DNA of 64,000 bases from Chitinophagaceae bacterium (GTDB taxonomy: Bacteria; Bacteroidota; Bacteroidia; Chitinophagales; Chitinophagaceae): positions 282,168-346,167 of the forward strand of contig JAHBTJ010000005.1 of assembly GCA_019638595.1 (NCBI GenBank), given 5' to 3'. The position numbers were made by a program, and so were the translations under genes. Below the pieces are notes generated by a model that worked only from the letters and a program-made list of their open reading frames with translations, had not been told where the DNA came from and ran no database searches. This document shows, one piece after another, positions 1 through 64,000 of this stretch; position 1 is the stretch's first letter; each line of letters begins with the position of its first letter.

Positions 1-17
1 GAAGTAAACTTTTTTTA

Positions 18-620
18 ATGAACATTATTTTTTTCGATACAGAAACAACAGGCCTGCCAAAAAACTGGAAAGCTCCAATGAGTGATCTGACTAACTGGCC
101 AAGGATAATTCAGATGGCATGGATGGTTTGTGACATTGAAGGAACTGTGATAAGGAAGCAGAATTACTTAATAAAGCCTGATGGATGGCAAGTTCCGACA
201 GAGGATTTCTGGGTTCAAAATGGATTCTCACAACAGAAAAATTTATGTGAGGGTATTGCTTTAAAATATGTACTGGATGCATTCCTGGATGATTATGATG
301 CATGTGATATTGCTGCGGCCCATAATATGGATTATGACAGAAATGTATTGGGAGCTGAATTAATCAGATCCGGTAAATCAGCAAAATCAAGACCAGCTAA
401 TATATGCACCAAAGAGCTGGGTACTAATGTATGTAAGATTCCAGGCAGTTACGGAAAATATAAGTGGCCTTCATTAACGGAGCTGTACCAGTTTTTGTTC
501 AGTAAAACTTTCCAGGACGCCCATGATGCAATGGGAGATGTGCTGGCAGGTATGAGCTGTCTTCTGGAAATGATAAAGCGTGGTATAATAGTTTTTGAAG
601 ACCAGGCAAACGTAGTATAA
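18..620 (+). CDS. DnaQ-like DEDDh 3'-5' exonuclease
   Basis: This 200-residue protein has the three exonuclease motifs of the DnaQ/RNase T fold. FDTETTG near residue 6 is motif I with the metal-binding Asp and Glu. AAHNMDYDRNVL near residue 101 is motif II. DAHDAMGDV near residue 168 is motif III, with the general-base His of the DEDDh class. It would act as a proofreading or trimming nuclease on DNA ends, probably with the replication genes downstream (helicase, clamp). The gene is complete, starting at an ATG 17 bases into the window, and its stop overlaps the next start (TAATG). Confidence 0.85.
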   Translation: MNIIFFDTETTGLPKNWKAPMSDLTNWPRIIQMAWMVCDIEGTVIRKQNYLIKPDGWQVPTEDFWVQNGFSQQKNLCEGIALKYVLDAFLDDYDACDIAAAHNMDYDRNVLGAELIRSGKSAKSRPANICTKELGTNVCKIPGSYGKYKWPSLTELYQFLFSKTFQDAHDAMGDVLAGMSCLLEMIKRGIIVFEDQANVV

Positions 621-883
621 TGCCGCGACTTACGGAAAATATCATCAGTGTGTTTCGGAATGTATACGGTATGGCCGGTGACGAAGTAACAGTTATTAGC
701 GACCATGGTGTTGTGATGATAGTAGAAGATAGTGATGGTAACAGGTTCCCTGTAAACGCACAGAAGCTAACATTTGATCAATCAATTATAGATAGAAAGC
801 CATTAACTATAATGAAGAATACCAAACCGGCTAAAAGTCGAAAAGTATCAATCCAACATCCAGAACAATCAACACTCTTTTAA
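620..883 (+). CDS. Small hypothetical protein (87 aa)
   Basis: I do not recognise this family. The start overlaps the stop of the exonuclease gene by one base, which argues for a real, translationally coupled gene. The N-terminal half (residues 10-55) alternates hydrophobic and charged residues with several glycines, like a small beta-barrel or SH3-like fold. The C-terminus is basic and ends STLF. No catalytic motif or membrane segment is visible. A DNA- or protein-binding accessory of the neighbouring nuclease is only a guess. Confidence 0.6.
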   Translation: MPRLTENIISVFRNVYGMAGDEVTVISDHGVVMIVEDSDGNRFPVNAQKLTFDQSIIDRKPLTIMKNTKPAKSRKVSIQHPEQSTLF

Positions 884-900
884 AAAATAAAAACATTGAC

Positions 901-1359
901 ATGAATAACGAATTTGAAGGCAAATCCAACTACGACCTGCGCTACATTATTCGGTACACCGACAAAAAAGATGTCGCCGGGGAGCAGCTGTTAAAGCAGT
1001 CACCGAGCAATGAAGACCTGCGCTACATTATTCGGTACACCGACAAAAAAGATGTCGCCTGGGAGCAGCTCCGTAAAAATCTAAATGTTACGGCTATCGT
1101 AAACGAAGAGGCATTAATAAAAGACATTGCTAAGAATGTGCTTGATCGTCCTGGCTCGCTTGATATGAGCCAATGGCATTGTGGGACATCTCATTGCCTG
1201 GCTGGGTGGGCTTGTGTCTTATCTCCCGAAGCCGCAGAAGTTGAACATAGGTATGATACCGAAACTGCAGGCGATGTATTCCTTCCCAATTATTCCCATC
1301 TCTTTTTTGAAGACAACGATACTGTGCTTGAGGTATTAAGGTCTAAGGTTGCAAAATGA
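901..1359 (+). CDS. Repeat-containing phage protein with CLAGWA motif domain
   Basis: Residues 10-57 contain two copies of a 27-residue unit that includes DLRYIIRYTDKKDVA. The unit comes from an almost identical 81-base tandem duplication. The C-terminal part (about residues 60-150) carries WHCGTSHCLAGWACVLSP, a Cys/His motif I associate with uncharacterised phage and Bacteroidota accessory proteins. It has no signal peptide or membrane segment. The function is unknown. The near-identity of the repeats at DNA level points to recent copy-number change. Confidence 0.65.
   Translation: MNNEFEGKSNYDLRYIIRYTDKKDVAGEQLLKQSPSNEDLRYIIRYTDKKDVAWEQLRKNLNVTAIVNEEALIKDIAKNVLDRPGSLDMSQWHCGTSHCLAGWACVLSPEAAEVEHRYDTETAGDVFLPNYSHLFFEDNDTVLEVLRSKVAK
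934..1070 (+). repeat. 81-bp tandem duplication inside a coding region
   Basis: A 56-base segment at 934-989 recurs at 1015-1070 with one mismatch, 81 bases (27 codons) apart, so the reading frame is kept. Both copies encode the DLRYIIRYTDKKDVA core. Confidence 0.9.
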
Positions 1360-1391
1360 TAATCATTCAATATTAAACCAACTTCTACAAG

Positions 1392-1943
1392 ATGACAAAG
1401 AAAAAACAACATGCTAAGGAACCGGAAGAGAAAAAGCCATTCATCATTCTGAATGCAAAAGTTAAAGAAGGTATCTGTGAATACAGCTACGAAATCAATT
1501 CCGGCCCCTGCGAAGGAGACCAGGTAAAAGGTCGGAAAGGAATCAATATTGTACATGATGATCTTACTGATGCATTCAGTAAGCTGGATGTTCACCTCGC
1601 TATACTGGATGATGCTTTTATTGATCAGGAGCTGTCATTGGAAGAAATGGAGAAAGAAACGAAATCTTTCAGGGTATACGGATTCAGGGTAAGCGGCACA
1701 GATGAGAATGAAGGTTTTATATTGAGCGGAGAAAAATGGGTGAAATATGGAAGTGTAGGTATTGACTCTCCTAAAATAACTAAAGCAAGCGCATATCCCT
1801 ACTGGCAGGAACTCTGTGATGCAATGGAAGCAGCTCGTAACGAGGTACAGGGTTATATGAATGGGAAATCAGCACCTAAGATGGAACAAACAGAAATCAA
1901 CTTTTCCGCACCAGGAGGTGATGACTTTAATAATCCCATGTAA
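1392..1943 (+). CDS. Hypothetical element protein (183 aa)
   Basis: I do not recognise this family. The protein starts with a Lys/Glu-rich segment (MTKKKQHAKEPEEKKPF), followed by a region rich in beta-type alternation and a helical stretch around residues 125-155. The acidic, Phe-containing tail (NFSAPGGDDFNNPM) resembles the C-terminal peptides by which partners bind SSB-like or clamp proteins, but that is inference. The stop codon overlaps the helicase start (TAATG), so the two are probably co-translated. The position between exonuclease and helicase suggests a replication or recombination accessory. Confidence 0.6.
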   Translation: MTKKKQHAKEPEEKKPFIILNAKVKEGICEYSYEINSGPCEGDQVKGRKGINIVHDDLTDAFSKLDVHLAILDDAFIDQELSLEEMEKETKSFRVYGFRVSGTDENEGFILSGEKWVKYGSVGIDSPKITKASAYPYWQELCDAMEAARNEVQGYMNGKSAPKMEQTEINFSAPGGDDFNNPM

Positions 1944-4225
1944 TGTTATTTGCACCAGAACAATTAGCCACCAACACGTTTACACCCCGGCCATACCAGA
2001 CCGGAGCCATAGATGCTGCTGTTAATTTCTTCAACGGACAGTGTAAGGAGCATGGGCTCGTAGTGCTCCCGACAGGAGCTGGGAAAAGCATCGTTATTGC
2101 TAATATAGCAAAAGAGCTGGAGGGCAATACTATTGTGTTTCAACCATCAAAGGAGATACTGGAGCAGAATTATGCGAAATTTATCAGCTATGGTTACCGG
2201 GCATCCATATACAGCGCCAGTGCAGGGCAAAAGAAGATTGATAAGATAACATTTGCCACAATTGGGAGCGTCGCAAAAAAACAACACCTTTTTAAAAATT
2301 ATCGAAACATTATTGTTGATGAATGTCATCTCGTTAACAGCAAAACCAAGACAGTTAAAGAAAATGATGGCAGTGAGATTGTTAAGGGTGGAATGTATTA
2401 CAGCTTTTTTGAAGCGATTGAAGATTGCAGGATCCTGGGACTTACTGCTACTCCATACCGCTTAAGCACAGGAATGGATGGGGCTATGTTAAAATTTCTA
2501 ACCCGGACCAGGCCAAAGACATTCAGCGATGTATTATATGTAGTTCAAACCAGGGAACTATTTGCTGCTGGTTACCTGGCTAAGCTTGAATACTTTTCTT
2601 TTGATACTATAGATAGAAAAATGCTGAGCCTGAACAGCACTGGTTCTGACTTCACAGAAGCATCGCTAAAAGCTTACTACAGAAAAATAAATTTTCCAAA
2701 GGTTACAGCTTACTGGGCTAACAGGATCATTGCCAAGCGCAAAAATCTTTTGATTTTCTCAACAATGATTTCCGAAGCATACGAAGCAGCCAGGCTCATA
2801 CCTGATGCTGTTGTGCTCACTGGAAAGACAGAAACGCGGCAAAGGGAAAGGATACTTAGTGACTTTAAGGCCGGCAGGATCAAGGTACTGGTTAATGTTG
2901 GTGTGCTCACGACAGGGTTTGACTTCCCTGCTCTGGAGGCAGTATTAATAGCAAGAAGTACAATGAGCCTGGCACTATACTATCAAATGTGCTTGGACAT
3001 GGAAACAGAAGTGCTGACAAAAAGAGGTTTTTTAAAACATGGTGAAATAAACGTAAGTGATGAGGTGGCAGCATATATTAAAGAAACCGGAGAAATTAAA
3101 TGGACTTCCATCAAAAATATTATTCATAGACCAATAGCGAAAGAAGAATATTTTATACAATATAAAAATCAACATTTAGATTTCAGAGTGACAGATAATC
3201 ATGATATGATTTTCAGAGCAAGAGGTGCAAAATCATATAGAAAAGATAAAGCAAATGAAATGATGAATTTGAATTGTATGATAGATGTTCCTGTATCTGC
3301 AAAGGAGATTATTGATGATACTGATATATCCGATGACCAGTTATTGTTTCTTGGGCTGTTTTTATCTGATGGCTCATTAAATAAAGTGAACAATACAATA
3401 AATATAGTTCAATCTGAGAATTATCCACTACGACTGAACGTTATTGAGGATTGTTTAAAAAACTGCGGTTTCAAGTTTGGTAAATGTATTCGGGTAAGAA
3501 AGGGTAACGAATCAAAATATTCAAACATGGTTCATTATAGCATTTCACACGGAATGCCAAGAGGGAAAAATAAAGATAAAACAGGATGGAGCGTACTTGA
3601 AAAATGGATTAATAAATCAATGAATGACAATTATAACCTCTTGAGTGAAAGGCAATTTGAAATTCTTCTTAAAGGGGTAAATCTTGGAGATGGGCGTAAA
3701 TATCAATCAACAGATTATAAAGTATCTACCATGACAATAGCAATGGGTATTAATAAAACTTATGCTGATAATTTCCAAAGCCTATGTATTCGACGTGGCT
3801 ATAGGGCGAATATGTCGATTATAAAAAAAGAGGGATTCAAAGATCAATATATTCTGAACATAAAAAAAATATCAAAATCCACAATCGCTGGTAATAATAT
3901 TTCCGACAAAAAAATACTGAACAGGTCTTTCAAGAGAACACGAATGGAGAAAGTCAGAGGTGCCGGAGAGAATGTTTGGTGTATCGAAAATGAAATTGGG
4001 ACAATAGTAACCAGACGTAACGGGAAAGTTATGATGACTGGAAATTGTGGCCGCGCTATGAGGCCGCATCCGGATAAAGAGAGCGCCTGGATCGTGGATC
4101 TTGGCGGCAATATCAATTTTTTTGGCAAAATAGAAACGTTAAATGTTACCCGGAATAACCGCGGATTATGGGTTGTCACCAACAATGGCAGACAGCTCAC
4201 GAATGTAAACTTTACAAAATCTTAA
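1943..4225 (+). CDS. Superfamily 2 DEAD/DEAH-box helicase interrupted by an intein
   Basis: The 760-residue precursor holds an SF2 helicase of about 408 residues once the intein is removed. Visible motifs are Walker A LPTGAGKS (about residue 34), motif II VDECH (about 128), motif III LTATPYR (about 170), and in the second RecA-like domain TTGFDFPALE. Motif VI is split: QM before the intein and CGRAMRP after it, which join to QMCGRAMRP (QxxGRxxRP). The protein would unwind or translocate on DNA during element replication or repair. It is the longest gene in the element module and is followed two bases later by the clamp gene. Confidence 0.92.
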   Translation: MLFAPEQLATNTFTPRPYQTGAIDAAVNFFNGQCKEHGLVVLPTGAGKSIVIANIAKELEGNTIVFQPSKEILEQNYAKFISYGYRASIYSASAGQKKIDKITFATIGSVAKKQHLFKNYRNIIVDECHLVNSKTKTVKENDGSEIVKGGMYYSFFEAIEDCRILGLTATPYRLSTGMDGAMLKFLTRTRPKTFSDVLYVVQTRELFAAGYLAKLEYFSFDTIDRKMLSLNSTGSDFTEASLKAYYRKINFPKVTAYWANRIIAKRKNLLIFSTMISEAYEAARLIPDAVVLTGKTETRQRERILSDFKAGRIKVLVNVGVLTTGFDFPALEAVLIARSTMSLALYYQMCLDMETEVLTKRGFLKHGEINVSDEVAAYIKETGEIKWTSIKNIIHRPIAKEEYFIQYKNQHLDFRVTDNHDMIFRARGAKSYRKDKANEMMNLNCMIDVPVSAKEIIDDTDISDDQLLFLGLFLSDGSLNKVNNTINIVQSENYPLRLNVIEDCLKNCGFKFGKCIRVRKGNESKYSNMVHYSISHGMPRGKNKDKTGWSVLEKWINKSMNDNYNLLSERQFEILLKGVNLGDGRKYQSTDYKVSTMTIAMGINKTYADNFQSLCIRRGYRANMSIIKKEGFKDQYILNIKKISKSTIAGNNISDKKILNRSFKRTRMEKVRGAGENVWCIENEIGTIVTRRNGKVMMTGNCGRAMRPHPDKESAWIVDLGGNINFFGKIETLNVTRNNRGLWVVTNNGRQLTNVNFTKS
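2990..4045 (+). other. Intein (352 aa) with LAGLIDADG homing endonuclease
   Basis: The intein begins at Cys350 (CLDMETEVLTKRG, a typical block A) and ends with RRNGKVMMTGN followed by Cys702, the +1 nucleophile. Asn701 is the terminal residue and Gly700 takes the place of the usual penultimate His. Two LAGLIDADG-like motifs are visible: LLFLGLFLSDGS near residue 467 and LLKGVNLGDG near 575. It therefore looks like an active-type intein with its endonuclease, able both to splice and to home into intein-free helicase alleles. The insertion point is the ATP-binding motif VI, a conserved site as usual for inteins. The intein DNA is A+T-rich compared with the extein. Confidence 0.93.
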
Positions 4226-4226
4226 A

Positions 4227-5291
4227 ATGAAAAAAGTTACAGTAAAATCAGAACTGATAAAAAAAGCTTTGTCGAAGCTTGGTGCAGCTGTGAATAATAA
4301 AGTTATACCTGCGCTGGAAAATGTTTATTGCAAGGTGGAAGGTAGTACGATTGCTCTTACCACATGCGATACTGAAATGTTGATTCGCTATAACCTTATG
4401 GCCGAATCGGACGGGGATGGAGAATTCTTTTTGAGCTTTCACCTGTTTAATAGCATCGTGAAGTTATGTAAAGAAGAAGTGATTGAATTTGAGCCGCTGA
4501 AAGCATCTGTAAAAGTAAAAATCGGGAAAGATGTCTATACTTTGAAGTTCAATGCGAAGCTTGAAGATTTTCCTAAATTAAGTGAGGCGCCTTCACAGCA
4601 TGAGGTTGAATTTGATGACAGATTGATAGCTATGATGGTGGCTGCAACAGAATCTGCCAGCAAGTCCGAAACTGATCCGAGATTGGCTCGTATTTGTCTC
4701 AATATTAATTACACTGGTACTGACATTGTGGGCACTGATAGTTATATTCTATATAAATACAATTCTCCGGCAGAGTTAAAAGTTACTACTTCCTTATTGC
4801 TTTCTCCACGAATGGTAAAGGCTATTGATGGGCTGGAACAGATTGTAATAAAATGGAATGATTCTAAATTTAGTTTCTCCACGCCTGAGATCCTGATAGT
4901 TATTAACAGACCGGAATTTAAATATCCAAACTACCTGGGTATAATACCAAACCATGAATCTAACCTGAAGATCAGCCGATCTGCATTGGTTGAAACATTT
5001 AAGAAGCTCAATATTTCCGAAACCAAAACATCTGCTCTTCATTTACTATCAGATGCGATCAAAGCCGAAGTTGAAGATAAAGCTACAGGAGTAAAAATCA
5101 ATGCCGAAGTGGATTGTATCTATAGCGGCCAGGTGACTGATATTTCATTAAACGCGGCCGATATTCTAAGATTATGCCACCAAACAACTTGTGAGCACCT
5201 TGAGCTGGCAATTCATAGCCCGAACAAAGCTGTTGTAGTTCGAGGTGAAGATCCTAACTACCTGGCATTAATAATCCCAACTTTTAAATAA
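4227..5291 (+). CDS. DNA polymerase III beta subunit-like sliding clamp
   Basis: The 354-residue length and the pattern through the protein match the three-domain bacterial beta clamp: SKLGAAVNNKVIPALENV near the N-terminus, LTTCDTEMLIRYNL, then GTDSYILYKY in the middle, and VVVRGEDPNYLALIIPTF at the end (compare the usual ...YLVMPMRL). It is divergent, as element-borne clamps are. It would form a dimeric ring tethering a polymerase or other clamp-binding enzymes to DNA. It lies between the helicase and the methyltransferase, and its stop overlaps the next start (TAATG). Confidence 0.82.
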   Translation: MKKVTVKSELIKKALSKLGAAVNNKVIPALENVYCKVEGSTIALTTCDTEMLIRYNLMAESDGDGEFFLSFHLFNSIVKLCKEEVIEFEPLKASVKVKIGKDVYTLKFNAKLEDFPKLSEAPSQHEVEFDDRLIAMMVAATESASKSETDPRLARICLNINYTGTDIVGTDSYILYKYNSPAELKVTTSLLLSPRMVKAIDGLEQIVIKWNDSKFSFSTPEILIVINRPEFKYPNYLGIIPNHESNLKISRSALVETFKKLNISETKTSALHLLSDAIKAEVEDKATGVKINAEVDCIYSGQVTDISLNAADILRLCHQTTCEHLELAIHSPNKAVVVRGEDPNYLALIIPTFK

Positions 5292-6913
5292 TGACAACTC
5301 AACAATTGCTGCAGCAATGCACCATCGACAATAATATCGTCCTGCTTCCAAATATCAAACTGGAAAGAAAAGAATACATGGAAGTGAAGAAAGCTCTTGA
5401 GCTAATTGGGGGTAAGTGGAAGGGAGGTAAAACGCAAGGGTTTGTATTTGAACAGGATCCAACAGAACTGCTGCAGGCACAGGCCAGTGGTGAACAGCGG
5501 AATCTGAAAAAGGAATACCAGTTCTTTCCAACGCCGCCAGCAGTAGCAAAAATGATGATGGAATGCCTTCCTGAAGTGAAACCCGGCTACAAAGTGCTGG
5601 AGCCTTCCGCAGGTGATGGAGCACTCATAAAAGCTTTTCATGACCAGATTGGTCATATCGGGCGGGAAGTTGATTGCTTCGAGCTAATGGATGTGAATCG
5701 AATAAAGCTTAAATCCATTAAGGGGGCCAACATCATTGGTGAAGATTTTATGGAATGTAAAAAGTGGGATGAGTATGATCTGGTAATTGCAAATCCGCCC
5801 TTTACTAAAAACCAGGATATAGACCATATTGGCAGAATGTTCAAGGTATGTAAACCATCCGGCTTAATAATAACACTTGCCAGTGGGTCCTGGAAGCATG
5901 GCTCACAAAAGAAGCATAAACAGTTCAGGGAATGGCTTGATAACATGGTCACTACAGAAGAGGAAATTCCGGCCGGAATGTTCAAGGAATCTGGTACGAT
6001 GGTTTCTACAATCCTATTACGAATTGTGAAACCATTATATGCCGGTGACCTCCCATGGGAACGCCCGGAAACATTTACTGTTTCTTCTCCTGAATTACAA
6101 AAACAGGCTGAAAAATTTATTGCAAACCGGTTTTCTTCCACTGAGGCCAATAGCAATATAGCTGAGGATGAGCCTATTACAGAATTAGTGGGCGAAGCAC
6201 AGACAGAAGAAAGTGAAAATCTCCCAGAACGTAAATGCCGTGTTTGTGGCTGCACTGATAATGATTGCCGGCAATGTATAAAGAAAACCGGGAAACCATG
6301 CCATTGGGTGGAAGAAGATCTGTGCAGCGCCTGTGTAACTCGTGAACCGGAGGAAATTTTGAAGGATATAAAACAGAGCATGAAAGAAGCTGATAAAACC
6401 TTCAATGAACTTGAGAAAATGCTATCACCAAAAAATAACGATATGAATTTTTTTGAACAGTTGTCAAATGCCGGATCGGTTGATATTACTCTTCGCATTA
6501 TGAAGAAAAATGAAAAGCTTACGGTAAATGTAATGCCTGGCTCTGGTCAGTCGGTCACTCAGCCGATCATTATAACCGGCACCCCGCAGGATCTTGACGC
6601 TGAGTTTTTCAATACGCTATATCCGCAAGTGGAAGAAGTGACAGGCATCATTCATAACATTGAAAGGGTGAAATCCCAGGCAATTGATAGAAAAGAAAAA
6701 AGTGAAAAGAAGCCTGCCGAAACCAACCCACCCAAACCATCCGCTCCACAAAAAAAGGCAAAGGAAAAGGCTGATAAGAAAGTTAATGTTAAGGCGAAAG
6801 AACCTGTAACGGAACGGGCCAACCTATTTGAGGAGGATAATACCCAATCGTCAACCGATCAAACTGATTCCAATGACACAGAAACAAAAAAAGATGATGG
6901 AGATACTGATTAG
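5291..6913 (+). CDS. DNA N6-adenine methyltransferase fused to PRTRC system protein E
   Basis: Three parts are visible in 540 residues. Residues 70-260 are a Rossmann methyltransferase with the SAM motif LEPSAGDGAL and the catalytic NPPF motif (VIANPPFTK) of N6-adenine enzymes. Residues about 316-350 form a Cys-rich putative zinc site (CRVCGCTDNDCRQC ... CHWVEEDLCSAC). From Met385, MNFFEQLSNAGSVDITLRIM with the later TGTPQDLDAEFF matches PRTRC protein E, followed by a Lys/Pro-rich tail. A separate start at 6443 is possible but no clear ribosome site precedes it, so I read this as one fused protein. PRTRC protein C follows two genes on, as expected. Confidence 0.85.
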   Translation: MTTQQLLQQCTIDNNIVLLPNIKLERKEYMEVKKALELIGGKWKGGKTQGFVFEQDPTELLQAQASGEQRNLKKEYQFFPTPPAVAKMMMECLPEVKPGYKVLEPSAGDGALIKAFHDQIGHIGREVDCFELMDVNRIKLKSIKGANIIGEDFMECKKWDEYDLVIANPPFTKNQDIDHIGRMFKVCKPSGLIITLASGSWKHGSQKKHKQFREWLDNMVTTEEEIPAGMFKESGTMVSTILLRIVKPLYAGDLPWERPETFTVSSPELQKQAEKFIANRFSSTEANSNIAEDEPITELVGEAQTEESENLPERKCRVCGCTDNDCRQCIKKTGKPCHWVEEDLCSACVTREPEEILKDIKQSMKEADKTFNELEKMLSPKNNDMNFFEQLSNAGSVDITLRIMKKNEKLTVNVMPGSGQSVTQPIIITGTPQDLDAEFFNTLYPQVEEVTGIIHNIERVKSQAIDRKEKSEKKPAETNPPKPSAPQKKAKEKADKKVNVKAKEPVTERANLFEEDNTQSSTDQTDSNDTETKKDDGDTD

Positions 6914-7151
6914 TGGTGGATGCATCAGCGCCGGCTATCGCGTGCTTGATGAAAACCGCAATCCGGTGATGAAAATATCATCTGAAACATTCAAAAATTA
7001 TAAATACCTGTTCCGAAAGTCCGGTATTGTCTACCTGATCAATAAGTCGAAAGTCAGGCAGGAGCATGGGAATTCATTTATTAAAAAACAGTATAAAAAT
7101 TTATCAAATGGCATTAGAAGTAACCAACCTGGAACGGGAGTTCAGGTTTAA
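6873..7151 (+). CDS. Small hypothetical protein between PRTRC E and C
   Basis: From the ATG at 6873 this gives a 92-residue protein (MTQKQKKMMEILISGGCISAG...) overlapping the end of the fusion gene by about 40 bases and the start of PRTRC C by about 44 bases. The first 60 residues look like a small winged or DNA-binding domain (FKNYKYLFRKSGIVYLINKSKV). The last 25 residues lie in the overlap and look less natural. The family was not recognised. Confidence 0.5.
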   Translation: MTQKQKKMMEILISGGCISAGYRVLDENRNPVMKISSETFKNYKYLFRKSGIVYLINKSKVRQEHGNSFIKKQYKNLSNGIRSNQPGTGVQV

Positions 7152-7329
7152 AAAAGATGGTACGGAAGTAAAGCTTCCTGATCCGAATCCGGAATTCACT
7201 ACCAATGAGGTTTTGCAATTTTATTCGGGACAATACCCGGAGCTAACTACCGCTACATTGGAAGGTCCAAAAACAGATGGCACAAAAGCGGTGTATTCTG
7301 TAAAAACCACTATCGGCACAAAAGGTTGA
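7108..7329 (+). CDS. PRTRC system protein C
   Basis: This 73-residue protein matches the family almost from end to end: MALEVTNLEREFRFKKDG, LPDPNPEFTTNEVLQFYSG, YPELTTATLEGP and the ending TTIGTKG are its hallmark segments. The start at 7108 gives the usual family length, so the longer reading from 7066 is not used. The molecular function of PRTRC C is unknown. The family is defined only by conserved co-occurrence on plasmids and integrated elements with ParB-, E-, F-, B-, A-, D- and ThiF-type genes. Confidence 0.92.
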   Translation: MALEVTNLEREFRFKKDGTEVKLPDPNPEFTTNEVLQFYSGQYPELTTATLEGPKTDGTKAVYSVKTTIGTKG

Positions 7330-7330
7330 G

Positions 7331-7588
7331 ATGAGGCGAAACTTCGAACAAAATAAAAAGCTTATATCAGACTTGATTCAGCCAAGGCTCAACAAGCTGG
7401 GTGTAATCAGGACCAGTAACGCCTGGAAAATCTGCAAGGGCGACCCTTCGCTACCATATAGCTCTGTTGCCTTTCATTTTAAAGTTATTATGATGAAAAT
7501 GGTGGAAGAGGGTAAAGCTGACCGTATCTGCGGAGGTGTTTATTTCATTCATAAAAATTCTTTCAGTGAAAAAGAAACCAGACTTTAA
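7331..7588 (+). CDS. Small hypothetical protein (85 aa) in the PRTRC cluster
   Basis: It starts one base after the PRTRC C stop codon, so the two are probably coupled. The protein has a basic N-terminal helix (NFEQNKKLISDLIQPRLNKLG) and ends in VYFIHKNSFSEKETRL. I do not recognise the family. It has no membrane segment or Cys/His motif. The length and composition would suit a small DNA-binding or scaffold protein, which is inference only. Confidence 0.55.
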   Translation: MRRNFEQNKKLISDLIQPRLNKLGVIRTSNAWKICKGDPSLPYSSVAFHFKVIMMKMVEEGKADRICGGVYFIHKNSFSEKETRL

Positions 7589-7594
7589 AAAAAC

Positions 7595-8764
7595 ATGCCG
7601 AAAACAATTAACCATACAACAACTTCACGAAGAGCTCGGAGAAATATTTCAAAAAGAAATATCAAAAAAAGATCTGGACGCAAGATTTGCACAAGAAAGG
7701 CCCAGGCAGTTGCCCCCGTCATTGCAAATTCCATATTTGCCTTAAAGCTGACGCCGATCCCGGGCGTATTCGTTGAGCAAAAAGTAAAACGAAGGAGAAG
7801 AAACAGCTGGGAGATCGAAGATGATTACGAGAAAATGTATTATGATCTTTTTGCAGCTTATAAAAATTATTGTCATCTCCTGGGTAAGGATGCGGTAGTG
7901 ATGGATCCTTTTAAAAACGGCATTGATCTGAGTAAGTCATTATATCTCCTTACCGGACGCATCAAAAATATTGTGCCTAAAGGCTTTGATTTCAATATTG
8001 ACCGACAGGGGGACAATTATTGCATCACAGTTATGAAGGCGCTTGACCTTGAAAACCGCTGGCATTTTTTCAATATCGAGCCGGTGGTGAAATTTCTTAA
8101 AAAGAAAGACGAAGTACTACATGACCTGTTCCTGTCAGCTATAGCAATATTGTCTGCAACAGATATACAAACATGGTATGATTGCAGCCTATACGCCTTA
8201 GATGTGATGATGGATGAGTATAACATTATGGATTGGATTGAATGCCGGATAGAGGATGAGTCGGAAGTGGAAAGAATGATGGTTGAAATAAATATCCTGC
8301 GCAATAGCTATCAAAAGGGTGAGATATATGCTTATCAAAGACGAATCGGAAATTCCTTTATGAGTCCAGTATTACTGGAAATGAAAACCAGGAAATTAAA
8401 TGTGCGCAACCCAATCAAAAAATGGATACTTAAGGTGGCGGCAATGGCAAAAGAAGGCTTTCGGCTGAGAGACTTTATTTACGAAGGGATTAACGAAGAA
8501 TATGGCGAAGGAGCTATTCGGCTGGAAGACCAGATTACTATTTTATGGAGTGATAAGGATTTTGTTTTTGATGTGACTTCGGAAGTAATTGATAATGAAG
8601 CTGCAAATTTTGGCGTGCAGTCTCCGGTTTATCATTTCGCTATTGATGAGCAGACAAAGCATATTCCTTTTGAAAATATGAGTAATGCGCAAAGGTGGAT
8701 TAATGATATCGAAGAATTATTCAACAGTTACCAGGACGTGCTAAAATATATAAAATATGAATGA
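7595..8764 (+). CDS. PRTRC protein F-like (assigned mainly by position)
   Basis: The 389-residue frame lies between C and B, exactly where protein F sits in PRTRC cassettes, and has about the length of that family. Residues 70-389 look like a genuine acidic, mostly helical protein (WEIEDDYEKMYYDLFAAYKNY, LDLENRWHFFNIEPVVKFL, NPIKKWILKVAAMAKEG). The first 45 residues are Arg/Lys/Thr-rich and look like an out-of-frame reading. A better amphipathic sequence lies in the frame starting upstream at 7566 (GTG) and would join this frame by a -1 shift at a run of five C at 7713-7717. The true N-terminus is therefore uncertain. Confidence 0.65.
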   Translation: MPKTINHTTTSRRARRNISKRNIKKRSGRKICTRKAQAVAPVIANSIFALKLTPIPGVFVEQKVKRRRRNSWEIEDDYEKMYYDLFAAYKNYCHLLGKDAVVMDPFKNGIDLSKSLYLLTGRIKNIVPKGFDFNIDRQGDNYCITVMKALDLENRWHFFNIEPVVKFLKKKDEVLHDLFLSAIAILSATDIQTWYDCSLYALDVMMDEYNIMDWIECRIEDESEVERMMVEINILRNSYQKGEIYAYQRRIGNSFMSPVLLEMKTRKLNVRNPIKKWILKVAAMAKEGFRLRDFIYEGINEEYGEGAIRLEDQITILWSDKDFVFDVTSEVIDNEAANFGVQSPVYHFAIDEQTKHIPFENMSNAQRWINDIEELFNSYQDVLKYIKYE

Positions 8765-9464
8765 CAGAACCGATTTACTCCTCAGCGAATACAAGCCATC
8801 AGTAGTAATCATGGTGTATAAGGGCGGGCATAACAAATATTACCTGGAAAGTCATGATGTAAATGGTCGTGGTGAGATACTTGCCGGCAAACCGCTGCTG
8901 CAGGAAACCCTGCAGGCAGTAGTAGATGTGTTTTTTGATGAAAGAAAGAATAGAACGGCTATCGGCGGCATTATGCCTGATAATTTGCTCCACTTCTGTC
9001 ATCTTCCAGGCGGCAATTACCGGATGATCTGGTTTAGACCGGAGGAGCAGCGTGTTATCCACCACGCAGAATCTCTTAAAATCAAAACCGGTATTACTTC
9101 TGTGCCGGCGCTTATCTATAGGGTTAGCGGTGGTGATCTTGATGTTTTTGCCTTAAAGGCCAACAAAAGGCCTGATGAAAAAACAAAGTTATTTGTCGCC
9201 CCATTTTTTAATGTATCAAATGATGGAGGTGTCTGTCTAGGTAACGCTAAAGTAGAGAAACCAAAGGTGCTCACTTTTTCAAACCTGATAAAATATTGGG
9301 AGGATCTTTTCTGGCTTAGCGAGTTCAGCCATGTCAACGGAAATGAAAAAGTAAAATCAGGAGACCTGACAAAGATTTGGCGATCACTTGTCGGTGCAAA
9401 ACAGAAGTTTCCAAAAGAGGAGCTGATGCCATCTGAAGTAACAATGAAAAATATTATAGCATGA
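8757..9464 (+). CDS. PRTRC system protein B
   Basis: The 235-residue length, the order in the cassette and segments such as YYLESHDVNGRGEILAGKPL, GGIMPDNLLHF and the middle PALIYRVSGGDLDVFALK match PRTRC protein B. The biochemical role is unknown. The start overlaps the end of the F-like gene, and the stop overlaps the ThiF start by an ATGA, so B and the ThiF homologue are translationally coupled. No signal peptide or membrane segment is present. Confidence 0.88.
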   Translation: MNDRTDLLLSEYKPSVVIMVYKGGHNKYYLESHDVNGRGEILAGKPLLQETLQAVVDVFFDERKNRTAIGGIMPDNLLHFCHLPGGNYRMIWFRPEEQRVIHHAESLKIKTGITSVPALIYRVSGGDLDVFALKANKRPDEKTKLFVAPFFNVSNDGGVCLGNAKVEKPKVLTFSNLIKYWEDLFWLSEFSHVNGNEKVKSGDLTKIWRSLVGAKQKFPKEELMPSEVTMKNIIA

Positions 9465-10225
9465 TTCATTATACTGCTCCATATTTGTTGAACCCGCAAC
9501 ACAGGATCACCATTGACCTGATCGGATGCGGAGGCACTGGAAGCCAGGTGCTCAGTAATCTCGGTAGAATGAATTATGCCCTGGTGGGCCTCGGTCATCC
9601 GGGACTGCAGGTTAAAGCCTGGGACCCTGATGTGGTGACCTCATCAAACTCAGGACGGCAACTCTTCTCTCCCTCCGACCTCAACCAGAATAAAGCTGCC
9701 GTGCTTGTTACCCGTGTAAACAGATACTATGGCACTGAATGGCAAAGTGAGCCGTATTATTACTCTGGCCAAGGTGAGGAATATAGTAATATCACCATTA
9801 GCTGTGTAGATACAGTTGCAGCTCGACTGGATATAGATCAGCAGCTTCGTCATCCGGTAGCAGCAAAAACTGAACAGCCATTTACTAAATTATATTACTG
9901 GCTGGATTTAGGCAACCTTAAAAAGACAGGTCAGGCTGTTCTCGGAACTATTGGATCAATACCGCAGCCAAAAGGACAGAAAAGCAAAGCCACCTTAAAA
10001 AATGTCGTGAAACTTTTCCCGCAGATGAAAAATATAAAAGATGAAGATCAGGGACCATCTTGCTCACTGGCAGAGGCACTACAGGGTCAAGATTTGTTTA
10101 TCAATAGCACCCTGGCTCAGTTCGGGTGTGACCTCTTATGGAAGCTCATCAGGGAAGGCAGCATCCGCTATCACGGCTGTTATGTCAATCTTGAAACCAT
10201 GACTGTTAATCCGATTAAAATTTAG
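9461..10225 (+). CDS. PRTRC system ThiF/E1-like protein
   Basis: This 254-residue E1-superfamily protein has the Rossmann nucleotide site IDLIGCGGTGSQVLSNLGR (residues 17-35), followed by WDPDVVTSSNSGRQLFSPSDLNQNKA, the Asp/Arg/Lys set used by ThiF/MoeB/UBA1 for adenylating a C-terminal Gly. ISCVDTVAARL matches the later conserved Asp. No CxxC zinc pairs are evident and no ubiquitin-like substrate gene is obvious nearby. PRTRC protein A (an MPN/JAB-type protein) would usually stand next to it but is absent here: B and ThiF overlap directly. Confidence 0.9.
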   Translation: MIHYTAPYLLNPQHRITIDLIGCGGTGSQVLSNLGRMNYALVGLGHPGLQVKAWDPDVVTSSNSGRQLFSPSDLNQNKAAVLVTRVNRYYGTEWQSEPYYYSGQGEEYSNITISCVDTVAARLDIDQQLRHPVAAKTEQPFTKLYYWLDLGNLKKTGQAVLGTIGSIPQPKGQKSKATLKNVVKLFPQMKNIKDEDQGPSCSLAEALQGQDLFINSTLAQFGCDLLWKLIREGSIRYHGCYVNLETMTVNPIKI

Positions 10226-10262
10226 TTATTCATTTTAAACAACATAAAAATTCACAATCAAC

Positions 10263-10655
10263 ATGAAACTTATCTATTTCACAGAAAAAACGATTCCAAA
10301 ATCAACCACCAGATCAGGTACGGCAAAAGTAACCTTTAACAAAACAGGAGTTATCTCTATCAACCAAAAAGCATGCGATAAAATGTTACTTAGCCCGGGT
10401 GACAAGATATCTATAGCCCAGGATGAAAAGGTTCCGGAGAACTGGTACATATTTAAAGATACTAACGGCTTTGAGGTCCGGGGGGGGTATGATAAGAAAG
10501 GATGCCTGTTCAATCATTCATTACTGACACAGACGGTTGTTGATGCTTTGGGTTTACCTATTGATAAAACGCATGGTTTTCTTGTTGCCGGCAAACCAAC
10601 AACTGTGAATGGTGATAAAACACAGTTCTGGGGGTTAATAGCTCCTGTGCAGTAA
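10263..10655 (+). CDS. Hypothetical protein (130 aa)
   Basis: I do not recognise this family. Features are a basic N-terminus, TGVISINQKACDKMLLSPGDKISIAQDEK (residues about 30-58), which looks like an AbrB- or SpoVT-like small beta domain, and a second half with FLVAGKPTT and WGLIAPVQ. It follows the ThiF homologue by 37 bases and probably belongs to the same transcript. A DNA-binding or transcriptional role is possible but unproven. Confidence 0.55.
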   Translation: MKLIYFTEKTIPKSTTRSGTAKVTFNKTGVISINQKACDKMLLSPGDKISIAQDEKVPENWYIFKDTNGFEVRGGYDKKGCLFNHSLLTQTVVDALGLPIDKTHGFLVAGKPTTVNGDKTQFWGLIAPVQ

Positions 10656-10711
10656 CGAATCCGAAAAATATTAATCCGTACCCTGCCCGTACCTAAAAAA
10701 CTAATTCAATA

Positions 10712-11122
10712 ATGGCAGGAGTAATTATCACTGAAAATGGATATGAATTTCCAACATGGAAACCACATTGGTATACCAGGGAAAAACTAAATAAGTACTA
10801 TCGACAACTGTCTGATAATGATCCGGACATCAGGAGGAAGTTTTATAAACTCCTCCGTATAAGTAGTTCGGCGTTTATAGCCAGACGAGATGTAAGATTT
10901 GTGATTTTCTCAAGGGATAATTGGCGGTGTGTGCATTGTAATCAGAGTGATCGCATACAGGTGGACCATATCATAACGGTATTAGATTGTGCCAACGGAT
11001 GGATCTCATTAGAAGACTTAAATAAGGAAAATAATCTTCAAGCACTTTGTATACGCTGTAATGCCTCCAAGCCGCACACCCATAGAACGCCAAACAGAGT
11101 AAACAACATAAATAATGCCTAG
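10712..11122 (+). CDS. HNH endonuclease
   Basis: In 136 residues, about residues 73-122 show the HNH fold: CVHCNQSDRIQVDHIITV (first Cys pair and DH of the first H), then ENNLQALCIRCNASKPH (N plus the second Cys pair and final H). It would cleave DNA with a metal ion. Small HNH nucleases are frequent in phage replication or packaging modules and as homing enzymes. The stop overlaps the next start by eight bases. Confidence 0.85.
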   Translation: MAGVIITENGYEFPTWKPHWYTREKLNKYYRQLSDNDPDIRRKFYKLLRISSSAFIARRDVRFVIFSRDNWRCVHCNQSDRIQVDHIITVLDCANGWISLEDLNKENNLQALCIRCNASKPHTHRTPNRVNNINNA

Positions 11123-12296
11123 AATCCGAACTATAAAACCGACACATCATTCCGATAGGAAATTGCCGGAGATATCCCTGCAGGCACATCTGCTATGGGT
11201 GCTTAATTGGTGTTGGTCTGACGATGAAGGAATCTTTGAAAACGACCCCTTACTTATAAGATCAAACAATTTTCCACGCAGAACTGATATTAGGGTTGAA
11301 CAGATAATACAATGGCTTGACCAGTTAGTAAAAGCCCGGTTCCTAGTACCCTTTACGTATAATGGCGAAGGCTACTACATAAACCGCACTTTCAAAACTC
11401 ATCAAAAAATTGACCGTCCACAGGCTTCAAAGATTCCTTTGGATGTTATTTTTTCAATTCGTGGACAGTTCGACGAACGTTCGACGATTGATCGAGACGA
11501 TTCGACTCAGTATAGTAATGTATTGGAAAGTAGTGTAGAAGAGAGTAAAGGAGAGTATTTGGGGGCACCTTCGGCGCCAACCGCACCACCGGATGTTGGT
11601 AAAAAATCGAAAAAAAAGCCTGTAGAACAAAAAAAGTTTGTTCCGCCATCGCTTTCCGAAGTCGAAAAGTATTTCATCGCCACGATGGGAAACCCAACCG
11701 ACCCGCGCTGCTGGATGGAAGCCAAATGTATCAACCAGGCGGGGCAATGCTTCGATCACTACACCGCCAACGGTTGGGTGCAGGGCCGCGGAAAACCCAT
11801 TAAAAACTGGCAGGCATCCTGTCGTAACTGGATCCGTAATGAGCTAAACGGCACCTATGGCCCGGTAAGAAAAAGTGAGCCGCCGCAGAAAAAAAATGAG
11901 GAACCGCCGCCAGCGCTATCGGTTGAAGCAACACCATCGCCCCCGGCAATGCCCAAAACGGCAGTTGAGATCAACTACCTGTTTGAGCGGTTCATGGAAG
12001 GTCAGGTAACGATCATCAGTGTTGATGCTGCTCATTACGACTACCTGAAGAAAGCCGGCAGGATCAACTGGACCAAGGAGCAAACGGCTGCGATCAGCCA
12101 ACAGGCAAAAGACCATATCACGGAGAAAAGCCTGCCGGCAGACGAAAAAAATGTGCTGAAGTTCATGAAGCTGTTTGGGGTGATCGAGTATTTCCAACAA
12201 CAAAAAACAAAAGGTGATGAGAAAATATTCTGTGAAAAAGATTTCTCCGGTGCCGCAGCATTTAGGGCACAGACGCCGGTTCTATATCGGCATTGA
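11115..12296 (+). CDS. Phage replisome-organiser-like protein
   Basis: The N-terminal about 110 residues begin MPRIRTIKPTHHSDRKLPEIS and continue with WVLNWCWSDDEGIFENDPLLI and TFKTHQKIDRP. This is the winged-helix pattern of phage replication initiators or helicase loaders of the DnaD/replisome-organiser type. A Pro/Lys-rich linker (residues about 150-180) leads to a region with CWMEAKCINQAGQCFDHYTANGW and KNWQASCRNWIRNEL, typical of the same family. It would bind the element origin or load the helicase. The gene overlaps the RuvC-like gene by 80 bases, which is long for a real overlap but both frames look genuine. Confidence 0.7.
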   Translation: MPRIRTIKPTHHSDRKLPEISLQAHLLWVLNWCWSDDEGIFENDPLLIRSNNFPRRTDIRVEQIIQWLDQLVKARFLVPFTYNGEGYYINRTFKTHQKIDRPQASKIPLDVIFSIRGQFDERSTIDRDDSTQYSNVLESSVEESKGEYLGAPSAPTAPPDVGKKSKKKPVEQKKFVPPSLSEVEKYFIATMGNPTDPRCWMEAKCINQAGQCFDHYTANGWVQGRGKPIKNWQASCRNWIRNELNGTYGPVRKSEPPQKKNEEPPPALSVEATPSPPAMPKTAVEINYLFERFMEGQVTIISVDAAHYDYLKKAGRINWTKEQTAAISQQAKDHITEKSLPADEKNVLKFMKLFGVIEYFQQQKTKGDEKIFCEKDFSGAAAFRAQTPVLYRH

Positions 12297-12702
12297 TTGC
12301 GGAGTAAATACCGGAATAGCCAAGTGGGACAAGGAAATGAAGCGGCTGACACTCGTGAAAAGCACAACCATCCTTCAGGCAATTGCTGAAGTGAAGGATG
12401 CCTGGGAACATGATCGGGGAACAGTATTTGTCCGAGTGGAAGATGCCCGCCTTCGCAAGTGGATACCCAGGCAAAAAACTGAATCGTCTGAACGTGGAAG
12501 GCGAGAAGGTGCCGGCAGCGTGAAACGTGATGCGATCATATGGGAAGAGTTTTTAACAAGCGAGAATATTCCGCATGAGTTTGTGGCGCCAAAGAATAAC
12601 AAAACGAAAATGACAGCCGAATACTTCAAAAAAATATCCGGCTGGATGGGATCAACAAACAGTCATGCGCGGGATGCCGCGGCATTGGTAATCGGTTTAT
12701 GA
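12217..12702 (+). CDS. RuvC-like Holliday junction resolvase
   Basis: The 161-residue protein has an RNase H-like fold: FYIGIDCGVNTGIAKWD near the start supplies the first catalytic Asp, FVRVEDAR the Glu, and the C-terminal SHARDAAALVIG the final Asp. This is the arrangement of phage RuvC-family resolvases. It would cut four-way junctions or other branched DNA made during element replication or recombination. The ATG at 12217 is preferred over the GTG directly before it. The ATGA at its end overlaps the next gene. Confidence 0.8.
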   Translation: MRKYSVKKISPVPQHLGHRRRFYIGIDCGVNTGIAKWDKEMKRLTLVKSTTILQAIAEVKDAWEHDRGTVFVRVEDARLRKWIPRQKTESSERGRREGAGSVKRDAIIWEEFLTSENIPHEFVAPKNNKTKMTAEYFKKISGWMGSTNSHARDAAALVIGL

Positions 12703-12944
12703 CCTGCAGACTGGAAATATGGCTAAAGGATTACTACTTCACCGAAGAGCTGATCCAGTTGCCGCATGATCCGCTCATATCCTTTGAAGAAAACTTTAAC
12801 CTGCGAAAGATGATCCTGGATCTGGCAATAAGACGCATGGAGGTCATTTACCAGAAACAAATTGAAAGATGCCAGGGGAAGTATCATTTCGTCATGGTAT
12901 TTGAATCACGAATTTTTGAACTTGAAATTATTGAAGATGAGTAA
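12699..12944 (+). CDS. Small hypothetical protein (81 aa)
   Basis: This is not a family I recognise. It has a helical pattern with many aromatic and acidic residues (LEIWLKDYYFTEELIQL, FRNL-like FNLRKMILDLAIRRMEVIY). Overlaps at both ends (ATGA with the resolvase, eight bases with the HTH gene) support it as a real coupled gene. Confidence 0.55.
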   Translation: MTCRLEIWLKDYYFTEELIQLPHDPLISFEENFNLRKMILDLAIRRMEVIYQKQIERCQGKYHFVMVFESRIFELEIIEDE

Positions 12945-13188
12945 ACAAGAAAAAAGCTACGACCGTAACTACTTCTCAGAAAAAATTAAGGAAAAACTGA
13001 AAGCCGATAATATCAGTTCCACCCAGGCGGCAAAGATCGTAGGTGTTGACCAGGGCACATTTTCAAAGATGGCCCGGGCGGCAACCTTCACTCCCAATAT
13101 TGAACTGTATTACAAGATGTGCCAGTGGCTGGGCATGCCGATGGAGGATGCTTTCAGGGAGAATGTATTGCCGGTTTTTGAATATTAA
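12937..13188 (+). CDS. Helix-turn-helix (XRE-like) DNA-binding protein
   Basis: The 83-residue protein contains an HTH of the Cro/C1 type: ISSTQAAKIVGVDQGTFSKM, with ARAATFTPNIELYYKMCQWLGM following as the usual helices 4-5. It would act as a small transcriptional regulator of the element. The start at 12937 (MSKQEKSYDRNYF) is used because the upstream extension only re-reads the previous gene in another frame. A strong hairpin follows at 13204. Confidence 0.75.
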   Translation: MSKQEKSYDRNYFSEKIKEKLKADNISSTQAAKIVGVDQGTFSKMARAATFTPNIELYYKMCQWLGMPMEDAFRENVLPVFEY

Positions 13189-13203
13189 ACTTTTAAAAAA
13201 CAT

Positions 13204-13221
13204 CTTCCTGGCGTCAGGAAG
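13204..13221. other. Perfect 7-bp hairpin after the HTH gene
   Basis: CTTCCTG-GCGT-CAGGAAG forms a perfect stem with a four-base loop, 16 bases after the HTH stop codon. An A-rich rather than T-rich tract follows on the + strand, while T-runs lie on its 5' side, so it would terminate - strand transcription or serve as an attenuating or processing hairpin. Confidence 0.5.
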
Positions 13222-13235
13222 GTGATGAAAAAAAT

Positions 13236-13286
13236 ATGACTACTGAACAGCTTTATGAACTGTTTAAACAACAAAATATAATATGA
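13236..13286 (+). CDS. Possible 16-residue leader or truncated ORF
   Basis: The frame reads MTTEQLYELFKQQNII and ends in an ATGA overlap with the next gene. The start of the peptide looks like the beginning of a larger phage protein, so it may be a truncated remnant kept as a translational-coupling leader. Nothing beyond the frame and the overlap supports it. Confidence 0.3.
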   Translation: MTTEQLYELFKQQNII

Positions 13287-13525
13287 GCGAGCATACAGCT
13301 TATGTAGAAAAAAAAGATGACGGTGTTTTAATATTCTCCGTCCACAACGAAACAGGAAGTTGCGCTAACGGGTTTATTCATAACGAAGACCTTGTGAATG
13401 CTATTAGAGACCTTAATAAGATAGTAAAAAATCTACCCTGCAAATGCTCCCACCCAATTAAAGAAAAAGGATACGATTTATGTTCTATCTGCGGGTGTAA
13501 ATATAGTACGATACTTCATAAATGA
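13283..13525 (+). CDS. Small Cys-rich hypothetical protein (80 aa)
   Basis: Residues about 53-73 carry CKCSHPIKEKGYDLCSICGC, which could bind one zinc ion. The N-terminal half is an unremarkable alpha/beta pattern (VEKKDDGVLIFSVHNETG). The family was not recognised. It is one of several small accessory genes of the element. Confidence 0.5.
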   Translation: MSEHTAYVEKKDDGVLIFSVHNETGSCANGFIHNEDLVNAIRDLNKIVKNLPCKCSHPIKEKGYDLCSICGCKYSTILHK

Positions 13526-13558
13526 CAAGAGAGTAAAATTTATGAATAAAATTTTAGT

Positions 13559-13759
13559 ATGGCTGGTCTACAAAAACTCCTGAAGCTCTACGGCAGAATA
13601 GAATGTAAAGGCGAAAACGGAAAGCGTGTAATGTGGGTATGGGATTACGCTAACGACAAGCCGCGCATTGAATCTGAAATGACAAAAGAAGAATGGGCGG
13701 CAAGCGAAAAAGCAAAGTATAAACTTTTAAAAAGTCAATTGAATGAGGAACGAAAATAA
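13559..13759 (+). CDS. Small hypothetical protein (66 aa)
   Basis: It is basic, with KRVMWVWDYANDKPRIESEMTKEEWAASEKAK, a pattern seen in small phage proteins of Bacteroidota. No function can be given. Its end overlaps the YopX-like gene by 17 bases. Confidence 0.5.
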   Translation: MAGLQKLLKLYGRIECKGENGKRVMWVWDYANDKPRIESEMTKEEWAASEKAKYKLLKSQLNEERK

Positions 13760-14180
13760 TAATAAGGGAAACCGACCGATAAAATACCGGGGTAAAACAG
13801 TGGGAGGCGATTGGGTTTTTGGAAACTATTCCCACTTAAAAAAAGATTTTTCAACTATAAAAGCCGGGCATTACATATCAAATTCTGTCGGTGCGCCATT
13901 TGCTTTTCTTGTCCGACCCGAAACAGTAGGGCAATATACCGGAATGAATGACGGTAAAGGAAAAGAGATATTTGAAGGCGACATACTCGCAGTTAAGGAC
14001 GAATATGGAAGCTATGTATTTGCTGCCGTAAAATGGGGTGATGATTACCCAGCCTTTACCCTTCATCCTAAAATCGATGATGAGTATTATAACAGCTTAC
14101 AGCACGCAGTTTTGGTTTGCGGTTGTAAAATTGTAGGAAACGTATTTGAAAGCCCTGAATTGCTTAACAACAATGAATGA
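13743..14180 (+). CDS. YopX-family phage protein
   Basis: The 145-residue sequence fits the YopX family: IKYRGKTVGGDWVFGNYSHL at the start, VRPETVGQYTGMNDGKGKEIFEGDILAV in the middle and VVGN-like KIVGNVFESPELL at the end. YopX proteins are common on phages, and their function is not established. The stop overlaps the next start (ATGA). Confidence 0.85.
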   Translation: MRNENNNKGNRPIKYRGKTVGGDWVFGNYSHLKKDFSTIKAGHYISNSVGAPFAFLVRPETVGQYTGMNDGKGKEIFEGDILAVKDEYGSYVFAAVKWGDDYPAFTLHPKIDDEYYNSLQHAVLVCGCKIVGNVFESPELLNNNE

Positions 14181-14749
14181 TCTACGCATATTATAAACAA
14201 AAGCTAAATACAATGACAATACAACAACTACAACAGTCGAACCTGCATGAAATTATAAAACATGCAAAAGATTTTGCAATAAAATTACACTCAGATGTAA
14301 ATCATAAATATGATGGCTTAGATTATTCAACTCATTTGTACATGGTTTATGATACTGCCTGTCAATTCAGCCATTTGTTACCAGTAGAAATTAAAATCGA
14401 GGCTTTAGCATCCGCGTGGACACATGATTTAATTGAAGATTGCAGGGTTACATATAATGATATTAAAAGAGAATTTGGGGAAACAATTGCAGAAATAACT
14501 TACGCCCTTACCAACGAAAAGGGAAGAAATAGAAAGGATAGGGCAAACGAAAAGTATTACGAAGGAATTAGAAATACACCCGGCGCAACTTTTGTAAAAT
14601 TATGCGATAGAATGGCTAATGTATTGTATGCAAGAATTGAACATACAAGTATGTACAATGTGTATAAAAGAGAGAACGAAGATTTTTGTTCGCATCTATA
14701 TACCCCCGATTTACAAGAAATGTTTACCTACTTAAAAAAAGCAGTTTAA
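14177..14749 (+). CDS. HD-domain hydrolase, (p)ppGpp hydrolase-like
   Basis: Motifs follow the RelA/SpoT/Mesh1 hydrolase pattern: DYSTHLYMVYDTA (first metal His), SAWTHDLIEDCRVTYNDI (HD pair) and FVKLCDRMANVLYA (final Asp). No synthetase or TGS domain is present in the 190 residues, so it would be a stand-alone hydrolase acting on (p)ppGpp or a related nucleotide. Starting at 14177 gives an ATGA overlap with yopX; the internal Met at 14213 is also possible. An element-borne alarmone hydrolase could blunt the host stringent response. Confidence 0.75.
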   Translation: MIYAYYKQKLNTMTIQQLQQSNLHEIIKHAKDFAIKLHSDVNHKYDGLDYSTHLYMVYDTACQFSHLLPVEIKIEALASAWTHDLIEDCRVTYNDIKREFGETIAEITYALTNEKGRNRKDRANEKYYEGIRNTPGATFVKLCDRMANVLYARIEHTSMYNVYKRENEDFCSHLYTPDLQEMFTYLKKAV

Positions 14750-15270
14750 TGGAAATAAGACAACTACAGCAATACCCGCTAGGGCGTAAAGGGGTAAAAA
14801 TACAGCACTTTGACCAAGAAAGAGAGGTTGATTCCGTGTGCTGGATAGAGGAATTATCTGTGGACGAAATAACCGTATCAAACGGAGAGTATGAATACTG
14901 GCTGAAGCCAGCACTGGCGACCGCTATTCTATACCCATTATCCGCCCTTACGAAGGAAATAGAAGTGTACGGAGAAAGATTTGTGCCGATTATTGAGATA
15001 GCTAAAAGGGTTGATAATGGACACAATTCAAATTCAATCATTAAAGAATACACAGGACTAATATTAGTCAAGACAGACAAATGCGATGATTGTGAAAACG
15101 TATACATAAGACACGCAAACGGGGAGCTGCTTTCTATAACAAGAGGCGATAGTAATGTAACCTTCAAAACGTACACAGCCATTATCCAACTCCTACAATC
15201 CTGGTTCATCAACTATCAGGGAATAGAAGCAGTAAACCCGTTTGATTTAAACGAAAACCCTTATAAATAA
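14749..15270 (+). CDS. Hypothetical protein (173 aa)
   Basis: The start at 14749 overlaps the previous stop (TAATG) and gives MEIRQLQQYPLGRKGVKIQHF. The sequence is rich in beta-type segments and contains CDDCENVYIRHANGELLS. I do not recognise the family, and no signal peptide or membrane segment is seen. It resembles phage accessory proteins of unknown function. Confidence 0.55.
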   Translation: MEIRQLQQYPLGRKGVKIQHFDQEREVDSVCWIEELSVDEITVSNGEYEYWLKPALATAILYPLSALTKEIEVYGERFVPIIEIAKRVDNGHNSNSIIKEYTGLILVKTDKCDDCENVYIRHANGELLSITRGDSNVTFKTYTAIIQLLQSWFINYQGIEAVNPFDLNENPYK

Positions 15271-15285
15271 AAAAATAATAAAAAA

Positions 15286-15567
15286 ATGAAAGAAAAATAC
15301 TACAAACTAATACAAGCTATAAAAAAAATACCATTAGTCAGGGACGGCAAGGCAACCCACGAAGCCCTTGCGTCTTTTCACGGAGATATAAAAATGTTTC
15401 AAAAACTAGTTAGGATGTGCGAATCAGTAGAAAAAAAAGAAGAGGTGGACTTAATTTTTGAAAAATGGGAATTGTATATGAATCTTAGAAACAAAGAAGA
15501 CTTTATACCGCTTTCAGAAAGTAATAACAAGTCTGTGTATCAAGATATTTTTCAATGTAATATTTAA
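15286..15567 (+). CDS. Small hypothetical protein (93 aa)
   Basis: It is a mostly helical, Lys/Glu-rich protein with no motif that I recognise. The reading frame, the ATG after an A-rich leader and its place in the gene string are the only support. Confidence 0.5.
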   Translation: MKEKYYKLIQAIKKIPLVRDGKATHEALASFHGDIKMFQKLVRMCESVEKKEEVDLIFEKWELYMNLRNKEDFIPLSESNNKSVYQDIFQCNI

Positions 15568-15583
15568 ACAAAACAATTAAACA

Positions 15584-15982
15584 ATGGAACAATTAGTTAC
15601 AATACACATTGGATATGCATGCTATAGATCACTTGAAAATTGGAATCCGGAAATACGGTTCAATCTCCTTGAAGAGGCACAAGCGGAATTAACGAACAGT
15701 GATGATATCAGGTTTATAGTGACTGAAGTATCAGAAGATCAGCCAGACGGCAAGCGCCTTATAAAACAGGAGCGGATCGCTCAAGCACCACAAGAGTGGA
15801 TACCGGCAAAGTTTATCCCCGAATATGATGGATGGTACCTTGTATACACACAACGTAAAACGGAGTGTGGAAATACAATAAGCTCGCAGCGCGTAGTGTA
15901 TTATGATTATACAGGCTGGAGAATTAGCAAAGATGAAACGGTATCACACTGGATGATTATTAAACCACCTAAAATAAATTAA
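15584..15982 (+). CDS. DUF551-like phage protein
   Basis: The C-terminal half has the DUF551 pattern: EWIPAKFIPEYDGWYLVYT (compare WISVKDRLPEEG) and the ending VSHWMIIKPP. DUF551 occurs widely in phages, with no known activity. The N-terminal 65 residues are a separate small alpha/beta part. Confidence 0.65.
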   Translation: MEQLVTIHIGYACYRSLENWNPEIRFNLLEEAQAELTNSDDIRFIVTEVSEDQPDGKRLIKQERIAQAPQEWIPAKFIPEYDGWYLVYTQRKTECGNTISSQRVVYYDYTGWRISKDETVSHWMIIKPPKIN

Positions 15983-15986
15983 AGCA

Positions 15987-16427
15987 ATGAAAATTTACGT
16001 AGCAAGCTCCTGGAGAAACCTTCAGCAGGAAGTGGTAGTTCACATGTTAAGGCAATGGGGTCATGATGTTTATGATTTTAAGAATCCACCCAATGGCGGT
16101 AAAGGATTTTCGTGGTCGGATATTGACCCGGACTGGAAGCGATGGACGCCGGAGGAATATGTAAAGAACCTCAGCGATCCGATAGCCGAAAAAGGTTTTG
16201 CATCCGACTTTGAAGGTATGCAATGGGCGGATGCATGTGTAATGGTGTTGCCTTGCGGCAGATCAGCCAATACAGAAGCCGGCTGGATGAAAGGAGCCGG
16301 AAAGAAAGTATATGTATTCCAGCCAACAAACGAAGAGCCGGAGCTGATGTACAAGATCTATGACGGCGTGCTCACTTCTTACGGGCAACTCATGGATATT
16401 TTCGCACCGAAAGGTGTTTTATCGTAA
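15987..16427 (+). CDS. Nucleoside 2-deoxyribosyltransferase-like protein
   Basis: MKIYVASSWRNLQQEVVVHMLRQWGHDVYDF is the opening of this fold. GMQWADACVMVLPCGRSANTEAGWMKGAGKKVYVF supplies the conserved Asp and the Glu (TEAGW) that acts as nucleophile in the family. Length is 146 residues, in the family range. It could exchange bases on deoxynucleosides or hydrolyse (deoxy)nucleotides, consistent with a phage nucleotide-modification or salvage role. Confidence 0.78.
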   Translation: MKIYVASSWRNLQQEVVVHMLRQWGHDVYDFKNPPNGGKGFSWSDIDPDWKRWTPEEYVKNLSDPIAEKGFASDFEGMQWADACVMVLPCGRSANTEAGWMKGAGKKVYVFQPTNEEPELMYKIYDGVLTSYGQLMDIFAPKGVLS

Positions 16428-16443
16428 ATGTTCAAACCATGTT

Positions 16444-16929
16444 ATGAAAACAATAATAACAATTGCGCTACTATTGGTAACCAGCTCCATTTTCGGGCAA
16501 AAAAAGAGTGATACAGCAAATTACCCCAATTACCTGTCACGTCCGGCTAAGGCACGTATATTTTCTTTACAGGTTGAAGATACTCCCAGTATGTATGTTT
16601 CCAATAAAATCCTTTTGGTGATTAGACGTAGGCAGACCGGGGAAGATCTACCATTAGAAGACCGGTGCGTCTTGCAGGTTTTATTTCCCGACAGCACGGT
16701 AATAATAAAAGACAGCGCCCAGGCAATTATCAGATTGCTTGAATCGCTGGACGATAAAGTATCTGAAAACAAACGCCTATATAAGCAGGTGCAGACTTTT
16801 ATTCAAGAAATCAACAATTTCGGACGTGGAAAACTTAGCTGGGATGTGATGATAAATAAGTTTGATATAATGCTTGAAGAAGAGCCACCCGCATTAAAAC
16901 ATTCATATAAACTAAAAACAAGGCAATGA
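16444..16929 (+). CDS. Exported hypothetical protein (161 aa)
   Basis: A signal peptide is visible (MKTIITIALLLVTSSIFGQ, probable cleavage after FGQ). The mature part has a coiled, helical stretch at residues about 88-125 (AIIRLLESLDDKVSENKRLY). An exported phage-element protein with a coiled region would suit a lysis spanin or an envelope protein, but this is inference. The start at 16444 is set by the signal peptide. Confidence 0.6.
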   Translation: MKTIITIALLLVTSSIFGQKKSDTANYPNYLSRPAKARIFSLQVEDTPSMYVSNKILLVIRRRQTGEDLPLEDRCVLQVLFPDSTVIIKDSAQAIIRLLESLDDKVSENKRLYKQVQTFIQEINNFGRGKLSWDVMINKFDIMLEEEPPALKHSYKLKTRQ

Positions 16930-17174
16930 AATACCCGATCTACCGAAAGTTTCGAAACGGTAAGGAGTTCCATAAAATAACCGCTCCCGACCGGATCATA
17001 TCAGTGTTAGTAACAGGTTACAAAAATGGCTACCGGATAATCACTACGGGGAACAATAATCAAATTCAAAGTGCCCTGGATCCGGAAATAAGCGTCAGCG
17101 CCACCATGAGCGAATTTGAAAGGGCTTACAATGAAGCCATGTGGCAAATAAAAAAATCAAATACTGTTGTATGA
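16926..17174 (+). CDS. Small hypothetical protein (82 aa)
   Basis: MKYPIYRKFRNGKEFHKI and the ending FERAYNEAMWQIKKS resemble small conserved phage proteins without known function. ATGA-type overlaps join it to both neighbours. Confidence 0.55.
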   Translation: MKYPIYRKFRNGKEFHKITAPDRIISVLVTGYKNGYRIITTGNNNQIQSALDPEISVSATMSEFERAYNEAMWQIKKSNTVV

Positions 17175-17443
17175 ACTTAAAAATTTTTAGCCGGCTTAAA
17201 AGCAGGGTGCGATATTGGTTTTTCCGGCAAGCTTTAAAAGATATTTCATTGCAGAATAAGATCGAAAGGGATAAAAAGAATGAAGGAATTGCATTTCACC
17301 TATGGATTGGCAGCTTACACAAAAAGGGTTTTCCGAGAAAAGAAAATAACTCATATATGGACTGCTGGGATCTATGGGATTATTATAGTCTTCGTGAAGA
17401 AAGGGAGATATATGTCCGCCATGCAGATAGTAATAAATCTTAA
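17171..17443 (+). CDS. Small hypothetical protein (90 aa)
   Basis: It is a basic protein starting MNLKIFSRLKSRVRYWFFRQAL, with no recognised family. The start at 17171 overlaps the previous stop (ATGA). A possible degraded gene overlaps its 3' end. Confidence 0.5.
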   Translation: MNLKIFSRLKSRVRYWFFRQALKDISLQNKIERDKKNEGIAFHLWIGSLHKKGFPRKENNSYMDCWDLWDYYSLREEREIYVRHADSNKS

Positions 17444-17632
17444 TCTAAAAAACTATACTTCCGAAGTTCCGGCCATCACATCAATGGCCAGGATTGAAAA
17501 GTGCCTGGTTGAAGCCGGCGCTACAGACCCGGTCGTTATGGCTGGTACCTTACCGATCCGGTAGCCTTTGCAACACCGATACCCGCAAAAGGAAAGCAGG
17601 GATTTTGGGAGTATCCTGAAGAGCTATTGTAG
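17412..17632 (+). pseudogene. Frameshifted or chimeric remnant with ASCH-like C-terminus
   Basis: The first part (17412-about 17530) reads KNYTSEVPAITSMARIEKCL, similar to small Bacteroidota phage proteins. The same strand then needs a change of frame near 17530 to continue as RYGWYLTDPVAFATPIPAKG followed by KQGFWEYPEELL and a TAG at 17630. The latter is a good match to the end of phage ASCH-domain proteins. One missing G in the run near 17531, or a deletion that joined two genes, would explain it. The existing frame ends at 17564 without the ASCH end. Confidence 0.6.
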
Positions 17633-17664
17633 GGCTGCTGCAGAGCTATTGCAGGGCTGCTGAA
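17621..17664 (+). repeat. Two 22-bp tandem repeats
   Basis: GAGCTATTGTAGGGCTGCTG plus two bases at 17621-17642 is repeated at 17643-17664 with two differences. The first copy contains the stop of the ASCH remnant. Slippage or a scar of the rearrangement that made the remnant is a plausible origin. Confidence 0.8.
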
Positions 17665-17689
17665 GTTATAACACTTAAAAGAGGATAAT

Positions 17690-18022
17690 ATGGACGAATT
17701 GACCAAAACACTCAAAAGAATCCGGTGGGCATTTAACATATACGCGTTGTTCATTATTGTATGGTACTGCACACACTGTATATATTTCAAAGAACAGGAG
17801 GATATTATTGGTAACGATATTATCCGGTATAAACAACTATACCTTGATGGGCTTGAGTGGAGGTTTAAATTCAATAAACGAGTAGTCGGATGGGCTTCTG
17901 ATCCCTACTGGAAGTGTGTTGGTGGCGAAGAAACTGATTTAGGAAACGGTGCCAAACTTATTGGAACAACCGTATGCGGAACATTCTGCGACAAAATATA
18001 TTTTAATAATAAAAGAAAATAA
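17690..18022 (+). CDS. Small membrane-anchored hypothetical protein (110 aa)
   Basis: A single hydrophobic segment near the N-terminus (WAFNIYALFIIVWYCTHCIYF, within residues 14-34) is followed by a soluble part of about 75 residues with two Cys (WKCVGGEE, TTVCGTFC). It could be a type II membrane protein of the element. The family was not recognised. Confidence 0.55.
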   Translation: MDELTKTLKRIRWAFNIYALFIIVWYCTHCIYFKEQEDIIGNDIIRYKQLYLDGLEWRFKFNKRVVGWASDPYWKCVGGEETDLGNGAKLIGTTVCGTFCDKIYFNNKRK

Positions 18023-18029
18023 CAATGAC

Positions 18030-18239
18030 ATGAGCGATATAAAAATAACTCAGGATGTGCAAAATGAAGAATGGCTTACGATAAGGGAAGCTACAATATT
18101 TATAAAATGTGAATCTAAGTCAAGCTTATACAAATATTGCTCCCTCAACAAGATTCGAAGAACCAAAGTGTTGAGGAAAACTTTGGTATCCAAAGTTGAT
18201 TTAAAACGAGCGTTGGAGAGAAATGCTATTGTTGTTTAG
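18030..18239 (+). CDS. Excisionase-like helix-turn-helix protein
   Basis: The 69-residue protein reads EEWLTIREATIFIKCESKSSLYKYC-like, with the LTIREAT and SLYKY pattern of MerR-type winged helix (DUF3853/excisionase) domains, and a basic end (DLKRALERN). It lies directly against the integrase gene on the opposite strand and overlaps it by 14 bases, the usual place of a recombination directionality factor. The start at 18030 is used because the upstream extension re-reads the previous gene. Confidence 0.6.
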   Translation: MSDIKITQDVQNEEWLTIREATIFIKCESKSSLYKYCSLNKIRRTKVLRKTLVSKVDLKRALERNAIVV

Positions 18240-19587
18240 GCTTAAGATTTTTTATATCAGTTTTTTCTAACATTTTTTTATGCCCCCTTGCTTTTATTTT
18301 TGCAACATGCCTATCGTATTTTGAAAGCATTTTAATTCCTGAGTGTCCAACCATATCCTTTACAACATACTTATCTATTCCCTCGGCAAGTAGGTTGGCA
18401 ATAAAGGTACTGCGACCAACATAAGGTGTCACATCGGTATATTCAATGCCTGCTATCTCGAATAAAACCCGCAGATGATAAATTTCATTCGATTCGCTAG
18501 TAATACAATCAAAGAATCCTGGTTGTGATTTAAAGAAGTTGTATGCCTCTACAGCAAAAGGCAACAAAGTAACTCCGTATTTTTTGTTATTTTTGGTTCT
18601 TCCTTTGTATAAATAAACAAGACCATTTTCAACCTCATCAAAATGCTCTCTTTTAATACTCTTTACTTCTTTATAACCGGTGCCGGAGCCAGCCATAAAC
18701 AGGAAAAAGTATTTTGATCTTTTAAGCGGTGGGCTCAATTTTTCATTATCCATTCCCCAGATGATTTCAATGTCATCGAATCCGACCGGCTCCCTGTCCG
18801 AATCATCAAAAACCCCGATTAATCCATGTCTAATAGGCACATGTTTTATTAATCCCAATCCCCCTTCTTGTATTGGCAGCGCCGAAAAATTCATTACGGC
18901 CCGGAGCTTTGATAAATATGTTTTTATCGTATTAGGAGATAAAGTGCCGCCTTCTGGTTTCAATCTATTTTTGGGTTGCTTAAGCAGGAATGACTTAAAT
19001 TCATCTGTATCATTTATAGAAATTTCAGATACCAGAACGCTGTCTTTTTTATACTTTTCTTGCCAAAAACTCTTTAAAAACCTAACCGTAATGTCATATT
19101 TTAGCTTGGTGTTTTCAGACATTTCACCTGTATGTTGTTCATAAGAGCCAATATACGCCTTTGTAACTACTGAAAACTCGTGCTCCTGTAGTACGCTTAA
19201 CTGCGATTTGTATATCTGTTTCCTAGATTTACGACCGGTAATAGCCGGTTTGATACCGATCTCAACCTCTTTTATTATCGTTGCTAAATCCGTCTCCCCA
19301 TTCCCCAACAGTCGTTGTAGATATTGCCTTATTAACAACCTGGAATCGTCAATCTTTTTATTGTTCAGGGCAGCAATGCCATTATTCCCTTTTACATAAT
19401 AGCCATCCCACGATTCTTTGTTACACATTATTCCAAGTCCGGCGGTCACTCTTTTATTCGTGAGCCAGATATTGTTCAAGGCAAACTCAAATCTGAAATA
19501 TATTTCTATAATTCCCTTTTTTGTTTTATGTTTTTTTGAATAAAGAGTGTACCTTACTATAACATTTCCCAGATGTTCAAGTGACAT
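18226..19587 (-). CDS. Tyrosine recombinase (integrase) with altered catalytic residues
   Basis: From ATG 19587 the protein has 453 residues: an arm-binding N-terminus, a SAM-like core-binding domain (VTKAYIGSYEQHTGEMSENT) and a C-terminal catalytic domain. Box I reads TGYK (residues 303-306) where TGLR is usual. Box II reads YVGR (389-392) where HxxR is usual. The later His (GHSG, 415) and the nucleophile Tyr (KYDRH, 424) are present. It lies next to tRNA-Leu and is the likely enzyme for integration. Loss of the box I Arg could mean reduced activity. A GTG at 19722 would add 45 unnatural residues. Confidence 0.85.
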   Translation of the reverse strand: MSLEHLGNVIVRYTLYSKKHKTKKGIIEIYFRFEFALNNIWLTNKRVTAGLGIMCNKESWDGYYVKGNNGIAALNNKKIDDSRLLIRQYLQRLLGNGETDLATIIKEVEIGIKPAITGRKSRKQIYKSQLSVLQEHEFSVVTKAYIGSYEQHTGEMSENTKLKYDITVRFLKSFWQEKYKKDSVLVSEISINDTDEFKSFLLKQPKNRLKPEGGTLSPNTIKTYLSKLRAVMNFSALPIQEGGLGLIKHVPIRHGLIGVFDDSDREPVGFDDIEIIWGMDNEKLSPPLKRSKYFFLFMAGSGTGYKEVKSIKREHFDEVENGLVYLYKGRTKNNKKYGVTLLPFAVEAYNFFKSQPGFFDCITSESNEIYHLRVLFEIAGIEYTDVTPYVGRSTFIANLLAEGIDKYVVKDMVGHSGIKMLSKYDRHVAKIKARGHKKMLEKTDIKNLKPKQQ

Positions 19588-19770
19588 AAGTACGGTTTTT
19601 TGAAGTAGGGAATAAATGTAGAAGAAAAATATCGGAATTAAGTTCCCTACATCGAAAAGTCCGCCATCCAACCGCCAATTTTCGATGAATTTCCACGGTC
19701 TTTCATGTACTACTATGTACACTTCCTATTTGTTATAAGAAACCATTGGTATTGATTTACAACTAAATAT

Positions 19771-19803
19771 AAAAAGCCACGCAATATTTACGTGGCTTTT
19801 TAT
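19771..19803 (-). terminator. Rho-independent terminator after tRNA-Leu
   Basis: AAAAAGCCACG and CGTGGCTTTTT form an 11-base perfect stem around a nine-base loop, with T-runs on both strands. It follows the tRNA-Leu 3' end on the - strand and could also stop transcripts in the other direction. Confidence 0.85.
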
Positions 19804-19805
19804 TG

Positions 19806-19890
19806 TGCCCAGAACAGGAATCGAACCTGCACATTGTTGCCAATACCAGATTTTGAGTCTGACGCGTCTACCAGTTCCGCCATCTGGGCA
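19806..19890 (-). tRNA. tRNA-Leu (CAA)
   Basis: On the - strand this 85-base sequence starts TGCCCAGATGGCGGAACTGG and ends with GGTTCGATTCCTG and TTCTGGGCA. Acceptor ends pair (TGCCCAG with CTGGGCA), the D-loop GGTAGACGCG is typical, the anticodon loop is CTCAAAA (anticodon CAA) and a long variable arm is present, as in class II leucine tRNAs. The 3' end faces the integrase gene, so it is the likely attachment site of the element. The 3' CCA is not encoded. Confidence 0.93.
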
Positions 19891-19990
19891 TTAATGGGGT
19901 GCAATATTAAAGCATTATAACATGCAAACCAATAAAATTATGCCTGTAAACTATAAGGGGTGAAAACGATGCGCACCGGTGCACATACAT

Positions 19991-20024
19991 AAAAAGCCTG
20001 CCCAGTATCCGGAGCAGGCTTTTA
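19991..20024 (-). terminator. Terminator of the secreted protein gene at 20043
   Basis: AAAAGCCTGC and GCAGGCTTTT form a perfect stem with a T-run on the - strand, 19 bases past the stop codon of the next gene. Confidence 0.85.
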
Positions 20025-20042
20025 TAATGATGATAAGGTTTG

Positions 20043-21653
20043 TTAGTTAACTGTGATCAGCAGCGGTTGAAAAAGTGTTTTCTTCAGCCTGGCTCTTCCA
20101 ATAAACTGCTTGTCATTTATTTTGGTAAACTCCGAGGGGTAGATCATCATATCTTCTTCTCGTGTATTGAAGATAAGCTCCTTGGTTACATTTCCTTTAT
20201 TGTCAATTTTACTCACAAAAACCTGCCCGCCGGCTCCGTCTATGTGCTTTGCAGGAGTATCGTCATCGTCCATTTTTTGATTTTTAATGTTGTCGAGATA
20301 CAAAAAGTAATAGCCCGTTTCATCGCTGATCAGCTTAAAGCTCATAGTGCCTTTTCCCCTGGTTCCGTACTGCATTTTAGGGATCTTTTTGAGCCATTCA
20401 ATTTCACCGGACGCGTTTACGCGGGTTGCCAGTATATCATCGTAATGGTAAGTAACATAAGTAGAGCTGGATGTCATCATACCATTGGCCCCGAAACCAG
20501 ATCTTTGGTGAGTACGGGTGTACTGCTCTTCGCATGCTATCAGCACACTGCCGTCTTTTTCAACCAGCACATCCGTTACTTTCAGGTTCGGAATTTCATA
20601 ATCGTCTTTTTTCTCTCTTTTTCTTTTCTCCCGGCGCGATTCAAATTTTACCAGCTCTGATATAGGAAATTTATAAAATCCCTTTTTATAATCCACTACT
20701 TTATTGCCATTAAACAATCCGAGAAAAATACCTTCCGTAGTTTTGGTTTTCGGGTCTTTGCTGTAAGTGCAGGCAATTACCATATCGTGTTGTGCATTTT
20801 CAATGAGTGTAGATTCGCGGATGAAATACTGGTCTAAAGAAACAGTGGTATGCACTACCTGCTCATTGTTCTTTGTGAACTTAAAAACTTCCAGGTGGTA
20901 AGCGGGATTGCCGGTAGCTTTATCAAACTCCTTCCTTGAGTCGGAATTATATACTTTAGCCAGCAGGTAGGCGTTGCCTTCAGCATCTACCGAAAAATCA
21001 GCGTTGTCCATTACAGCTTCGTTGTAAGGCATGGTAAATTCGTTACCCCATAATTTGTTCATGTTACGGTCAAACACGTAGATGCCTATCCTGTCGAGAC
21101 TTTTTTTATCTTTTTTGTCGGCGGGAGCCAGGCGATAGCTTACCAGCAGCTTTGTGCGGTTTGCATCAAAGTTGAATTGATATTTATCTGTTTTTTTAAA
21201 GCTATACCAGCCCGTTGTACTCATACTGCCCGCCAACCTGTCGGTTTCAATCAGCTTTTCGTTCTTATTGCCCAGTTTCCCGTTATTTACATCTATGGTA
21301 GTTACGAACAACATTTCCTTTTGCCGGTCTTTATCCCAGTCGCTGCGCAACCAAAAATAAAGGGGGTTAAAGTCAATTACTATCTCGCTATTCATATTTC
21401 GTGTAGCGTCTGGTATGGGTATTACTTTTTCGCCGGTTTGTGCCAGGCTTTTAGGGTTAAACCTGGTAAAGTACAATTCATCTTTTTTTAAAGAAAGGTT
21501 AACGATGCCATTTTCGTTGTTCCCAAAAAAAGAAAGGTCTTCAGCTTTTTTGGGAAGCCCGTATTCCGCACCGGTTTTAAACTGGAATTTTTTACTCTGG
21601 GCGGTTGCCATTATAGCCGGAAAGCAAATGGCGATCAATATTATCTTTTTCAT
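20043..21653 (-). CDS. Secreted propeller-like protein of unknown function
   Basis: A signal peptide is clear (MKKIILIAICFPAIMATAQ). The 517-residue mature part has regular short beta-type repeats (YFTRFNPKSLAQTGEKVIPI, IGIYVFDRNMNKLWGNEFTM, GNAYLLAKVYNSDS), as in beta-propellers. I recognise it only as one of the uncharacterised exported proteins common in Bacteroidota. No lipobox, catalytic motif or sorting domain is seen. It is monocistronic with its own terminator. Confidence 0.75.
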   Translation of the reverse strand: MKKIILIAICFPAIMATAQSKKFQFKTGAEYGLPKKAEDLSFFGNNENGIVNLSLKKDELYFTRFNPKSLAQTGEKVIPIPDATRNMNSEIVIDFNPLYFWLRSDWDKDRQKEMLFVTTIDVNNGKLGNKNEKLIETDRLAGSMSTTGWYSFKKTDKYQFNFDANRTKLLVSYRLAPADKKDKKSLDRIGIYVFDRNMNKLWGNEFTMPYNEAVMDNADFSVDAEGNAYLLAKVYNSDSRKEFDKATGNPAYHLEVFKFTKNNEQVVHTTVSLDQYFIRESTLIENAQHDMVIACTYSKDPKTKTTEGIFLGLFNGNKVVDYKKGFYKFPISELVKFESRREKRKREKKDDYEIPNLKVTDVLVEKDGSVLIACEEQYTRTHQRSGFGANGMMTSSSTYVTYHYDDILATRVNASGEIEWLKKIPKMQYGTRGKGTMSFKLISDETGYYFLYLDNIKNQKMDDDDTPAKHIDGAGGQVFVSKIDNKGNVTKELIFNTREEDMMIYPSEFTKINDKQFIGRARLKKTLFQPLLITVN

Positions 21654-21918
21654 GTAATGAGGTGGTTGAAATAGTGAATGTTTCAGAAACCGAATATGCA
21701 GGTTTTGAACGAAAAATTATTGTAAATAGTATACCGGGGAAATTTTTTTGTAAAAAGCAACAGGTAGGGCCTATAGTAAAAGCCGAAACTGCCATCACAA
21801 TATCACGTACGGCAACCTCTGCATAATTAAAGCCGGTTAACAGCATGAGTGCCATAACGGTTAGCCAGGAGGTAACAATATGCCCGCCAATTTTCGCTTT
21901 TTCAGCACGGTACTCCAT
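21592..21918 (-). CDS. Doubtful small membrane ORF (108 aa)
   Basis: Two hydrophobic stretches (IVTSWLTVMALMLLTGFNYA and VRDIVMAVSAFTIGPTCCF) follow a charged N-terminus MEYRAEKAKIGGH, which looks protein-like. The C-terminal 40 residues do not, and they run into the start of the secreted protein gene. It may be the remains of a small membrane protein or chance. It fills most of the 395-base gap 21654-22047, where I see nothing else. Confidence 0.25.
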   Translation of the reverse strand: MEYRAEKAKIGGHIVTSWLTVMALMLLTGFNYAEVAVRDIVMAVSAFTIGPTCCFLQKNFPGILFTIIFRSKPAYSVSETFTISTTSLHEKDNIDRHLLSGYNGNRPE

Positions 21919-22047
21919 CTTATAACTTATGTGTTATCCGGGTAACATTTACTGTGCATGACTGTTCTGGAATCACTCAATGGGATATTTCATCTCGTTA
22001 CGGTTAGCCGCATTTTTAATTTGTAAACAATCTTTATACTTAAATAC

Positions 22048-23379
22048 ATGAGCATGAAAAACAGGTTTTCACTATTGGCTGTTGTGCTGGTCATCATCAT
22101 TTCCTGCGAAAAAAAAGAGATCCTTTTAGCTGAAACCGCCGCAATTACCCAGGCGGCAGGAGATACCATTCAATGGGTGCAATTTGAAGATTTGCCTGAG
22201 AAATACAGGAGTGCGAAAAGGGTTGTGATGACAGAGGACAGGCAGGATGCGGTAAGCAAGCGATTGATTGAAACTTCTTATGGACCTTATGGTAACACAT
22301 CAGGTGGCGACTATTTTGGTTTCCCCATCAGTAACCACCGCCTGCTGATGATTGCCATCGGCACCTACGATGGTCGCAAGCCGAACCAGATAATGATCTG
22401 GGCGGAAGACCCCGATGGAGTGCTGGTAATGTATACCAGCCAGGAACCCGGTGCAAGCAGTTTGCAGCTCAGGTATACCGTGCCCGGAGAATATATCCGG
22501 GGCGTGGGTGGTTATTACGGTGAATGCCTGAACCGCCTGGAAATATATACCAATGTAACTGCATTATCTATGGGAGAGTTAACAGGCACGCGTTTTATAG
22601 ATATACCCGGTACCGGTTTTGACGTAAGCCGCTTTTACGGGTTCACCGGGCTGACTAAAATCTCGCGCCTCTACTTCCAGGCGGCAGAAAGACCCTGGTC
22701 GCCCATATCAGGATCGGCAGCCAGGGATATAGCTGTTGATACAGCCGGAAAAATATACAAGGTAAGCAGAACTACAGGCTCTATATACCAAAGGGCCGCC
22801 AATGCTGCTTCCTGGTTGCTTATGAGTGGTACAGAAAATTCAGAAAGGATAGCAGCGAACGCAGGCCGGGTATATATCATTCGCTCATCCGGCAGGATTT
22901 ACCGCTTGTCGGGCACTACCTGGACCGTTACAGCTACCGATTGCCCGGGAGGTGCAAAAGATATAGCGGTTGACGCCAACGGTAAGTTGTGGGTGGTTAC
23001 CAAACCGGGTTATATCTATACCCTGGAAGGTAATTCCTGGGTAAAACAACCCGGATCTTCAGGTTATAGAATAGGGGCCGGTGGCGTTGCAGGTCAAAAC
23101 AGCCAGGTTTGGCTTGTGAATTCAGTGGGCAAAATCTATAATTGGAATGCCACCCAGGGCAAATGGGAACAACGGGCCGGCAGTGACGGAATAGATATTA
23201 CGGTGGACAACCATTATAATACCTGGCTCACAAATTCAATAGGGAGAACATACAGGTACGACTATGCCAGGAAAGATTGGATTGAGTTTAAAACTGCGAA
23301 TGCCGGCTCGGTATCGGCGAATGCCAATAAACTGGTGATGATGAATAGTGTAGGCACTTTATATGAAATGCGTTATTGA
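22048..23379 (+). CDS. Lipoprotein with jacalin-like lectin domain and tectonin propeller
   Basis: A lipobox (VLVIIISCEKK, Cys about residue 20) marks a surface or periplasmic lipoprotein. Residues about 75-215 have jacalin features: GPYGNTSGGDYFGF, YIRGVGGYYG, LNRLEIYTN and GFTGLTKISRLYFQ. Residues 220-443 carry about five tectonin-like repeats, each with DIAVD-type starts and W/G-rich ends (ARDIAVDTAGKIYKVS, AKDIAVDANGKLWVV, GIDITVDNHYNTWLT). Both modules are glycan binders elsewhere, so this is probably a carbohydrate-binding surface protein. No enzyme domain is present. Confidence 0.8.
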   Translation: MSMKNRFSLLAVVLVIIISCEKKEILLAETAAITQAAGDTIQWVQFEDLPEKYRSAKRVVMTEDRQDAVSKRLIETSYGPYGNTSGGDYFGFPISNHRLLMIAIGTYDGRKPNQIMIWAEDPDGVLVMYTSQEPGASSLQLRYTVPGEYIRGVGGYYGECLNRLEIYTNVTALSMGELTGTRFIDIPGTGFDVSRFYGFTGLTKISRLYFQAAERPWSPISGSAARDIAVDTAGKIYKVSRTTGSIYQRAANAASWLLMSGTENSERIAANAGRVYIIRSSGRIYRLSGTTWTVTATDCPGGAKDIAVDANGKLWVVTKPGYIYTLEGNSWVKQPGSSGYRIGAGGVAGQNSQVWLVNSVGKIYNWNATQGKWEQRAGSDGIDITVDNHYNTWLTNSIGRTYRYDYARKDWIEFKTANAGSVSANANKLVMMNSVGTLYEMRY

Positions 23380-23505
23380 GCGGGTACGCTAACTTTATAC
23401 CGCTGTTGCCATTTTTTGCTTTGCTATTTATAAAACTTATCATAGCCCGGTTGCTGCCGTTGCTGCTTGGCTCTACATCAAAGCTTTTGATGACTGTGCT
23501 GTTCG

Positions 23506-24183
23506 TTATTTGTTTTCGTAAATATTTTGTACTTGTTTAGCAGTTAAAGCGTAGTTGTAAATTTTCAAATCGTCAAATTTAGCGGTAAAGTTATTTTCGC
23601 CTAATTGAAAAGCGCTTGACAAGGTATTCAATGTTGTTTCTTCTGTGTTAAATGATTTATCTAAAACTCCATTTATATACAGGGAAACAATGGTGTTATT
23701 TGAAAGACTAAAGGCTAAATGCGTCCACGTGTTTGGTTGGAAACTTGTATTAAACTGCACATCTCCAACTCCCGTTTGAAACAGAAGATCACTATTTTTG
23801 TCTATATAAACACCAAACACACCTGCACCTGTAAATGAACCATATTTACAAATGTTGTGAGGTGATGAAGGAACGGCTGGAATGTTGAACCATACTGAAA
23901 TTGTTCTTGCACTGCTGTCTAACGGTAAGCTGCTTAATGATTCTCTGGCGCCGTTGGTTAGCGATAACGCAGAATTCGTGTTTCCGTGCCGGTCGGTAGT
24001 AAATGTGTTTCCTGTGCTCGAAAGCGTGCCTGTACCCACTGTGGCGGAAAGTGAGTTGTCAAAAGGAAAATCATATATTTTCGTTTGTGCGTTTGCATTG
24101 TCATTATCTTTTTTACAGGAACTGTTAATACTTGCCGTAAAGCAAACAATCAGGAGAAATTTGAGTATTGTTTTATTTGTCAT
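23506..24183 (-). CDS. LamG/concanavalin A-like lipoprotein
   Basis: The N-terminus MTNKTILKFLLIVCFTASIN leads to a lipobox ending SSCKKD. Residues 35-225 form one LamG-like jelly roll: FDNSLSATVGTG at the start, RTISVWFNIP, WTHLAFSLSNNTIVSLYING and FDDLKIYNYALTAKQVQNIY at the end, which is the typical closing motif. It probably binds carbohydrate or protein at the cell surface. It is 225 residues long, a single domain, with no attached enzyme. Confidence 0.85.
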   Translation of the reverse strand: MTNKTILKFLLIVCFTASINSSCKKDNDNANAQTKIYDFPFDNSLSATVGTGTLSSTGNTFTTDRHGNTNSALSLTNGARESLSSLPLDSSARTISVWFNIPAVPSSPHNICKYGSFTGAGVFGVYIDKNSDLLFQTGVGDVQFNTSFQPNTWTHLAFSLSNNTIVSLYINGVLDKSFNTEETTLNTLSSAFQLGENNFTAKFDDLKIYNYALTAKQVQNIYENK

Positions 24184-24815
24184 TTTATTTTTTTTATTTT
24201 TAAATTTCTGTCATTTTTTGAGTGGGTTCTGCTCCACTTTATTGTGCCGAACAGTTAAACGCCTGACAAAACTATACAACGCCGGAGCATCATTATTTAT
24301 TACATAAAAGCGTAATGTGCTATAGAATTTTTTCTATTTACTTGGGAGAAAACGCGTAATTCAAAAATTCACCCGGCGAGAAATCCGCCAGCCTTTTGTA
24401 CTAATGCTCAACATCTGCACTACTGCCCGGCAGGTTCCTCATGCACGCTGCCATGTTTTAGATCAATGCAGCAAAAAGTAACCCAAAAGCCCTGCCTGAA
24501 TGACCAGTCGGGCAGGCGCCCGAAATCGGCCGTAGCCGATTTCGTCCCGCCTTGCCAGGGATTTCGCTTTTAAAATATTGTATACACGCGAGGATGGCTT
24601 CACCCGCCGTAACATTGCTCCAACTTAGGTTTTGATGCTGGCGGGATCGCAAGGACGCTAAAATTGTTTTGGGTTTACAACCTGCACCAAAGCAAAGTAT
24701 ACATTAGCTCAACCTCTTGCCCGTTTTTGCGAGCCGCCGCATGTATTCTAAAAGCGAAATCCTGATCTGTTGATGCATATACAGAAGATTCCGTTAACGC
24801 CCTTTGATTTTATCC
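24184..24815. other. 632-base gap with hairpin-rich sequence and no convincing gene
   Basis: No credible reading frame covers this region. It contains a perfect hairpin at 24521-24544 (CGAAATCGGC-CGTA-GCCGATTTCG), an imperfect G+C-rich stem just before it (CCTGCC...GGCAGG, 24491-24516) and G+C-rich tracts, unlike the A+T-rich flank. It may hold repeat-element debris. The promoter of the - strand LamG gene would lie just after 24183. Confidence 0.5.
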
Positions 24816-25442
24816 CTATCGCGATAAATATTTTTTTATTGCTTCACTGCGTGTTCTTACATGCAGCTTTTCGTAAATGCTGCTGGCATGCTTTTTTACA
24901 GTATCAATAGTAACAGCCAGCTTATTGGCGATCTCCTTATATAAAAAGCCGTCTACAATAAGCTCCAGTACCATCTTTTCCCTGTCCGTAAGACTGTTAA
25001 GCTCTTTAGGGCTGCCGCTGCCCCGTTGAAAATAGTTAATAACCCGCCTGGCAATTTCCGGCGACATGGGTGCGCCTCCGGCATGAAGTTCCATGATGTT
25101 CTCAAGCAGGTAATCGAATGAGTATTTTTTAAGCAGGTATCCCCCTGCCCCGGATTTAATAGCGTTAAACACTTTATCATCGTTATTAAATATGGTCAAT
25201 ACCAGGAATTTGGCGGCGGCGTCCTTTAATTTTATCACCTGTATGGCTTCTATCCCCGACATGCCGGGAAGATCAATATCCATAAGCGTTATATCCGGCT
25301 TCAAGTTATCGTATTCGTTAATATAGGATTCAGCATCGGCAAAAGATCCTATACAGGAGAGATTGGATGAACTGTTAACAATGTCTTCAAGCGCCTGCCT
25401 CAAAATAGGCTGATCATCAACTATGCAAATCGTAATTATCAT
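24816..25442 (-). CDS. NarL/LuxR-family response regulator
   Basis: A receiver domain (ICIVDDQPILRQALED at the N-terminus; phospho-acceptor Asp in DITLMDIDLPGMSG) is joined to a LuxR helix-turn-helix (LTDREKMVLELIVDGFLYKEI, DTVKKHASSIYEKLHVRTRS). Length is 208 residues, normal for the family. It lies five bases after the sensor kinase gene and is surely its partner. It is a candidate binder of the TACACAAAAGTGTA palindromes found upstream of this operon and of two other regulator genes. Confidence 0.93.
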   Translation of the reverse strand: MIITICIVDDQPILRQALEDIVNSSSNLSCIGSFADAESYINEYDNLKPDITLMDIDLPGMSGIEAIQVIKLKDAAAKFLVLTIFNNDDKVFNAIKSGAGGYLLKKYSFDYLLENIMELHAGGAPMSPEIARRVINYFQRGSGSPKELNSLTDREKMVLELIVDGFLYKEIANKLAVTIDTVKKHASSIYEKLHVRTRSEAIKKYLSR

Positions 25443-25447
25443 AATAT

Positions 25448-28400
25448 TCAGTCTTTACTTGTAAAAATATTTATAGTAATGTTTGTTCCGTTATTGTTAT
25501 CAAATTTTACTTCACCGTTTATGCTGGAAATCCTCCTTTTAATATTGTTTAACCCGTTTCCTGTTGTTGGGAGGCCTTCCGGTATACCTATACCATTGTC
25601 GCTTATCACTATCTGTAATATATTTTGGCCTATGGTTCCACATTGAATGGAAAATACGGTTGCCCTGGAGTGTTTTACTGTATTGTGAAAAGCTTCTTTT
25701 GCTACGAGCAGGATATTTCTGCGTTGTGTGCTGGTTATATGAATGTCTTCCTGCATATTGCTTTGAATATCGAGGCGCATCGGCAGGTCTATGCGCTGGA
25801 GATAACTTGCCATATATATCCTGAGATGCGCTATTAACCCGTTAAAGGAGTCGTCTGAGTGATTAAGTACCCAAATGATCTCACTCATCTGGTCAATGAG
25901 CTCGCCTGATACCTTTCCTATATCTGCCAGCATTTGAGGCGCTCTCGGGCTGTTGGGATGAGCGCTTACAGAGCTTGAAAGCAGCCGGATAGACGTGAGG
26001 CCAGAGCCCAGATCGTCGTGCAGCTCCTGCGATATGCGTTCTCTTTCGCTTTTCAGCGCTATTTGTTTGGAGGCTTCTATTCTTTCCTTCTCGAATTTTT
26101 TCCTGTACCAATAATTTAGTATAAGGAACATAAGCGCAAAAAATGTGATTGACACTAATAATACAAACCACAGCTCCTCCCAAAAAGGCTGCTTAATCCT
26201 GAAACTATAGGATACTTCTCTTACTGTATCACTGTCAGGATATTTACCTGTTACGATCAGCTTATATTTTCCAGGCTTCAGGTCCATATATTCCAGCGTA
26301 AGGCCTGTAGGAATCCGCCACGCGGAATCAATTCCTTCCATCTTATAACGCATTTCAAACGGCTCTGCCTGCAGGGTGGAAATAGCGTGCACTGAAAAGC
26401 TGAAGTTATTTTTATAATGGGGGAATGGCCTGGTATTAACAATAGAACCCGGCAAAATGCTGTTGTGCAATAAAGAATCCTGGTTTTTTATCCAGTAAAA
26501 GAAAAGATGGAAATCTCTCTTTTTATTGCTGAAAAGATTGGTATTGATAGCTGTTACTCCTTTTACACCGCCGAAATATACATTCTGATGATCATCTACA
26601 GCAAGGCTTTTGGAGTTAAATTCAGAATTGACTATGGTTCGCAGGGCCGATAGCTTGAATATACTTCTCTGAACACAGTCGTATGCAATAGCTCCTCCGT
26701 TGGTGGCTGCCCAAAGAATGTCACGGTTGTCTATAAACCCACTGTAGCTTATATTGCCGGGTAGTCGTTTGCTTTCAGCACATAAATGTTCTTTAAAGCC
26801 AAATTTTGCATCAAATACATATATGCCGTTTGTAGTTAATAAATATTTATGCTGCCTGCTGTCTTCAAGCACAAATCTTACCGGGATATTGGGGTTAAAC
26901 AGATCAATCGCTTTTTTCAGCCGGACGCCTTCAAGGTTGTACACCTGTAATCCGGAAGTGCCTACGGTTACCTGGCCTGAGGAAAGCACTTCAATACAGG
27001 TAATATAATGTGGCGACGCGATTGAATCTAAAAACATAAACCTGAAGCCCTGCGTTACGCTTCCTTCCACCCTGAACAATTGATTGTTTGCGCTGTAATA
27101 AAATAACTGATCGCCCGCCTTTTTAATAATAGGAATGGCGTCTTTGGAAGGAAGTAACATGTCGAAAGACTGCTTATGCGCAAAAGCAATGCTGTCTACC
27201 GGGAATGTAGGAAATTGTGCAGATAACTGACTGGCATTGATGATTCCCAGCTTAAAATCATTCCACAATACGGTCCATATATGATCCCTGTCGAGGTTTT
27301 CGAGTGTGGCAATGGAATTAGGCGCCAGTCCCCTGATCTTATGATGTTGTAAAACGCTGTTATTATCGCCAGGGGTAACGATATTGATATCGTTTTTAAA
27401 GTCGGCGAAAAGCAACTTTTCATTATGTAATACAATAGAAGATACGGAACTACCTTTACTGGGAAAATCACTATAGTTTTTTACTAATGCAGTGCGGTCG
27501 GATATAAGAATGCCGGATATTCTCGTAGACAGATATATCTCATCTTTATTGGTTCCTATGTCTACAACATGAGTCTGCTCTTTATCGCCGCTTTCAAGCA
27601 GTGTTTGAGTTTTATCTTTAATGGTATTTGAGGCGGTAAAATACACAAACAGCTTATTATATCCGCCTATCCAGTAATTTCCCAGGTTATCCATTGCAAT
27701 ATCTTTCAGCTCAAAATCATGCTCTCCTTTAAAGAATGAAGAGAGGAATACCTTGTGTATAAGTTTATGCGATTGCCTGGCTACCCGGTAGATAGCATGA
27801 TCTGTACACACCAGGTATTCCTCTTTGTTATCAGCATTCACCATTATGTTCCTCGTTTCGGCAGGCAGCTTCAATAAGGTGTCTGCCCTGTTTTCAGGAA
27901 TGTTGATTTTTACGAAATGGTTATCGGTGGTGAGGTAAAAATAGTCTGAAGTAACCCCGCTTGTATTTACACGTATTCCCTGTTTTGCACGGGTATAAGG
28001 TACAATTGATTGTATGGTTAATGCCCTGTTCAGTACATATAATTTACCGGCAGTTTCCGCGTAAAGCTCTTCTCCGGAAGCCGAAGCGCCTATAAGATGG
28101 ATGGGCTGGCGTGATACAGGCAGGGGTTGTCGCTTCAGCTTTTCTACAGTATTGGTTTTATAGTGATAGAGGTATAATCCATTGGGTGAGCTGATCAGCA
28201 TTGATATGCTGTCTGCTTGCAAAAAATTATGAGGTAATTGTGCGAGGTTAAAATTGCTGTCGGATGAATAAGTGGGTAAATTAAAAAAATGGGTGCCATC
28301 GAAGATACTTACTCCATAATAGTTGCTCACCCACAGGAAGCCGTATTTATCCTGGTACATATTGTCACAGGCCCCCGACGGAAGCCCCTGTTCCGCATCG

Positions 28401-28516
28401 TACCGCTTAAACCGTATGTTGTCATAGCTGTCTGTTTGCGAAATACCGCCGGCACTGATGAAAACCAGGCTCAGGGCTATACATACAAACTTATATCGCT
28501 TTTTAAGGGGGGGCAT
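25448..28516 (-). CDS. Two-component sensor histidine kinase with periplasmic propeller
   Basis: The order in 1022 residues is: a signal peptide (1-28), a large periplasmic two-propeller region with repeats such as YDAEQGLPSGACDNMYQDKYGFLWVS, a Y_Y_Y domain near 690-775 (YKMEGIDSAW, LKPGKYKLIVTGK), one membrane helix (LWFVLLVSITFFALMFLILNYW), a HisKA_3 domain with ERISQELHDDLGSGL, and a HATPase domain with DNGIGIPEG and GNGLNNIKRRI. It resembles hybrid-type sensors for extracellular polysaccharides but lacks a fused regulator. The regulator is encoded next door. The ligand is unknown. Confidence 0.93.
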   Translation of the reverse strand: MPPLKKRYKFVCIALSLVFISAGGISQTDSYDNIRFKRYDAEQGLPSGACDNMYQDKYGFLWVSNYYGVSIFDGTHFFNLPTYSSDSNFNLAQLPHNFLQADSISMLISSPNGLYLYHYKTNTVEKLKRQPLPVSRQPIHLIGASASGEELYAETAGKLYVLNRALTIQSIVPYTRAKQGIRVNTSGVTSDYFYLTTDNHFVKINIPENRADTLLKLPAETRNIMVNADNKEEYLVCTDHAIYRVARQSHKLIHKVFLSSFFKGEHDFELKDIAMDNLGNYWIGGYNKLFVYFTASNTIKDKTQTLLESGDKEQTHVVDIGTNKDEIYLSTRISGILISDRTALVKNYSDFPSKGSSVSSIVLHNEKLLFADFKNDINIVTPGDNNSVLQHHKIRGLAPNSIATLENLDRDHIWTVLWNDFKLGIINASQLSAQFPTFPVDSIAFAHKQSFDMLLPSKDAIPIIKKAGDQLFYYSANNQLFRVEGSVTQGFRFMFLDSIASPHYITCIEVLSSGQVTVGTSGLQVYNLEGVRLKKAIDLFNPNIPVRFVLEDSRQHKYLLTTNGIYVFDAKFGFKEHLCAESKRLPGNISYSGFIDNRDILWAATNGGAIAYDCVQRSIFKLSALRTIVNSEFNSKSLAVDDHQNVYFGGVKGVTAINTNLFSNKKRDFHLFFYWIKNQDSLLHNSILPGSIVNTRPFPHYKNNFSFSVHAISTLQAEPFEMRYKMEGIDSAWRIPTGLTLEYMDLKPGKYKLIVTGKYPDSDTVREVSYSFRIKQPFWEELWFVLLVSITFFALMFLILNYWYRKKFEKERIEASKQIALKSERERISQELHDDLGSGLTSIRLLSSSVSAHPNSPRAPQMLADIGKVSGELIDQMSEIIWVLNHSDDSFNGLIAHLRIYMASYLQRIDLPMRLDIQSNMQEDIHITSTQRRNILLVAKEAFHNTVKHSRATVFSIQCGTIGQNILQIVISDNGIGIPEGLPTTGNGLNNIKRRISSINGEVKFDNNNGTNITINIFTSKD

Positions 28517-28539
28517 ATACAGGTTTGGTTTTTTTTTTG

Positions 28540-28584
28540 TGAAGCTAGTTTAGTTAATGCTAAGGGGTATTACACTTTTGTGTA
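28540..28584 (-). promoter_or_regulatory. Promoter and palindromic operator of the 25448-28516 operon
   Basis: On the - strand the perfect palindrome TACACAAAAGTGTA (28584-28571) precedes TAGCTTCA (28547-28540), a variant of the TAnnTTTG -7 element, with 37 bases from palindrome start to -7 start. The same geometry occurs at three other promoters nearby. Confidence 0.7.
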
Positions 28585-28718
28585 TGAGCCAATATAAATT
28601 AGCCATTTTTTACCAAATATGTAAATATATTTCGGGGGCGAATGTGGTCCCGGTGAAAAAATATCCGGGTTTTGGCGTTGCACCGGGGTTTTCAATTCCG
28701 CTAAAAAAAATTCGCTTT

Positions 28719-28763
28719 TACACAAAAGTGTATAGAAATGTTTTGTGCGGCTGTATAGCTTTG
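28719..28763 (+). promoter_or_regulatory. Promoter with palindromic operator (candidate small RNA)
   Basis: TACACAAAAGTGTA (28719-28732) is followed 37 bases from its start by TAGCTTTG (28756-28763), a perfect TAnnTTTG element. The segment from TATAGCTTTGCATTATAAAT on for 27 bases is repeated exactly at 29101. Confidence 0.75.
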
Positions 28764-28768
28764 CATTA

Positions 28769-28942
28769 TAAATCCAAACGAAAAATCCAATTTTATCCTT
28801 ATCCCTTGAAAGCTATCCGTATTCTATGATAAGAACCCATGCCCAACTGAAAGTTTCAGCCAGGAAAAAGCACCTCTCCATAATATGCGGGTCCTTATCC
28901 TGAAAAACAAAAGCCGTTATCATTCCTGGTAGCGGCTTTTTT
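28769..28942 (+). ncRNA. Candidate small RNA or small peptide transcript
   Basis: About 174 bases separate the -7 element at 28756 from a terminator at 28909-28942. The RNA can fold: GATAAG (28828) pairs with CTTATC (28894), followed by ACCC with GGGT, and CTGAAAGTTTCAG forms an inner hairpin. It also has a 25-codon frame from ATG 28826 (MIRTHAQLKV...) to TGA 28903, giving a basic peptide. Whether it works as RNA or message cannot be decided from sequence. No family match was recognised. Confidence 0.45.
28909..28942 (+). terminator. Rho-independent terminator
   Basis: AAAGCCGTTATC pairs with GGTAGCGGCTTTTTT (with G-T pairs) around a short loop, followed by a T-run. Confidence 0.8.
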
Positions 28943-29064
28943 ATGCCGGCATCCGGTACCAGCCTCTTTCCGTATTTTATTTTGATAAAGAAGCTACCCT
29001 TTTGTGCAACGGCTGTTGCATAATCATTTAATTATCAAATGTTCATAAAATCAATTTCAGTAGT

Positions 29065-29110
29065 TACACAAAGGTGGTATTTACGTGGGTGCTCATCAGG
29101 TATAGCTTTG
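29065..29110 (+). promoter_or_regulatory. Promoter and operator of the kinase gene at 29191
   Basis: TACACAAAGGTGGT (29065-29078), a degenerate copy of the palindrome, lies 38 bases before TAGCTTTG (29103-29110). The -7 segment and the following 17 bases match the promoter at 28756 exactly. Confidence 0.7.
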
Positions 29111-29190
29111 CATTATAAATCCAAACGGAGAATGCAGCATATATAGTAAGAAACAACTTCATTCCCGGAAAAACCTGTCAATCGGTTCCT

Positions 29191-29961
29191 ATGGCTAAAA
29201 AAGAAATCCTTCATTATTCATCCGCACCCGTAGCGGGAGATACCCTGACCGGCGGTAAAAACCATAAAGATTATTGTCTTTTTGAAAACGCTGCCTGTGA
29301 TACACCACTTATTATACCCGGAAACGCCGTCAGCTCCCATGATTTATCGAAGATCGCGCTGTTATCATACGAAGCTGCAAGAAGAGAAATGGCGCACGAG
29401 CTGCACGACAATGTTAACCCGCTGCTTTGTGTTGCAAAGATTTACCTTGATCAGCTAACACCGGCAACAGAAAGTGAAGTGCTGGCGAAAAAGCAGGTGA
29501 TGGAGCTCATTTCAGAAGCTATTCAAAATGTAAAGCAGGTATCTGATACCTATTCAATTTTTGACCGTAAGGATTCTTCGGTTGTTGCGGTTGTAAATGA
29601 CCTTATTAAAAAAATAGAAAAGCTGAATCTTTTTGAAATTGATTTTTTGTACAGTTCGCAACGTGTGCTTGATAAATTATCCTGTTGCTATAAGCTGACT
29701 ATACACCGCATCATCCAGGAACAATTGAATAATATCATAAAATATAGTAAGGCTAAGCATGTGTGTGTGCAATTAAGCCTGAACAAAAGACATCTTTACC
29801 TGCAGATAGCAGACGATGGCGTTGGGTTTGATAGTAAACGCATTAATTCCGGCATAGGGCTTCGTAGTATGAAAAATCGAATAAGCCATCTGGGTGGGAA
29901 AATGAATATTGACACTGCCTGTGGTAAAGGTTGCAGAATAACCGTGTCTTTTTATATATAA
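29191..29961 (+). CDS. Cytoplasmic sensor histidine kinase (HisKA_3/HATPase)
   Basis: The 256-residue protein has no membrane segment. Residues about 70-140 are a HisKA_3 dimerisation domain with the phospho-acceptor His in MAHELHDNVNPLL. Residues 165-256 form the ATPase domain with IADDGVGFDS and GIGLRSMKNRISHLGG. The first 60 residues carry no recognisable sensor domain, so it may respond to a soluble signal or partner protein. It lies 440 bases upstream of an orphan LuxR-type regulator, its probable partner. Confidence 0.9.
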   Translation: MAKKEILHYSSAPVAGDTLTGGKNHKDYCLFENAACDTPLIIPGNAVSSHDLSKIALLSYEAARREMAHELHDNVNPLLCVAKIYLDQLTPATESEVLAKKQVMELISEAIQNVKQVSDTYSIFDRKDSSVVAVVNDLIKKIEKLNLFEIDFLYSSQRVLDKLSCCYKLTIHRIIQEQLNNIIKYSKAKHVCVQLSLNKRHLYLQIADDGVGFDSKRINSGIGLRSMKNRISHLGGKMNIDTACGKGCRITVSFYI

Positions 29962-30085
29962 TTTTTGGTGCCCGTTTTTTAAATCCTTGTATCCGCTTTT
30001 TTAAATCCAATGATCCTGGTCTCTGAACTGACCACACAACCCTAACCTGTACCTGACACCAGCCGTTTCTAACCTTAAACAAATA

Positions 30086-30127
30086 GCCGTTATCATTGCC
30101 TTTATGCATGGTAACGGCATTGTTTTT
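30086..30127 (+). terminator. Terminator of the 29191 kinase gene
   Basis: GCCGTTATC (30086) pairs with GGTAACGGC (30110) around a 15-base loop, followed by ATTGTTTTTA. The stem sequence resembles the terminator at 28909. Confidence 0.75.
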
Positions 30128-30155
30128 ATGCCCGGTTTGCCATTATACCCGGCAT

Positions 30156-30223
30156 TACACAAAAGTGGTGATCCGCATTACCCAAATGTGTATATACGCG
30201 GTATAGGCAGATTTATAATTTTG
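30156..30223 (+). promoter_or_regulatory. Promoter with two operator sites, regulator gene at 30401
   Basis: TACACAAAAGTGGT (30156-30169) and TACCCAAATGTGTA (30179-30192) are two imperfect copies of the palindrome. The second lies 37 bases before TAATTTTG (30216-30223), a perfect TAnnTTTG element. Confidence 0.75.
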
Positions 30224-30229
30224 TGGTTC

Positions 30230-30400
30230 AGCTATATGAAAATGATTAAATGGCTACTGTGTGTGGAGATAAATGCTTGCTGAACACATGCTGTAAAAAT
30301 ATTTATCGCCACACTATGAAGTAAGATTTAATGGCAGCAGATAGTGTGGTTCATATAGCAGCGCTGTATATAAAATTCAATAACTATAAAATCCTGTCAC
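30230..30400 (+). promoter_or_regulatory. Structured 5' leader of the regulator gene at 30401
   Basis: GCTATATGAA (30231-30240) is perfectly complementary to TTCATATAGC (30350-30359), closing the leader. Inside, CCACACTAT (30309-30317) can pair with ATAGTGTGG (30341-30349), but the same strand segment (30301-30314) can instead pair with GTGTGGAGATAAAT (30261-30274; 13 of 14 pairs). The two inner stems exclude each other, as in riboswitches or attenuators. No known riboswitch class was recognised. Confidence 0.5.
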
Positions 30401-31054
30401 ATGTATGCTCCAACACAAGAAAAAAAAATAACCGTCCTTATTGTTGACGATCATAAGCTCATCAGGGATACCTGGTCTTTTATTCTTAACAGCGATCCGC
30501 GTTTTCAGGTTATAGCAGAGGCTGATACAGGAGATGAAGCAGTACTGCTTGCGCTTAGAAACCAACCTGATGTTATCCTGATGGATATCAATATGAGCCC
30601 GGTGAATGGCTTAGAGGCTACAAAAGAGATCACGAAAATATCATCCCGCTCAAAAATCATTGGCGTTTCAATGCATTCGCAACCATTATTTGCAAAAAAA
30701 ATGTTGCAGTCGGGCGCCCAGGGCTATGTTACTAAAAATTCCTCAAAAGAGGAAATGATAACTGCCATTAACGAAGTGATATCGGGCAAAAAATACATTT
30801 GTGAAGAGGTGAAGTCTATCCTGTCTGAGCAAATGCTTGATAACAATAGCCCGTGTGATGTCAGCATCCTGTCGGGCCGGGAAATGGAAATAGTTGATCT
30901 TATCAGGCATGGAAAGTCGTCGAGGGAAATAGGTAAGGAGTTAAATATCACTTTAAAAACAGTAGAGGTACACCGGCACAATATCTTAAAAAAGCTCCAT
31001 CTAAAAAATACGGCGCTCCTGGTTAACTTTGTAAATAATGCCGGTATTTTATAA
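30401..31054 (+). CDS. NarL/LuxR-family response regulator
   Basis: Residues 1-130 are a receiver domain (VLIVDDHKLIRD; phospho-acceptor Asp in VILMDINMSPVNG; Lys in GAQGYVTKNSSKEE). Residues 150-217 are a LuxR helix-turn-helix (LSGREMEIVDLIRHGKSSRE, LKTVEVHRHNILKKLHLKNT). Length is 217 residues. The neighbouring kinase gene at 29191 is the likely partner, although each gene has its own promoter. It is a candidate to bind the shared palindromes. Confidence 0.93.
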   Translation: MYAPTQEKKITVLIVDDHKLIRDTWSFILNSDPRFQVIAEADTGDEAVLLALRNQPDVILMDINMSPVNGLEATKEITKISSRSKIIGVSMHSQPLFAKKMLQSGAQGYVTKNSSKEEMITAINEVISGKKYICEEVKSILSEQMLDNNSPCDVSILSGREMEIVDLIRHGKSSREIGKELNITLKTVEVHRHNILKKLHLKNTALLVNFVNNAGIL

Positions 31055-31210
31055 CGCTCCTGCATAGCCGGAAATAATGCCAGGAAAATTTTTGGCTGCA
31101 AAAAGGGATATAGGAAAAATTAAATAAGGAGGCTTTTATGGCTTGTAGTCTTTCATTGCAAAATGCACCAGGATTTAGAGAGTGAGGCTGCCCGTTATAG
31201 CGCTTTGTAT

Positions 31211-32281
31211 TTAGTTTATGACCGCATTAATTTTTGCCCAAAGTTCGTTGTCAAACCCCGAAACAGCAAAAGAGGGATTGTCTGGATTGGAAGAATCTCC
31301 CATTCGTACGATTACCATTTTTTTGCCCGGTACTACGTAAAGACGTTGGTCAGAAAGCCCCATAGCCGCATACATATCTGCCGGTGCATTGGGAATCAAA
31401 GATCCATTGTAAACGGTTTGCTCATTCGGCAGCATAAATTTTGATTTGCCGTTGAGCCACCAAAGGTATCCATAGGAAGGATTAATATTTTGTGAGGTGC
31501 CGGTACTTGCGGTAAAAAAGGATTCGTTGATTATTTGTTCGCTTTTCCATTTACCCTTGTTTAAAGCTAAAAGCCCAAATCTCGCCATGCTTCTTGCTGT
31601 GCTATGATAGATGGTAAAAATTGCCCCAAAATTCCAATATCCATCCATACCTATCTTGTTCTTTAACTTTTCAGTAAAATAGGTTTCAAATTCCTTGTCG
31701 CTTGCATCTGCAACTATGCCAAACAACTTTTGGAAAACATTTCCGTAAGCCCATCTTGTACCGGCGTCAGCAACATAAGTTAAATTAGGCTTTATCACCA
31801 ACTGTTTTGTGTCGTCAATACCCGATGTCATTGTCAGCAGGTGTTTTACGGTTATCAGGTTTTCTTTTTCCAATGGCATATTTGTCCACCCTGTACTTAA
31901 ATAATCGGATGCTTTATTGCTGATATCAAGCAATCCTTCCTGCTGGGCAATTCCCGTTGTTGCAGCCGCCAGTGTTTTACCCGCACTGTTCCATTCCCAT
32001 TCGGCGGAGGAAGTATGTCCGTTAAAATATTCTTCCATAACGATCCTGCCGTTTACCAGTATCATAAATGACTTTGTGTTCTTTTCAATCAGGAAATCTT
32101 TTAAAGGCTGAATTGCGTTCTGGTTCCATCCTAATTCCGAAGCAGGCGTAGTTTCCCATGCTGAGCCTGAATTTGCAGGAAAATACATGGAAGTGTCAGG
32201 GTCAGTTGGTGTCGGATCATCATCTTTATTACAACTTATCAAAGACAACAATATTAATAACAAGACGCTTATACTTTTCAT
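31211..32281 (-). CDS. Serine hydrolase of the beta-lactamase/PBP4* family, lipoprotein
   Basis: The N-terminus is a lipobox signal (LLLILLSLISCNKDDD). The catalytic Ser-x-x-Lys is in WNSAGKTLAA (about residue 93), the Tyr-x-Asn motif is in RWAYGNVFQ and later GYLWWLNGK fits the third region. It belongs to the class C beta-lactamase-like esterases and peptidases and would act in the periplasm or at the surface. Its substrate is unknown. It reads toward the response regulator gene, with a short gap between. Confidence 0.88.
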   Translation of the reverse strand: MKSISVLLLILLSLISCNKDDDPTPTDPDTSMYFPANSGSAWETTPASELGWNQNAIQPLKDFLIEKNTKSFMILVNGRIVMEEYFNGHTSSAEWEWNSAGKTLAAATTGIAQQEGLLDISNKASDYLSTGWTNMPLEKENLITVKHLLTMTSGIDDTKQLVIKPNLTYVADAGTRWAYGNVFQKLFGIVADASDKEFETYFTEKLKNKIGMDGYWNFGAIFTIYHSTARSMARFGLLALNKGKWKSEQIINESFFTASTGTSQNINPSYGYLWWLNGKSKFMLPNEQTVYNGSLIPNAPADMYAAMGLSDQRLYVVPGKKMVIVRMGDSSNPDNPSFAVSGFDNELWAKINAVIN

Positions 32282-32589
32282 GGTATATTAAATTATGCCT
32301 GGTATCAGACTTTTGGTTTTTCAAAAGGTTACATCTTTGTTTGGTATTTTTTTGAGCGTTGCCTAATAACAATAACAGCTAACGTTAAGCATTTCTGTTT
32401 ATTGCGGTGTTAAACTTCGGTTTAAATCTTTAAGTAGCCGCGTCATGCATAGGCGACAACATAAGCTCGTGGCCCTGAACCGTGCCTGGTGCAGGCAGGT
32501 TTGAATATCTGTTTTCGGACTGGCAAGGGGACGGTAGTCCATTAACGGCACTTACCGGTGCCTGTAGTTTGTATTTCTTTTCCGAATCT
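32282..32589. other. 308-base gap between the serine hydrolase and LytTR genes
   Basis: No convincing gene is present. The left part should hold the - strand promoter of the serine hydrolase. The right part should hold the end of the efflux operon, but I could not identify a clean terminator hairpin. Confidence 0.4.
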
Positions 32590-33291
32590 TTATTTTTTTC
32601 GCTTCGTGATCGTATCAACCACTTCCTTATATGTTTCCCCAACAGGCAATTCCATGTCGCCCATATATACGCTGCTTTTTTTTACAGCGGTAATATGATC
32701 TATGGCAACAACGAATGATTTATGAATGCGCAGGAATTTGGATGCTGGTAATTCTTCTTCTATTGCTTTCATGCTGATCCGCGCAATAAGCGGTTTTGCC
32801 GGCGGAACCAGGTGAATTTTAAGATAATCACGCAAGCCTTCTACCCACATAATATCAGCAAATATTACTTTTACCATACTGTAATCAACATTCAGGAAAA
32901 AATATTCGCTGCTGCTATCCGGTTGTTTATGCTTTAACTGATGCAGCTCATTGGCCTTATTACATGCCTGTATAAAGCGGGAAAGCTCCACCGGTTTTAA
33001 AAGATAGTCTACTACATTTAAGTCATAGCTCTCCAGGGCAAATTTTTCGTATGCTGTTACCAATATGAACATTGGTTTGTGCGAAAGGCTTTTAATGAAT
33101 TGTAAACCAGTTAAGCCAGGCATTTGTATATCAATAAATACCAGGTCAATTTCCTGTTCCTGCAATACCTGGTTGGCTTCAAACGCATCACCACAGGTTG
33201 TTACTAATTGCAGGAAAGATACTTTGCCGATATAGTCCTGCATTAGTTGCAGCGCCAGGGGCTCATCATCTACTGCTATACATTTCAGCAT
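32590..33291 (-). CDS. LytTR-type response regulator
   Basis: The 233-residue protein has a receiver domain (CIAVDDEPLALQLMQDYI; phospho-acceptor Asp in LVFIDIQMPGLTG; VDYLLKPVELSRF) and a LytTR DNA-binding domain (IMWVEGLRDYLKIHL, LPASKFLRIHKSFVVAIDHI). It follows the kinase gene without a gap, and both are the last genes of the efflux operon. It probably regulates that operon, which would make the pump self-controlled. Confidence 0.93.
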   Translation of the reverse strand: MLKCIAVDDEPLALQLMQDYIGKVSFLQLVTTCGDAFEANQVLQEQEIDLVFIDIQMPGLTGLQFIKSLSHKPMFILVTAYEKFALESYDLNVVDYLLKPVELSRFIQACNKANELHQLKHKQPDSSSEYFFLNVDYSMVKVIFADIMWVEGLRDYLKIHLVPPAKPLIARISMKAIEEELPASKFLRIHKSFVVAIDHITAVKKSSVYMGDMELPVGETYKEVVDTITKRKK

Positions 33292-34332
33292 TTATGCAAG
33301 ATTTATTTGTAATGATACTATAAACCAGCCGTCTTCTTTTGTAATAAGCAGGTTATGCCTGTCTTCATACAGCAGGTTGAGCCTGCGCATCACATTGGTT
33401 AACCCTATACCGGAGGTTTTATCCTTGCTTTCATTTGTTTCCGCGGCATCATACCTGTTCCGTACAACAAAATTGAGTGTATCATGCTCTACATTCATGT
33501 TGACGTCTATCTGCGCATTTTTAATACGCCCTGTGCCATGCTTGAATGCGTTTTCAATAAAAGGTATGAGCAGCATGGGCGCAATTTCGTGGTGCGCTTC
33601 GGCCTGCGGAATATTTACATCAAGCTTCACCTTGCCGCCTATACGCTGTTTTTGTAAGTCAATATAGCTGTTCAGGTAGTCAATCTCTTTTTGTAAGGAA
33701 ACGCATTCTTCATCCGTTTCATACAACATATATCTCATCAATGTTGAAAGCTTAAAAATGGTGGGTTCCAGTTGATCGCTTTTTAAGCGTGCCAGCGCCA
33801 GTATATTATTCAGCACATTAAACATAAAGTGCGGACTTACCTGCGATCGCAGAAAGGAAAGCTCGGATTTAAAATTCTCTTCCTGCTTTTGCTGCAGTAG
33901 CTTGTCCGTTTTATTTTTATCTATGATCATGCGATAGGCGGTGCTAACAGCAATAGCCAGCATAAAGGGTGGAATATTAAATCCTATTGATCTTGACAGC
34001 AACAATTGTTTATGTATGATTAACAATATAAATAACCAGGAATGAATAACCATTATAATAGCAAACAACCCCAAAACAATCAAAAAATAATAAAGATATT
34101 TTTTAGTATAGATAAACCGGGGGGTGAGCACATACGCGTTAAAGTAAAATACCCCAATCCAAAGCAGCGCCGTTAAATTGTTTACAAAGAAGAAGCCCTG
34201 CTCATCCGGGTTTTTGGGGGCATCATCAGCCGGGTAACGCCTCAATAAAAAGGGAAGGGAAAATACAATGATCCAGGCAGCTATATGAAATATAACTCTT
34301 ACCCAGGATTTATTTAACCATCCCATTTTCAT
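33292..34332 (-). CDS. LytS-type sensor histidine kinase
   Basis: Four membrane helices occupy residues about 12-150. The His_kinase domain follows, with SFLRSQVSPHFMFNVLNNIL carrying the phospho-acceptor His, then an ATPase domain (LLIPFIENAFKHG, GIGLTNVMRRLNLLY). This is the usual partner of LytTR regulators. With no periplasmic domain it may sense membrane conditions or the pump substrate within the membrane. Confidence 0.93.
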   Translation of the reverse strand: MKMGWLNKSWVRVIFHIAAWIIVFSLPFLLRRYPADDAPKNPDEQGFFFVNNLTALLWIGVFYFNAYVLTPRFIYTKKYLYYFLIVLGLFAIIMVIHSWLFILLIIHKQLLLSRSIGFNIPPFMLAIAVSTAYRMIIDKNKTDKLLQQKQEENFKSELSFLRSQVSPHFMFNVLNNILALARLKSDQLEPTIFKLSTLMRYMLYETDEECVSLQKEIDYLNSYIDLQKQRIGGKVKLDVNIPQAEAHHEIAPMLLIPFIENAFKHGTGRIKNAQIDVNMNVEHDTLNFVVRNRYDAAETNESKDKTSGIGLTNVMRRLNLLYEDRHNLLITKEDGWFIVSLQINLA

Positions 34333-34368
34333 TGTTTATATGCTTAGTTTTAACTGGTGCAATATAAT

Positions 34369-35598
34369 CTATTCATATCTTAACGCCTCAATAGGATCAA
34401 GCTTTGAAGCCTTTTGCGCCGGGTAGTACCCAAAGAACACACCTGTTACGGCACACACCATAAATGATAATATAATGGATGATTCGGATACCAGTATAGG
34501 CCATTGCAACAATGCATGAACCAGTTCTGCCGATGCTATGCCGAGCGCTACACCAATAATTCCCCCGGTAATGCTTATCAATATCGCTTCCACTAAAAAC
34601 TGCAATAGTATATCTATACCTCTTGCGCCGATAGACATGCGAAGTCCGATCTCCTTGGTACGTTCTGTTACGGAAACATACATGATATTCATGATGCCAA
34701 TACCACCTACTACCAGCGAAATTCCTGCAATGGCAGCTAGCAGCACTGTAAGCAGCTCGCTTGTTGAGCTGATGGTGCTGATCAGCTCGGCCTGTGTACG
34801 TATGGTAAAGTCATCTTCATCAGAAGCTTTTAGCTTGTGTTGCTTGCGCAATACTACTGTAATTTCCTGTGTGGCGGTATCGGAGCTTTGCTCGTTTACG
34901 GCAGAAGCATAAATGGTTTGCACATAAGGCACGGCCAATATTCTTTTTTGCACGGTGGTATATGGCGCTATAATAATGTCATCCTGGTCCTGTCCAAAAG
35001 TATTTTCTCCTTTTTCAGCAAGCACACCAATCACTTTTAAAGGGATCTTTCCGAAACGGATGGTCTGTCCTATCGGGTTTTGCCCACCCGGGAAAATGTT
35101 CTCTGCAATAGTTTGCCCTATTACGCAAACCTTTGCCATCGTTTTAACATCCTCCTCTGTAAAATTCAAGCCTTCCTTAATTTTCCATTCGCGGATAATA
35201 GGCAGATAGTCAGGCGATACGCCCTGTATGGTGGTAGGCCAGTTCAACGCGCCGTTTATTGCCTGTCCGCTTGCCTGGAGCCCGGGTGATACTGCTGTAA
35301 TAAAATTCACTTTTTCTTTTATAGCGTCAACATCTTCCACCTTCAGCGTTTGCAGGCTTGAAGCGCCGAGCCTGGCGCCACCGCCAACCGTAACATTACT
35401 GCTGGGGCGTATATTGATCATGTTTGAGCCCATGCCCGATAGCTGGTCGCGTATGCTCTGTTTTGACCCCTGGCCTATAGCCACCATAGTGATTACCGAA
35501 GCAACGCCTATAATAATACCCAGCATGGTAAGAAAAGCCCGGAGCTTATTTCTCAACAATGCCTTCCATGCTATCCTGAAAAGATTAACTACATTCAT
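34369..35598 (-). CDS. MacB-type ABC transporter permease
   Basis: The 409-residue protein has an N-terminal membrane helix within WKALLRNKLRAFLTMLGIII, a periplasmic MacB_PCD domain (residues 45-250) and three C-terminal FtsX helices (LLAAIAGISLVVGGIGIMNI, ERTKEIGLRMSIGARGIDIL, PAQKASKLDPIEALRYE). The ATPase is a separate gene just upstream, unlike the one-piece MacB of enterobacteria. It would pump a peptide, lipid or antibiotic outward with MacA and TolC. Confidence 0.93.
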   Translation of the reverse strand: MNVVNLFRIAWKALLRNKLRAFLTMLGIIIGVASVITMVAIGQGSKQSIRDQLSGMGSNMINIRPSSNVTVGGGARLGASSLQTLKVEDVDAIKEKVNFITAVSPGLQASGQAINGALNWPTTIQGVSPDYLPIIREWKIKEGLNFTEEDVKTMAKVCVIGQTIAENIFPGGQNPIGQTIRFGKIPLKVIGVLAEKGENTFGQDQDDIIIAPYTTVQKRILAVPYVQTIYASAVNEQSSDTATQEITVVLRKQHKLKASDEDDFTIRTQAELISTISSTSELLTVLLAAIAGISLVVGGIGIMNIMYVSVTERTKEIGLRMSIGARGIDILLQFLVEAILISITGGIIGVALGIASAELVHALLQWPILVSESSIILSFMVCAVTGVFFGYYPAQKASKLDPIEALRYE

Positions 35599-35609
35599 GT
35601 TACTTCGTT

Positions 35610-36359
35610 TTAATAATCATCATTAACCGGCAGGCTTTCCAATGCTTCTTTTGCAGATTTCACATTTTCATTTTTGCTGTCTTTCACTACGCGGCCATCT
35701 TTTAACGTTACGGTTCTGCTGCTGAATGCGGCTATATCCGGCTCATGTGTTACGAACACAATTGTTTTTCCCTGTTGTGTATTCAAATCCTGTATCAGCG
35801 ACATGATCTCATAAGACGTTCTTGTATCCAGGTTACCCGTTGCTTCATCAGCCAGTATCATTACCGGCTCATTCACCAATGCTCTCGCTATTGCTACGCG
35901 CTGCTGCTGCCCGCCTGATAACTGGTTCGGAAGATGATCCATCCTGTCTGCCAGCTTCACTGCCTCCAGCGCTTTAATCGCTTTTTCTTTTCTTTCATGC
36001 GAAGAAATGGTGGAATTATATAGTAATGGCAGCTCCACATTTTCCAGCGCGGAGGTTCTTGCCAGTAAATTGTACGACTGGAATACAAAACCGATTTTCC
36101 GGTTGCGTAATCTCGCCAGCTCATTGCGCGAAAGGTTTTTCACATTCACACCATCCAGCAGGTAGTCGCCGTCCGTGGGCTGATCAAGACATCCCAGTAT
36201 ATTGAGCAATGTGGTTTTACCCGACCCGCTGCTACCCATTATTGTTATGAACTCGCCGGGCTGCACATCAAACGTCACCCCTTTTAATGCACGAACAATT
36301 TCGCTGCCCATCTTAAACTCCCTTTTTAAATGCTGTATATCAAGAATTGCGTTTGCCAT
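35610..36359 (-). CDS. MacB-type ABC transporter ATPase
   Basis: It has all ABC motifs: Walker [16 protein letters not shown]-loop VFQSYNLL, signature [15 protein letters not shown], Walker [14 protein letters not shown] and the switch His in FVTHEPD. The 249 residues include a short charged tail. It is of the LolD/MacB group and drives the permease encoded next. A heptanucleotide repeat tract precedes it in the operon. Confidence 0.94.
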
Positions 36360-36424
36360 AATGTTGATTGTAAAATGTTAGAGAAAGGTAGAGGGCGAAG
36401 GGTGAATGGTAAAGGGTTGTCCGA

Positions 36425-36497
36425 AGCCCAAAGCTCATTGCCCATCGCCCTCAGCCCATCGCCCAAAGCCCATTGCCCAAAGCCCATCGCCCTCAGC
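36425..36497. repeat. Heptanucleotide tandem repeat within the efflux operon
   Basis: Between the MacA and ATPase genes, a tract of seven-base units of the form NNNGGGC (read on the - strand: TTTGGGC, GATGGGC, AATGGGC, TGAGGGC) repeats about ten times. It also groups into 14-base units AGCCCATCGCCCAA at 36453, 36467 and 36481. Related GGGC units extend weakly to 36390. Confidence 0.85.
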
Positions 36498-36500
36498 CTG

Positions 36501-37784
36501 CTATCCTCCCGGTGGCGGCGGATTATTTCTCCTGTTATTTCCAGCCGGGCGTTTAGGCATGAACGGGCTGGAAGCGGTTCCTTTTTGCTTTGCTTCCTTT
36601 TGCGATAACTGCTCATAGCCTGTTACTACAATATCATTTTCATTAAGCCCCGATAATACCTGTACTTCCGTTTCATCATTCATACCGGTTGTAACAGGTG
36701 TTGCAATAATGCTGGTATCTTTTTTTACCCATACCAATCCTTTGTTCTCTTTTGTTGCGCTGTCTGCAGGCATTGCCGGGGCATTGCCAGGTTTTCCATT
36801 TCCCGGCATTGGCCTGTTATGCGGAGAGCCCATTTTACCGCCCTGCACCTGGTATATTTTCCCAAGCACAGAATCGGGCTGAAACTGTAGCGCCTTTGCA
36901 GAAATGATCAGTGCGTTTTGAATTTCTTTAGTATATATGATGATGTTAGCCGTCATGCCGGGCTTTAATTTCATATCGGCATTGGGAGCGTCAATAATAG
37001 TAGTATAGTTCACAACATTTGAAGATGTAGTAGGCTTTAACCTTACTTCAAGCACAGTTCCCTGGAAAGAATCTTCCGGGAAGGCATCAACGGTAAATGT
37101 TACCCGTTGTCCTTTCTTTACATTACCTATATCCGCTTCATCAACAGACGCCTGTACCTGCATTTTAGTAAGATCTTTTGCTATGCTGAATAAGGTTGGT
37201 GTGCTGAAACTTGCCGCCACTGTTTGTCCTTCACTTACACTACGCGATAATACCGTTCCGTCAATAGGAGAATATATATCAGCGAAAGAAAGATTCTTTT
37301 TAGCTGAAGATAACTGCGCTATAATACCGGTTACATTATCATTGCCGGAAGTGTACTGGTATAAAGCGGTTTCATATTCCGCCCTGCTGATAGCGCCAAC
37401 CTTGAATAACTGTTCCTGGCGTTCAAAATTGCTTTTCTGGTATACGGCATTGGCTCTTGCCTGCTGCAGGTTAGCTGTAATTTGCTGCACCTGCGCTTCA
37501 AGCAAAGATTTATCGAGCTGCGCCAGCAACTGTCCTTTTTTAACGGTGGAGTTAAAATCGGCATACACACTTTTAATGGTGCCCGATACCTGGGTACCTA
37601 CCGCAACCGTATCAACAGGTTGTATGGTGCCTGTTGCCGTAACGGAGTTGCTCAGTGTGCCCGCATGCGGCTGCTCGGTTTGCAATATCACCACAGAACC
37701 TTCATCCCTGAATTTCCATACCCAAACACCCGCTGCAACTAATGCTATTGCCATTATTAAAATGATCCATGTCTTTTTTTTCAT
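36501..37784 (-). CDS. MacA-type periplasmic adaptor (RND/MFP family)
   Basis: One membrane anchor (WIILIMAIALVAAGVWVW) is followed by the lipoyl/hairpin domain (GTIQPVDTVAVGTQVSGTI, then coiled helices near residues 95-150) and the beta-barrel domain (KKGQRVTFTVDAFPEDSFQG), then a Pro/Asn/Arg-rich end (RPAGNNRRNNPPPPGG). It links the MacB permease to TolC across the periplasm. The 427-residue length is slightly above average because of a Met/Pro/Gly-rich insert near residue 325-345. Confidence 0.93.
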   Translation of the reverse strand: MKKKTWIILIMAIALVAAGVWVWKFRDEGSVVILQTEQPHAGTLSNSVTATGTIQPVDTVAVGTQVSGTIKSVYADFNSTVKKGQLLAQLDKSLLEAQVQQITANLQQARANAVYQKSNFERQEQLFKVGAISRAEYETALYQYTSGNDNVTGIIAQLSSAKKNLSFADIYSPIDGTVLSRSVSEGQTVAASFSTPTLFSIAKDLTKMQVQASVDEADIGNVKKGQRVTFTVDAFPEDSFQGTVLEVRLKPTTSSNVVNYTTIIDAPNADMKLKPGMTANIIIYTKEIQNALIISAKALQFQPDSVLGKIYQVQGGKMGSPHNRPMPGNGKPGNAPAMPADSATKENKGLVWVKKDTSIIATPVTTGMNDETEVQVLSGLNENDIVVTGYEQLSQKEAKQKGTASSPFMPKRPAGNNRRNNPPPPGG

Positions 37785-37816
37785 TGCTTGTGCGTTTTAA
37801 ATTCAATGATCTTTTA

Positions 37817-39169
37817 TTAAAATGATACAGGAACTCCTGTATAGAAATTATAAATCTTGTTATACAGGATAGCGCTGTATTTTGCCTGTATATAGGATTG
37901 CAGCGCCTGCACGTACAGGTTCTTCTGCTGCTGCAGCTCAACCATATTTACTGCGCCTAACCGTAACTGTTCGTTGGTAATATCATAGCTCTGCTGACTT
38001 GCGTTCATTTGCTTTTCTGCCGCGGTATATTGCGCCTGCCTGTTTTGTACATTAATATAAGCCTGTTCTACCTGCCCGTTAAGCGTAATTTTTGTATCAG
38101 CCAGGATCAGCTTTGCCTGGTCAATGGCGATCTTTGACTTTTCAATATTGGTTTTATTCACTCTCCGGCTGTAAATGGGAACAGAAACCGTTAACCCAAA
38201 TGACTGGTAAAAGTTGTTATTGATCTGTGTGAAATATTTATTGTCTGCATTAAGATTGGCGTATCCGCTGGCAAGATTCGCTCCTAAGCTAACGGTAGGC
38301 AATGTTCCGGCTTTGGCTTTAAGCAGGTTTACATGAGCGAGGTCTATACCCAACTGGTCGTTCTTTATTTCCGGTCTTGTAGCCTGGGCAGCATCCTGCG
38401 CGGCAGCGAGATTGGGCATAAGCTCCTGGACAGTTATGCTGTCGGGAACGGCTACCTTAAAATCGTAGGACGACGGAAGCTGTAAAGTTTGTTTTAATGT
38501 CAGCAGGTTCATCCTGTAATTGTTTTTTGCATTTACAAGATTGTATTCATCACTGGCTGTTTGCGCTTCAAATTGTAAGAAGTCTTTTTTAGAAATGCTG
38601 CCGGCATCGTACCGTTGCTGTCCCTGTTTCAACTGCGCCTGTGAGGTAACCAATACGTCTTCGAGATATGTAGTGGTTTCCTGTGCGAGTAATATATTGA
38701 GGAAAGACTCGGTAATATTCAGTGTAATATCATTCTGCGCTTCCTGAACGCTGAGATTTGCCGACTGAAGGGAGATTTGTTTGGCGGTAATATCATTTTT
38801 AAGATAACCTCCATTATAAAGTGTAACAGAGGAGTTAATGCCATAGTTACCTGAAAAATTTGCCTGGGTCTGAAGCCCGCCTACAACCACATCCGTTTGT
38901 TTACCATTTACCATTGATTGCGAAAGCGATGCTGATACTGATGGCAGTCTTGCTGCTTTGGATTGCAATAAATCCTGTTCGGCTGAACTGCTGTTCAGGC
39001 GCAAGGTATTGATCTGTATATTATTTTTCCTGGCGTATTCAATACAATCCTGCAGGCTCCATTGCAGGGGCAGGTTTTGTAAAGTGCTGTCCTGCGCGTG
39101 TATACCCGCTGAACTTAGTGTTATTGCCGCAATTAATATGATCAGAAACTTCTTCATGCCGTCATTCAT
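37817..39169 (-). CDS. TolC-family outer membrane efflux protein
   Basis: A signal peptide (MNDGMKKFLIILIAAITLSS) is followed by two related halves of long helices, as in all outer membrane efflux proteins: LSLQDC-like WSLQDCIEYARKNNIQINT near residue 35 and repeated LNITESFLNILLAQE, EQAYINVQNRQAQYTAAEK later. It forms the exit duct of the pump encoded downstream. A second Met at residue 5 is an alternative start. It is the first gene of the six-gene operon. Confidence 0.93.
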   Translation of the reverse strand: MNDGMKKFLIILIAAITLSSAGIHAQDSTLQNLPLQWSLQDCIEYARKNNIQINTLRLNSSSAEQDLLQSKAARLPSVSASLSQSMVNGKQTDVVVGGLQTQANFSGNYGINSSVTLYNGGYLKNDITAKQISLQSANLSVQEAQNDITLNITESFLNILLAQETTTYLEDVLVTSQAQLKQGQQRYDAGSISKKDFLQFEAQTASDEYNLVNAKNNYRMNLLTLKQTLQLPSSYDFKVAVPDSITVQELMPNLAAAQDAAQATRPEIKNDQLGIDLAHVNLLKAKAGTLPTVSLGANLASGYANLNADNKYFTQINNNFYQSFGLTVSVPIYSRRVNKTNIEKSKIAIDQAKLILADTKITLNGQVEQAYINVQNRQAQYTAAEKQMNASQQSYDITNEQLRLGAVNMVELQQQKNLYVQALQSYIQAKYSAILYNKIYNFYTGVPVSF

Positions 39170-39477
39170 TTAATACTTAATGGGATGAATCATTTTGCAC
39201 AACAAAACTATCGGCACTTATCATAGCGGACTATGTAAAAGCTGCAAACCGGCTTTTTTTTGCGACAAACAGGAGCGGAGGCGTGGAAAAACCGATGGTA
39301 TGATGATCAACCGGCTATTACCTTCTTCATTCTTTATGGAGAGCAACACCAATACTATATCAATCCCTGTAAGTTCTTACTATATTGGGTAAGCCATTCG
39401 CGTTTACATCCCGGCAGGAATATCTGTATTTAATATTGTAGTACATTTAAATATTAAACTTTCATCATTATAATAAT
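39170..39477. other. 308-base divergent promoter region, efflux operon and GntR gene
   Basis: No gene is visible. The region should hold the - strand promoter of the efflux operon and the + strand promoter of the GntR gene. The only clear element is the operator-like TGTAGTACA at 39437. Confidence 0.5.
39437..39449 (+). promoter_or_regulatory. GntR operator-like palindrome overlapping a -7-like element
   Basis: TGTAGTACA (39437-39445) is a perfect palindrome around its central G, of the size used by FadR-subfamily regulators. It overlaps TACATTTA (39442-39449), a possible -7 element. A near-identical TGTAGAACA lies in the susC promoter. Confidence 0.55.
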
Positions 39478-40170
39478 ATGAACACATCCAAACTGGGAAA
39501 AGACCTGGAAAGAATTACCCATAAAACAATGGCTGATATTGTGGAGATACGTTTGCGGGAGTACCTGAAAAACAAGGCGTTAAAGCCCGGCGATCCCCTG
39601 CCTAAAGAAACAGAAATAGCAGAGTCGCTCGGGGTAAGCAGGAATGTTGTACGGGAAGCGCTTAGCCGTTTAAGAATGCTGGGGATGATAGAATCCAGAA
39701 AGAAACGAGGGATGGTCGTTTCCAGTCCGGATATTATGGGATCATTTGAAAGAGTACTGGATCCTACGTTTATTGATGAAACAACACTGCAGGAAATTTT
39801 TGAATTAAGGCTGGTATTAGAAATCGGGTTGGCAGATCTTTTATTTCTTAGAAAAACGGATGCAGATATTGAGCAATTGGAAAAGATTGCCAAAAAGCAA
39901 AAGCCGGGTACCGGTCAACATGCTTTCAGGATTAAAAATGAAATTGATTTTCACGGAAAACTATATCAAATGACCGGGAATCATACGCTGCGCCGGTTCC
40001 AGGACATGCTGTTACCGGTATTCGGATATCTTGTTTCGCTGGAAAAAGTACCTATTATAGGAAAGGTGTCGCATCTTGATCTTGTAAACATTTTAAAAAA
40101 TGGCACAAAGGAAGAATTTCGCCAGGGTATGCTATTGCATTTAGAGCACCATTTTAATAAACTGAGATAA
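39478..40170 (+). CDS. FadR-subfamily GntR transcriptional regulator
   Basis: Residues 10-80 are the winged helix-turn-helix (LPKETEIAESLGVSRNVVRE, SRLRMLGMIESRKKRGMVVS). Residues 95-230 are the all-helical FCD ligand domain with ELRLVLEIGLADL and the metal-type residues in IKNEIDFHGKLYQMTGNHTL. Such regulators of acid-sugar and sialic-acid genes are released by pathway intermediates. It precedes the sugar locus in the same direction, but a MITE now separates it from susC. Confidence 0.92.
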   Translation: MNTSKLGKDLERITHKTMADIVEIRLREYLKNKALKPGDPLPKETEIAESLGVSRNVVREALSRLRMLGMIESRKKRGMVVSSPDIMGSFERVLDPTFIDETTLQEIFELRLVLEIGLADLLFLRKTDADIEQLEKIAKKQKPGTGQHAFRIKNEIDFHGKLYQMTGNHTLRRFQDMLLPVFGYLVSLEKVPIIGKVSHLDLVNILKNGTKEEFRQGMLLHLEHHFNKLR

Positions 40171-40184
40171 CCCCTCCGGTTTCC

Positions 40185-40639
40185 GGGTGCATTTAAAATT
40201 GTCGCAGGCGGGTGGCGACACCCGCCTGTAGCGTCCGCTACCGGTCGGTGTCTCGCCATAGGCGTCAACTTAAGCCCGATCACTTTATATGAAGGGTAGC
40301 CCCTGACGGGGCAAATAAAACGTGCGGCATTCTTTTTACAAACAGGTAGCCGCTATGCGGCATATTACAGATACATAACCAGGGGTAAATGAAATACGCT
40401 TAGTCAGTTACTCCACTGTATAAAATGCTGTTGGGCATACCGGATTTGCTGTGCCATCGGCACAACCCGTTTGTAGACAAAAAGGATAATTTTCAATAAT
40501 GCGCCATAGGCGCTACCCTGGTTATATCGAAAAGATACCACACGGGCACATATTGGGAGGTTCATATTTTTTAAGTTGACGCCTATGGTGTCCCGGCGAC
40601 CGGAAAATTATACAGGGTGCGACAATTTTAAATGCACCC
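40185..40639. mobile_element. 455-bp MITE with 22-bp inverted repeats and 9-bp target duplication
   Basis: The 22 bases starting GGGTGCATTTAAAATTGTCG (40185-40206) recur perfectly inverted at 40618-40639. The nine bases CCGGTTTCC lie directly outside both ends (40176-40184 and 40640-40648), a target-site duplication. No transposase frame is inside. The interior holds many short stems with three-base loops (GCCCC-TGA-GGGGC type, GCCGC-TAT-GCGGC, GTGCC-ATC-GGCAC, GCGCC-ATA-GGCGC) and a nine-base-arm hairpin at 40206-40227. Confidence 0.88.
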
Positions 40640-40670
40640 CCGGTTTCCCTGCAATAAAAAAATAAAAAAC

Positions 40671-40723
40671 TTTTTGTGGTATAAATAAAAGGCGTACATT
40701 TATTATGTAGAACATATCTACAT
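40671..40723 (+). promoter_or_regulatory. susC promoter and candidate GntR operator
   Basis: TTTTTG (40671-40676) and TACATTTA (40695-40702) have the spacing of Bacteroidota -33 and -7 elements. Just downstream is the inverted repeat ATGTAGAACATATCTACAT (40705-40723), containing TGTAGAACA, one base from TGTAGTACA before the GntR gene. Placed after the start site, it would act as a repression site. Confidence 0.65.
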
Positions 40724-40763
40724 TAGGATATTTAAAATTATAACCTACACTAAAAACGATGAC

Positions 40764-43700
40764 ATGCTTATGAACAAAAGGGGTTATTTATTTGGCAGGT
40801 TTGCAGGTCTCCTGCTTTCTACTCTTGTTTTTTTTCAACAGACAGCAACTGCACAGCGAATTACAGTCAGCGGCACCGTAAAAGATAAGGCCGGGGCTGC
40901 AATAGAAAATGCCAGCGTAAAGATCAAAGGATCTTCAGCAGGTACCGTTAGTGGTGCTGATGGCTCTTTTTCCATCAGCATTCCTTCTTCCGAAGCGGTT
41001 CTTGTAATAACAAGCGTTGGTTATGCTCCATTTGAGACCAGGATAGGAAAACAAACCTACATTGCTATTGAACTCACGCCTTTAGATGAAACCATGAGCG
41101 ATATCGTAATTGTAGGATACACGCAACAATCAAAGTCAAAAACTACCGCGGCGGTGGTTAAGATTGATCCCGATGAACTGAAAAATCGTTCCAGCCCTAA
41201 TCCCGTTCAGGCTATGCAGGGTAAGTTGGCCGGGGTATCCGTTCCAGTTAGCAACGGGCAGCCGGGCGCCGGGGTGAATAACATCATCATCAGGGGGGGG
41301 ACAAAACTGAACGTGTATGGATCTGGTTTGGGCAACAGTGGCGGAAATCCTGAAGGATCTTCAGACAATACCGGTCCCCTGGTAATTATTGATGGCGTAT
41401 TCCGGTCTATGAACGATATAAACCCTGATAATATAGAATCGCTCCAGGTGATGAAAGATGCCGCTTCTACTGCTATATATGGTGCAAGAGGCGCTAATGG
41501 AGTAATTGTAATTAAAACTAAGGGAGGTAAATACAATACCAAAATGAACCTTAGCCTCAATCATCGTACAACCTGGGAAACGCAGGCAAGAGATATGCAC
41601 TATGTGAATGCAGAAGACTACCTGCGGTTGGCGAGACTTACCGTTCAAAACACCCATGACCCGCTTGATAAAAACAATCTCCTCAACAATGCCGGGTTTT
41701 CGGCAGGTACGAGATTGTTTACAGCCCCGGGGCAATACGGGCGGCACGTATATACTACAGCGCTGTATGATAATCTTGTAGACATAGAAGGGCAGGCGTA
41801 TGTAGACAATCTTCTGGCAAATGGATGGCAAACAATGGATGATCCGCTTAATCCCGGAACCCGGCTTATTTTCCTGGACAACAAATACCAGGATAAATTG
41901 TGGAATACAGGAATATCGCAGGTGGAGAATCTTTCCGTTAATGGCGGCAGCGAAAATGCCAGCTATAACCTATCTGTGGGACATACAAATCAAAAAGGAG
42001 TTTTTGTTGGTACAGATTATAAACGCATTGATGTGTTAGGAAATTTCGGATTTAAGGTAGCTAAGAATTTTAAGCTGGACGCTATGATCAATTATCAGAA
42101 CGTTCGTCCGAATTATGTGGAAGCTTTCCAGAACGATCTTACCAGGGCAACAAGGGTTACGCCTTTATTAAGACTTTATAAAGATGACGGCAATCCAACC
42201 CCCGGAGAGAATTATTCTACACGAAACAGGTTCCATACGTTGAAATATGACGATCTGCGGATTAAAACAGAACGATTCATAGCAAGGATAGGAGGGGATA
42301 TAACTATTATGAAGGGATTGCACTATAAACCATCTTTTTCCTATCTGCTGGAAGATTATTCATACATGTTCATGCGTAAAGCAACGCCGCCGGACGAAGT
42401 ACAGCCTTCCCAGCAGCGGCAGAAAACGCAAAATGCCAGTAACAGGCGTCAGATCATGACGGACCAGATACTTCAATACGATTTTGAGCTGGGATCTTTG
42501 CACAATTTTACGGCACTGGCGGGCTTCAACTTTACACAAAATACAAATCGTAACATGAATATGGGATCGCAGCGTGCTACCAGCGATTACATTTACACTA
42601 TTAATGAACCCGTGACAACGGTAATTAACGGTGTAATTACACCCAATGTTACAAGCTTTAGTACCAGCCTTGGAGAAACAAGGTCCGCGAGCTATTTCGG
42701 GCAGTTGAATTACGATTATGACGGGCGGTATCTTTTGAGTGGCTCATTACGGTATGATGGTTTTTCCAATTTTGCCCCGGAAAACAAATATGCCTTGTTT
42801 CCGTCTGTTTCAGCAGGATGGAATATACATAAAGAATCGTTTTGGAAAGTACAGCCGGTCAGCATGTTAAAACTAAGAACCAGTTGGGGAAAAGCTGGGT
42901 TGAGTGACTTAAGTATTACGGATACCTATGGGGGGTACTCCGCCACACAATACGCATTAGGAGCCGGTATCCTCAGGGCTAATTTATCTAATCCCGGCCT
43001 TATATGGGAATCTACCGTTACAACAGATATAGGACTGGACGCCGGGTTCCTTGATAACCGGCTCACTTTGTCTTTAGACTACTATAATAAGCTCACTCAA
43101 AACCGGCTTGCATCCAAACCATTGCCGTCAGAAGCTCCTTTTGCTTCCATTGTATACAACAATGGGGAATTGCAGAACAGGGGATTTGAAGTTGAACTGG
43201 GCGCTACTGTTATTAGGTCCGGAGAATTTACATGGCGAACTAATTTTTCATTCGCGCTCAACAAGCAAAAAGTGACCAAACTACCCGATAATGGCCGGGA
43301 AAAGCACAGGCAGGGCGGCGATTTGATATACGATCCGGCCAGCAAGCAACTGATTGAGGCGGGCGGCATTGCCGAAGGAGAGCGACCTTATGCCTTATAT
43401 GCATACAAGGTGTTGGGTGTGTTTTCTACAGAAGCCGAAGCGCAGGAATGGAACAGCAGGATTAAAGATAACCTGGCTTCCCCCTCTGGAATTACTGCGG
43501 GTAAGCATGCGGGTGATTTTATTTTCGCTGATGTTAATGAAGATGGGGTAATAGATACCAAAGACCAGGTATTTATGGGATACAGGACTCCTGACAAAAT
43601 AGGAGGAATGCAGCATATGCTTACTTATAAAAGAATATCGCTGCGCATTGCAGTAGATTATGCTTTGGGGCATATGATAGCCAATGGTGCGCTTGCCCGT

Positions 43701-44129
43701 TCTATAGGTCAGGGGCGGGCGTTTAACGAAGGAGCTCCGGCAGAAATACTCGGCAATGATATATGGCAGAAGGAGGGCGATGCAGGCAAACGATATGCCC
43801 GTTTTTCTTTTGCCGACTTTGACTTTGGACAGCGCAATTATATCCGTTTGGCTACGCTTGGCAATAACAACTCATACGGCTCCGATGTGTCTGCAATGAT
43901 AGACAAAGGTGATTTCCTGGCATTAAGAGAGGTGACTATCGCTTATGACATGCCTGCTTCTGTTATGAAAAAGATCAGGTCTACGGGAATGAACATTTTC
44001 TTTAGCGTGAACAATGTAGCCTATCTCACCAAATATCCGGGTGTAAACCCTGAAACATATACTGGCTTTGACGCTTTAGGGTATCCAAGGCCAAGACAGT
44101 TTTCTTTAGGTGCAACACTTAATTTTTAA
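40764..44129 (+). CDS. SusC/RagA-family TonB-dependent outer membrane receptor
   Basis: The order in 1121 residues is: a signal peptide ending ATAQ (about residue 31), a carboxypeptidase-regulatory-like domain (ITVSGTVKDKAGAAIENASV, DGSFSISIPSSEAVLVITSVG), a TonB-box-like segment (SDIVIVGYTQQ), the plug (NPVQAMQGKLAGVSV, GANGVIVIKTKGG) and a beta-barrel ending FSLGATLNF. With the SusD partner it imports oligosaccharides through the outer membrane. Here the substrate is probably a sialylated glycan, from the genes that follow. Starts at 40764 and 40770 are both possible. Confidence 0.95.
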   Translation: MLMNKRGYLFGRFAGLLLSTLVFFQQTATAQRITVSGTVKDKAGAAIENASVKIKGSSAGTVSGADGSFSISIPSSEAVLVITSVGYAPFETRIGKQTYIAIELTPLDETMSDIVIVGYTQQSKSKTTAAVVKIDPDELKNRSSPNPVQAMQGKLAGVSVPVSNGQPGAGVNNIIIRGGTKLNVYGSGLGNSGGNPEGSSDNTGPLVIIDGVFRSMNDINPDNIESLQVMKDAASTAIYGARGANGVIVIKTKGGKYNTKMNLSLNHRTTWETQARDMHYVNAEDYLRLARLTVQNTHDPLDKNNLLNNAGFSAGTRLFTAPGQYGRHVYTTALYDNLVDIEGQAYVDNLLANGWQTMDDPLNPGTRLIFLDNKYQDKLWNTGISQVENLSVNGGSENASYNLSVGHTNQKGVFVGTDYKRIDVLGNFGFKVAKNFKLDAMINYQNVRPNYVEAFQNDLTRATRVTPLLRLYKDDGNPTPGENYSTRNRFHTLKYDDLRIKTERFIARIGGDITIMKGLHYKPSFSYLLEDYSYMFMRKATPPDEVQPSQQRQKTQNASNRRQIMTDQILQYDFELGSLHNFTALAGFNFTQNTNRNMNMGSQRATSDYIYTINEPVTTVINGVITPNVTSFSTSLGETRSASYFGQLNYDYDGRYLLSGSLRYDGFSNFAPENKYALFPSVSAGWNIHKESFWKVQPVSMLKLRTSWGKAGLSDLSITDTYGGYSATQYALGAGILRANLSNPGLIWESTVTTDIGLDAGFLDNRLTLSLDYYNKLTQNRLASKPLPSEAPFASIVYNNGELQNRGFEVELGATVIRSGEFTWRTNFSFALNKQKVTKLPDNGREKHRQGGDLIYDPASKQLIEAGGIAEGERPYALYAYKVLGVFSTEAEAQEWNSRIKDNLASPSGITAGKHAGDFIFADVNEDGVIDTKDQVFMGYRTPDKIGGMQHMLTYKRISLRIAVDYALGHMIANGALARSIGQGRAFNEGAPAEILGNDIWQKEGDAGKRYARFSFADFDFGQRNYIRLATLGNNNSYGSDVSAMIDKGDFLALREVTIAYDMPASVMKKIRSTGMNIFFSVNNVAYLTKYPGVNPETYTGFDALGYPRPRQFSLGATLNF

Positions 44130-44153
44130 TGATTGAATTTAAAAAACACGGAT

Positions 44154-45626
44154 ATGAAAAAAAACATTCTATATATAGCAATGGTTGCGGTGATAGCTTT
44201 TTTTGTAACCTCCTGTGAGAAAATACTGGAAGTAACTCCCCAATCGAGCATTACAGAGGAAAACTATTTTAAAAGCGAAGGAGATTTTGAACCCTATGTT
44301 ACAGGTATCTATACTTTTATGAGAACATTTCATAATAATGTTACCTATGGAATGGAGCGCGGAGAGGAGTTGATCTCTGCTTCTAATTCCCGGTTTGGGG
44401 TGGCCTGGAGCCAGATCATTACTCCTTCTTCAGGAGCAATTAATTATAACGATTGGTACAGGGCTATCGGGCATTGCAATTTGTTATTGACCCGCATTGA
44501 AAATTTTGATTTTACTACTAATCCTGCCGCCAAACCCAGGATCATGGCCGAGGCATATGCGCTGCGTGGTTATTTTTATTTTCATTTAACCCGTATTATT
44601 GGCGATGCACCGCTCATGCTCCAGGCTGTTGTAAATGATAATGTACCCTTGTTGCCAAGATCGCCCGCAACCAGCGTGGTTGCGCAGATCAATAGTGATC
44701 TTGACTCGGCCTTGTTATTATACAGGTCTATTCCGGATTACAACCTCACCGGCTTTACTTCCAAATACCGGTTTACCTACGGTTCAGTACAGGCGCTCAG
44801 GGCCGACGTGAAATTGTGGAGCGCAAAAGTATTATCGGGTGGGACGGCAGATTTGAACGCGGTTATAACCGCGATTGAGGAAGTGGAAAAAACAAATGCG
44901 TCATTGAATGCCGATTTCAGGAATGTTATAGGATTGAGGGCTGGTGCTAACCCGGAAGTAATATTAGCTGCTTACTATAACAGGGATGAAACCTCCAACA
45001 ACTATGTTATAAACGCTCTGCCGTTCCTCGCTATTATACAGGGAGCGCTCAATCTTGACAGCATACCCTATTGTGCAACAGCAAGCAATGGGCAGGGTGC
45101 CTACCAGATCAGTCTGGAATCGCGGGCCCTGTTTGCAGCACATCCGGAGGATAAGAGAATACCCTATACCTGGATCACGGAACGACAAAGCGATGGCCCG
45201 AAAATTTCGTGGATTACCAAATATCCCGGAACTAAATATGCGGAAGACAGGGTGCCCGACAACGACCTGATCATGTATCGCCTGGCAGATATTTACCTGA
45301 TGAAGGCTGAAGCCTACGCCGGCCTGGATGATCTTTCTTCGGCTATAGAATACCTGGAAAAAGTAAAGGCAAGGGCCGGTACAGGTGCATATACAGGCAC
45401 CGTTGATAAACAAAGTGTGGAAAGAGAAATACTGGATGAAAGAGGAAGGGAATTGTTCTTTGAGAATAAAAGATGGTATGATCTTGTTCGTTTTCATTTC
45501 GGAGGAACAATTGATGTATACGCCTATGTGCCTAATCTTGTCGGCAAAACAACTCCATTGTTTTGGCCACTCAATACAACAGTGTTGGCTAATAATGATA
45601 AACTTGAACAAACAGATGGTTATTAA
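44154..45626 (+). CDS. RagB/SusD-family nutrient-binding lipoprotein
   Basis: A lipobox (VIAFFVTSCEK, Cys21) is followed by the SusD pattern: LEVTPQSSITEENYFKSEGD, AYALRGYFYFHLTRIIGDAPL (TPR-like part), MKAEAYAGLDDLSSAIEYLEKVKARAG and REILDERGRELFFENKRWYDLVRF near the end. It caps the SusC receptor and binds glycan at the surface. The ATG at 44154 is used because the upstream TTG adds seven residues ahead of the signal peptide. Confidence 0.95.
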   Translation: MKKNILYIAMVAVIAFFVTSCEKILEVTPQSSITEENYFKSEGDFEPYVTGIYTFMRTFHNNVTYGMERGEELISASNSRFGVAWSQIITPSSGAINYNDWYRAIGHCNLLLTRIENFDFTTNPAAKPRIMAEAYALRGYFYFHLTRIIGDAPLMLQAVVNDNVPLLPRSPATSVVAQINSDLDSALLLYRSIPDYNLTGFTSKYRFTYGSVQALRADVKLWSAKVLSGGTADLNAVITAIEEVEKTNASLNADFRNVIGLRAGANPEVILAAYYNRDETSNNYVINALPFLAIIQGALNLDSIPYCATASNGQGAYQISLESRALFAAHPEDKRIPYTWITERQSDGPKISWITKYPGTKYAEDRVPDNDLIMYRLADIYLMKAEAYAGLDDLSSAIEYLEKVKARAGTGAYTGTVDKQSVEREILDERGRELFFENKRWYDLVRFHFGGTIDVYAYVPNLVGKTTPLFWPLNTTVLANNDKLEQTDGY

Positions 45627-45656
45627 CCGGCAATAACATTAATTATTATTCAGCTC

Positions 45657-46883
45657 ATGAAACTGCTTTATCAAAAGCGCTTTACAGCGTTTAAAATACC
45701 CTTTTGCGTTGTAGCAATGCTTATATCGGGTTACCTGCACGCGCAAAAAGCTTCTTTTTCAGATACAACGCTTTTATTTGAGCCCGACAGAGATGGGTAC
45801 ACGATGTTTCACGTACCCGCTTTAACCATTTCGGCTAAAGGTACCATACTGGCATTTGCAGAAGGACGCTACGGTAAGGGCAAGGATTGGGACGATATGG
45901 ATCTTTTAATGAGAAGGAGCATTGATAATGGTAATACCTGGGAGCCTTTTCGTGTGATCATTCCTTATACCAAAGGAAAGCCTACAAGTAATATAACACC
46001 TATAGCAGATAACAATGGTACCATCCATTTATTGTATCATGTTAACTATGCCAACGCTTACTATATACAATCGAAAGATGAAGGAATCAACTGGTCGAAA
46101 CCGGTTGAAATTACCGGGGTGTTCAATCAATTCAAAAAGGAATACGATTGGAAGGTGCTGGCGCCGGGGCCTGCGCATGGTATTCAAATGACCAATGGAC
46201 GTTTATTGGTACCCGTTTGGTTGTGTATACCTGATAAAAATATCCCCGGCGGCGATCACCGCCCCAGTTGTGTAGCTACTATTTACAGCGATGATCATGG
46301 TAAGACCTGGAAGAGAGGCGATATCATTACTGACAATGGTGATATAGCTACCAACGGTGATACTATTGTCAATCCTAACGAATCTATTGCTATTCAACTT
46401 ACCGATGGCAGGGTAATGATCAACATGCGTAATGAATCGCCGCTTAACAGGAGATTGATCAGCTACAGCCCGGATGGTGTTTCGGGTTGGTCTAAACCTG
46501 CCTTTGATATGGATTTGTTTGAGCCGGTATGTATGGCCAGTATCATCAGGGTGTCAGGCAGGCAACATAAGAAAAGCAGGATCATTTTTGTTAACCCGGA
46601 TAGCAGGGATAATACCATCCAGATAAGAAAGGGGCAACGGGTATATAAGCCCCGCGAGAATGTAACAGCCCGGCTTAGTTATGACGAAGGCAGCACATGG
46701 CCTGTTCATAAATCATTATTTCCCGGGGGATCAGGGTATTCCGACCTGGCAGTGGATAAAAAAGGAATGATTTATTGCCTCTATGAAATAAGGGACGGCG
46801 ATGACAGCGACTGGAAATACAGGGTGATTATACACCGGTTTAGTTTGGAATGGTTGACGGATGGCAAAGACTACTTTCATTAA
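45657..46883 (+). CDS. Exo-sialidase (BNR/Asp-box family)
   Basis: A signal peptide (residues 1-30, ending LHAQ) precedes a six-bladed sialidase fold. MFHVPALTIS takes the place of the FRIP catalytic-Arg region (His-Val-Pro, with no Arg), followed by FAEGRYGKGKDWDDMDLLMRRS with the catalytic Asp region. Asp boxes occur as SIDNGNTW, SKDEGINW, SDDHGKTW and SYDEGSTW. Later RMINMRNES and SYSPDGVSGW fit. The absent Arg in FRIP may indicate an altered specificity. It is the first enzyme after SusCD and would act in the periplasm or outside the cell. Confidence 0.85.
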   Translation: MKLLYQKRFTAFKIPFCVVAMLISGYLHAQKASFSDTTLLFEPDRDGYTMFHVPALTISAKGTILAFAEGRYGKGKDWDDMDLLMRRSIDNGNTWEPFRVIIPYTKGKPTSNITPIADNNGTIHLLYHVNYANAYYIQSKDEGINWSKPVEITGVFNQFKKEYDWKVLAPGPAHGIQMTNGRLLVPVWLCIPDKNIPGGDHRPSCVATIYSDDHGKTWKRGDIITDNGDIATNGDTIVNPNESIAIQLTDGRVMINMRNESPLNRRLISYSPDGVSGWSKPAFDMDLFEPVCMASIIRVSGRQHKKSRIIFVNPDSRDNTIQIRKGQRVYKPRENVTARLSYDEGSTWPVHKSLFPGGSGYSDLAVDKKGMIYCLYEIRDGDDSDWKYRVIIHRFSLEWLTDGKDYFH

Positions 46884-46918
46884 TTTTTTTTCAAACAATT
46901 TGAATTAAATAAAATACT

Positions 46919-47851
46919 ATGACTAAAGTTCGTGGGCTGATAGCAGCGACGTTTACCCCCTTTAACCAGGATGGTTCTGTAAATTTTGAAATGATCCCAA
47001 CGTTGGTAGAAAAGTTGATAGAGGATGGATTGCAAGGCGTTTTTATTTGCGGAAGCAATGGTGAAGGTCCTAACATGTCTACGGAGGAGCGAATGCAGGT
47101 AGCCGAAACTTTCGTGAAGTCATCTGGAAAACGTTTACAAATTATTGTTCATGTAGGGCACAGTAGTATACAGGAAGCCAGGAAACTTTCGGCTCACGCC
47201 GAAGAAATAGGGGCCAATGCTATTTCTTCCGTAGCAGCTTTTTATTTTAAACCTACTTCAGTAGCCAACCTGGCTGAATCCATGGCACAGATAGCTTCTG
47301 CGGCGCCAACGCTTCCATTTTACTATTATCATATCCCTCATCTTACCGGCATGGCTATGGATATGATTGAATTTTTGAATATTGCCCAGGACTTAATACC
47401 CAACCTTGCAGGTATAAAATATACTGCCGCTACTATTAATGAATATCAATCTTGTCTGCATTATCAAAACGGAAAATTCAATATCCTGTATGGGTTTGAC
47501 GAGTTGTTACTGCCCGCATTGTCTGTTGGGGCTATAGCTGCAATAGGAAGCACCTACAATTTCGCGGCGCCGGTGTACCTGAAAACGATTGAGCTGTTTG
47601 AGAAAGGAGACATTAAAGGAGCAGAAGAAAACCATTTTTTTATGGTAGGCGCCATCAGGATTTTCGTAAAATACCCACCCATACCCGCTCAAAAAGCCAT
47701 CATGAAAATGCTGGGATGGGATTTAGGCCCCAGCAGGTTGCCACTCCAAACCCTGAATGAAACAGATTACAGTAATTTATATAATGCCTTGCAGTCAATA
47801 TCCTTTTTTGAAAAGGTTCCGGTAAGAACATCTCAACCTTCACATAAATAA
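46919..47851 (+). CDS. N-acetylneuraminate lyase/DapA-family aldolase
   Basis: The 310-residue TIM barrel has GVFICGSNGEGPNMS (the GxxGE carboxylate-binding loop), YYYHIPHLTG (catalytic Tyr) and AGIKYTAATINEY, with the Schiff-base Lys in GIKYT, typical of sialic acid lyases. It would split N-acetylneuraminate or a relative into N-acetylmannosamine and pyruvate. It is preceded by a sialidase and followed by the mutarotase-transporter fusion, which supports this substrate. Confidence 0.87.
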   Translation: MTKVRGLIAATFTPFNQDGSVNFEMIPTLVEKLIEDGLQGVFICGSNGEGPNMSTEERMQVAETFVKSSGKRLQIIVHVGHSSIQEARKLSAHAEEIGANAISSVAAFYFKPTSVANLAESMAQIASAAPTLPFYYYHIPHLTGMAMDMIEFLNIAQDLIPNLAGIKYTAATINEYQSCLHYQNGKFNILYGFDELLLPALSVGAIAAIGSTYNFAAPVYLKTIELFEKGDIKGAEENHFFMVGAIRIFVKYPPIPAQKAIMKMLGWDLGPSRLPLQTLNETDYSNLYNALQSISFFEKVPVRTSQPSHK

Positions 47852-47880
47852 CAGGTGTATTACCTGCATATATAAATGGC

Positions 47881-50454
47881 ATGCGGACAATAAAATTATT
47901 ATTAGCGGTTATATTCTTTTTACCTATGAGTAATAAAGCCCAGGATCAGCAATATTTTGACTGGAGTACCTTACCCTCTTTTCCTGATAAAGATGGATGG
48001 GCAGGGTCGTATGTAGGAGTAAGTAACGGAGCCCTGCTTATTGCAGGCGGCACCAATTTCCCGGATAATACAAGGCCCTGGAATAATGGAAAAAAAACAT
48101 GGTATTCAAAAATCCTGGCGCTTGAAACAGCAGATGGCAAATGGATAGAAGCGGGTGTATTGCCCAAAGCAATGGGCTATGGTGTAGCGTTAAGTTATAA
48201 TAACGGTTTGCTTTGCCTGGGTGGGGGTGATGCACAACAAAATTACGCGGATGCTTTCATACTCAAATACCAGGCAGGCAAAGTAGAAACGGTGAACCTG
48301 CCGGATATGCCAGCGCCTTTGATCAACGGTTGTGGTGTAATAGTTAAAGATGTTGTATTTATAGCAGGCGGTATTAAAACCCCTGCAGGGAAAACTGAAA
48401 AAATATTCTGGAGTCTCGATCTTTCCGAACCGAACAAAGGTTGGAAAACACTGGCGGATATACCGGGAGCCTCCCGTATGCTGGCAACGGCTGGTACAGC
48501 AGATGGTAAAGTATATATTTTTGGAGGAGTGGAATTAATGAATGAGCCGGGAGATAGCGTACTTCAACGCAACTACCTGAAAGATTGCTATGAGTATACT
48601 ATCTCATCAGCAAGTTGGAAAAGGATACAGGATCTCCCGAACCCGGTAGCTGCGGCACCTACGCCCGCTTATAATGCCGGGCAATCTCACCTGATGTTGT
48701 TTGGCGGTGATGATGGAAAAAATGCTGCTAAGGTTGCGCTGCTCAAAGATGAACACCCTGGATTTCCCAGCGACATACTCGCGTACAACACAATAACCGA
48801 TACATGGTCCGTTACCGGTACAATTCCGGTTGATAAAAAAGGGGATGCTGTGAGTAATCCTCACAATAGTGTATACGCTCCCGTTACTACTCCACTCGTT
48901 GTGTGGAATAACAAAATAATATTGGCGGGCGGCGAGGTTCGTCCCGCGGTCAGAACCAATAAAGTACTGGTGGCATCACCACAACAACCTAAAGGGAATT
49001 TTGGGTGGCTCGACTGGTCTGTCATCGGGTTGTATTTTCTGGCAGTAATTGGCATCAGCATATATGTTTCAAGAAATATGGGGGACTCTACCAGCGATTT
49101 TTTCCTGGGTGGACAAAAAATTCCCTGGTGGGCTGCAGGGTTAAGCATATTTGGCTCTAAGTTAAGTGCGCTTACTTTTATCGCCATACCGGCAAAAGCG
49201 TATGCTACCGATTGGGTATTTATTATGAATAACGTTATGATATTGGTGGTAGCACCTATTGTAACCATGTTCTACCTGCCTTATTTCAGAAAATTAAAAA
49301 TCACCAGCGTATATGAATACCTGGAGATACGGTTTAGCCGGAATGTAAAACTTTTGGGCAGCCTGACATTTGTGGTATTTCAACTTAGTCGCCTGGGAGT
49401 AGTAATATATTTGCCTGCATTGGTTTTAAGTACGGTAACCGGCATCAACATTTTCACCTGCATTATAGTTACCACTTTAATTACAACCGCATACAGTGTG
49501 GCCGGTGGTATTGAAGCCGTGGTATGGACAGAAGTAATGCAGGTATTTGTATTGCTTGGCGGAGCGTTGGCAGGCTTGCTGTTTATAAGTAACCATTCTG
49601 AGGGCGGCTTTAGTGGATTATTGTCAGAAGCCTATACCCATGATAAATTTAAAGTGGCTAACCTGGGTTGGAGTATTTCGCAACCTGTGCTATGGGTAGT
49701 TGCCGTTGGCGCGTTTCTTACTAACCTTGTAACATACACTTCAGACCAGGTAGTGGTACAACGCTATCTTACTACTTCTACCGAAAAAGAAGCAAGACGT
49801 TCCATTTATACAAATGCTTTAATGGTAATACCAGCTTCACTGATATTTTTTGGTGTAGGTACAGCCTTGTGGGTGTATTTCAGGCAACACCCGCAGCAAC
49901 TCAACCCACATGGAAGAATAGACGATGTTTTTCCCTGGTTCATTTCACACGAGCTGCCTTCGGGCCTTTCAGGTTTAGTTATAGCAGGATTGTTTGCAGC
50001 TACTATGTCTACCATCAGTTCCAGCATGAATTCAATAGCAACGGTGGTAACAACAGATTTTTTTAAACCTTTCAGAAAAACAGCAACCGATAAAGAAAGT
50101 CTTCGCTTTGCAAAATGGTTTACCGTGTTGCTTGGTTTGGGTGGCTGTTTGATAGCCATTTACCTGGTGTATCTTCAAAATGCTTCTATCTGGGATCAAT
50201 ACCTGAAAATAATAGGATTGTTCGGCGGCTGCTTAGCTGGTATGTTTATGGCAGGCATATTTTTTAAAGGCATCAACAGTACAGGCATATTGGTTGGGTT
50301 TTTCATCAGCAGCATAGCGCTGTATTTTATTCAGCAATCAGAAGCTATTAATTTCTTTTTATATCCTGTATTCGCGGTAATTGGATGTGTACTAACCGGA
50401 TATATTTTCAGCCTGTTATTTCCGGGTAATAATAAAACCTTATCGAAAATTTAA
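47881..50454 (+). CDS. Sialate mutarotase (Kelch) - Na+/solute symporter fusion
   Basis: Residues 1-21 are a signal peptide. Residues 25-365 form a Kelch propeller of the cyclically permuted N-acetylneuraminate mutarotase type (GALLIAGGTNFPD, LLCLGGGDAQQNYADAFIL, VFIAGGIKTPAG, VYIFGGVELM, KIILAGGEVRPAV). Residues 375-857 are a sodium:solute symporter with about 13 helices (FFLGGQKIPWWAAGLSIFGS, VAGGIEAVVWTEVMQVFVLL, GLVIAGLFAATMSTISSSMN). The fused protein would convert sialic acid anomers in the periplasm and import them, doing the work of NanM plus NanT. Confidence 0.9.
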   Translation: MRTIKLLLAVIFFLPMSNKAQDQQYFDWSTLPSFPDKDGWAGSYVGVSNGALLIAGGTNFPDNTRPWNNGKKTWYSKILALETADGKWIEAGVLPKAMGYGVALSYNNGLLCLGGGDAQQNYADAFILKYQAGKVETVNLPDMPAPLINGCGVIVKDVVFIAGGIKTPAGKTEKIFWSLDLSEPNKGWKTLADIPGASRMLATAGTADGKVYIFGGVELMNEPGDSVLQRNYLKDCYEYTISSASWKRIQDLPNPVAAAPTPAYNAGQSHLMLFGGDDGKNAAKVALLKDEHPGFPSDILAYNTITDTWSVTGTIPVDKKGDAVSNPHNSVYAPVTTPLVVWNNKIILAGGEVRPAVRTNKVLVASPQQPKGNFGWLDWSVIGLYFLAVIGISIYVSRNMGDSTSDFFLGGQKIPWWAAGLSIFGSKLSALTFIAIPAKAYATDWVFIMNNVMILVVAPIVTMFYLPYFRKLKITSVYEYLEIRFSRNVKLLGSLTFVVFQLSRLGVVIYLPALVLSTVTGINIFTCIIVTTLITTAYSVAGGIEAVVWTEVMQVFVLLGGALAGLLFISNHSEGGFSGLLSEAYTHDKFKVANLGWSISQPVLWVVAVGAFLTNLVTYTSDQVVVQRYLTTSTEKEARRSIYTNALMVIPASLIFFGVGTALWVYFRQHPQQLNPHGRIDDVFPWFISHELPSGLSGLVIAGLFAATMSTISSSMNSIATVVTTDFFKPFRKTATDKESLRFAKWFTVLLGLGGCLIAIYLVYLQNASIWDQYLKIIGLFGGCLAGMFMAGIFFKGINSTGILVGFFISSIALYFIQQSEAINFFLYPVFAVIGCVLTGYIFSLLFPGNNKTLSKI

Positions 50455-50463
50455 GTTCATTAC

Positions 50464-51405
50464 ATGAGAATATATATAGATACCCCTTTTGAGGAACGTC
50501 ACAAAACAGCTTTACGCAAAGGCATACCTGATGATGAATTGATTTTTAAAGAAGAGTTACCTGGGGCGGAGGCGCAGTTGCAGGCTTTGCTGACTGCTGA
50601 TATTTTACTGGGTAATCCCAAGCCGGTAGAGTGGCTTGAACAGGCCATCAATCTTAAATGGGTACAACTGTATTCCACAGGTTTTGAATACTACAGTCAC
50701 ATAAAAATTCCTGCGGTAATAACCAATATGCAGGATTATTATTCTCAACCATGTGCTGAAACTATTGTGGCGGGAATACTGGCTTTGTACAGGGGTATTG
50801 ACCTTTGTACAAGGCTTAAGGACCAGGGCAGGTGGATCGGGTATACCATCCGTTCTGAGTTCGGAACCCTTTTTCAAAAAAAGGTGATCATTCTTGGGTG
50901 GGGTAATATCGGCAGGAGGGTTGCCACTATTTTAAAAGGATTTAACTGCGATATAATCATATACTCCAGGTCTTCCGGCGAAGCACATATTCACGATATT
51001 GAGGAACTAAAGCCACAGCTTCCGGAAGCCGATATTGTCATCAGTTGTTTGCCCGGATCGGCACAAACGCGTGGTATGTTTACTGAGGAGATGATACACC
51101 TGATGAAACCAACCGCTATTTTCTGTAATGTAGGCAGGGGTAATCTGCTGCGCAATGAGCAGGCGTTAATAAACGCATTGCATCAAAAAAAACTGGGTGG
51201 AGCCGTGTTGGATGTAACGGCACAGGAACCTATTCCTGATGGACATCCGTTATGGAGCACGCCCAATACCATTCTTACCCAGCATTCGGGAGGAGGATCC
51301 AGTACCGAGTACGATGGTATTGCCGGTTTTTTTATGCAGAACCTGGATGCCTTTAAAAAAGGAAATCCCCTGAAGAATCAAATACAATTTGACAGGGGAT
51401 ATTAA
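50464..51405 (+). CDS. D-2-hydroxyacid dehydrogenase (NAD-dependent)
   Basis: The nucleotide-binding motif GWGNIGRRVA is near residue 145. Catalytic residues of the family are visible: Arg in CNVGRGNLL, Glu in AQEPIPDGHP and His in LTQHSGGGSS. Length is 313 residues, in range. It reduces a 2-oxoacid or oxidises a 2-hydroxyacid. In this locus it may act on pyruvate-like or ulosonic-acid-derived products. It starts ten bases after the symporter fusion gene. Confidence 0.88.
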   Translation: MRIYIDTPFEERHKTALRKGIPDDELIFKEELPGAEAQLQALLTADILLGNPKPVEWLEQAINLKWVQLYSTGFEYYSHIKIPAVITNMQDYYSQPCAETIVAGILALYRGIDLCTRLKDQGRWIGYTIRSEFGTLFQKKVIILGWGNIGRRVATILKGFNCDIIIYSRSSGEAHIHDIEELKPQLPEADIVISCLPGSAQTRGMFTEEMIHLMKPTAIFCNVGRGNLLRNEQALINALHQKKLGGAVLDVTAQEPIPDGHPLWSTPNTILTQHSGGGSSTEYDGIAGFFMQNLDAFKKGNPLKNQIQFDRGY

Positions 51406-51430
51406 AGTATAAAAATGCATTGAATGAATT

Positions 51431-52180
51431 ATGGAAACAAATGATCAATTGCAGAAAAAATTCAGGAAAGATGGTTTTGTTTTTCTTCCTGGTTTTTTAA
51501 ATGAAGAAGAGGTAAAACAGATTCATATCCACCTCGAAAAGTTGATAAAGGAAAAGGTACCGGGTATGCCACAGGAACATACTTTTTATGAGGATAGAAA
51601 TGCCCCATCCACACTAAAGCAGTTGCAAACACTTTTTTCTTACGATATTTTTTTCAACCAGCTAATGTTTAACAGCCGGTTTGAAAAACTGGCTGCTGTA
51701 TTACTGCAGGATAATGTAACAGGCAAAAATATGCAGTACTTTAATAAACCGCCTGGTATAGGAAAGCCTACACCGCCCCACCAGGATGGATACTATTTTA
51801 TGCTGGAACCTAATGAAGCGGTGACCATGTGGTTGGGACTTGAAAATGTGGATGAAGAAAACGGTTGTGTACGATATGTAAAAGGCTCTCACTTAAAAGG
51901 AGTGCGTCCGCATGCGAAAACTACTACTCTCGGATTTTCCCAGGGTATTACAGATTACGGCAGGCCGGATGACCAGGAAGTATGGTTCAATACCAAACCG
52001 GGAGACCTGCTGGTGCATCATGCCCTTACCATACACAGGGCCGATGGTAACAGCAGTTTGAACCGTACCAGGAAAGCATTGGGATTTATATATTATGCTG
52101 AAAAAGCGAAAGAAGACACTTTAACAAAAGAAGCCTATCAGCAGAAACTGGCAGAAGAGATCAGGAAGGCTTCTGTATGA
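51431..52180 (+). CDS. Phytanoyl-CoA dioxygenase-family oxygenase
   Basis: The double-stranded beta-helix of Fe(II)/2-oxoglutarate enzymes is recognisable in 249 residues. PPHQDGYYF gives the HxD pair (about residue 116), DLLVHHALTIHRADGN the distal His and RTRKALGFIYY the Arg that binds 2-oxoglutarate. VTMWLGLENVDEENGCVRYV is characteristic of the PhyH family. It would hydroxylate or demethylate a small substrate, perhaps removing a substituent from a modified sugar acid. A second member follows directly. Confidence 0.88.
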   Translation: METNDQLQKKFRKDGFVFLPGFLNEEEVKQIHIHLEKLIKEKVPGMPQEHTFYEDRNAPSTLKQLQTLFSYDIFFNQLMFNSRFEKLAAVLLQDNVTGKNMQYFNKPPGIGKPTPPHQDGYYFMLEPNEAVTMWLGLENVDEENGCVRYVKGSHLKGVRPHAKTTTLGFSQGITDYGRPDDQEVWFNTKPGDLLVHHALTIHRADGNSSLNRTRKALGFIYYAEKAKEDTLTKEAYQQKLAEEIRKASV

Positions 52181-52983
52181 TAAAAATAAAAAATGCCGGT
52201 ATGAAAAAGCATGTTCAATATTTTAATGATGTGCAGTTGTCGAAAGATGAAATTGCACAGTTTAGCAAACAAGGTTTTTTTATTTTACGGAATATACTTA
52301 CTACTCCTGGCCTGCAACAAATAAGAGAAGAATGTATGCAGGCATGGGATGCCGAAAAGCAGGCTTTTGATCCTTCAAAATCATGGTTACAAAATTCCCT
52401 GCTGGTAAACATACATCATCAATCACCTGCTGTACGAAACTATTATTTTGAAGGGCCGTTAGTAGAAGTGGCAAGTCAGATCATAGGTCCGAATATAAAA
52501 GGGGCTACTTCTCAACTGACTTTTAAAATGAGGGGAAATACCAAACCCTTTGGCTGGCACCAGGATAATGGTTACGGCGAACTGGATCCCTATAATGCAT
52601 TAACTACATTAACAGCCCTTGATGATACTGACCGGGGTAATGGTTGCTTATGGCTGATTCCGGGGAGTCATAAACAAGGCCAGATAAAAGTTCATCAAAC
52701 GGAAACACAAAAAATAAATCAATCGGAAATAATTGTGGAAGCGGATGATAATCTTGCCATTCCTATGGAAATGAAAGCAGGGGATGCATTGATCTTTAAT
52801 TGCTGGATGTTGCATAAATCTGATGGCAATTACGCAACAGATAGAGACAGGCGTATCTTATTTTTAAGATATGCTGATGCTGACGCGGTGGAAGCATATA
52901 ATAGCAGAAAGCCCAGGCTGGGAAGACTGGTAAAAGGTGTCAGTATTTTTGAAGATGTAAGAAAATTTGAATCGGATATTTGA
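52177..52983 (+). CDS. Phytanoyl-CoA dioxygenase-family oxygenase (second copy)
   Basis: Family motifs are GWHQDNGYGELDP (HxD), LTALDDTDRGNGCLWLIPGS, ALIFNCWMLHKSDGN (distal His) and RDRRILFLRY (Arg). It is 268 residues long and only distantly similar to the preceding copy, so the two probably act on different positions or steps. The first ATG overlaps the previous stop (ATGA), and the ATG at 52201 is also possible. Confidence 0.87.
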   Translation: MIKIKNAGMKKHVQYFNDVQLSKDEIAQFSKQGFFILRNILTTPGLQQIREECMQAWDAEKQAFDPSKSWLQNSLLVNIHHQSPAVRNYYFEGPLVEVASQIIGPNIKGATSQLTFKMRGNTKPFGWHQDNGYGELDPYNALTTLTALDDTDRGNGCLWLIPGSHKQGQIKVHQTETQKINQSEIIVEADDNLAIPMEMKAGDALIFNCWMLHKSDGNYATDRDRRILFLRYADADAVEAYNSRKPRLGRLVKGVSIFEDVRKFESDI

Positions 52984-53027
52984 TAAAACAGTTATAGCAT
53001 ATTTATTTATTTCTAAAAAAAATCTGT

Positions 53028-54176
53028 ATGATCCATCCTTTTACAACATTCCTGAAAAAGCTAAGGTTGCTTGCATTAACCGGTATAGTGCTTGCATGTT
53101 GTGCCGGTTCCTCCATGGCGCAAAACCAACAACTCAACCATTTGTTCAAACAGGATGAAGACGGTTATAAATGTTTTCGGATTCCTGCTATCATTGCTAC
53201 AAACAATGGCACTTTACTTGCCTTTGCTGAAGCGAGAAAAAAAGGATGCAGTGACACCGGTGATATTGACCTCGTATTGAAACGCTCTTCTGACGGGGGC
53301 AAAACCTGGGGTGCCCTGGAAGTAGTCTGGAATGATGCTGAAAATACCTGTGGTAATCCTGTTCCTGTTGTAGATAAAAATACCGGTAATATTATCCTGC
53401 TTTCAACATGGAACCTGGGAACGGATCATGAAAAGGATATTATCGCGTTGACCAGCAAAGATACCCGCAGAATATTTGTAATGAAATCAACCGATGATGG
53501 AAGAACCTGGTCAACAGCCAGGGAAATAACCCAAAGTGTAAAAAAAGATGACTGGACCTGGTATGCAACCGGCCCGGTGAATGGAATACAGGTGGCTAAA
53601 GGAAAATACAAAGGCAGGCTGGTAGTACCCTGTGATCACATTGAGGCACAGACTAAAAAATATTATTCCCATGCTATTTATTCGGATAACGGGGGAGAAA
53701 CCTGGAGCCTGGGTAACAGCACACCACAGGACCAGGTAAATGAGTGCACCGTAGCCGAACTATCCAACGGCGACCTGATGCTGAATATGCGTAATTATAA
53801 TGCAACAAGATTACGACAGGTGGCTATCAGCAGGGATGGAGGACATTCATGGTCTGATTTGACAGGTGATCCTGCTTTAATAGAACCTGTCTGCCAGGGA
53901 AGCTTGCTGCGTTACAAAAAGGCTGGCAAAAAAGCATTGGTTTTTTCAAATCCTGCAAGCAAAGAAAAGCGTGTAAATATGACTGTTAGGTTAAGCCCTG
54001 ATAATGGCAAAACGTGGAAGTATAGTAAAGTATTACATGAAGGACCTTCTGCCTATTCTAACCTGGTAGTACTTCCCAATGGCAATCTTGCCTGCTTTTA
54101 CGAAGCCGGAATAAAGAACCCGTATGAAGGCATTGTTTTCCAGGAAATTTCTTTATCGGACATAAAAGGGAAATGA
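53028..54176 (+). CDS. Exo-alpha-sialidase
   Basis: A signal peptide with a Cys-rich end (VLACCAGSSMAQ) precedes the catalytic fold. CFRIPAIIATNNGTLLAFAEARKK contains the FRIP Arg and the Glu/Arg pair, CSDTGDIDLVLKRSSDGGKTW contains the catalytic Asp and the first Asp box. Further Asp boxes are STDDGRTW, SDNGGETW, SRDGGHSW and SPDNGKTW. CTVAELSNGDLMLNMRNY supplies the Glu and the second Arg, and GPSAYSNLVVL the Tyr. All catalytic residues of family GH33 appear to be present, unlike in the protein encoded at 45657. Confidence 0.92.
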   Translation: MIHPFTTFLKKLRLLALTGIVLACCAGSSMAQNQQLNHLFKQDEDGYKCFRIPAIIATNNGTLLAFAEARKKGCSDTGDIDLVLKRSSDGGKTWGALEVVWNDAENTCGNPVPVVDKNTGNIILLSTWNLGTDHEKDIIALTSKDTRRIFVMKSTDDGRTWSTAREITQSVKKDDWTWYATGPVNGIQVAKGKYKGRLVVPCDHIEAQTKKYYSHAIYSDNGGETWSLGNSTPQDQVNECTVAELSNGDLMLNMRNYNATRLRQVAISRDGGHSWSDLTGDPALIEPVCQGSLLRYKKAGKKALVFSNPASKEKRVNMTVRLSPDNGKTWKYSKVLHEGPSAYSNLVVLPNGNLACFYEAGIKNPYEGIVFQEISLSDIKGK

Positions 54177-54183
54177 TTTGGTT

Positions 54184-55113
54184 ATGCGACTAACTGCAGC
54201 GACACTTAAGGGTAATTGGGCTACAGTATTGTTGCCGGTAAACAAAGACGACTCCATTGATTATAAGAGGCTGGAAGATGAAATAGCATATTTTGTAGAA
54301 ACAAAGGTAGATGGTATTTACGCTAATGGTACTGCTTGTGAGTTACATAATCAAACAGAGGATGAGTTTTACAAAGTACAGGAGATACTGGCTGCAAAAT
54401 GCAATCCTCATCACATACCTTTCCAGGTTGGGGTGAGCCATCCTTTTCCTGCAGTAACGCTGCAAAGAATAAAAAATACCATTGCACTTCAGCCGTCTGC
54501 ATACCAGTTTATACTGCCGGATTGGGTGATTACAAATAACAATGAGCAGTTATCTTTTATACAAAATATAGCTGCCGCTGCTGATGGAATTCCATTGGTT
54601 TTGTATAACCCACCTCATGCTAAACTGGTATTAACACCAGAACAACTCAAAACCTTATGTGATGAAGTACCGGCACTGATAGGCGTAAAGCTGGCTGGAG
54701 GGGATGATAATTGGTACAGGCAAATGCAATGGAGTGTTGAACGATTTTCAGTATTTGTTCCGGGACATTTTTTAGCCTCCGGTGTATCTAAAGGTATAGC
54801 CTCAGGCGCTTATTCAAATGTGGCATGCCTTAGTCCGCGTGGAGCCCAATGGTGGTGGCAATTAATGCAAACCGATATTCATTCGGCACTGGAAGTTGAA
54901 AAAAGAGTTTTATTGTTTTTCAATGAATATATCATACCGTTTAAGAATAAAGGTTATTCAAACCCTGCACTCGACAAACTACTGGCTGCTGCGGGAAAAT
55001 GGAGCAATATTGGCACAAAGCTCCGATGGCCTTACCAATGGATAGACGAAAAGCAAGTTGAACCTGTTGCGAAGATCGCCAGGAAATATTTACCTGAATT
55101 TTTTACTAACTGA
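54184..55113 (+). CDS. DapA/N-acetylneuraminate lyase-family aldolase (second copy)
   Basis: The 309-residue TIM barrel has GIYANGTACELHNQTEDEFY (GT-CE substrate loop, differing from the usual GTTGE), PLVLYNPPHAKLVL (catalytic Tyr) and ALIGVKLAGGDDNWYRQM, with the Schiff-base Lys. It is not a close relative of the enzyme at 46919, so its substrate may be a different 2-oxo-3-deoxy acid. The ATG at 54184 is preferred to the TTG at 54178. Confidence 0.87.
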   Translation: MRLTAATLKGNWATVLLPVNKDDSIDYKRLEDEIAYFVETKVDGIYANGTACELHNQTEDEFYKVQEILAAKCNPHHIPFQVGVSHPFPAVTLQRIKNTIALQPSAYQFILPDWVITNNNEQLSFIQNIAAAADGIPLVLYNPPHAKLVLTPEQLKTLCDEVPALIGVKLAGGDDNWYRQMQWSVERFSVFVPGHFLASGVSKGIASGAYSNVACLSPRGAQWWWQLMQTDIHSALEVEKRVLLFFNEYIIPFKNKGYSNPALDKLLAAAGKWSNIGTKLRWPYQWIDEKQVEPVAKIARKYLPEFFTN

Positions 55114-55141
55114 TTTATATAACATCATAAAACAAAATAAG

Positions 55142-56464
55142 ATGCTTGTTAAAAAAACATTTATCCTCCTGTCTTCTGCAATGATAGCGCAAACCGTATC
55201 AGCGCAGTTTCTGGCAGATTCTACGGACAGGATAGCTGATACGATCCAAATACAGGATATTAATTTTCTATCAAAGAATTTACCCCGGCCATTGCAGTTA
55301 AAAACCGATGAAGGGGTTGCAAGCTTTTCATGGGTAAACACAAAGGTCCTTCATCATGCAAGAGACAGAGCTGGCGGCTTATATGAAACAAGGGCTACCG
55401 TAACGCCCAACGGTGACTACCTGCTGATGTTCCCGGACGGAGGTCATTACAATGGTAAAACCAAAAAGATTAATGATATGCTGGCCATTCGCTCAAAAGA
55501 TAAAGGCAAAACATGGGAGAAACCTGTAGTGGCGTTTGATATTGATTACAACCAGCATGCGTTTATTCCCTTTATTCCTAAAAATACTAAGCGCATTTAC
55601 GCTTTTGGTACCCAGCCTGTTTTTGCTATGTATGTGAATAAAGAAGGCTTACAGGAAAATACTCCTATAGGATACCGCTACTCAGATGATGATGGATATA
55701 CCTGGTCGGAAGTAAGATTTATTCGGCCGGTTAACGACCCTGAATTCAGGGGGATGTCGGTAATGCGTATGACGGAAACAGATAAAGGAACATGGTTACT
55801 GGGCAGCCATGAGGCAGACTGGAGTTACAAACCATTAATAACAAGACAATACCTGTTACGCTCTGAAGATAAAGGAGCTACATGGGAGCTATTGCCCGGC
55901 AAACGGCATGGCGGATGGCACGCGAAAGGTTTCAGCAGGATGGACGAGGGGCGCCCCATTAACATTGGGAATGATAAAGTGTTTTTTATGACCCGCACAC
56001 CTGAAGGGCATTTATGGTCTTCCACCAGCGCCGATGACGGTAAAACCTGGTCTCCCCTAAAGCCTACTCCGTTGGTTCACCCTGATGCGCCACCAATGCT
56101 TTTTAAGTTGTCAGACAATAAAACATTGATCGCGTTTCATCATAACAGGCACCACGACTTAGATTACACAGGGCTAAGCGGTTCTAAAAGAGAAATAATG
56201 ATGGATCGGTCAGAACTCTGGTTCTCACTATCAAAAGACAATGGCGAAACCTGGGATGAACCAAGACTATTCCTGGTAAATGCCCTGGCGGAAGCTTATG
56301 TCTCCCATTTCAGAAATTACCAGTGTTCGTATATGGATGTATTTGCAGACAATGGCGAACTACATTGTTTTATTCCACACAGGTGGCAAAGGGTGCTATA
56401 TGTTCATTTTAAAGAAGCAGACCTCAATAAATTTCCCACCAAAAAGCAGCTCTTAAAAAAATGA
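55142..56464 (+). CDS. Secreted BNR-repeat glycosidase-like protein
   Basis: A signal peptide (MLVKKTFILLSSAMIAQTVS plus AQ) is followed by a propeller with five Asp boxes: SKDKGKTW, SDDDGYTW, SEDKGATW, SADDGKTW and SKDNGETW. No FRIP motif is seen; RDRAGGLYETRATVTPNGDYLL takes its place, so it is not a standard GH33 enzyme. It may be a sialidase-like hydrolase or lyase of related substrates, or a glycan-binding protein. The start at 55142 is set by the signal peptide. Confidence 0.78.
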   Translation: MLVKKTFILLSSAMIAQTVSAQFLADSTDRIADTIQIQDINFLSKNLPRPLQLKTDEGVASFSWVNTKVLHHARDRAGGLYETRATVTPNGDYLLMFPDGGHYNGKTKKINDMLAIRSKDKGKTWEKPVVAFDIDYNQHAFIPFIPKNTKRIYAFGTQPVFAMYVNKEGLQENTPIGYRYSDDDGYTWSEVRFIRPVNDPEFRGMSVMRMTETDKGTWLLGSHEADWSYKPLITRQYLLRSEDKGATWELLPGKRHGGWHAKGFSRMDEGRPINIGNDKVFFMTRTPEGHLWSSTSADDGKTWSPLKPTPLVHPDAPPMLFKLSDNKTLIAFHHNRHHDLDYTGLSGSKREIMMDRSELWFSLSKDNGETWDEPRLFLVNALAEAYVSHFRNYQCSYMDVFADNGELHCFIPHRWQRVLYVHFKEADLNKFPTKKQLLKK

Positions 56465-57579
56465 TTATAACGGGAATTACTACACGACTTATCCGGCAGT
56501 CATCTGAGTTATGGTATGCCCCTGACCCTGTGCCCGATGGCTACACCCCTCATTTTGATTTTCCTTTTACCACTATTCATACCAGTGAAGGAATTGAGGG
56601 ATACACCATGGATTATTGTCCACTGGGCCAGGGACCTGGCTCCGCGCATGCGGTACACGATATTTATTATCGCGTACTGAAAGGTAAAAATCCTTTACAT
56701 CATGAGGCGATATGGCAGGAGTGCCGTTCATTGCAAAGGCATCTTTATAACTTCAGGGAAGCCATCTGGGGCAATCTTGATGTAGCGTTATGGGATATTA
56801 AAGGCAAGAAAACCGGAATGCCCATCGCTGATTTATTGGGCAGGTACCGCGATAAAGTACCTGTATATGCCAGTTGCCCGCCACAAACCATCAGTAACAT
56901 AGAATCACTGGAACAACAGGTTGTACAAAAAAAGCAATTGGGGTATAAAGGCATCAAATTACAACTGTTCGGACATTCTGAAAAAGAGTTACCCAAAATT
57001 AGAAAAGCCCGTGAACTAGTTGGAGACAACTATCCGCTGATGCTGGATTGTAATGCGGCATTGAGTTTTGAAGATGCCTTGAAAACAGGCTATGAATTAG
57101 ATGACCTGCAATACGAATGGTTTGAGGAGCCCATACCCGATGCCCATATTGTTCAGCTAAAAAAGTTGTCTCAGGCTATACGAACTCCGGTACTTGCCGC
57201 GGAAACCGTAGGGTTGTTTGAATTACCACATTATATGATTGAAGGAGCTATTGATATTATACGCGGCGATGTACACCACAAAAGCGGTATTACCGGTGTA
57301 ATGAAAGCATTGGGCATGTGTGAAATGATGGGATATGAACTTGAAATTCATACTGCGGCATCTCCGTTACTGGATATTGCCAACCTTCACGTAGCTTGTG
57401 CAACAAGGCTTTCGAGATTTCTGGAGTCGCATCATTCCATGTTCAGGTTCGGCTTAAAAAACAACCCTTTGGAAATACAGGAAGATGGTTGCCAGCATTG
57501 TCCCCAGGGTCCGGGGTTGGGTGTAGAACTGGATTGGGATTGGCTGGATAACCATACCATAAAAGTGCTTAACAACTAA
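56461..57579 (+). CDS. Mandelate racemase/enolase-superfamily acid-sugar enzyme
   Basis: The 372-residue protein has the capping domain and the barrel (YRDKVPVYASCPPQTISNIE). Metal ligands are in LMLDCNA (Asp), YEWFEEPIPD (Glu) and VLAAETV (Glu). GDVHHKSGI and LEIHTAASPLLD supply the Asp-His pair of the mandelate racemase subgroup. The KxK motif at the end of beta-strand 2 reads IKLQ: the second Lys is replaced by Gln, as in some sugar-acid dehydratases that use Asn there. It probably dehydrates a sugar acid. It is the last gene of the locus. Confidence 0.85.
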   Translation: MIITGITTRLIRQSSELWYAPDPVPDGYTPHFDFPFTTIHTSEGIEGYTMDYCPLGQGPGSAHAVHDIYYRVLKGKNPLHHEAIWQECRSLQRHLYNFREAIWGNLDVALWDIKGKKTGMPIADLLGRYRDKVPVYASCPPQTISNIESLEQQVVQKKQLGYKGIKLQLFGHSEKELPKIRKARELVGDNYPLMLDCNAALSFEDALKTGYELDDLQYEWFEEPIPDAHIVQLKKLSQAIRTPVLAAETVGLFELPHYMIEGAIDIIRGDVHHKSGITGVMKALGMCEMMGYELEIHTAASPLLDIANLHVACATRLSRFLESHHSMFRFGLKNNPLEIQEDGCQHCPQGPGLGVELDWDWLDNHTIKVLNN

Positions 57580-57746
57580 AGTATAACCAGATTTACTAAT
57601 ATAATATGAACGATGCTGCAGAATAAAAGGTAATAAGCCATTGCCTTCTTGTTTTATCCCTGAGGCAATACCCGGTTTTGTTATCTTAGAAGTGGAATAG
57701 CAAACATATATCCGTATTTTACTTCCTGATTTTAATACCAGCGGTT

Positions 57747-59924
57747 ATGTCAAATTTGATAGACAGGAGAAAATTCATCAAAATGTCTGCCGGCGCCGGG
57801 ATGGCAACGGCAATATGGACCCCCCTGCTTGAAAAAGCATTGGCTGTAAAAGCGAACGATGCTACCAGGTCAATCCTGGATGTAAAGCATATCGTGATCC
57901 TCATGCAGGAGAACCGTTCTTTCGATCATTACTTTGGGGCAATGAAAGGCGTTCGGGGCTTTGGCGACCGGTTCCCTATTCCGCTGGAAAGCGGGAAAAG
58001 GGCGTTTCACCAGTCAGATGGTAAAAAGATCATTCCACCGTACAGGGCAAACAGGAGAACCACCAACGCGGCTTTGATCAATGGTACACCGCACGATTTC
58101 CCGGATACACAAGCCGCCTGGAACCAGGGTAAATACGGCTTTTGGCCTTTGTTTAAAAAGCCCTACTCTATGGCCTATTATACCAGGGAGGAAATACCTT
58201 TCCAGTATGCTATGGCAGAATCGTTTACGATCTGCGATGCCTATCATTGTTCGGTAGCTACAGGAACCGACCCCAACCGCATCGTTTTTTGGTCGGGCTC
58301 TAATTTTGATCCCCAAAAACGGGCGGCGGGTATTAATTGTACCGATGAACATTCAGAGCCGGTGAATGTGAGGTGCTGGATCACCGGAACAATGCCCGAC
58401 CCGGGTTATACATACAGGGCTAATGCCTTTACCTGGCCAACTATACCTGATGTGCTGCAGGAAGCGGGTATCAGTTGGAAGATCTACCAGGATCCGAACA
58501 ACAACTGGACGGGCGCGATGCATGGCTGTCTGGCATTTGAGAGTTTCAGGAATGCCAGGCCGGGATCGCCCATTTACGAAAATGGTATGCGGCACTGGTC
58601 CATACAGGATCTGGTGAACGATGTAAAGAACAATACGCTTCCGCAGGTAAGCTGGGTATTGCCTTCGCAGGATGATTCGGAGCATCCCGGCGCACCCTCA
58701 AGTCCTTACCGGGGCGCCGATTTTACGCACAGCGTTTTGAGCGCTGTTACTGCTGATCCTGAAGTGTGGAGCAAAACGGTTTTCTTTCTTACGTTCGATG
58801 AAAATGACGGTCTTTTTGATCATCTGCCTGCTCCCGCGGTACCTTCTTATAATCCTGACGGTACCTTGGCTGGTAAATCCACGCTTGACCTGCAGGGCAT
58901 GTATTTTCATAACGACAAGGGAACAGATGAATTTCCAAACATTCATTGGGGCCCCGACAAAAAAAGAATATACCAGGATAAAAGAGATACCATTACGGGA
59001 AACATACGCCCCTGGGGACTGGGGCCACGTGTACCCATGTATATCATTTCTCCCTGGAGCAAGGGCGGCTGGGTAAATTCAGAGGTAGCCGATCATACCT
59101 CTGTTGGCCAGTTCATAGAAAAACGTTTTGGAGTGGTCATACCTGCCATCAGTCCCTGGCACCGGGCGGTTTGCAGCGATCTTACCTCCGCTTTTGATTT
59201 TGAAACGCCTAACGATCCCGTATTTCCTCCAATGCCCAAAACATCGGATTACGCGGCGATTGATGAAGCTTCCAAAAAGCTGCCCAAAGCATTGGCGCCC
59301 GAAACACCCTCTCCGTTGTACCAGGAAAAAGGGGCCAGGTATTCAAGAAAGCTTCCTTACCGTTTGTATACTTATCGCAAAGCGCTGAAAGATGACAATA
59401 AAATAAGGCTGGTATTTGAAAATAAAGGCACTGCCGGCGCTGTATATCATGTTTACGATATGAATCATCTGCAAAAAATACCCAGGCGTTATACGGTAGA
59501 AGCGGGCAAAGCATTGAGCGATGAATGGGATACATCGGCAAACAATGGATCGTATGATATTGAGGTATATGGACCGAATGGTTATTTTCATAAATTTTCC
59601 GGTAATATTCAAAGTCCTGAACCGGAGGTTAGGTTAGTATATGATCATGTAAAGGGGTTTGTTTCGGCAATCTTACATAATCCAACCGGTCATCCTGTTA
59701 ATGCAACTATTATTTCAAACACGTATCAGTATAAAGATAAAGCCCCCTGGTTGATACAACTGGGAGCCGGGAAAACGAAAAGCAAAAAATGGGACTTGAA
59801 AAGCAGCGGCAACTGGTACGATTTCTCTATTAAGACAGAGGATGGATTGCTGCATCGCTTTGCAGGAAGGGTAGAAACCCAACGGCATAGCATAAGCGAT
59901 CCGGCAATGGCAACGGAGATATAG
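57747..59924 (+). CDS. Phosphocholine-type phospholipase C
   Basis: A Tat-like signal (DRRKFIKMSAGAGMATAIWT) is followed by the phosphoesterase domain of the acid phosphatase/PLC family: HIVILMQENRSFDHYFGAMKGVRG (active-site Asn-Arg/Ser region), VATGTDPNRIVFWSG, SWVLPSQDDSEHPGAP and FFLTFDENDGLFDHLPAP. Two DUF756 domains (residues about 510-600 and 610-700) close the 725-residue protein. It hydrolyses phosphatidylcholine or sphingomyelin outside the cytoplasm. It stands alone on the + strand. Confidence 0.92.
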   Translation: MSNLIDRRKFIKMSAGAGMATAIWTPLLEKALAVKANDATRSILDVKHIVILMQENRSFDHYFGAMKGVRGFGDRFPIPLESGKRAFHQSDGKKIIPPYRANRRTTNAALINGTPHDFPDTQAAWNQGKYGFWPLFKKPYSMAYYTREEIPFQYAMAESFTICDAYHCSVATGTDPNRIVFWSGSNFDPQKRAAGINCTDEHSEPVNVRCWITGTMPDPGYTYRANAFTWPTIPDVLQEAGISWKIYQDPNNNWTGAMHGCLAFESFRNARPGSPIYENGMRHWSIQDLVNDVKNNTLPQVSWVLPSQDDSEHPGAPSSPYRGADFTHSVLSAVTADPEVWSKTVFFLTFDENDGLFDHLPAPAVPSYNPDGTLAGKSTLDLQGMYFHNDKGTDEFPNIHWGPDKKRIYQDKRDTITGNIRPWGLGPRVPMYIISPWSKGGWVNSEVADHTSVGQFIEKRFGVVIPAISPWHRAVCSDLTSAFDFETPNDPVFPPMPKTSDYAAIDEASKKLPKALAPETPSPLYQEKGARYSRKLPYRLYTYRKALKDDNKIRLVFENKGTAGAVYHVYDMNHLQKIPRRYTVEAGKALSDEWDTSANNGSYDIEVYGPNGYFHKFSGNIQSPEPEVRLVYDHVKGFVSAILHNPTGHPVNATIISNTYQYKDKAPWLIQLGAGKTKSKKWDLKSSGNWYDFSIKTEDGLLHRFAGRVETQRHSISDPAMATEI

Positions 59925-59963
59925 CGATCATCTGTCAATATAAAAACGAACTCCTTACTGGTG

Positions 59964-60494
59964 TTAATGAGAGCAGCCACATCCATGCCCGCAACTGCCA
60001 TCTTCATGATTGTGAGAATGCTGGTGATGTGTATGTGCGTTGTGCGCATGCCCGTGAGCGATTTCTTCAGCGGAAGCGTCCCGGATATTTTTAATAGTAA
60101 CTGAAAAGTGAAGCGTTTTGCCGGCAAGCGGATGATTGCCGTCGAGAATGACCTTTTCGCCATCTATATCGGTCACCACCAGCTCCATACCGTCAGACGA
60201 CTGTACCATCGTACCCAACTGCAGGTTATTGGCTCCTTCAGGAAACTGGTCGCGGCTTACTTCTATTACCCATTCGGGGTTAAATTCGCCATAGGCTTGT
60301 TCCGCATCTAGGATCACATTCTTTTCCTCTTCCACCCACAAACCTGTAAGCGCGTCTTCCAGGCTTTGCAAAATATTGTTGTGGCCATGCAGGTATTCAA
60401 GTGGCTCAAAATCCATGTTGGAATCAACAATGTTTCCATTGTCGTCTTTAGCATTGTATTGTATGCTTACTATCTTGTTTTTCTCTACTATCAT
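59964..60494 (-). CDS. slyD: SlyD-type FKBP peptidyl-prolyl isomerase
   Basis: The 176-residue protein has the FKBP core (VEKNKIVSIQYNAKDDNGNI, LEYLHGHNNILQSLEDALTG) with the inserted chaperone (IF) domain (EEKNVILDAEQAYGEFNPEW, LAGKTLHFSVTIKNI). The last 30 residues are extremely His-rich with two Cys pairs (SHNHEDGSCGHGCGCSH), a metal-binding tail as in E. coli SlyD. It catalyses Pro isomerisation and may store or deliver Ni(II) or Zn(II). A CDF metal transporter gene lies one gene upstream on the same strand. Confidence 0.92.
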   Translation of the reverse strand: MIVEKNKIVSIQYNAKDDNGNIVDSNMDFEPLEYLHGHNNILQSLEDALTGLWVEEEKNVILDAEQAYGEFNPEWVIEVSRDQFPEGANNLQLGTMVQSSDGMELVVTDIDGEKVILDGNHPLAGKTLHFSVTIKNIRDASAEEIAHGHAHNAHTHHQHSHNHEDGSCGHGCGCSH

Positions 60495-60525
60495 TATTGA
60501 TAATTTTATTTTACGGAATATTTGC

Positions 60526-61050
60526 TTATGAGCTGACCGGGGCAGCGGAAAAGTTTATTTTGTTGAACAGCCAGCTATCCTGTACTGGTATTATCCAGTT
60601 GGTTTCCAGCGCTTGTTTGGTAAGTACGGTGTTATTAAAGTACAGTGTGCCGGGTGTAATGAACCCGTTTTGCGCCGCATAGTTTAACTGGCTTAAAGGC
60701 AACAGTTGAATTTTGTCTTTCACAACAAAGGCCAGTGTCTGCCTGTCGAACATAGGCACATTAAACTGCCTTTCTATTTCTTTGATCACTCTTACTGAGC
60801 TGTCGGTGCTGCACCCGCTAACGCCGGTTTGGGTTTCATCAGCCATCAGCACAATGAACTGCCCGAAAAAAACAGTGGCGAATCCTTTTACCGGCGATCC
60901 ATGCGCCTGCCATTGCGCAGTAAAAGTATTTAAAATATGTTCTGCGTTAAGTACCTCAGACAGTGTGAACATCCTGCTGCTTTGATATATCCATACCCTG
61001 GAATTATCGTCAAAGTTTGCAGGCAGGAGTGATTTGTATTCGAGATTCAT
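60526..61050 (-). CDS. Conserved hypothetical protein (174 aa)
   Basis: I recognise the type as a conserved Bacteroidota protein, sometimes mislabelled as an ABC transporter component. It lacks any ABC or Walker motif. Features are DNSRVWIYQSSRMFT, VFFGQFIVLMADETQTGVSGCSTDSSVR (residues about 67-95) and FDRQTLAFVV. It is soluble, with no signal peptide. The function is unknown. It stands between slyD and the CDF gene on the - strand. Confidence 0.75.
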   Translation of the reverse strand: MNLEYKSLLPANFDDNSRVWIYQSSRMFTLSEVLNAEHILNTFTAQWQAHGSPVKGFATVFFGQFIVLMADETQTGVSGCSTDSSVRVIKEIERQFNVPMFDRQTLAFVVKDKIQLLPLSQLNYAAQNGFITPGTLYFNNTVLTKQALETNWIIPVQDSWLFNKINFSAAPVSS

Positions 61051-61113
61051 ACAGCAAAAATAAGGAATTATAAAAGAAGGCTGCTGCTGGCGGATCTGTT
61101 ACATTTAGCTGCC

Positions 61114-62106
61114 TTACCGGCTGCTTATGCTATGCCGCCTGTTTTCCGAAATGTTCTCAACAGTCCAGGTTACCTGCTTTTCAAAGGTAAACTTTCTTAC
61201 TGCACAGTCGGCTTTGCTGCATATCCTGCACGAAAAATCCATGCAGCCATCGGCGTGCACAAAAAATTCAACCGTTTCGCCAAATTCTTTTTGCAGCAGC
61301 AGGGTCAGCGCTTCTATTTCTTTATGCGCTTCTCTTACATTCAAATACCAGGGAACGGTAAGATGACAATCGGTATGTAATACATTACCGAATTTAATGA
61401 TGCGCAGGTTGTGCAGGTCTATCCAGTTGGTACGCCTGTTCGTATTGAGCAGCTTCACCATTTTTTCCAGCAAAGCCCTGTCGGCTTCATCCATAATACC
61501 GGCAATGGAAGTACGCAAAATATTATACCCGGTAAAAATGATAAAAAAGGCAAACGCAATGGCCACCGCACCATCCAGCCATTTTAATTTTGTGATCCAT
61601 ATCAAAACCAACCCGGCAATAATACCCAGGGTAGACCATGTGTCGCTTTGCAAATGCTTCCCGCTGGCGATCAGCGCCAGTGAGTTATTGCGTTTGCCCA
61701 GGCGTATGCAATAGCTTCCCGTAATAAAGTTGATCAGCGCGGTAAAGCTTACCAGCAATATGCCCCAGTTCAGCTTACTAAGGCTATGCGGATGTACAAA
61801 GTTGTCTATAGCTTCATATATAATTATGAAACCGGCAACAATGATCAGGCTTCCTTCCACTGCTGCCGACAGGAATTCGGCTTTGCCATGCCCGTAAGGA
61901 TGATTGCTGTCGCGGGGTTTGGCCGCTATGTACAGGCTGTAAAGGCTGATGAAGCCCGCAATTACATTTACCGTGCTTTCCAGGGCGTCTGTTAATATAG
62001 AAACCGATCTTGTAAGATACCAGGCAGCGATTTTAATAATGAATAAAGTCACTGCAACGATCGTAACGATTTTCTGCAGGCGTAAATTAATTTGAGCAAC
62101 AGCCAA
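61114..62106 (-). CDS. Cation diffusion facilitator metal transporter
   Basis: Six membrane helices lie in residues 12-215, with the metal-binding motifs ILTDALESTVNVIAG (TM2), NHPYGHGKAEFLSA and SGKHLQSDTWSTLGI (TM5, His-xxx-Asp). A cytoplasmic domain follows (HTDCHLTVPWYLN, FFVHADGC) and a Cys-rich end (CRICSKADCAV). It exports Zn, Fe or Co/Mn in exchange for protons. The reading begins with TTG at 62106, since no ATG is available in frame before the first helix. Confidence 0.88.
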   Translation of the reverse strand: MAVAQINLRLQKIVTIVAVTLFIIKIAAWYLTRSVSILTDALESTVNVIAGFISLYSLYIAAKPRDSNHPYGHGKAEFLSAAVEGSLIIVAGFIIIYEAIDNFVHPHSLSKLNWGILLVSFTALINFITGSYCIRLGKRNNSLALIASGKHLQSDTWSTLGIIAGLVLIWITKLKWLDGAVAIAFAFFIIFTGYNILRTSIAGIMDEADRALLEKMVKLLNTNRRTNWIDLHNLRIIKFGNVLHTDCHLTVPWYLNVREAHKEIEALTLLLQKEFGETVEFFVHADGCMDFSCRICSKADCAVRKFTFEKQVTWTVENISENRRHSISSR

Positions 62107-62176
62107 ACCGGTAAATTTTATTTAAAGATATTTTATATGTTCAATAAGTGCATGCTTCTTTTGTAGTATCAAAAGT

Positions 62177-62210
62177 AAAACCCAACGGCATTGTATACGT
62201 TGGGTTTTTA
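62177..62210 (-). terminator. Terminator of the small basic protein gene
   Basis: AAAACCCAACG pairs perfectly with CGTTGGGTTTT around an 11-base loop, with T-runs on both strands. It lies downstream of the - strand gene ending at 62273. Confidence 0.85.
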
Positions 62211-62272
62211 AAAGCGCAGGCCCGTTTCCGGTTGGTGCGGGTTATGAATGCGCTATACATCCGGCAGCCGCT

Positions 62273-62521
62273 TTATTTTCCTGAAGCCGCTTTTTCCTTT
62301 TTCATTTTTTTGTGATGTTTGCCGCTTTTGTTAGCAGCAACGGTTTTTTTGACTTCGGCAGTGGGAGCGGATGCGGTTGTTTTGCCGGTGGGAGTAACGG
62401 TGCTCTCTTTCTTGGCATGTTTTGCCTTTTCCTGCGTTGGTTTTGTAGCACTATTTGTTTGTGCAAAGCCGGCGGCAGCACCGGTTATCAGGATAGCGAC
62501 GGCAAGAAGTAACTTTTTCAT
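62273..62521 (-). CDS. Small exported Lys/Ala/Thr-rich protein
   Basis: From ATG 62521 the 82-residue product has a signal peptide (MKKLLLAVAILITGAAAGFA, cleavage before QTN) and a low-complexity mature part with Lys, Ala, Thr and His (KAKHAKKESTVTPTGKTTAS, KHHKKMKKEKAASGK). Such small basic secreted proteins are common in Bacteroidota and have no known function. It may bind nucleic acid or acidic polymers in the envelope. Confidence 0.65.
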   Translation of the reverse strand: MKKLLLAVAILITGAAAGFAQTNSATKPTQEKAKHAKKESTVTPTGKTTASAPTAEVKKTVAANKSGKHHKKMKKEKAASGK

Positions 62522-62706
62522 GATCGTATTTTTTATTTTGAATAAATGGTGATACAGAGGTAAGCTGAATTGATTGTCCTGCATATTAATTGCTTGTTAA
62601 CTCAACTGTTATTAACGGGCGCTTTGCAAACAGAGATCAAAAAAATGAACAACTGTTAGTTTGGTTCAGTATTTCTTTTATTTTTGTTCACTTTAAAGAA
62701 GCCGAT

Positions 62707-63861
62707 ATGCAATTTCAATTGAAAGAAGAGCAATTGATGATACGGGATGCCGCACGCGATTTTGCCCGGAATGAATGCCTGCCGGGAGTAATAGAGCGCG
62801 ATGAAAAACAGCAGTTCCCCCGGGAACAGGTGCTGAAACTGGCGGAACTGGGGTTTATGGGGATGATGGTGCAGCCTGAGTACGGTGGAGCCGGGATGGA
62901 TACCGTAAGTTATGTGCTTGCCATGGAGGAAATAAGTAAGATAGATGCAAGCGTGAGTGTGTGCATGAGTGTGAATAACAGCCTGGTTTGCTGGGGACTG
63001 GAAAAATATGGCAATAAAGAGCAAAAGGAAAAATACCTTACGCCGCTTGCGCAGGGCAGAAAAAACAATGAATTGTATATTGGCGCTTTTTTGCTGAGCG
63101 AGCCCGAAGCGGGCAGCGATGCTACCTCACAGCATACCATAGCCGAAGATAAAGGAGACTATTACCTGATAAACGGCACTAAAAACTGGATCACGAACGG
63201 CAGCAGCGCAAGTGTATACCTGGTGATGGCGCAGACCGATGCTTCAAAAGGAAGTAAAGGGATCAATGTGTTTATTGTTGAAAAGAATACCCCCGGAATT
63301 ATAGTGGGAGCCAAGGAAAATAAGTTGGGTATACGTGGCAGCGATACACATAGCATTATGTTCCAGGATGTGAAAGTGCCTAAGGTGAACCGCATTGGTG
63401 ATGATGGCTTTGGCTTTACGTTTGCCATGAAAACGCTTGCCGGCGGCAGGATTGGCATAGCAGCGCAGGCATTGGGCATTGCTTCCGGGGCATACGAAAG
63501 AGCGGTGGCTTATGCCACGCAGCGCAAAGCATTCGGAACGGAAATAGCCCGGCACCAGGCAATACAATTCAAGCTGGCAGATATGGCTACCCGTATAGAA
63601 GCCGCCCGGCTTTTGTGCTTGCGTTCCGCATGGGAAAAAGATAACGGTCTGGACTATACGCTCAGCAGCTCCATGGCAAAAGTATATGCTTCCGAAACAG
63701 CCATGTGGGTAACCACAGAAGCGGTGCAGGTGCATGGCGGCTACGGGTATGTAAAGGAATACCATGTGGAGCGCCTGATGCGGGACGCGAAAATTACACA
63801 GATATACGAAGGAACCAGTGAAGTGCAGCGGATCGTTATAGGCAGGTCTATCCTGAAGTAA
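62707..63861 (+). CDS. Acyl-CoA dehydrogenase
   Basis: The 384-residue protein follows the family: N-terminal helices (MQFQLKEEQLMIRDAARDFA), the middle beta domain with FLLSEPEAGSDA and KNWITNGSSASVYLV (FAD and acyl contacts), and the C-terminal helices with GIASGAYERAVAYATQRKAF. QIYEGTSEVQRIVIGR near the end carries the catalytic Glu. It oxidises short- or branched-chain acyl-CoA to enoyl-CoA with transfer to ETF. The start at 62707 gives the usual N-terminus. Confidence 0.95.
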   Translation: MQFQLKEEQLMIRDAARDFARNECLPGVIERDEKQQFPREQVLKLAELGFMGMMVQPEYGGAGMDTVSYVLAMEEISKIDASVSVCMSVNNSLVCWGLEKYGNKEQKEKYLTPLAQGRKNNELYIGAFLLSEPEAGSDATSQHTIAEDKGDYYLINGTKNWITNGSSASVYLVMAQTDASKGSKGINVFIVEKNTPGIIVGAKENKLGIRGSDTHSIMFQDVKVPKVNRIGDDGFGFTFAMKTLAGGRIGIAAQALGIASGAYERAVAYATQRKAFGTEIARHQAIQFKLADMATRIEAARLLCLRSAWEKDNGLDYTLSSSMAKVYASETAMWVTTEAVQVHGGYGYVKEYHVERLMRDAKITQIYEGTSEVQRIVIGRSILK

Positions 63862-64000
63862 CTGCGCCGCCTGTAGGATTAACGATCGTACAGGTAGCCT
63901 GGCAGCCTGGTTGTTTTACAGGAGCGGTGTATTTACCTTCGCTACTTTTTTAGCGCTGGTTGTAAAATACAAATACGCTCGAAGGTCCCTGCGAGTTACC
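63862..64000. other. Window end, no gene recognised
   Basis: The last 139 bases contain no credible reading frame or clear terminator. Confidence 0.4.

Follow-up and report, generated by a model that had tools for sequence, protein, structure and literature searches.

The locus described here raises the question of where a bacterial PRTRC cassette, which carries a ubiquitin-like (Ubl) pathway, may act. No proposed target of PRTRC was found in the literature searched (subscription papers and preprints were outside its scope), and the passages on PRTRC in the excerpts available list genes only. In the window, i.e., the whole 64,000-nucleotide stretch of Chitinophagaceae DNA analyzed, the cassette is preceded by a gene in which PRTRC protein E forms the C-terminal part of a DNA methyltransferase. 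According to the sequence-only reading, such a connection between E and methylation would hint at what the E1-like system acts on. The survey did not bear this out as a general rule: methyltransferase core and E share one frame in only four sampled loci, and in two further fusions (loci L152 and L230) E is fused and the catalytic core is missing. The wider link of E in the data is with the sliding clamp rather than with DNA methylation.

The Fusion Gene and Its Recurrence

Positions 5291-6913 (forward strand, as for all features given below) are a single open frame of 540 codons. The encoded protein (540 aa) consists of an N-terminal domain (residues 1-66, 5291-5488), a methyltransferase core (residues 74-246, 5510-6028), a Cys cluster, CRVCGC...LCSAC, with putative zinc binding (residues 316-348, 6236-6334), a linker (residues 350-384, 6338-6442), and protein E (residues 385-540, 6443-6910). 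The core carries LEPSAGDG (residue 103) and NPPF (residue 168), which we take to be methyltransferase motifs I and IV. The N6_Mtase model PF02384 matched the protein with 22.3 bits (cut-off 20.4), and the only solved sequences found at E<=0.1 were four of M.TaqI (E=4e-4 to 1.3e-3). As judged from the family match and the presence of both motifs, the core is an N6-adenine-type DNA methyltransferase. E was recognized by two curated models, TIGR03741 (residues 389-479, E=4e-11, 42.8 bits, cut-off 37.95) and PF19556 (residues 386-504, 9.5e-13), and these together with the recurrence of the fusion rule out a chance match. The claim that E is the C-terminal part of a methyltransferase with a Cys cluster was thus upheld.

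A survey for further fusions, which had been suggested from the sequence, recovered the same order of methyltransferase, Cys cluster, linker, and E in three diverged viral contigs (L228, L229, and L246), with a sliding-clamp gene preceding the fusion in all four cases. An assembly or stop-loss artifact peculiar to the window is ruled out by these contigs, and at the sequence level the fusion is shown to be genuine. With the NCBIfam model, E scored above the threshold in the window and in L228 and L229; in L246 it reached 37.8 bits against 37.95, and 51.7 against 26 with the Pfam model. Among the four fusions the core is 56-64% identical, E 36-44%, and the linker 31-57%, i.e., about like E, whereas identity in the spacer ahead of the Cys cluster is only 23-26% in the three pairs with >5 aligned columns. 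The N-terminal domain was also found in L152, which has no methyltransferase core. The E-like part of L230 was spotted by eye only, and 0 families were recovered there in the model search.

More than 40 residues precede E in 18 of the 227 mapped E frames. These comprise the window together with its two copies, L228, L229, L246, L152, L084, and ten others, the latter having no more than about 150 residues of stop-to-stop frame and giving no match to the methyltransferase or Cys-cluster models. These models matched no other E frame among the 227 mapped. The E-fusion count does not include two long frames with below-cut-off scores, G439 (22.5 bits) and G474 (20.2 bits).

Putative Internal Start of E

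A putative internal translation start of E lies at 6418-6445, comprising 25 nt of upstream sequence and the ATG at 6443-6445. The start context of this ATG ranked first among 175 internal ATGs in 18 ORFs of the window, and the A-rich positions ahead of it match the pattern of F. johnsoniae (PMC6847099). The start codon of E is retained in five of six fusions, L230 being the one without an internal Met, and in each of the five it ranked first within its gene (of 15, 8, 14, 14, and 11 internal ATGs). Among 3560 internal ATGs in neighboring genes, scores this high were reached by no more than 6 to 31. The start-like context is absent from the internal Met of L084. Synonymous-recoding tests at the E start gave values of 0.0045 to 0.093, each weak when taken alone.

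A fresh start at 6443 had been named as evidence that would speak against a fusion. Such a start-like context does exist, but the linker ahead of it is conserved as protein, and two products are therefore a better reading than no fusion; the internal start was accordingly dropped as a complete refutation. The gene probably yields both the long fusion and E alone, the second product being predicted from the start context.

The Sliding Clamp and the Tail of E

Directly upstream, a phage sliding clamp (DnaN homologue) is encoded at 4227-5291; its stop codon ends on the base with which the fusion start codon begins. Of 167 E rows, 24 (the window counted) have a clamp gene immediately before E; the set excludes rows that cover no more than 90 model columns and rows sharing their first 100 residues. 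The AlphaFold model of E is reliable only over roughly residues 1-90 (a helix, three strands, and a long helix), and the low-confidence tail that follows contains RANLF (residues 509-513 of the fusion, 6815-6829), which resembles a clamp-binding motif. The consensus given in PMC12309361 is QL[S/D]LF or QxxLF; positions 4-5 of RANLF fit it, and position 1 lacks the Q.

The pattern [SDNTEPGM][LM]F, which was picked after some tails had been inspected, occurs in 136/167 E tails (mean after shuffling 15.8, maximum 28 of 300). The relaxed form [SDNTEPGM][LMI][FWY] was found in 146/167 tails (shuffled mean 45, maximum 62). Q..[LM]F occurs in 26/115 tails (shuffled mean 1.4, maximum 5 of 500) and is missing from the other 89, with Q at position 1 being 3-fold enriched; in this analysis, scoring favored the copy after S, D, or N in tails with several [LM]F, which inflates the enrichment at the position before [LM]F. 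The C-terminal stretches of ThiF also contain [SDN][LM]F in 133/190 cases, mostly as the conserved QDLF of ThiF itself, and the pattern by itself is therefore no proof of clamp binding. Nor does the motif co-vary with the phage clamp: it is present in 19/24 rows with the clamp upstream versus 117/143 others, and the strict motif is missing from L080, L082, L240, L243, and L245 despite their clamp.

Ten plasmid regions gave eight E candidates, five of them named solely by their place between ParB and C; the L292 candidate was discarded as not E, L293 gave none, and the addition of L144 and L025 brought the set to ten, from Proteobacterial plasmids and one Burkholderia phage, three of which match the strict motif. 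The E proteins of Burkholderia-type phages, which the 167-row filter had excluded, were inspected separately; in 21 rows, the C-terminal end was D[ML]Y in 18, DVW in 2, neither in 1, and [LM]F in 0. Taken as a pattern of tail residues and gene order, these results make binding of E to the clamp plausible.

The Cassette and Its Phage Setting

C, B, and ThiF had been called clear PRTRC members, and all three scored above curated cut-offs with their conserved residues kept. C (7108-7329) is ubiquitin-like and ends in GTKG, as do 141/191 rows; it matched PF14454 (1.7e-24) and TIGR03738 (67.9 bits, cut-off 45.95), and by start context its natural start is 7108, not 7066. B (8757-9464) is E2-like (Prok-E2_D), with 136.7 bits to TIGR03737 (cut-off 131.45) and the conserved His and catalytic-type Cys present. 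ThiF (9461-10225) is E1-like, with 250.9 bits to TIGR03736 (cut-off 144.75), and GxGGTG, the ATP-site residues, and the invariant Cys are conserved. On the basis of their sequences, ThiF, B, and C retain the residues expected for an active Ubl conjugation pathway.

F (7595-8764), which had been said to fit by position, is a putative assignment from its place in the cassette and from iterated similarity to same-slot genes of other loci. The protein had no NCBIfam or Pfam match at E<=1, the PRTRC_F model, presumably TIGR03742, matched none of 83 same-slot proteins at E<=0.01, and hhalign against one annotated Cupriavidus F gave a probability of 2.1 (E=0.023). The F structure model is confident (pLDDT 88.9). 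Neither F nor E gave a PDB match at E<=0.001, with dsRBD chains appearing only among the weak matches of E, and fold was thus set aside as a key to function. The model of the 85-aa ORF between C and F (7331-7588) gave matches to that gene and to two copies of it only.

A, D, and ParB had been reported as not visible. Purpose-built models of A (JAB) and ParB found nothing within the window, and neither A (TIGR03735) nor D matched anything in the genome from which the window comes; since the control genomes likewise gave no match to either, the absence of A and D is unproven. The one ParB match, with a score below the cut-off, lies to the left of the window at a distance of about 167 kb; matches of the same kind occur in 8/14 control genomes. 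The A model matched 0/80 and, in a new set, 0/59 loci of the window clade versus 44/80 loci in a broader viral set, and a cassette without A (a "reduced" one) is usual in this clade. The E model found E in 165/219 ThiF loci across all three locus sets.

A defense-system reading was rejected, as PADLOC gave nothing beyond generic methyltransferase models: the fusion matched these (best 46.9 bits) and mad2 (40.4 bits), all over the core, ThiF had weak local E1-E2 matches only (best 21 bits), and C, F, and B had no match to its defense models.

The element carrying the cassette is a prophage: terminase, portal, and Sak4-like genes are found in the 20-kb stretch that flanks the window on the left, and an integrase adjoins tRNA-Leu on the right side. 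In the stretch examined for att repeats, neither 18 bases of tRNA-Leu nor 16 of tRNA-Met were repeated exactly. The phage-like element had been credited with its own clamp, helicase, and resolvase. The phage origin, the clamp, and the helicase (1943-4225, with an intein-like insert at about residues 355-690) stand; the "resolvase" was not confirmed, as the only Pfam match of 12214-12702 at E<=0.01 is DUF460, with 19.7 bits and below the cut-off of 28. A first viral scan with a single ThiF protein found no relatives. Bacteroides phage BS-TP3 is one phage with a relative of the methyltransferase. Several loci have further methyltransferase genes elsewhere, an observation given no weight as no background rate was compared.

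Proposed Mechanism and Alternative Explanations

The reading we favor, and to which we would give somewhat less than an even chance as a whole, is that the fusion and a separate E coexist, that E docks on the clamp, and that the methyltransferase is carried there. One gene would give both the methyltransferase-Cys-cluster-E fusion and, from the ATG at 6443, E alone. A short motif in the disordered C-terminal tail of E would dock on the sliding clamp, so that the fusion takes its N6-adenine-type methyltransferase to the clamp or fork and freshly replicated phage DNA could be methylated by the clamp-held enzyme. Free E may take up the remaining clamp sites, as it would in an ordinary PRTRC system. 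Gene order and the E tail would then point the Ubl pathway of ThiF, B, and C toward the clamp or clamp-bound proteins.

The fused frame could also be explained by a recent loss of a stop codon, in which case E would be made almost exclusively from 6443 and the upstream protein would be a methyltransferase carrying a tail of no relevance. The retained Met of E and its start-like context agree with this, but it is very improbable given that four contigs with cores 56-64% identical hold the frame open and the linker is conserved as protein. In addition, L230 has lost the internal Met, and its E-like part, recognized by eye, could therefore come only from the fused frame. A better, though still rather unlikely, alternative is that the enzyme is an orphan anti-restriction methyltransferase, which would shield phage DNA from host restriction and to which E is an accessory for DNA contact or dimerization, the Ubl cassette being a separate matter and the clamp uninvolved. 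The much wider spread of methyltransferase relatives in phages (217 phage records versus 3 for the cassette ThiF), the close standalone relative about 3 kb before clamp and E in L080, and the small number of core-E fusions are in its favor. On the other hand, the fusions retain the E domain, the linker, and the E start site, the adjoining Ubl pathway keeps its conserved residues, and in two fusions E occurs without the core.

Similarly, the fused methyltransferase could serve the Ubl pathway as substrate or effector, with E as the recognition site for ThiF, B, and C and conjugation of C controlling the enzyme. The presence of E in most ThiF loci, E tails that appear lysine-rich by eye, the prevalent GTKG end of C, and the intact residues of B and ThiF are consistent with this explanation, which is nevertheless unlikely, as few loci fuse a methyltransferase core to E. 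The recurrent fusion, the clamp gene upstream in many phage loci, and the clamp-motif-like tail of most E proteins suggest, in concrete and cheaply testable form, a site at which a bacterial Ubl cassette may act; should E bind the clamp, the candidates for modification by PRTRC would be narrowed down to the replication fork.

Comparison with Known Systems

The locus shares with other PRTRC cassettes a small Ubl protein C with a terminal Gly, a largely helical protein in the place of F, an E2-like B, and an E1-like ThiF, and with those of other Bacteroidota the gene order. It differs in that neither A (the JAB protein) nor D nor ParB was found adjacent, and in that E stands behind a methyltransferase with a clamp gene directly upstream. 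By our own reading of Iyer et al. 2006 (PMC1779556), their gene-neighborhood type 6d is PRTRC. Compared with the bacterial clamp-binding motifs in PMC12309361, many E tails have S/D at position 3 and L/M-F at positions 4-5 in a low-confidence part of the model; however, only a minority have Q at position 1, G/P is common at position 2, and some Proteobacterial and Burkholderia phage E proteins end in W/Y. The core with NPPF is shared with M.TaqI-like N6-adenine DNA methyltransferases, and with phage relatives such as phrog_9133, which matches fusion residues 3-247, whereas the fusion runs on into the Cys cluster, linker, and E. The layout of a long and a short product recalls gp4A/gp4B of phage T7, a nested pair in which the long form has an extra N-terminal zinc-type part and the short form arises from an internal in-frame start, although the proteins are different and the short product here is predicted. 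In eukaryotes, DNMT1 is recruited through PCNA, and PCNA is ubiquitinated; both served as working analogies for the proposed mechanism, with no homology claimed. Extended to PRTRC in general, which we regard as an unlikely generalization, the analogy would describe a phage and plasmid Ubl system on the sliding clamp, in which E is the adaptor, ThiF and B put C on the clamp or its clients, and, in this phage lineage, the pair of long and short E from one gene also recruits a methyltransferase to the fork; such a system would be a prokaryotic counterpart of PCNA ubiquitination and of the coupling of DNMT1 to PCNA.

The fusion gene and its neighbours

A single open frame of 540 codons (5291-6913) was found to carry PRTRC E behind a methyltransferase, and its start codon has one base in common with the stop codon of the sliding-clamp gene directly before it (4227-5291). 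Residues 73-174 of the product match the Pfam profile N6_Mtase above the family cut-off, with M.TaqI as the nearest solved sequence. A Cys cluster lies at residues 316-348, and residues 386-504 match PRTRC_E above the curated cut-offs of two libraries, which bears out the sequence-only reading of E fused behind a methyltransferase within a PRTRC cassette. Downstream of the fusion gene come C (7108-7329), an ORF of 85 aa, a protein in the F place, B and ThiF. Of these, C, B and ThiF, previously taken for clear family members, all passed the curated cut-offs and keep conserved residues: C ends in GTKG, as in 141 of 191 C rows, B has the Cys shared by 99% of 202 B rows, and ThiF has GxGGTG and the Cys shared by 100% of 207 ThiF rows.

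Joined product and probable internal start

Four complete fusions (the window and the loci L228, L229 and L246) were compared in pairs. Identity was 56-64% in the methyltransferase core and 62-81% in the Cys cluster; in the spacer behind the core it was 23-26% in the three pairs with at least 43 aligned columns and 60-80% in the other three, but over 5 columns. The linker of 35 residues ahead of E (31-57%) is about as conserved as E itself (36-44%), and the frame has stayed open over such divergence, as expected from selection on the joined protein.

A new start of translation at the ATG at 6443 had been named beforehand as evidence against the fusion. The context of this codon is start-like. 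In a matrix made from the positions of 40 window gene starts, with 6443 left out, it ranked first of 175 internal in-frame ATGs in 18 window ORFs and scored above 35 of the 40 true starts, each scored with itself left out. The same matrix, unchanged, placed the matching Met first in its gene in the window (1/15), L228 (1/8), L229 (1/14), L246 (1/14) and the partial fusion L152 (1/11), five ranks that are not independent because the genes are related. Random synonymous recoding attained the score in 5.6, 3.4, 9.3, 7.9 and 0.4% of draws in the five fusions. Equally high scores were reached by only 6 to 31 of 3560 internal ATGs of neighbouring genes and by 12 to 31 of 108 standalone-E gene starts. 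The internal Met of the zinc-ribbon fusion L084 is without start-like context (606/3560 as high), and that of L230 is lost. The A-rich stretch at 6443 is placed as in the F. johnsoniae start sites described in PMC6847099, with G at -3 here. Initiation at 6443 is thus favoured by its context, but the linker conservation argues for the joined protein; judging from these sequence features, E alone is probably made besides the fusion.

Distribution of the fusion

Among 195, 396 and 395 partly overlapping genomes surveyed, the window had the only above-cut-off E in a long frame, one of 541 codons; the remaining above-cut-off E frames were of 85 to 274 codons. E was present at 69/80 clade loci (best 80 of 261 relatives), at 47 of the 59 new loci in a second clade set (best 80 of 93 relatives) and at 49/80 broader viral loci (best 80 of 117). 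The window, L228, L229 and L246 each encode methyltransferase core, Cys cluster and E within a single frame. E is fused to the methyltransferase N-terminal domain without the core in L152, L230 has the Cys cluster and an E-like region recognised by eye and matched by no model, and in L084 (4364-5776) zinc ribbons, also identified by eye, are fused ahead of E. A separate E is directly preceded by a different methyltransferase gene in L194 and L202. On a Piscinibacter plasmid (L144, 5866-9343), PRTRC ParB, E and C come immediately after a gene for an N-6 DNA methylase.

A quick tree of B and ThiF from 88 loci, in which the tool stars support of 95, grouped the window with L228, L229, L230 and nine unfused loci, 13 in all, at a support of 94 that falls short of the star; L246 and L152 lay outside this group. 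The fused state needed four changes, at least two of them forced by starred branches. This scatter points to a patchy history of several gains, losses or transfers. The L152 locus (5044-6630) is labelled as a Legionellaceae MAG and its PRTRC genes group with Bacteroidota and viral contigs; the contig is possibly misbinned.

Cassette composition and phage setting

The assignment of F stands on position and on iterated similarity to genes of the same slot, but PRTRC_F matched none of the 83 proteins of this slot. The window F (7595-8764) gave a confident AlphaFold model with no PDB fold match at E<=0.001, and this predicted structure may possibly be a new fold. A second PRTRC cassette is present elsewhere in the same genome, with E standing alone.

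The cassette had been described as reduced. No match to A or D was found in its own genome, and control genomes gave none either, so that the search could not show absence. The A model matched 0/80 clade loci and 0/59 new loci, compared with 44/80 broader viral loci, within the same best-80 sets. E-C-F-B-ThiF without A is therefore usual in this clade and does not mark a special loss in the window.

The carrier, earlier called phage-like, is a prophage, since PHROGs matches to a terminase large subunit, a portal protein and a Sak4-like protein occur within 20 kb left of the window and an integrase (18226-19722) adjoins a tRNA-Leu (19805-19889). The phage helicase (1943-4225) carries, starting near residue 355, an insert of ~335 residues whose ends are intein-like; helicases of relatives (e.g., L077, L228, L229) are uninterrupted. 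Right of the integrase and tRNA-Leu, the protein encoded at 22048-23379 matches tectonin and jacalin-like lectin.

The E tail and the sliding clamp

E is predicted with good AlphaFold confidence to be folded over residues 1-90, the tail being of low confidence, and most E proteins examined have a short hydrophobic motif in the tail. The pattern [SDNTEPGM][LM]F, picked after some tails had been viewed, occurred in 136/167 distinct E proteins (300 shuffles: mean 15.8, maximum 28), and [LM]F in 93 of 115 less redundant tails. The preceding residue was enriched for S (9.2-fold) and D (3.2-fold), values inflated because the script favoured S, D or N in tails with several [LM]F. In the 115 tails Q was enriched 3.0-fold at position 1 of the pentapeptide, and Q..[LM]F was found in 26 of them (500 shuffles: 1.4, maximum 5). 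According to PMC12309361, the clamp-binding consensus is QL[S/D]LF or QxxLF, and some polymerases have xxxLF forms. The window motif is RANLF (fusion residues 509-513).

[SDN][LM]F was found in 70/115 E tails (median length 80); in the C-terminal 85 residues of control proteins the counts were 17/183 for F, 27/189 for B, 0/35 for the clamp, 0/44 for A and 3/25 for the helicase. ThiF has it in 133/190, with a conserved QDLF within the protein itself. Ten candidate E proteins of Proteobacterial plasmids and a Burkholderia phage were also examined, half of them identified by place alone; three matched with strict [LM]F and seven when I, W or Y was allowed. In 24/167 rows, the window counted, E directly follows a clamp gene. 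The motif was present in 19/24 of these vs 117/143 others, so that it does not co-vary with the phage clamp.

Several related arrangements were observed. In L243 (5902-7215) and L245 (5426-6787) the clamp directly upstream of E bears at its N-terminus a Cys cluster resembling the one in the fusion, and a similar cluster is at or near the C-terminus of PRTRC A (JAB-type) in L086 (9273-9998) and L128 (8498-9505). The faecal phage contig L027 (1-7140) has A, ThiF, clamp, methyltransferase and B together, with the clamp after ThiF and not before E. The isolated Burkholderia phage BgVeeders33 (L025, 6252-10738) carries E, C, B, A-like, ThiF and a protein in the F place, all annotated as hypothetical or generic.

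Possible role of the fusion

The sequence data establish the fusion and its recurrence, the retention of conserved residues by the Ubl pathway, and the phage and clamp neighbourhood. Taking DNA methylation to reveal what the system acts on was too strong a reading, because the methyltransferase partners E only occasionally and the clamp link is wider. We suggest that the fusion gene probably gives two products, that E could serve as a clamp adaptor, and that the methyltransferase would then act on newly replicated phage DNA; E proteins lacking a phage clamp would need that of the host. Fusion and clamp link together provide a testable hypothesis for a system for which no target was found in the literature searched. 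By analogy, the proposed scheme may be compared with T7 gp4A/4B, DNMT1-PCNA and the ubiquitination of PCNA.
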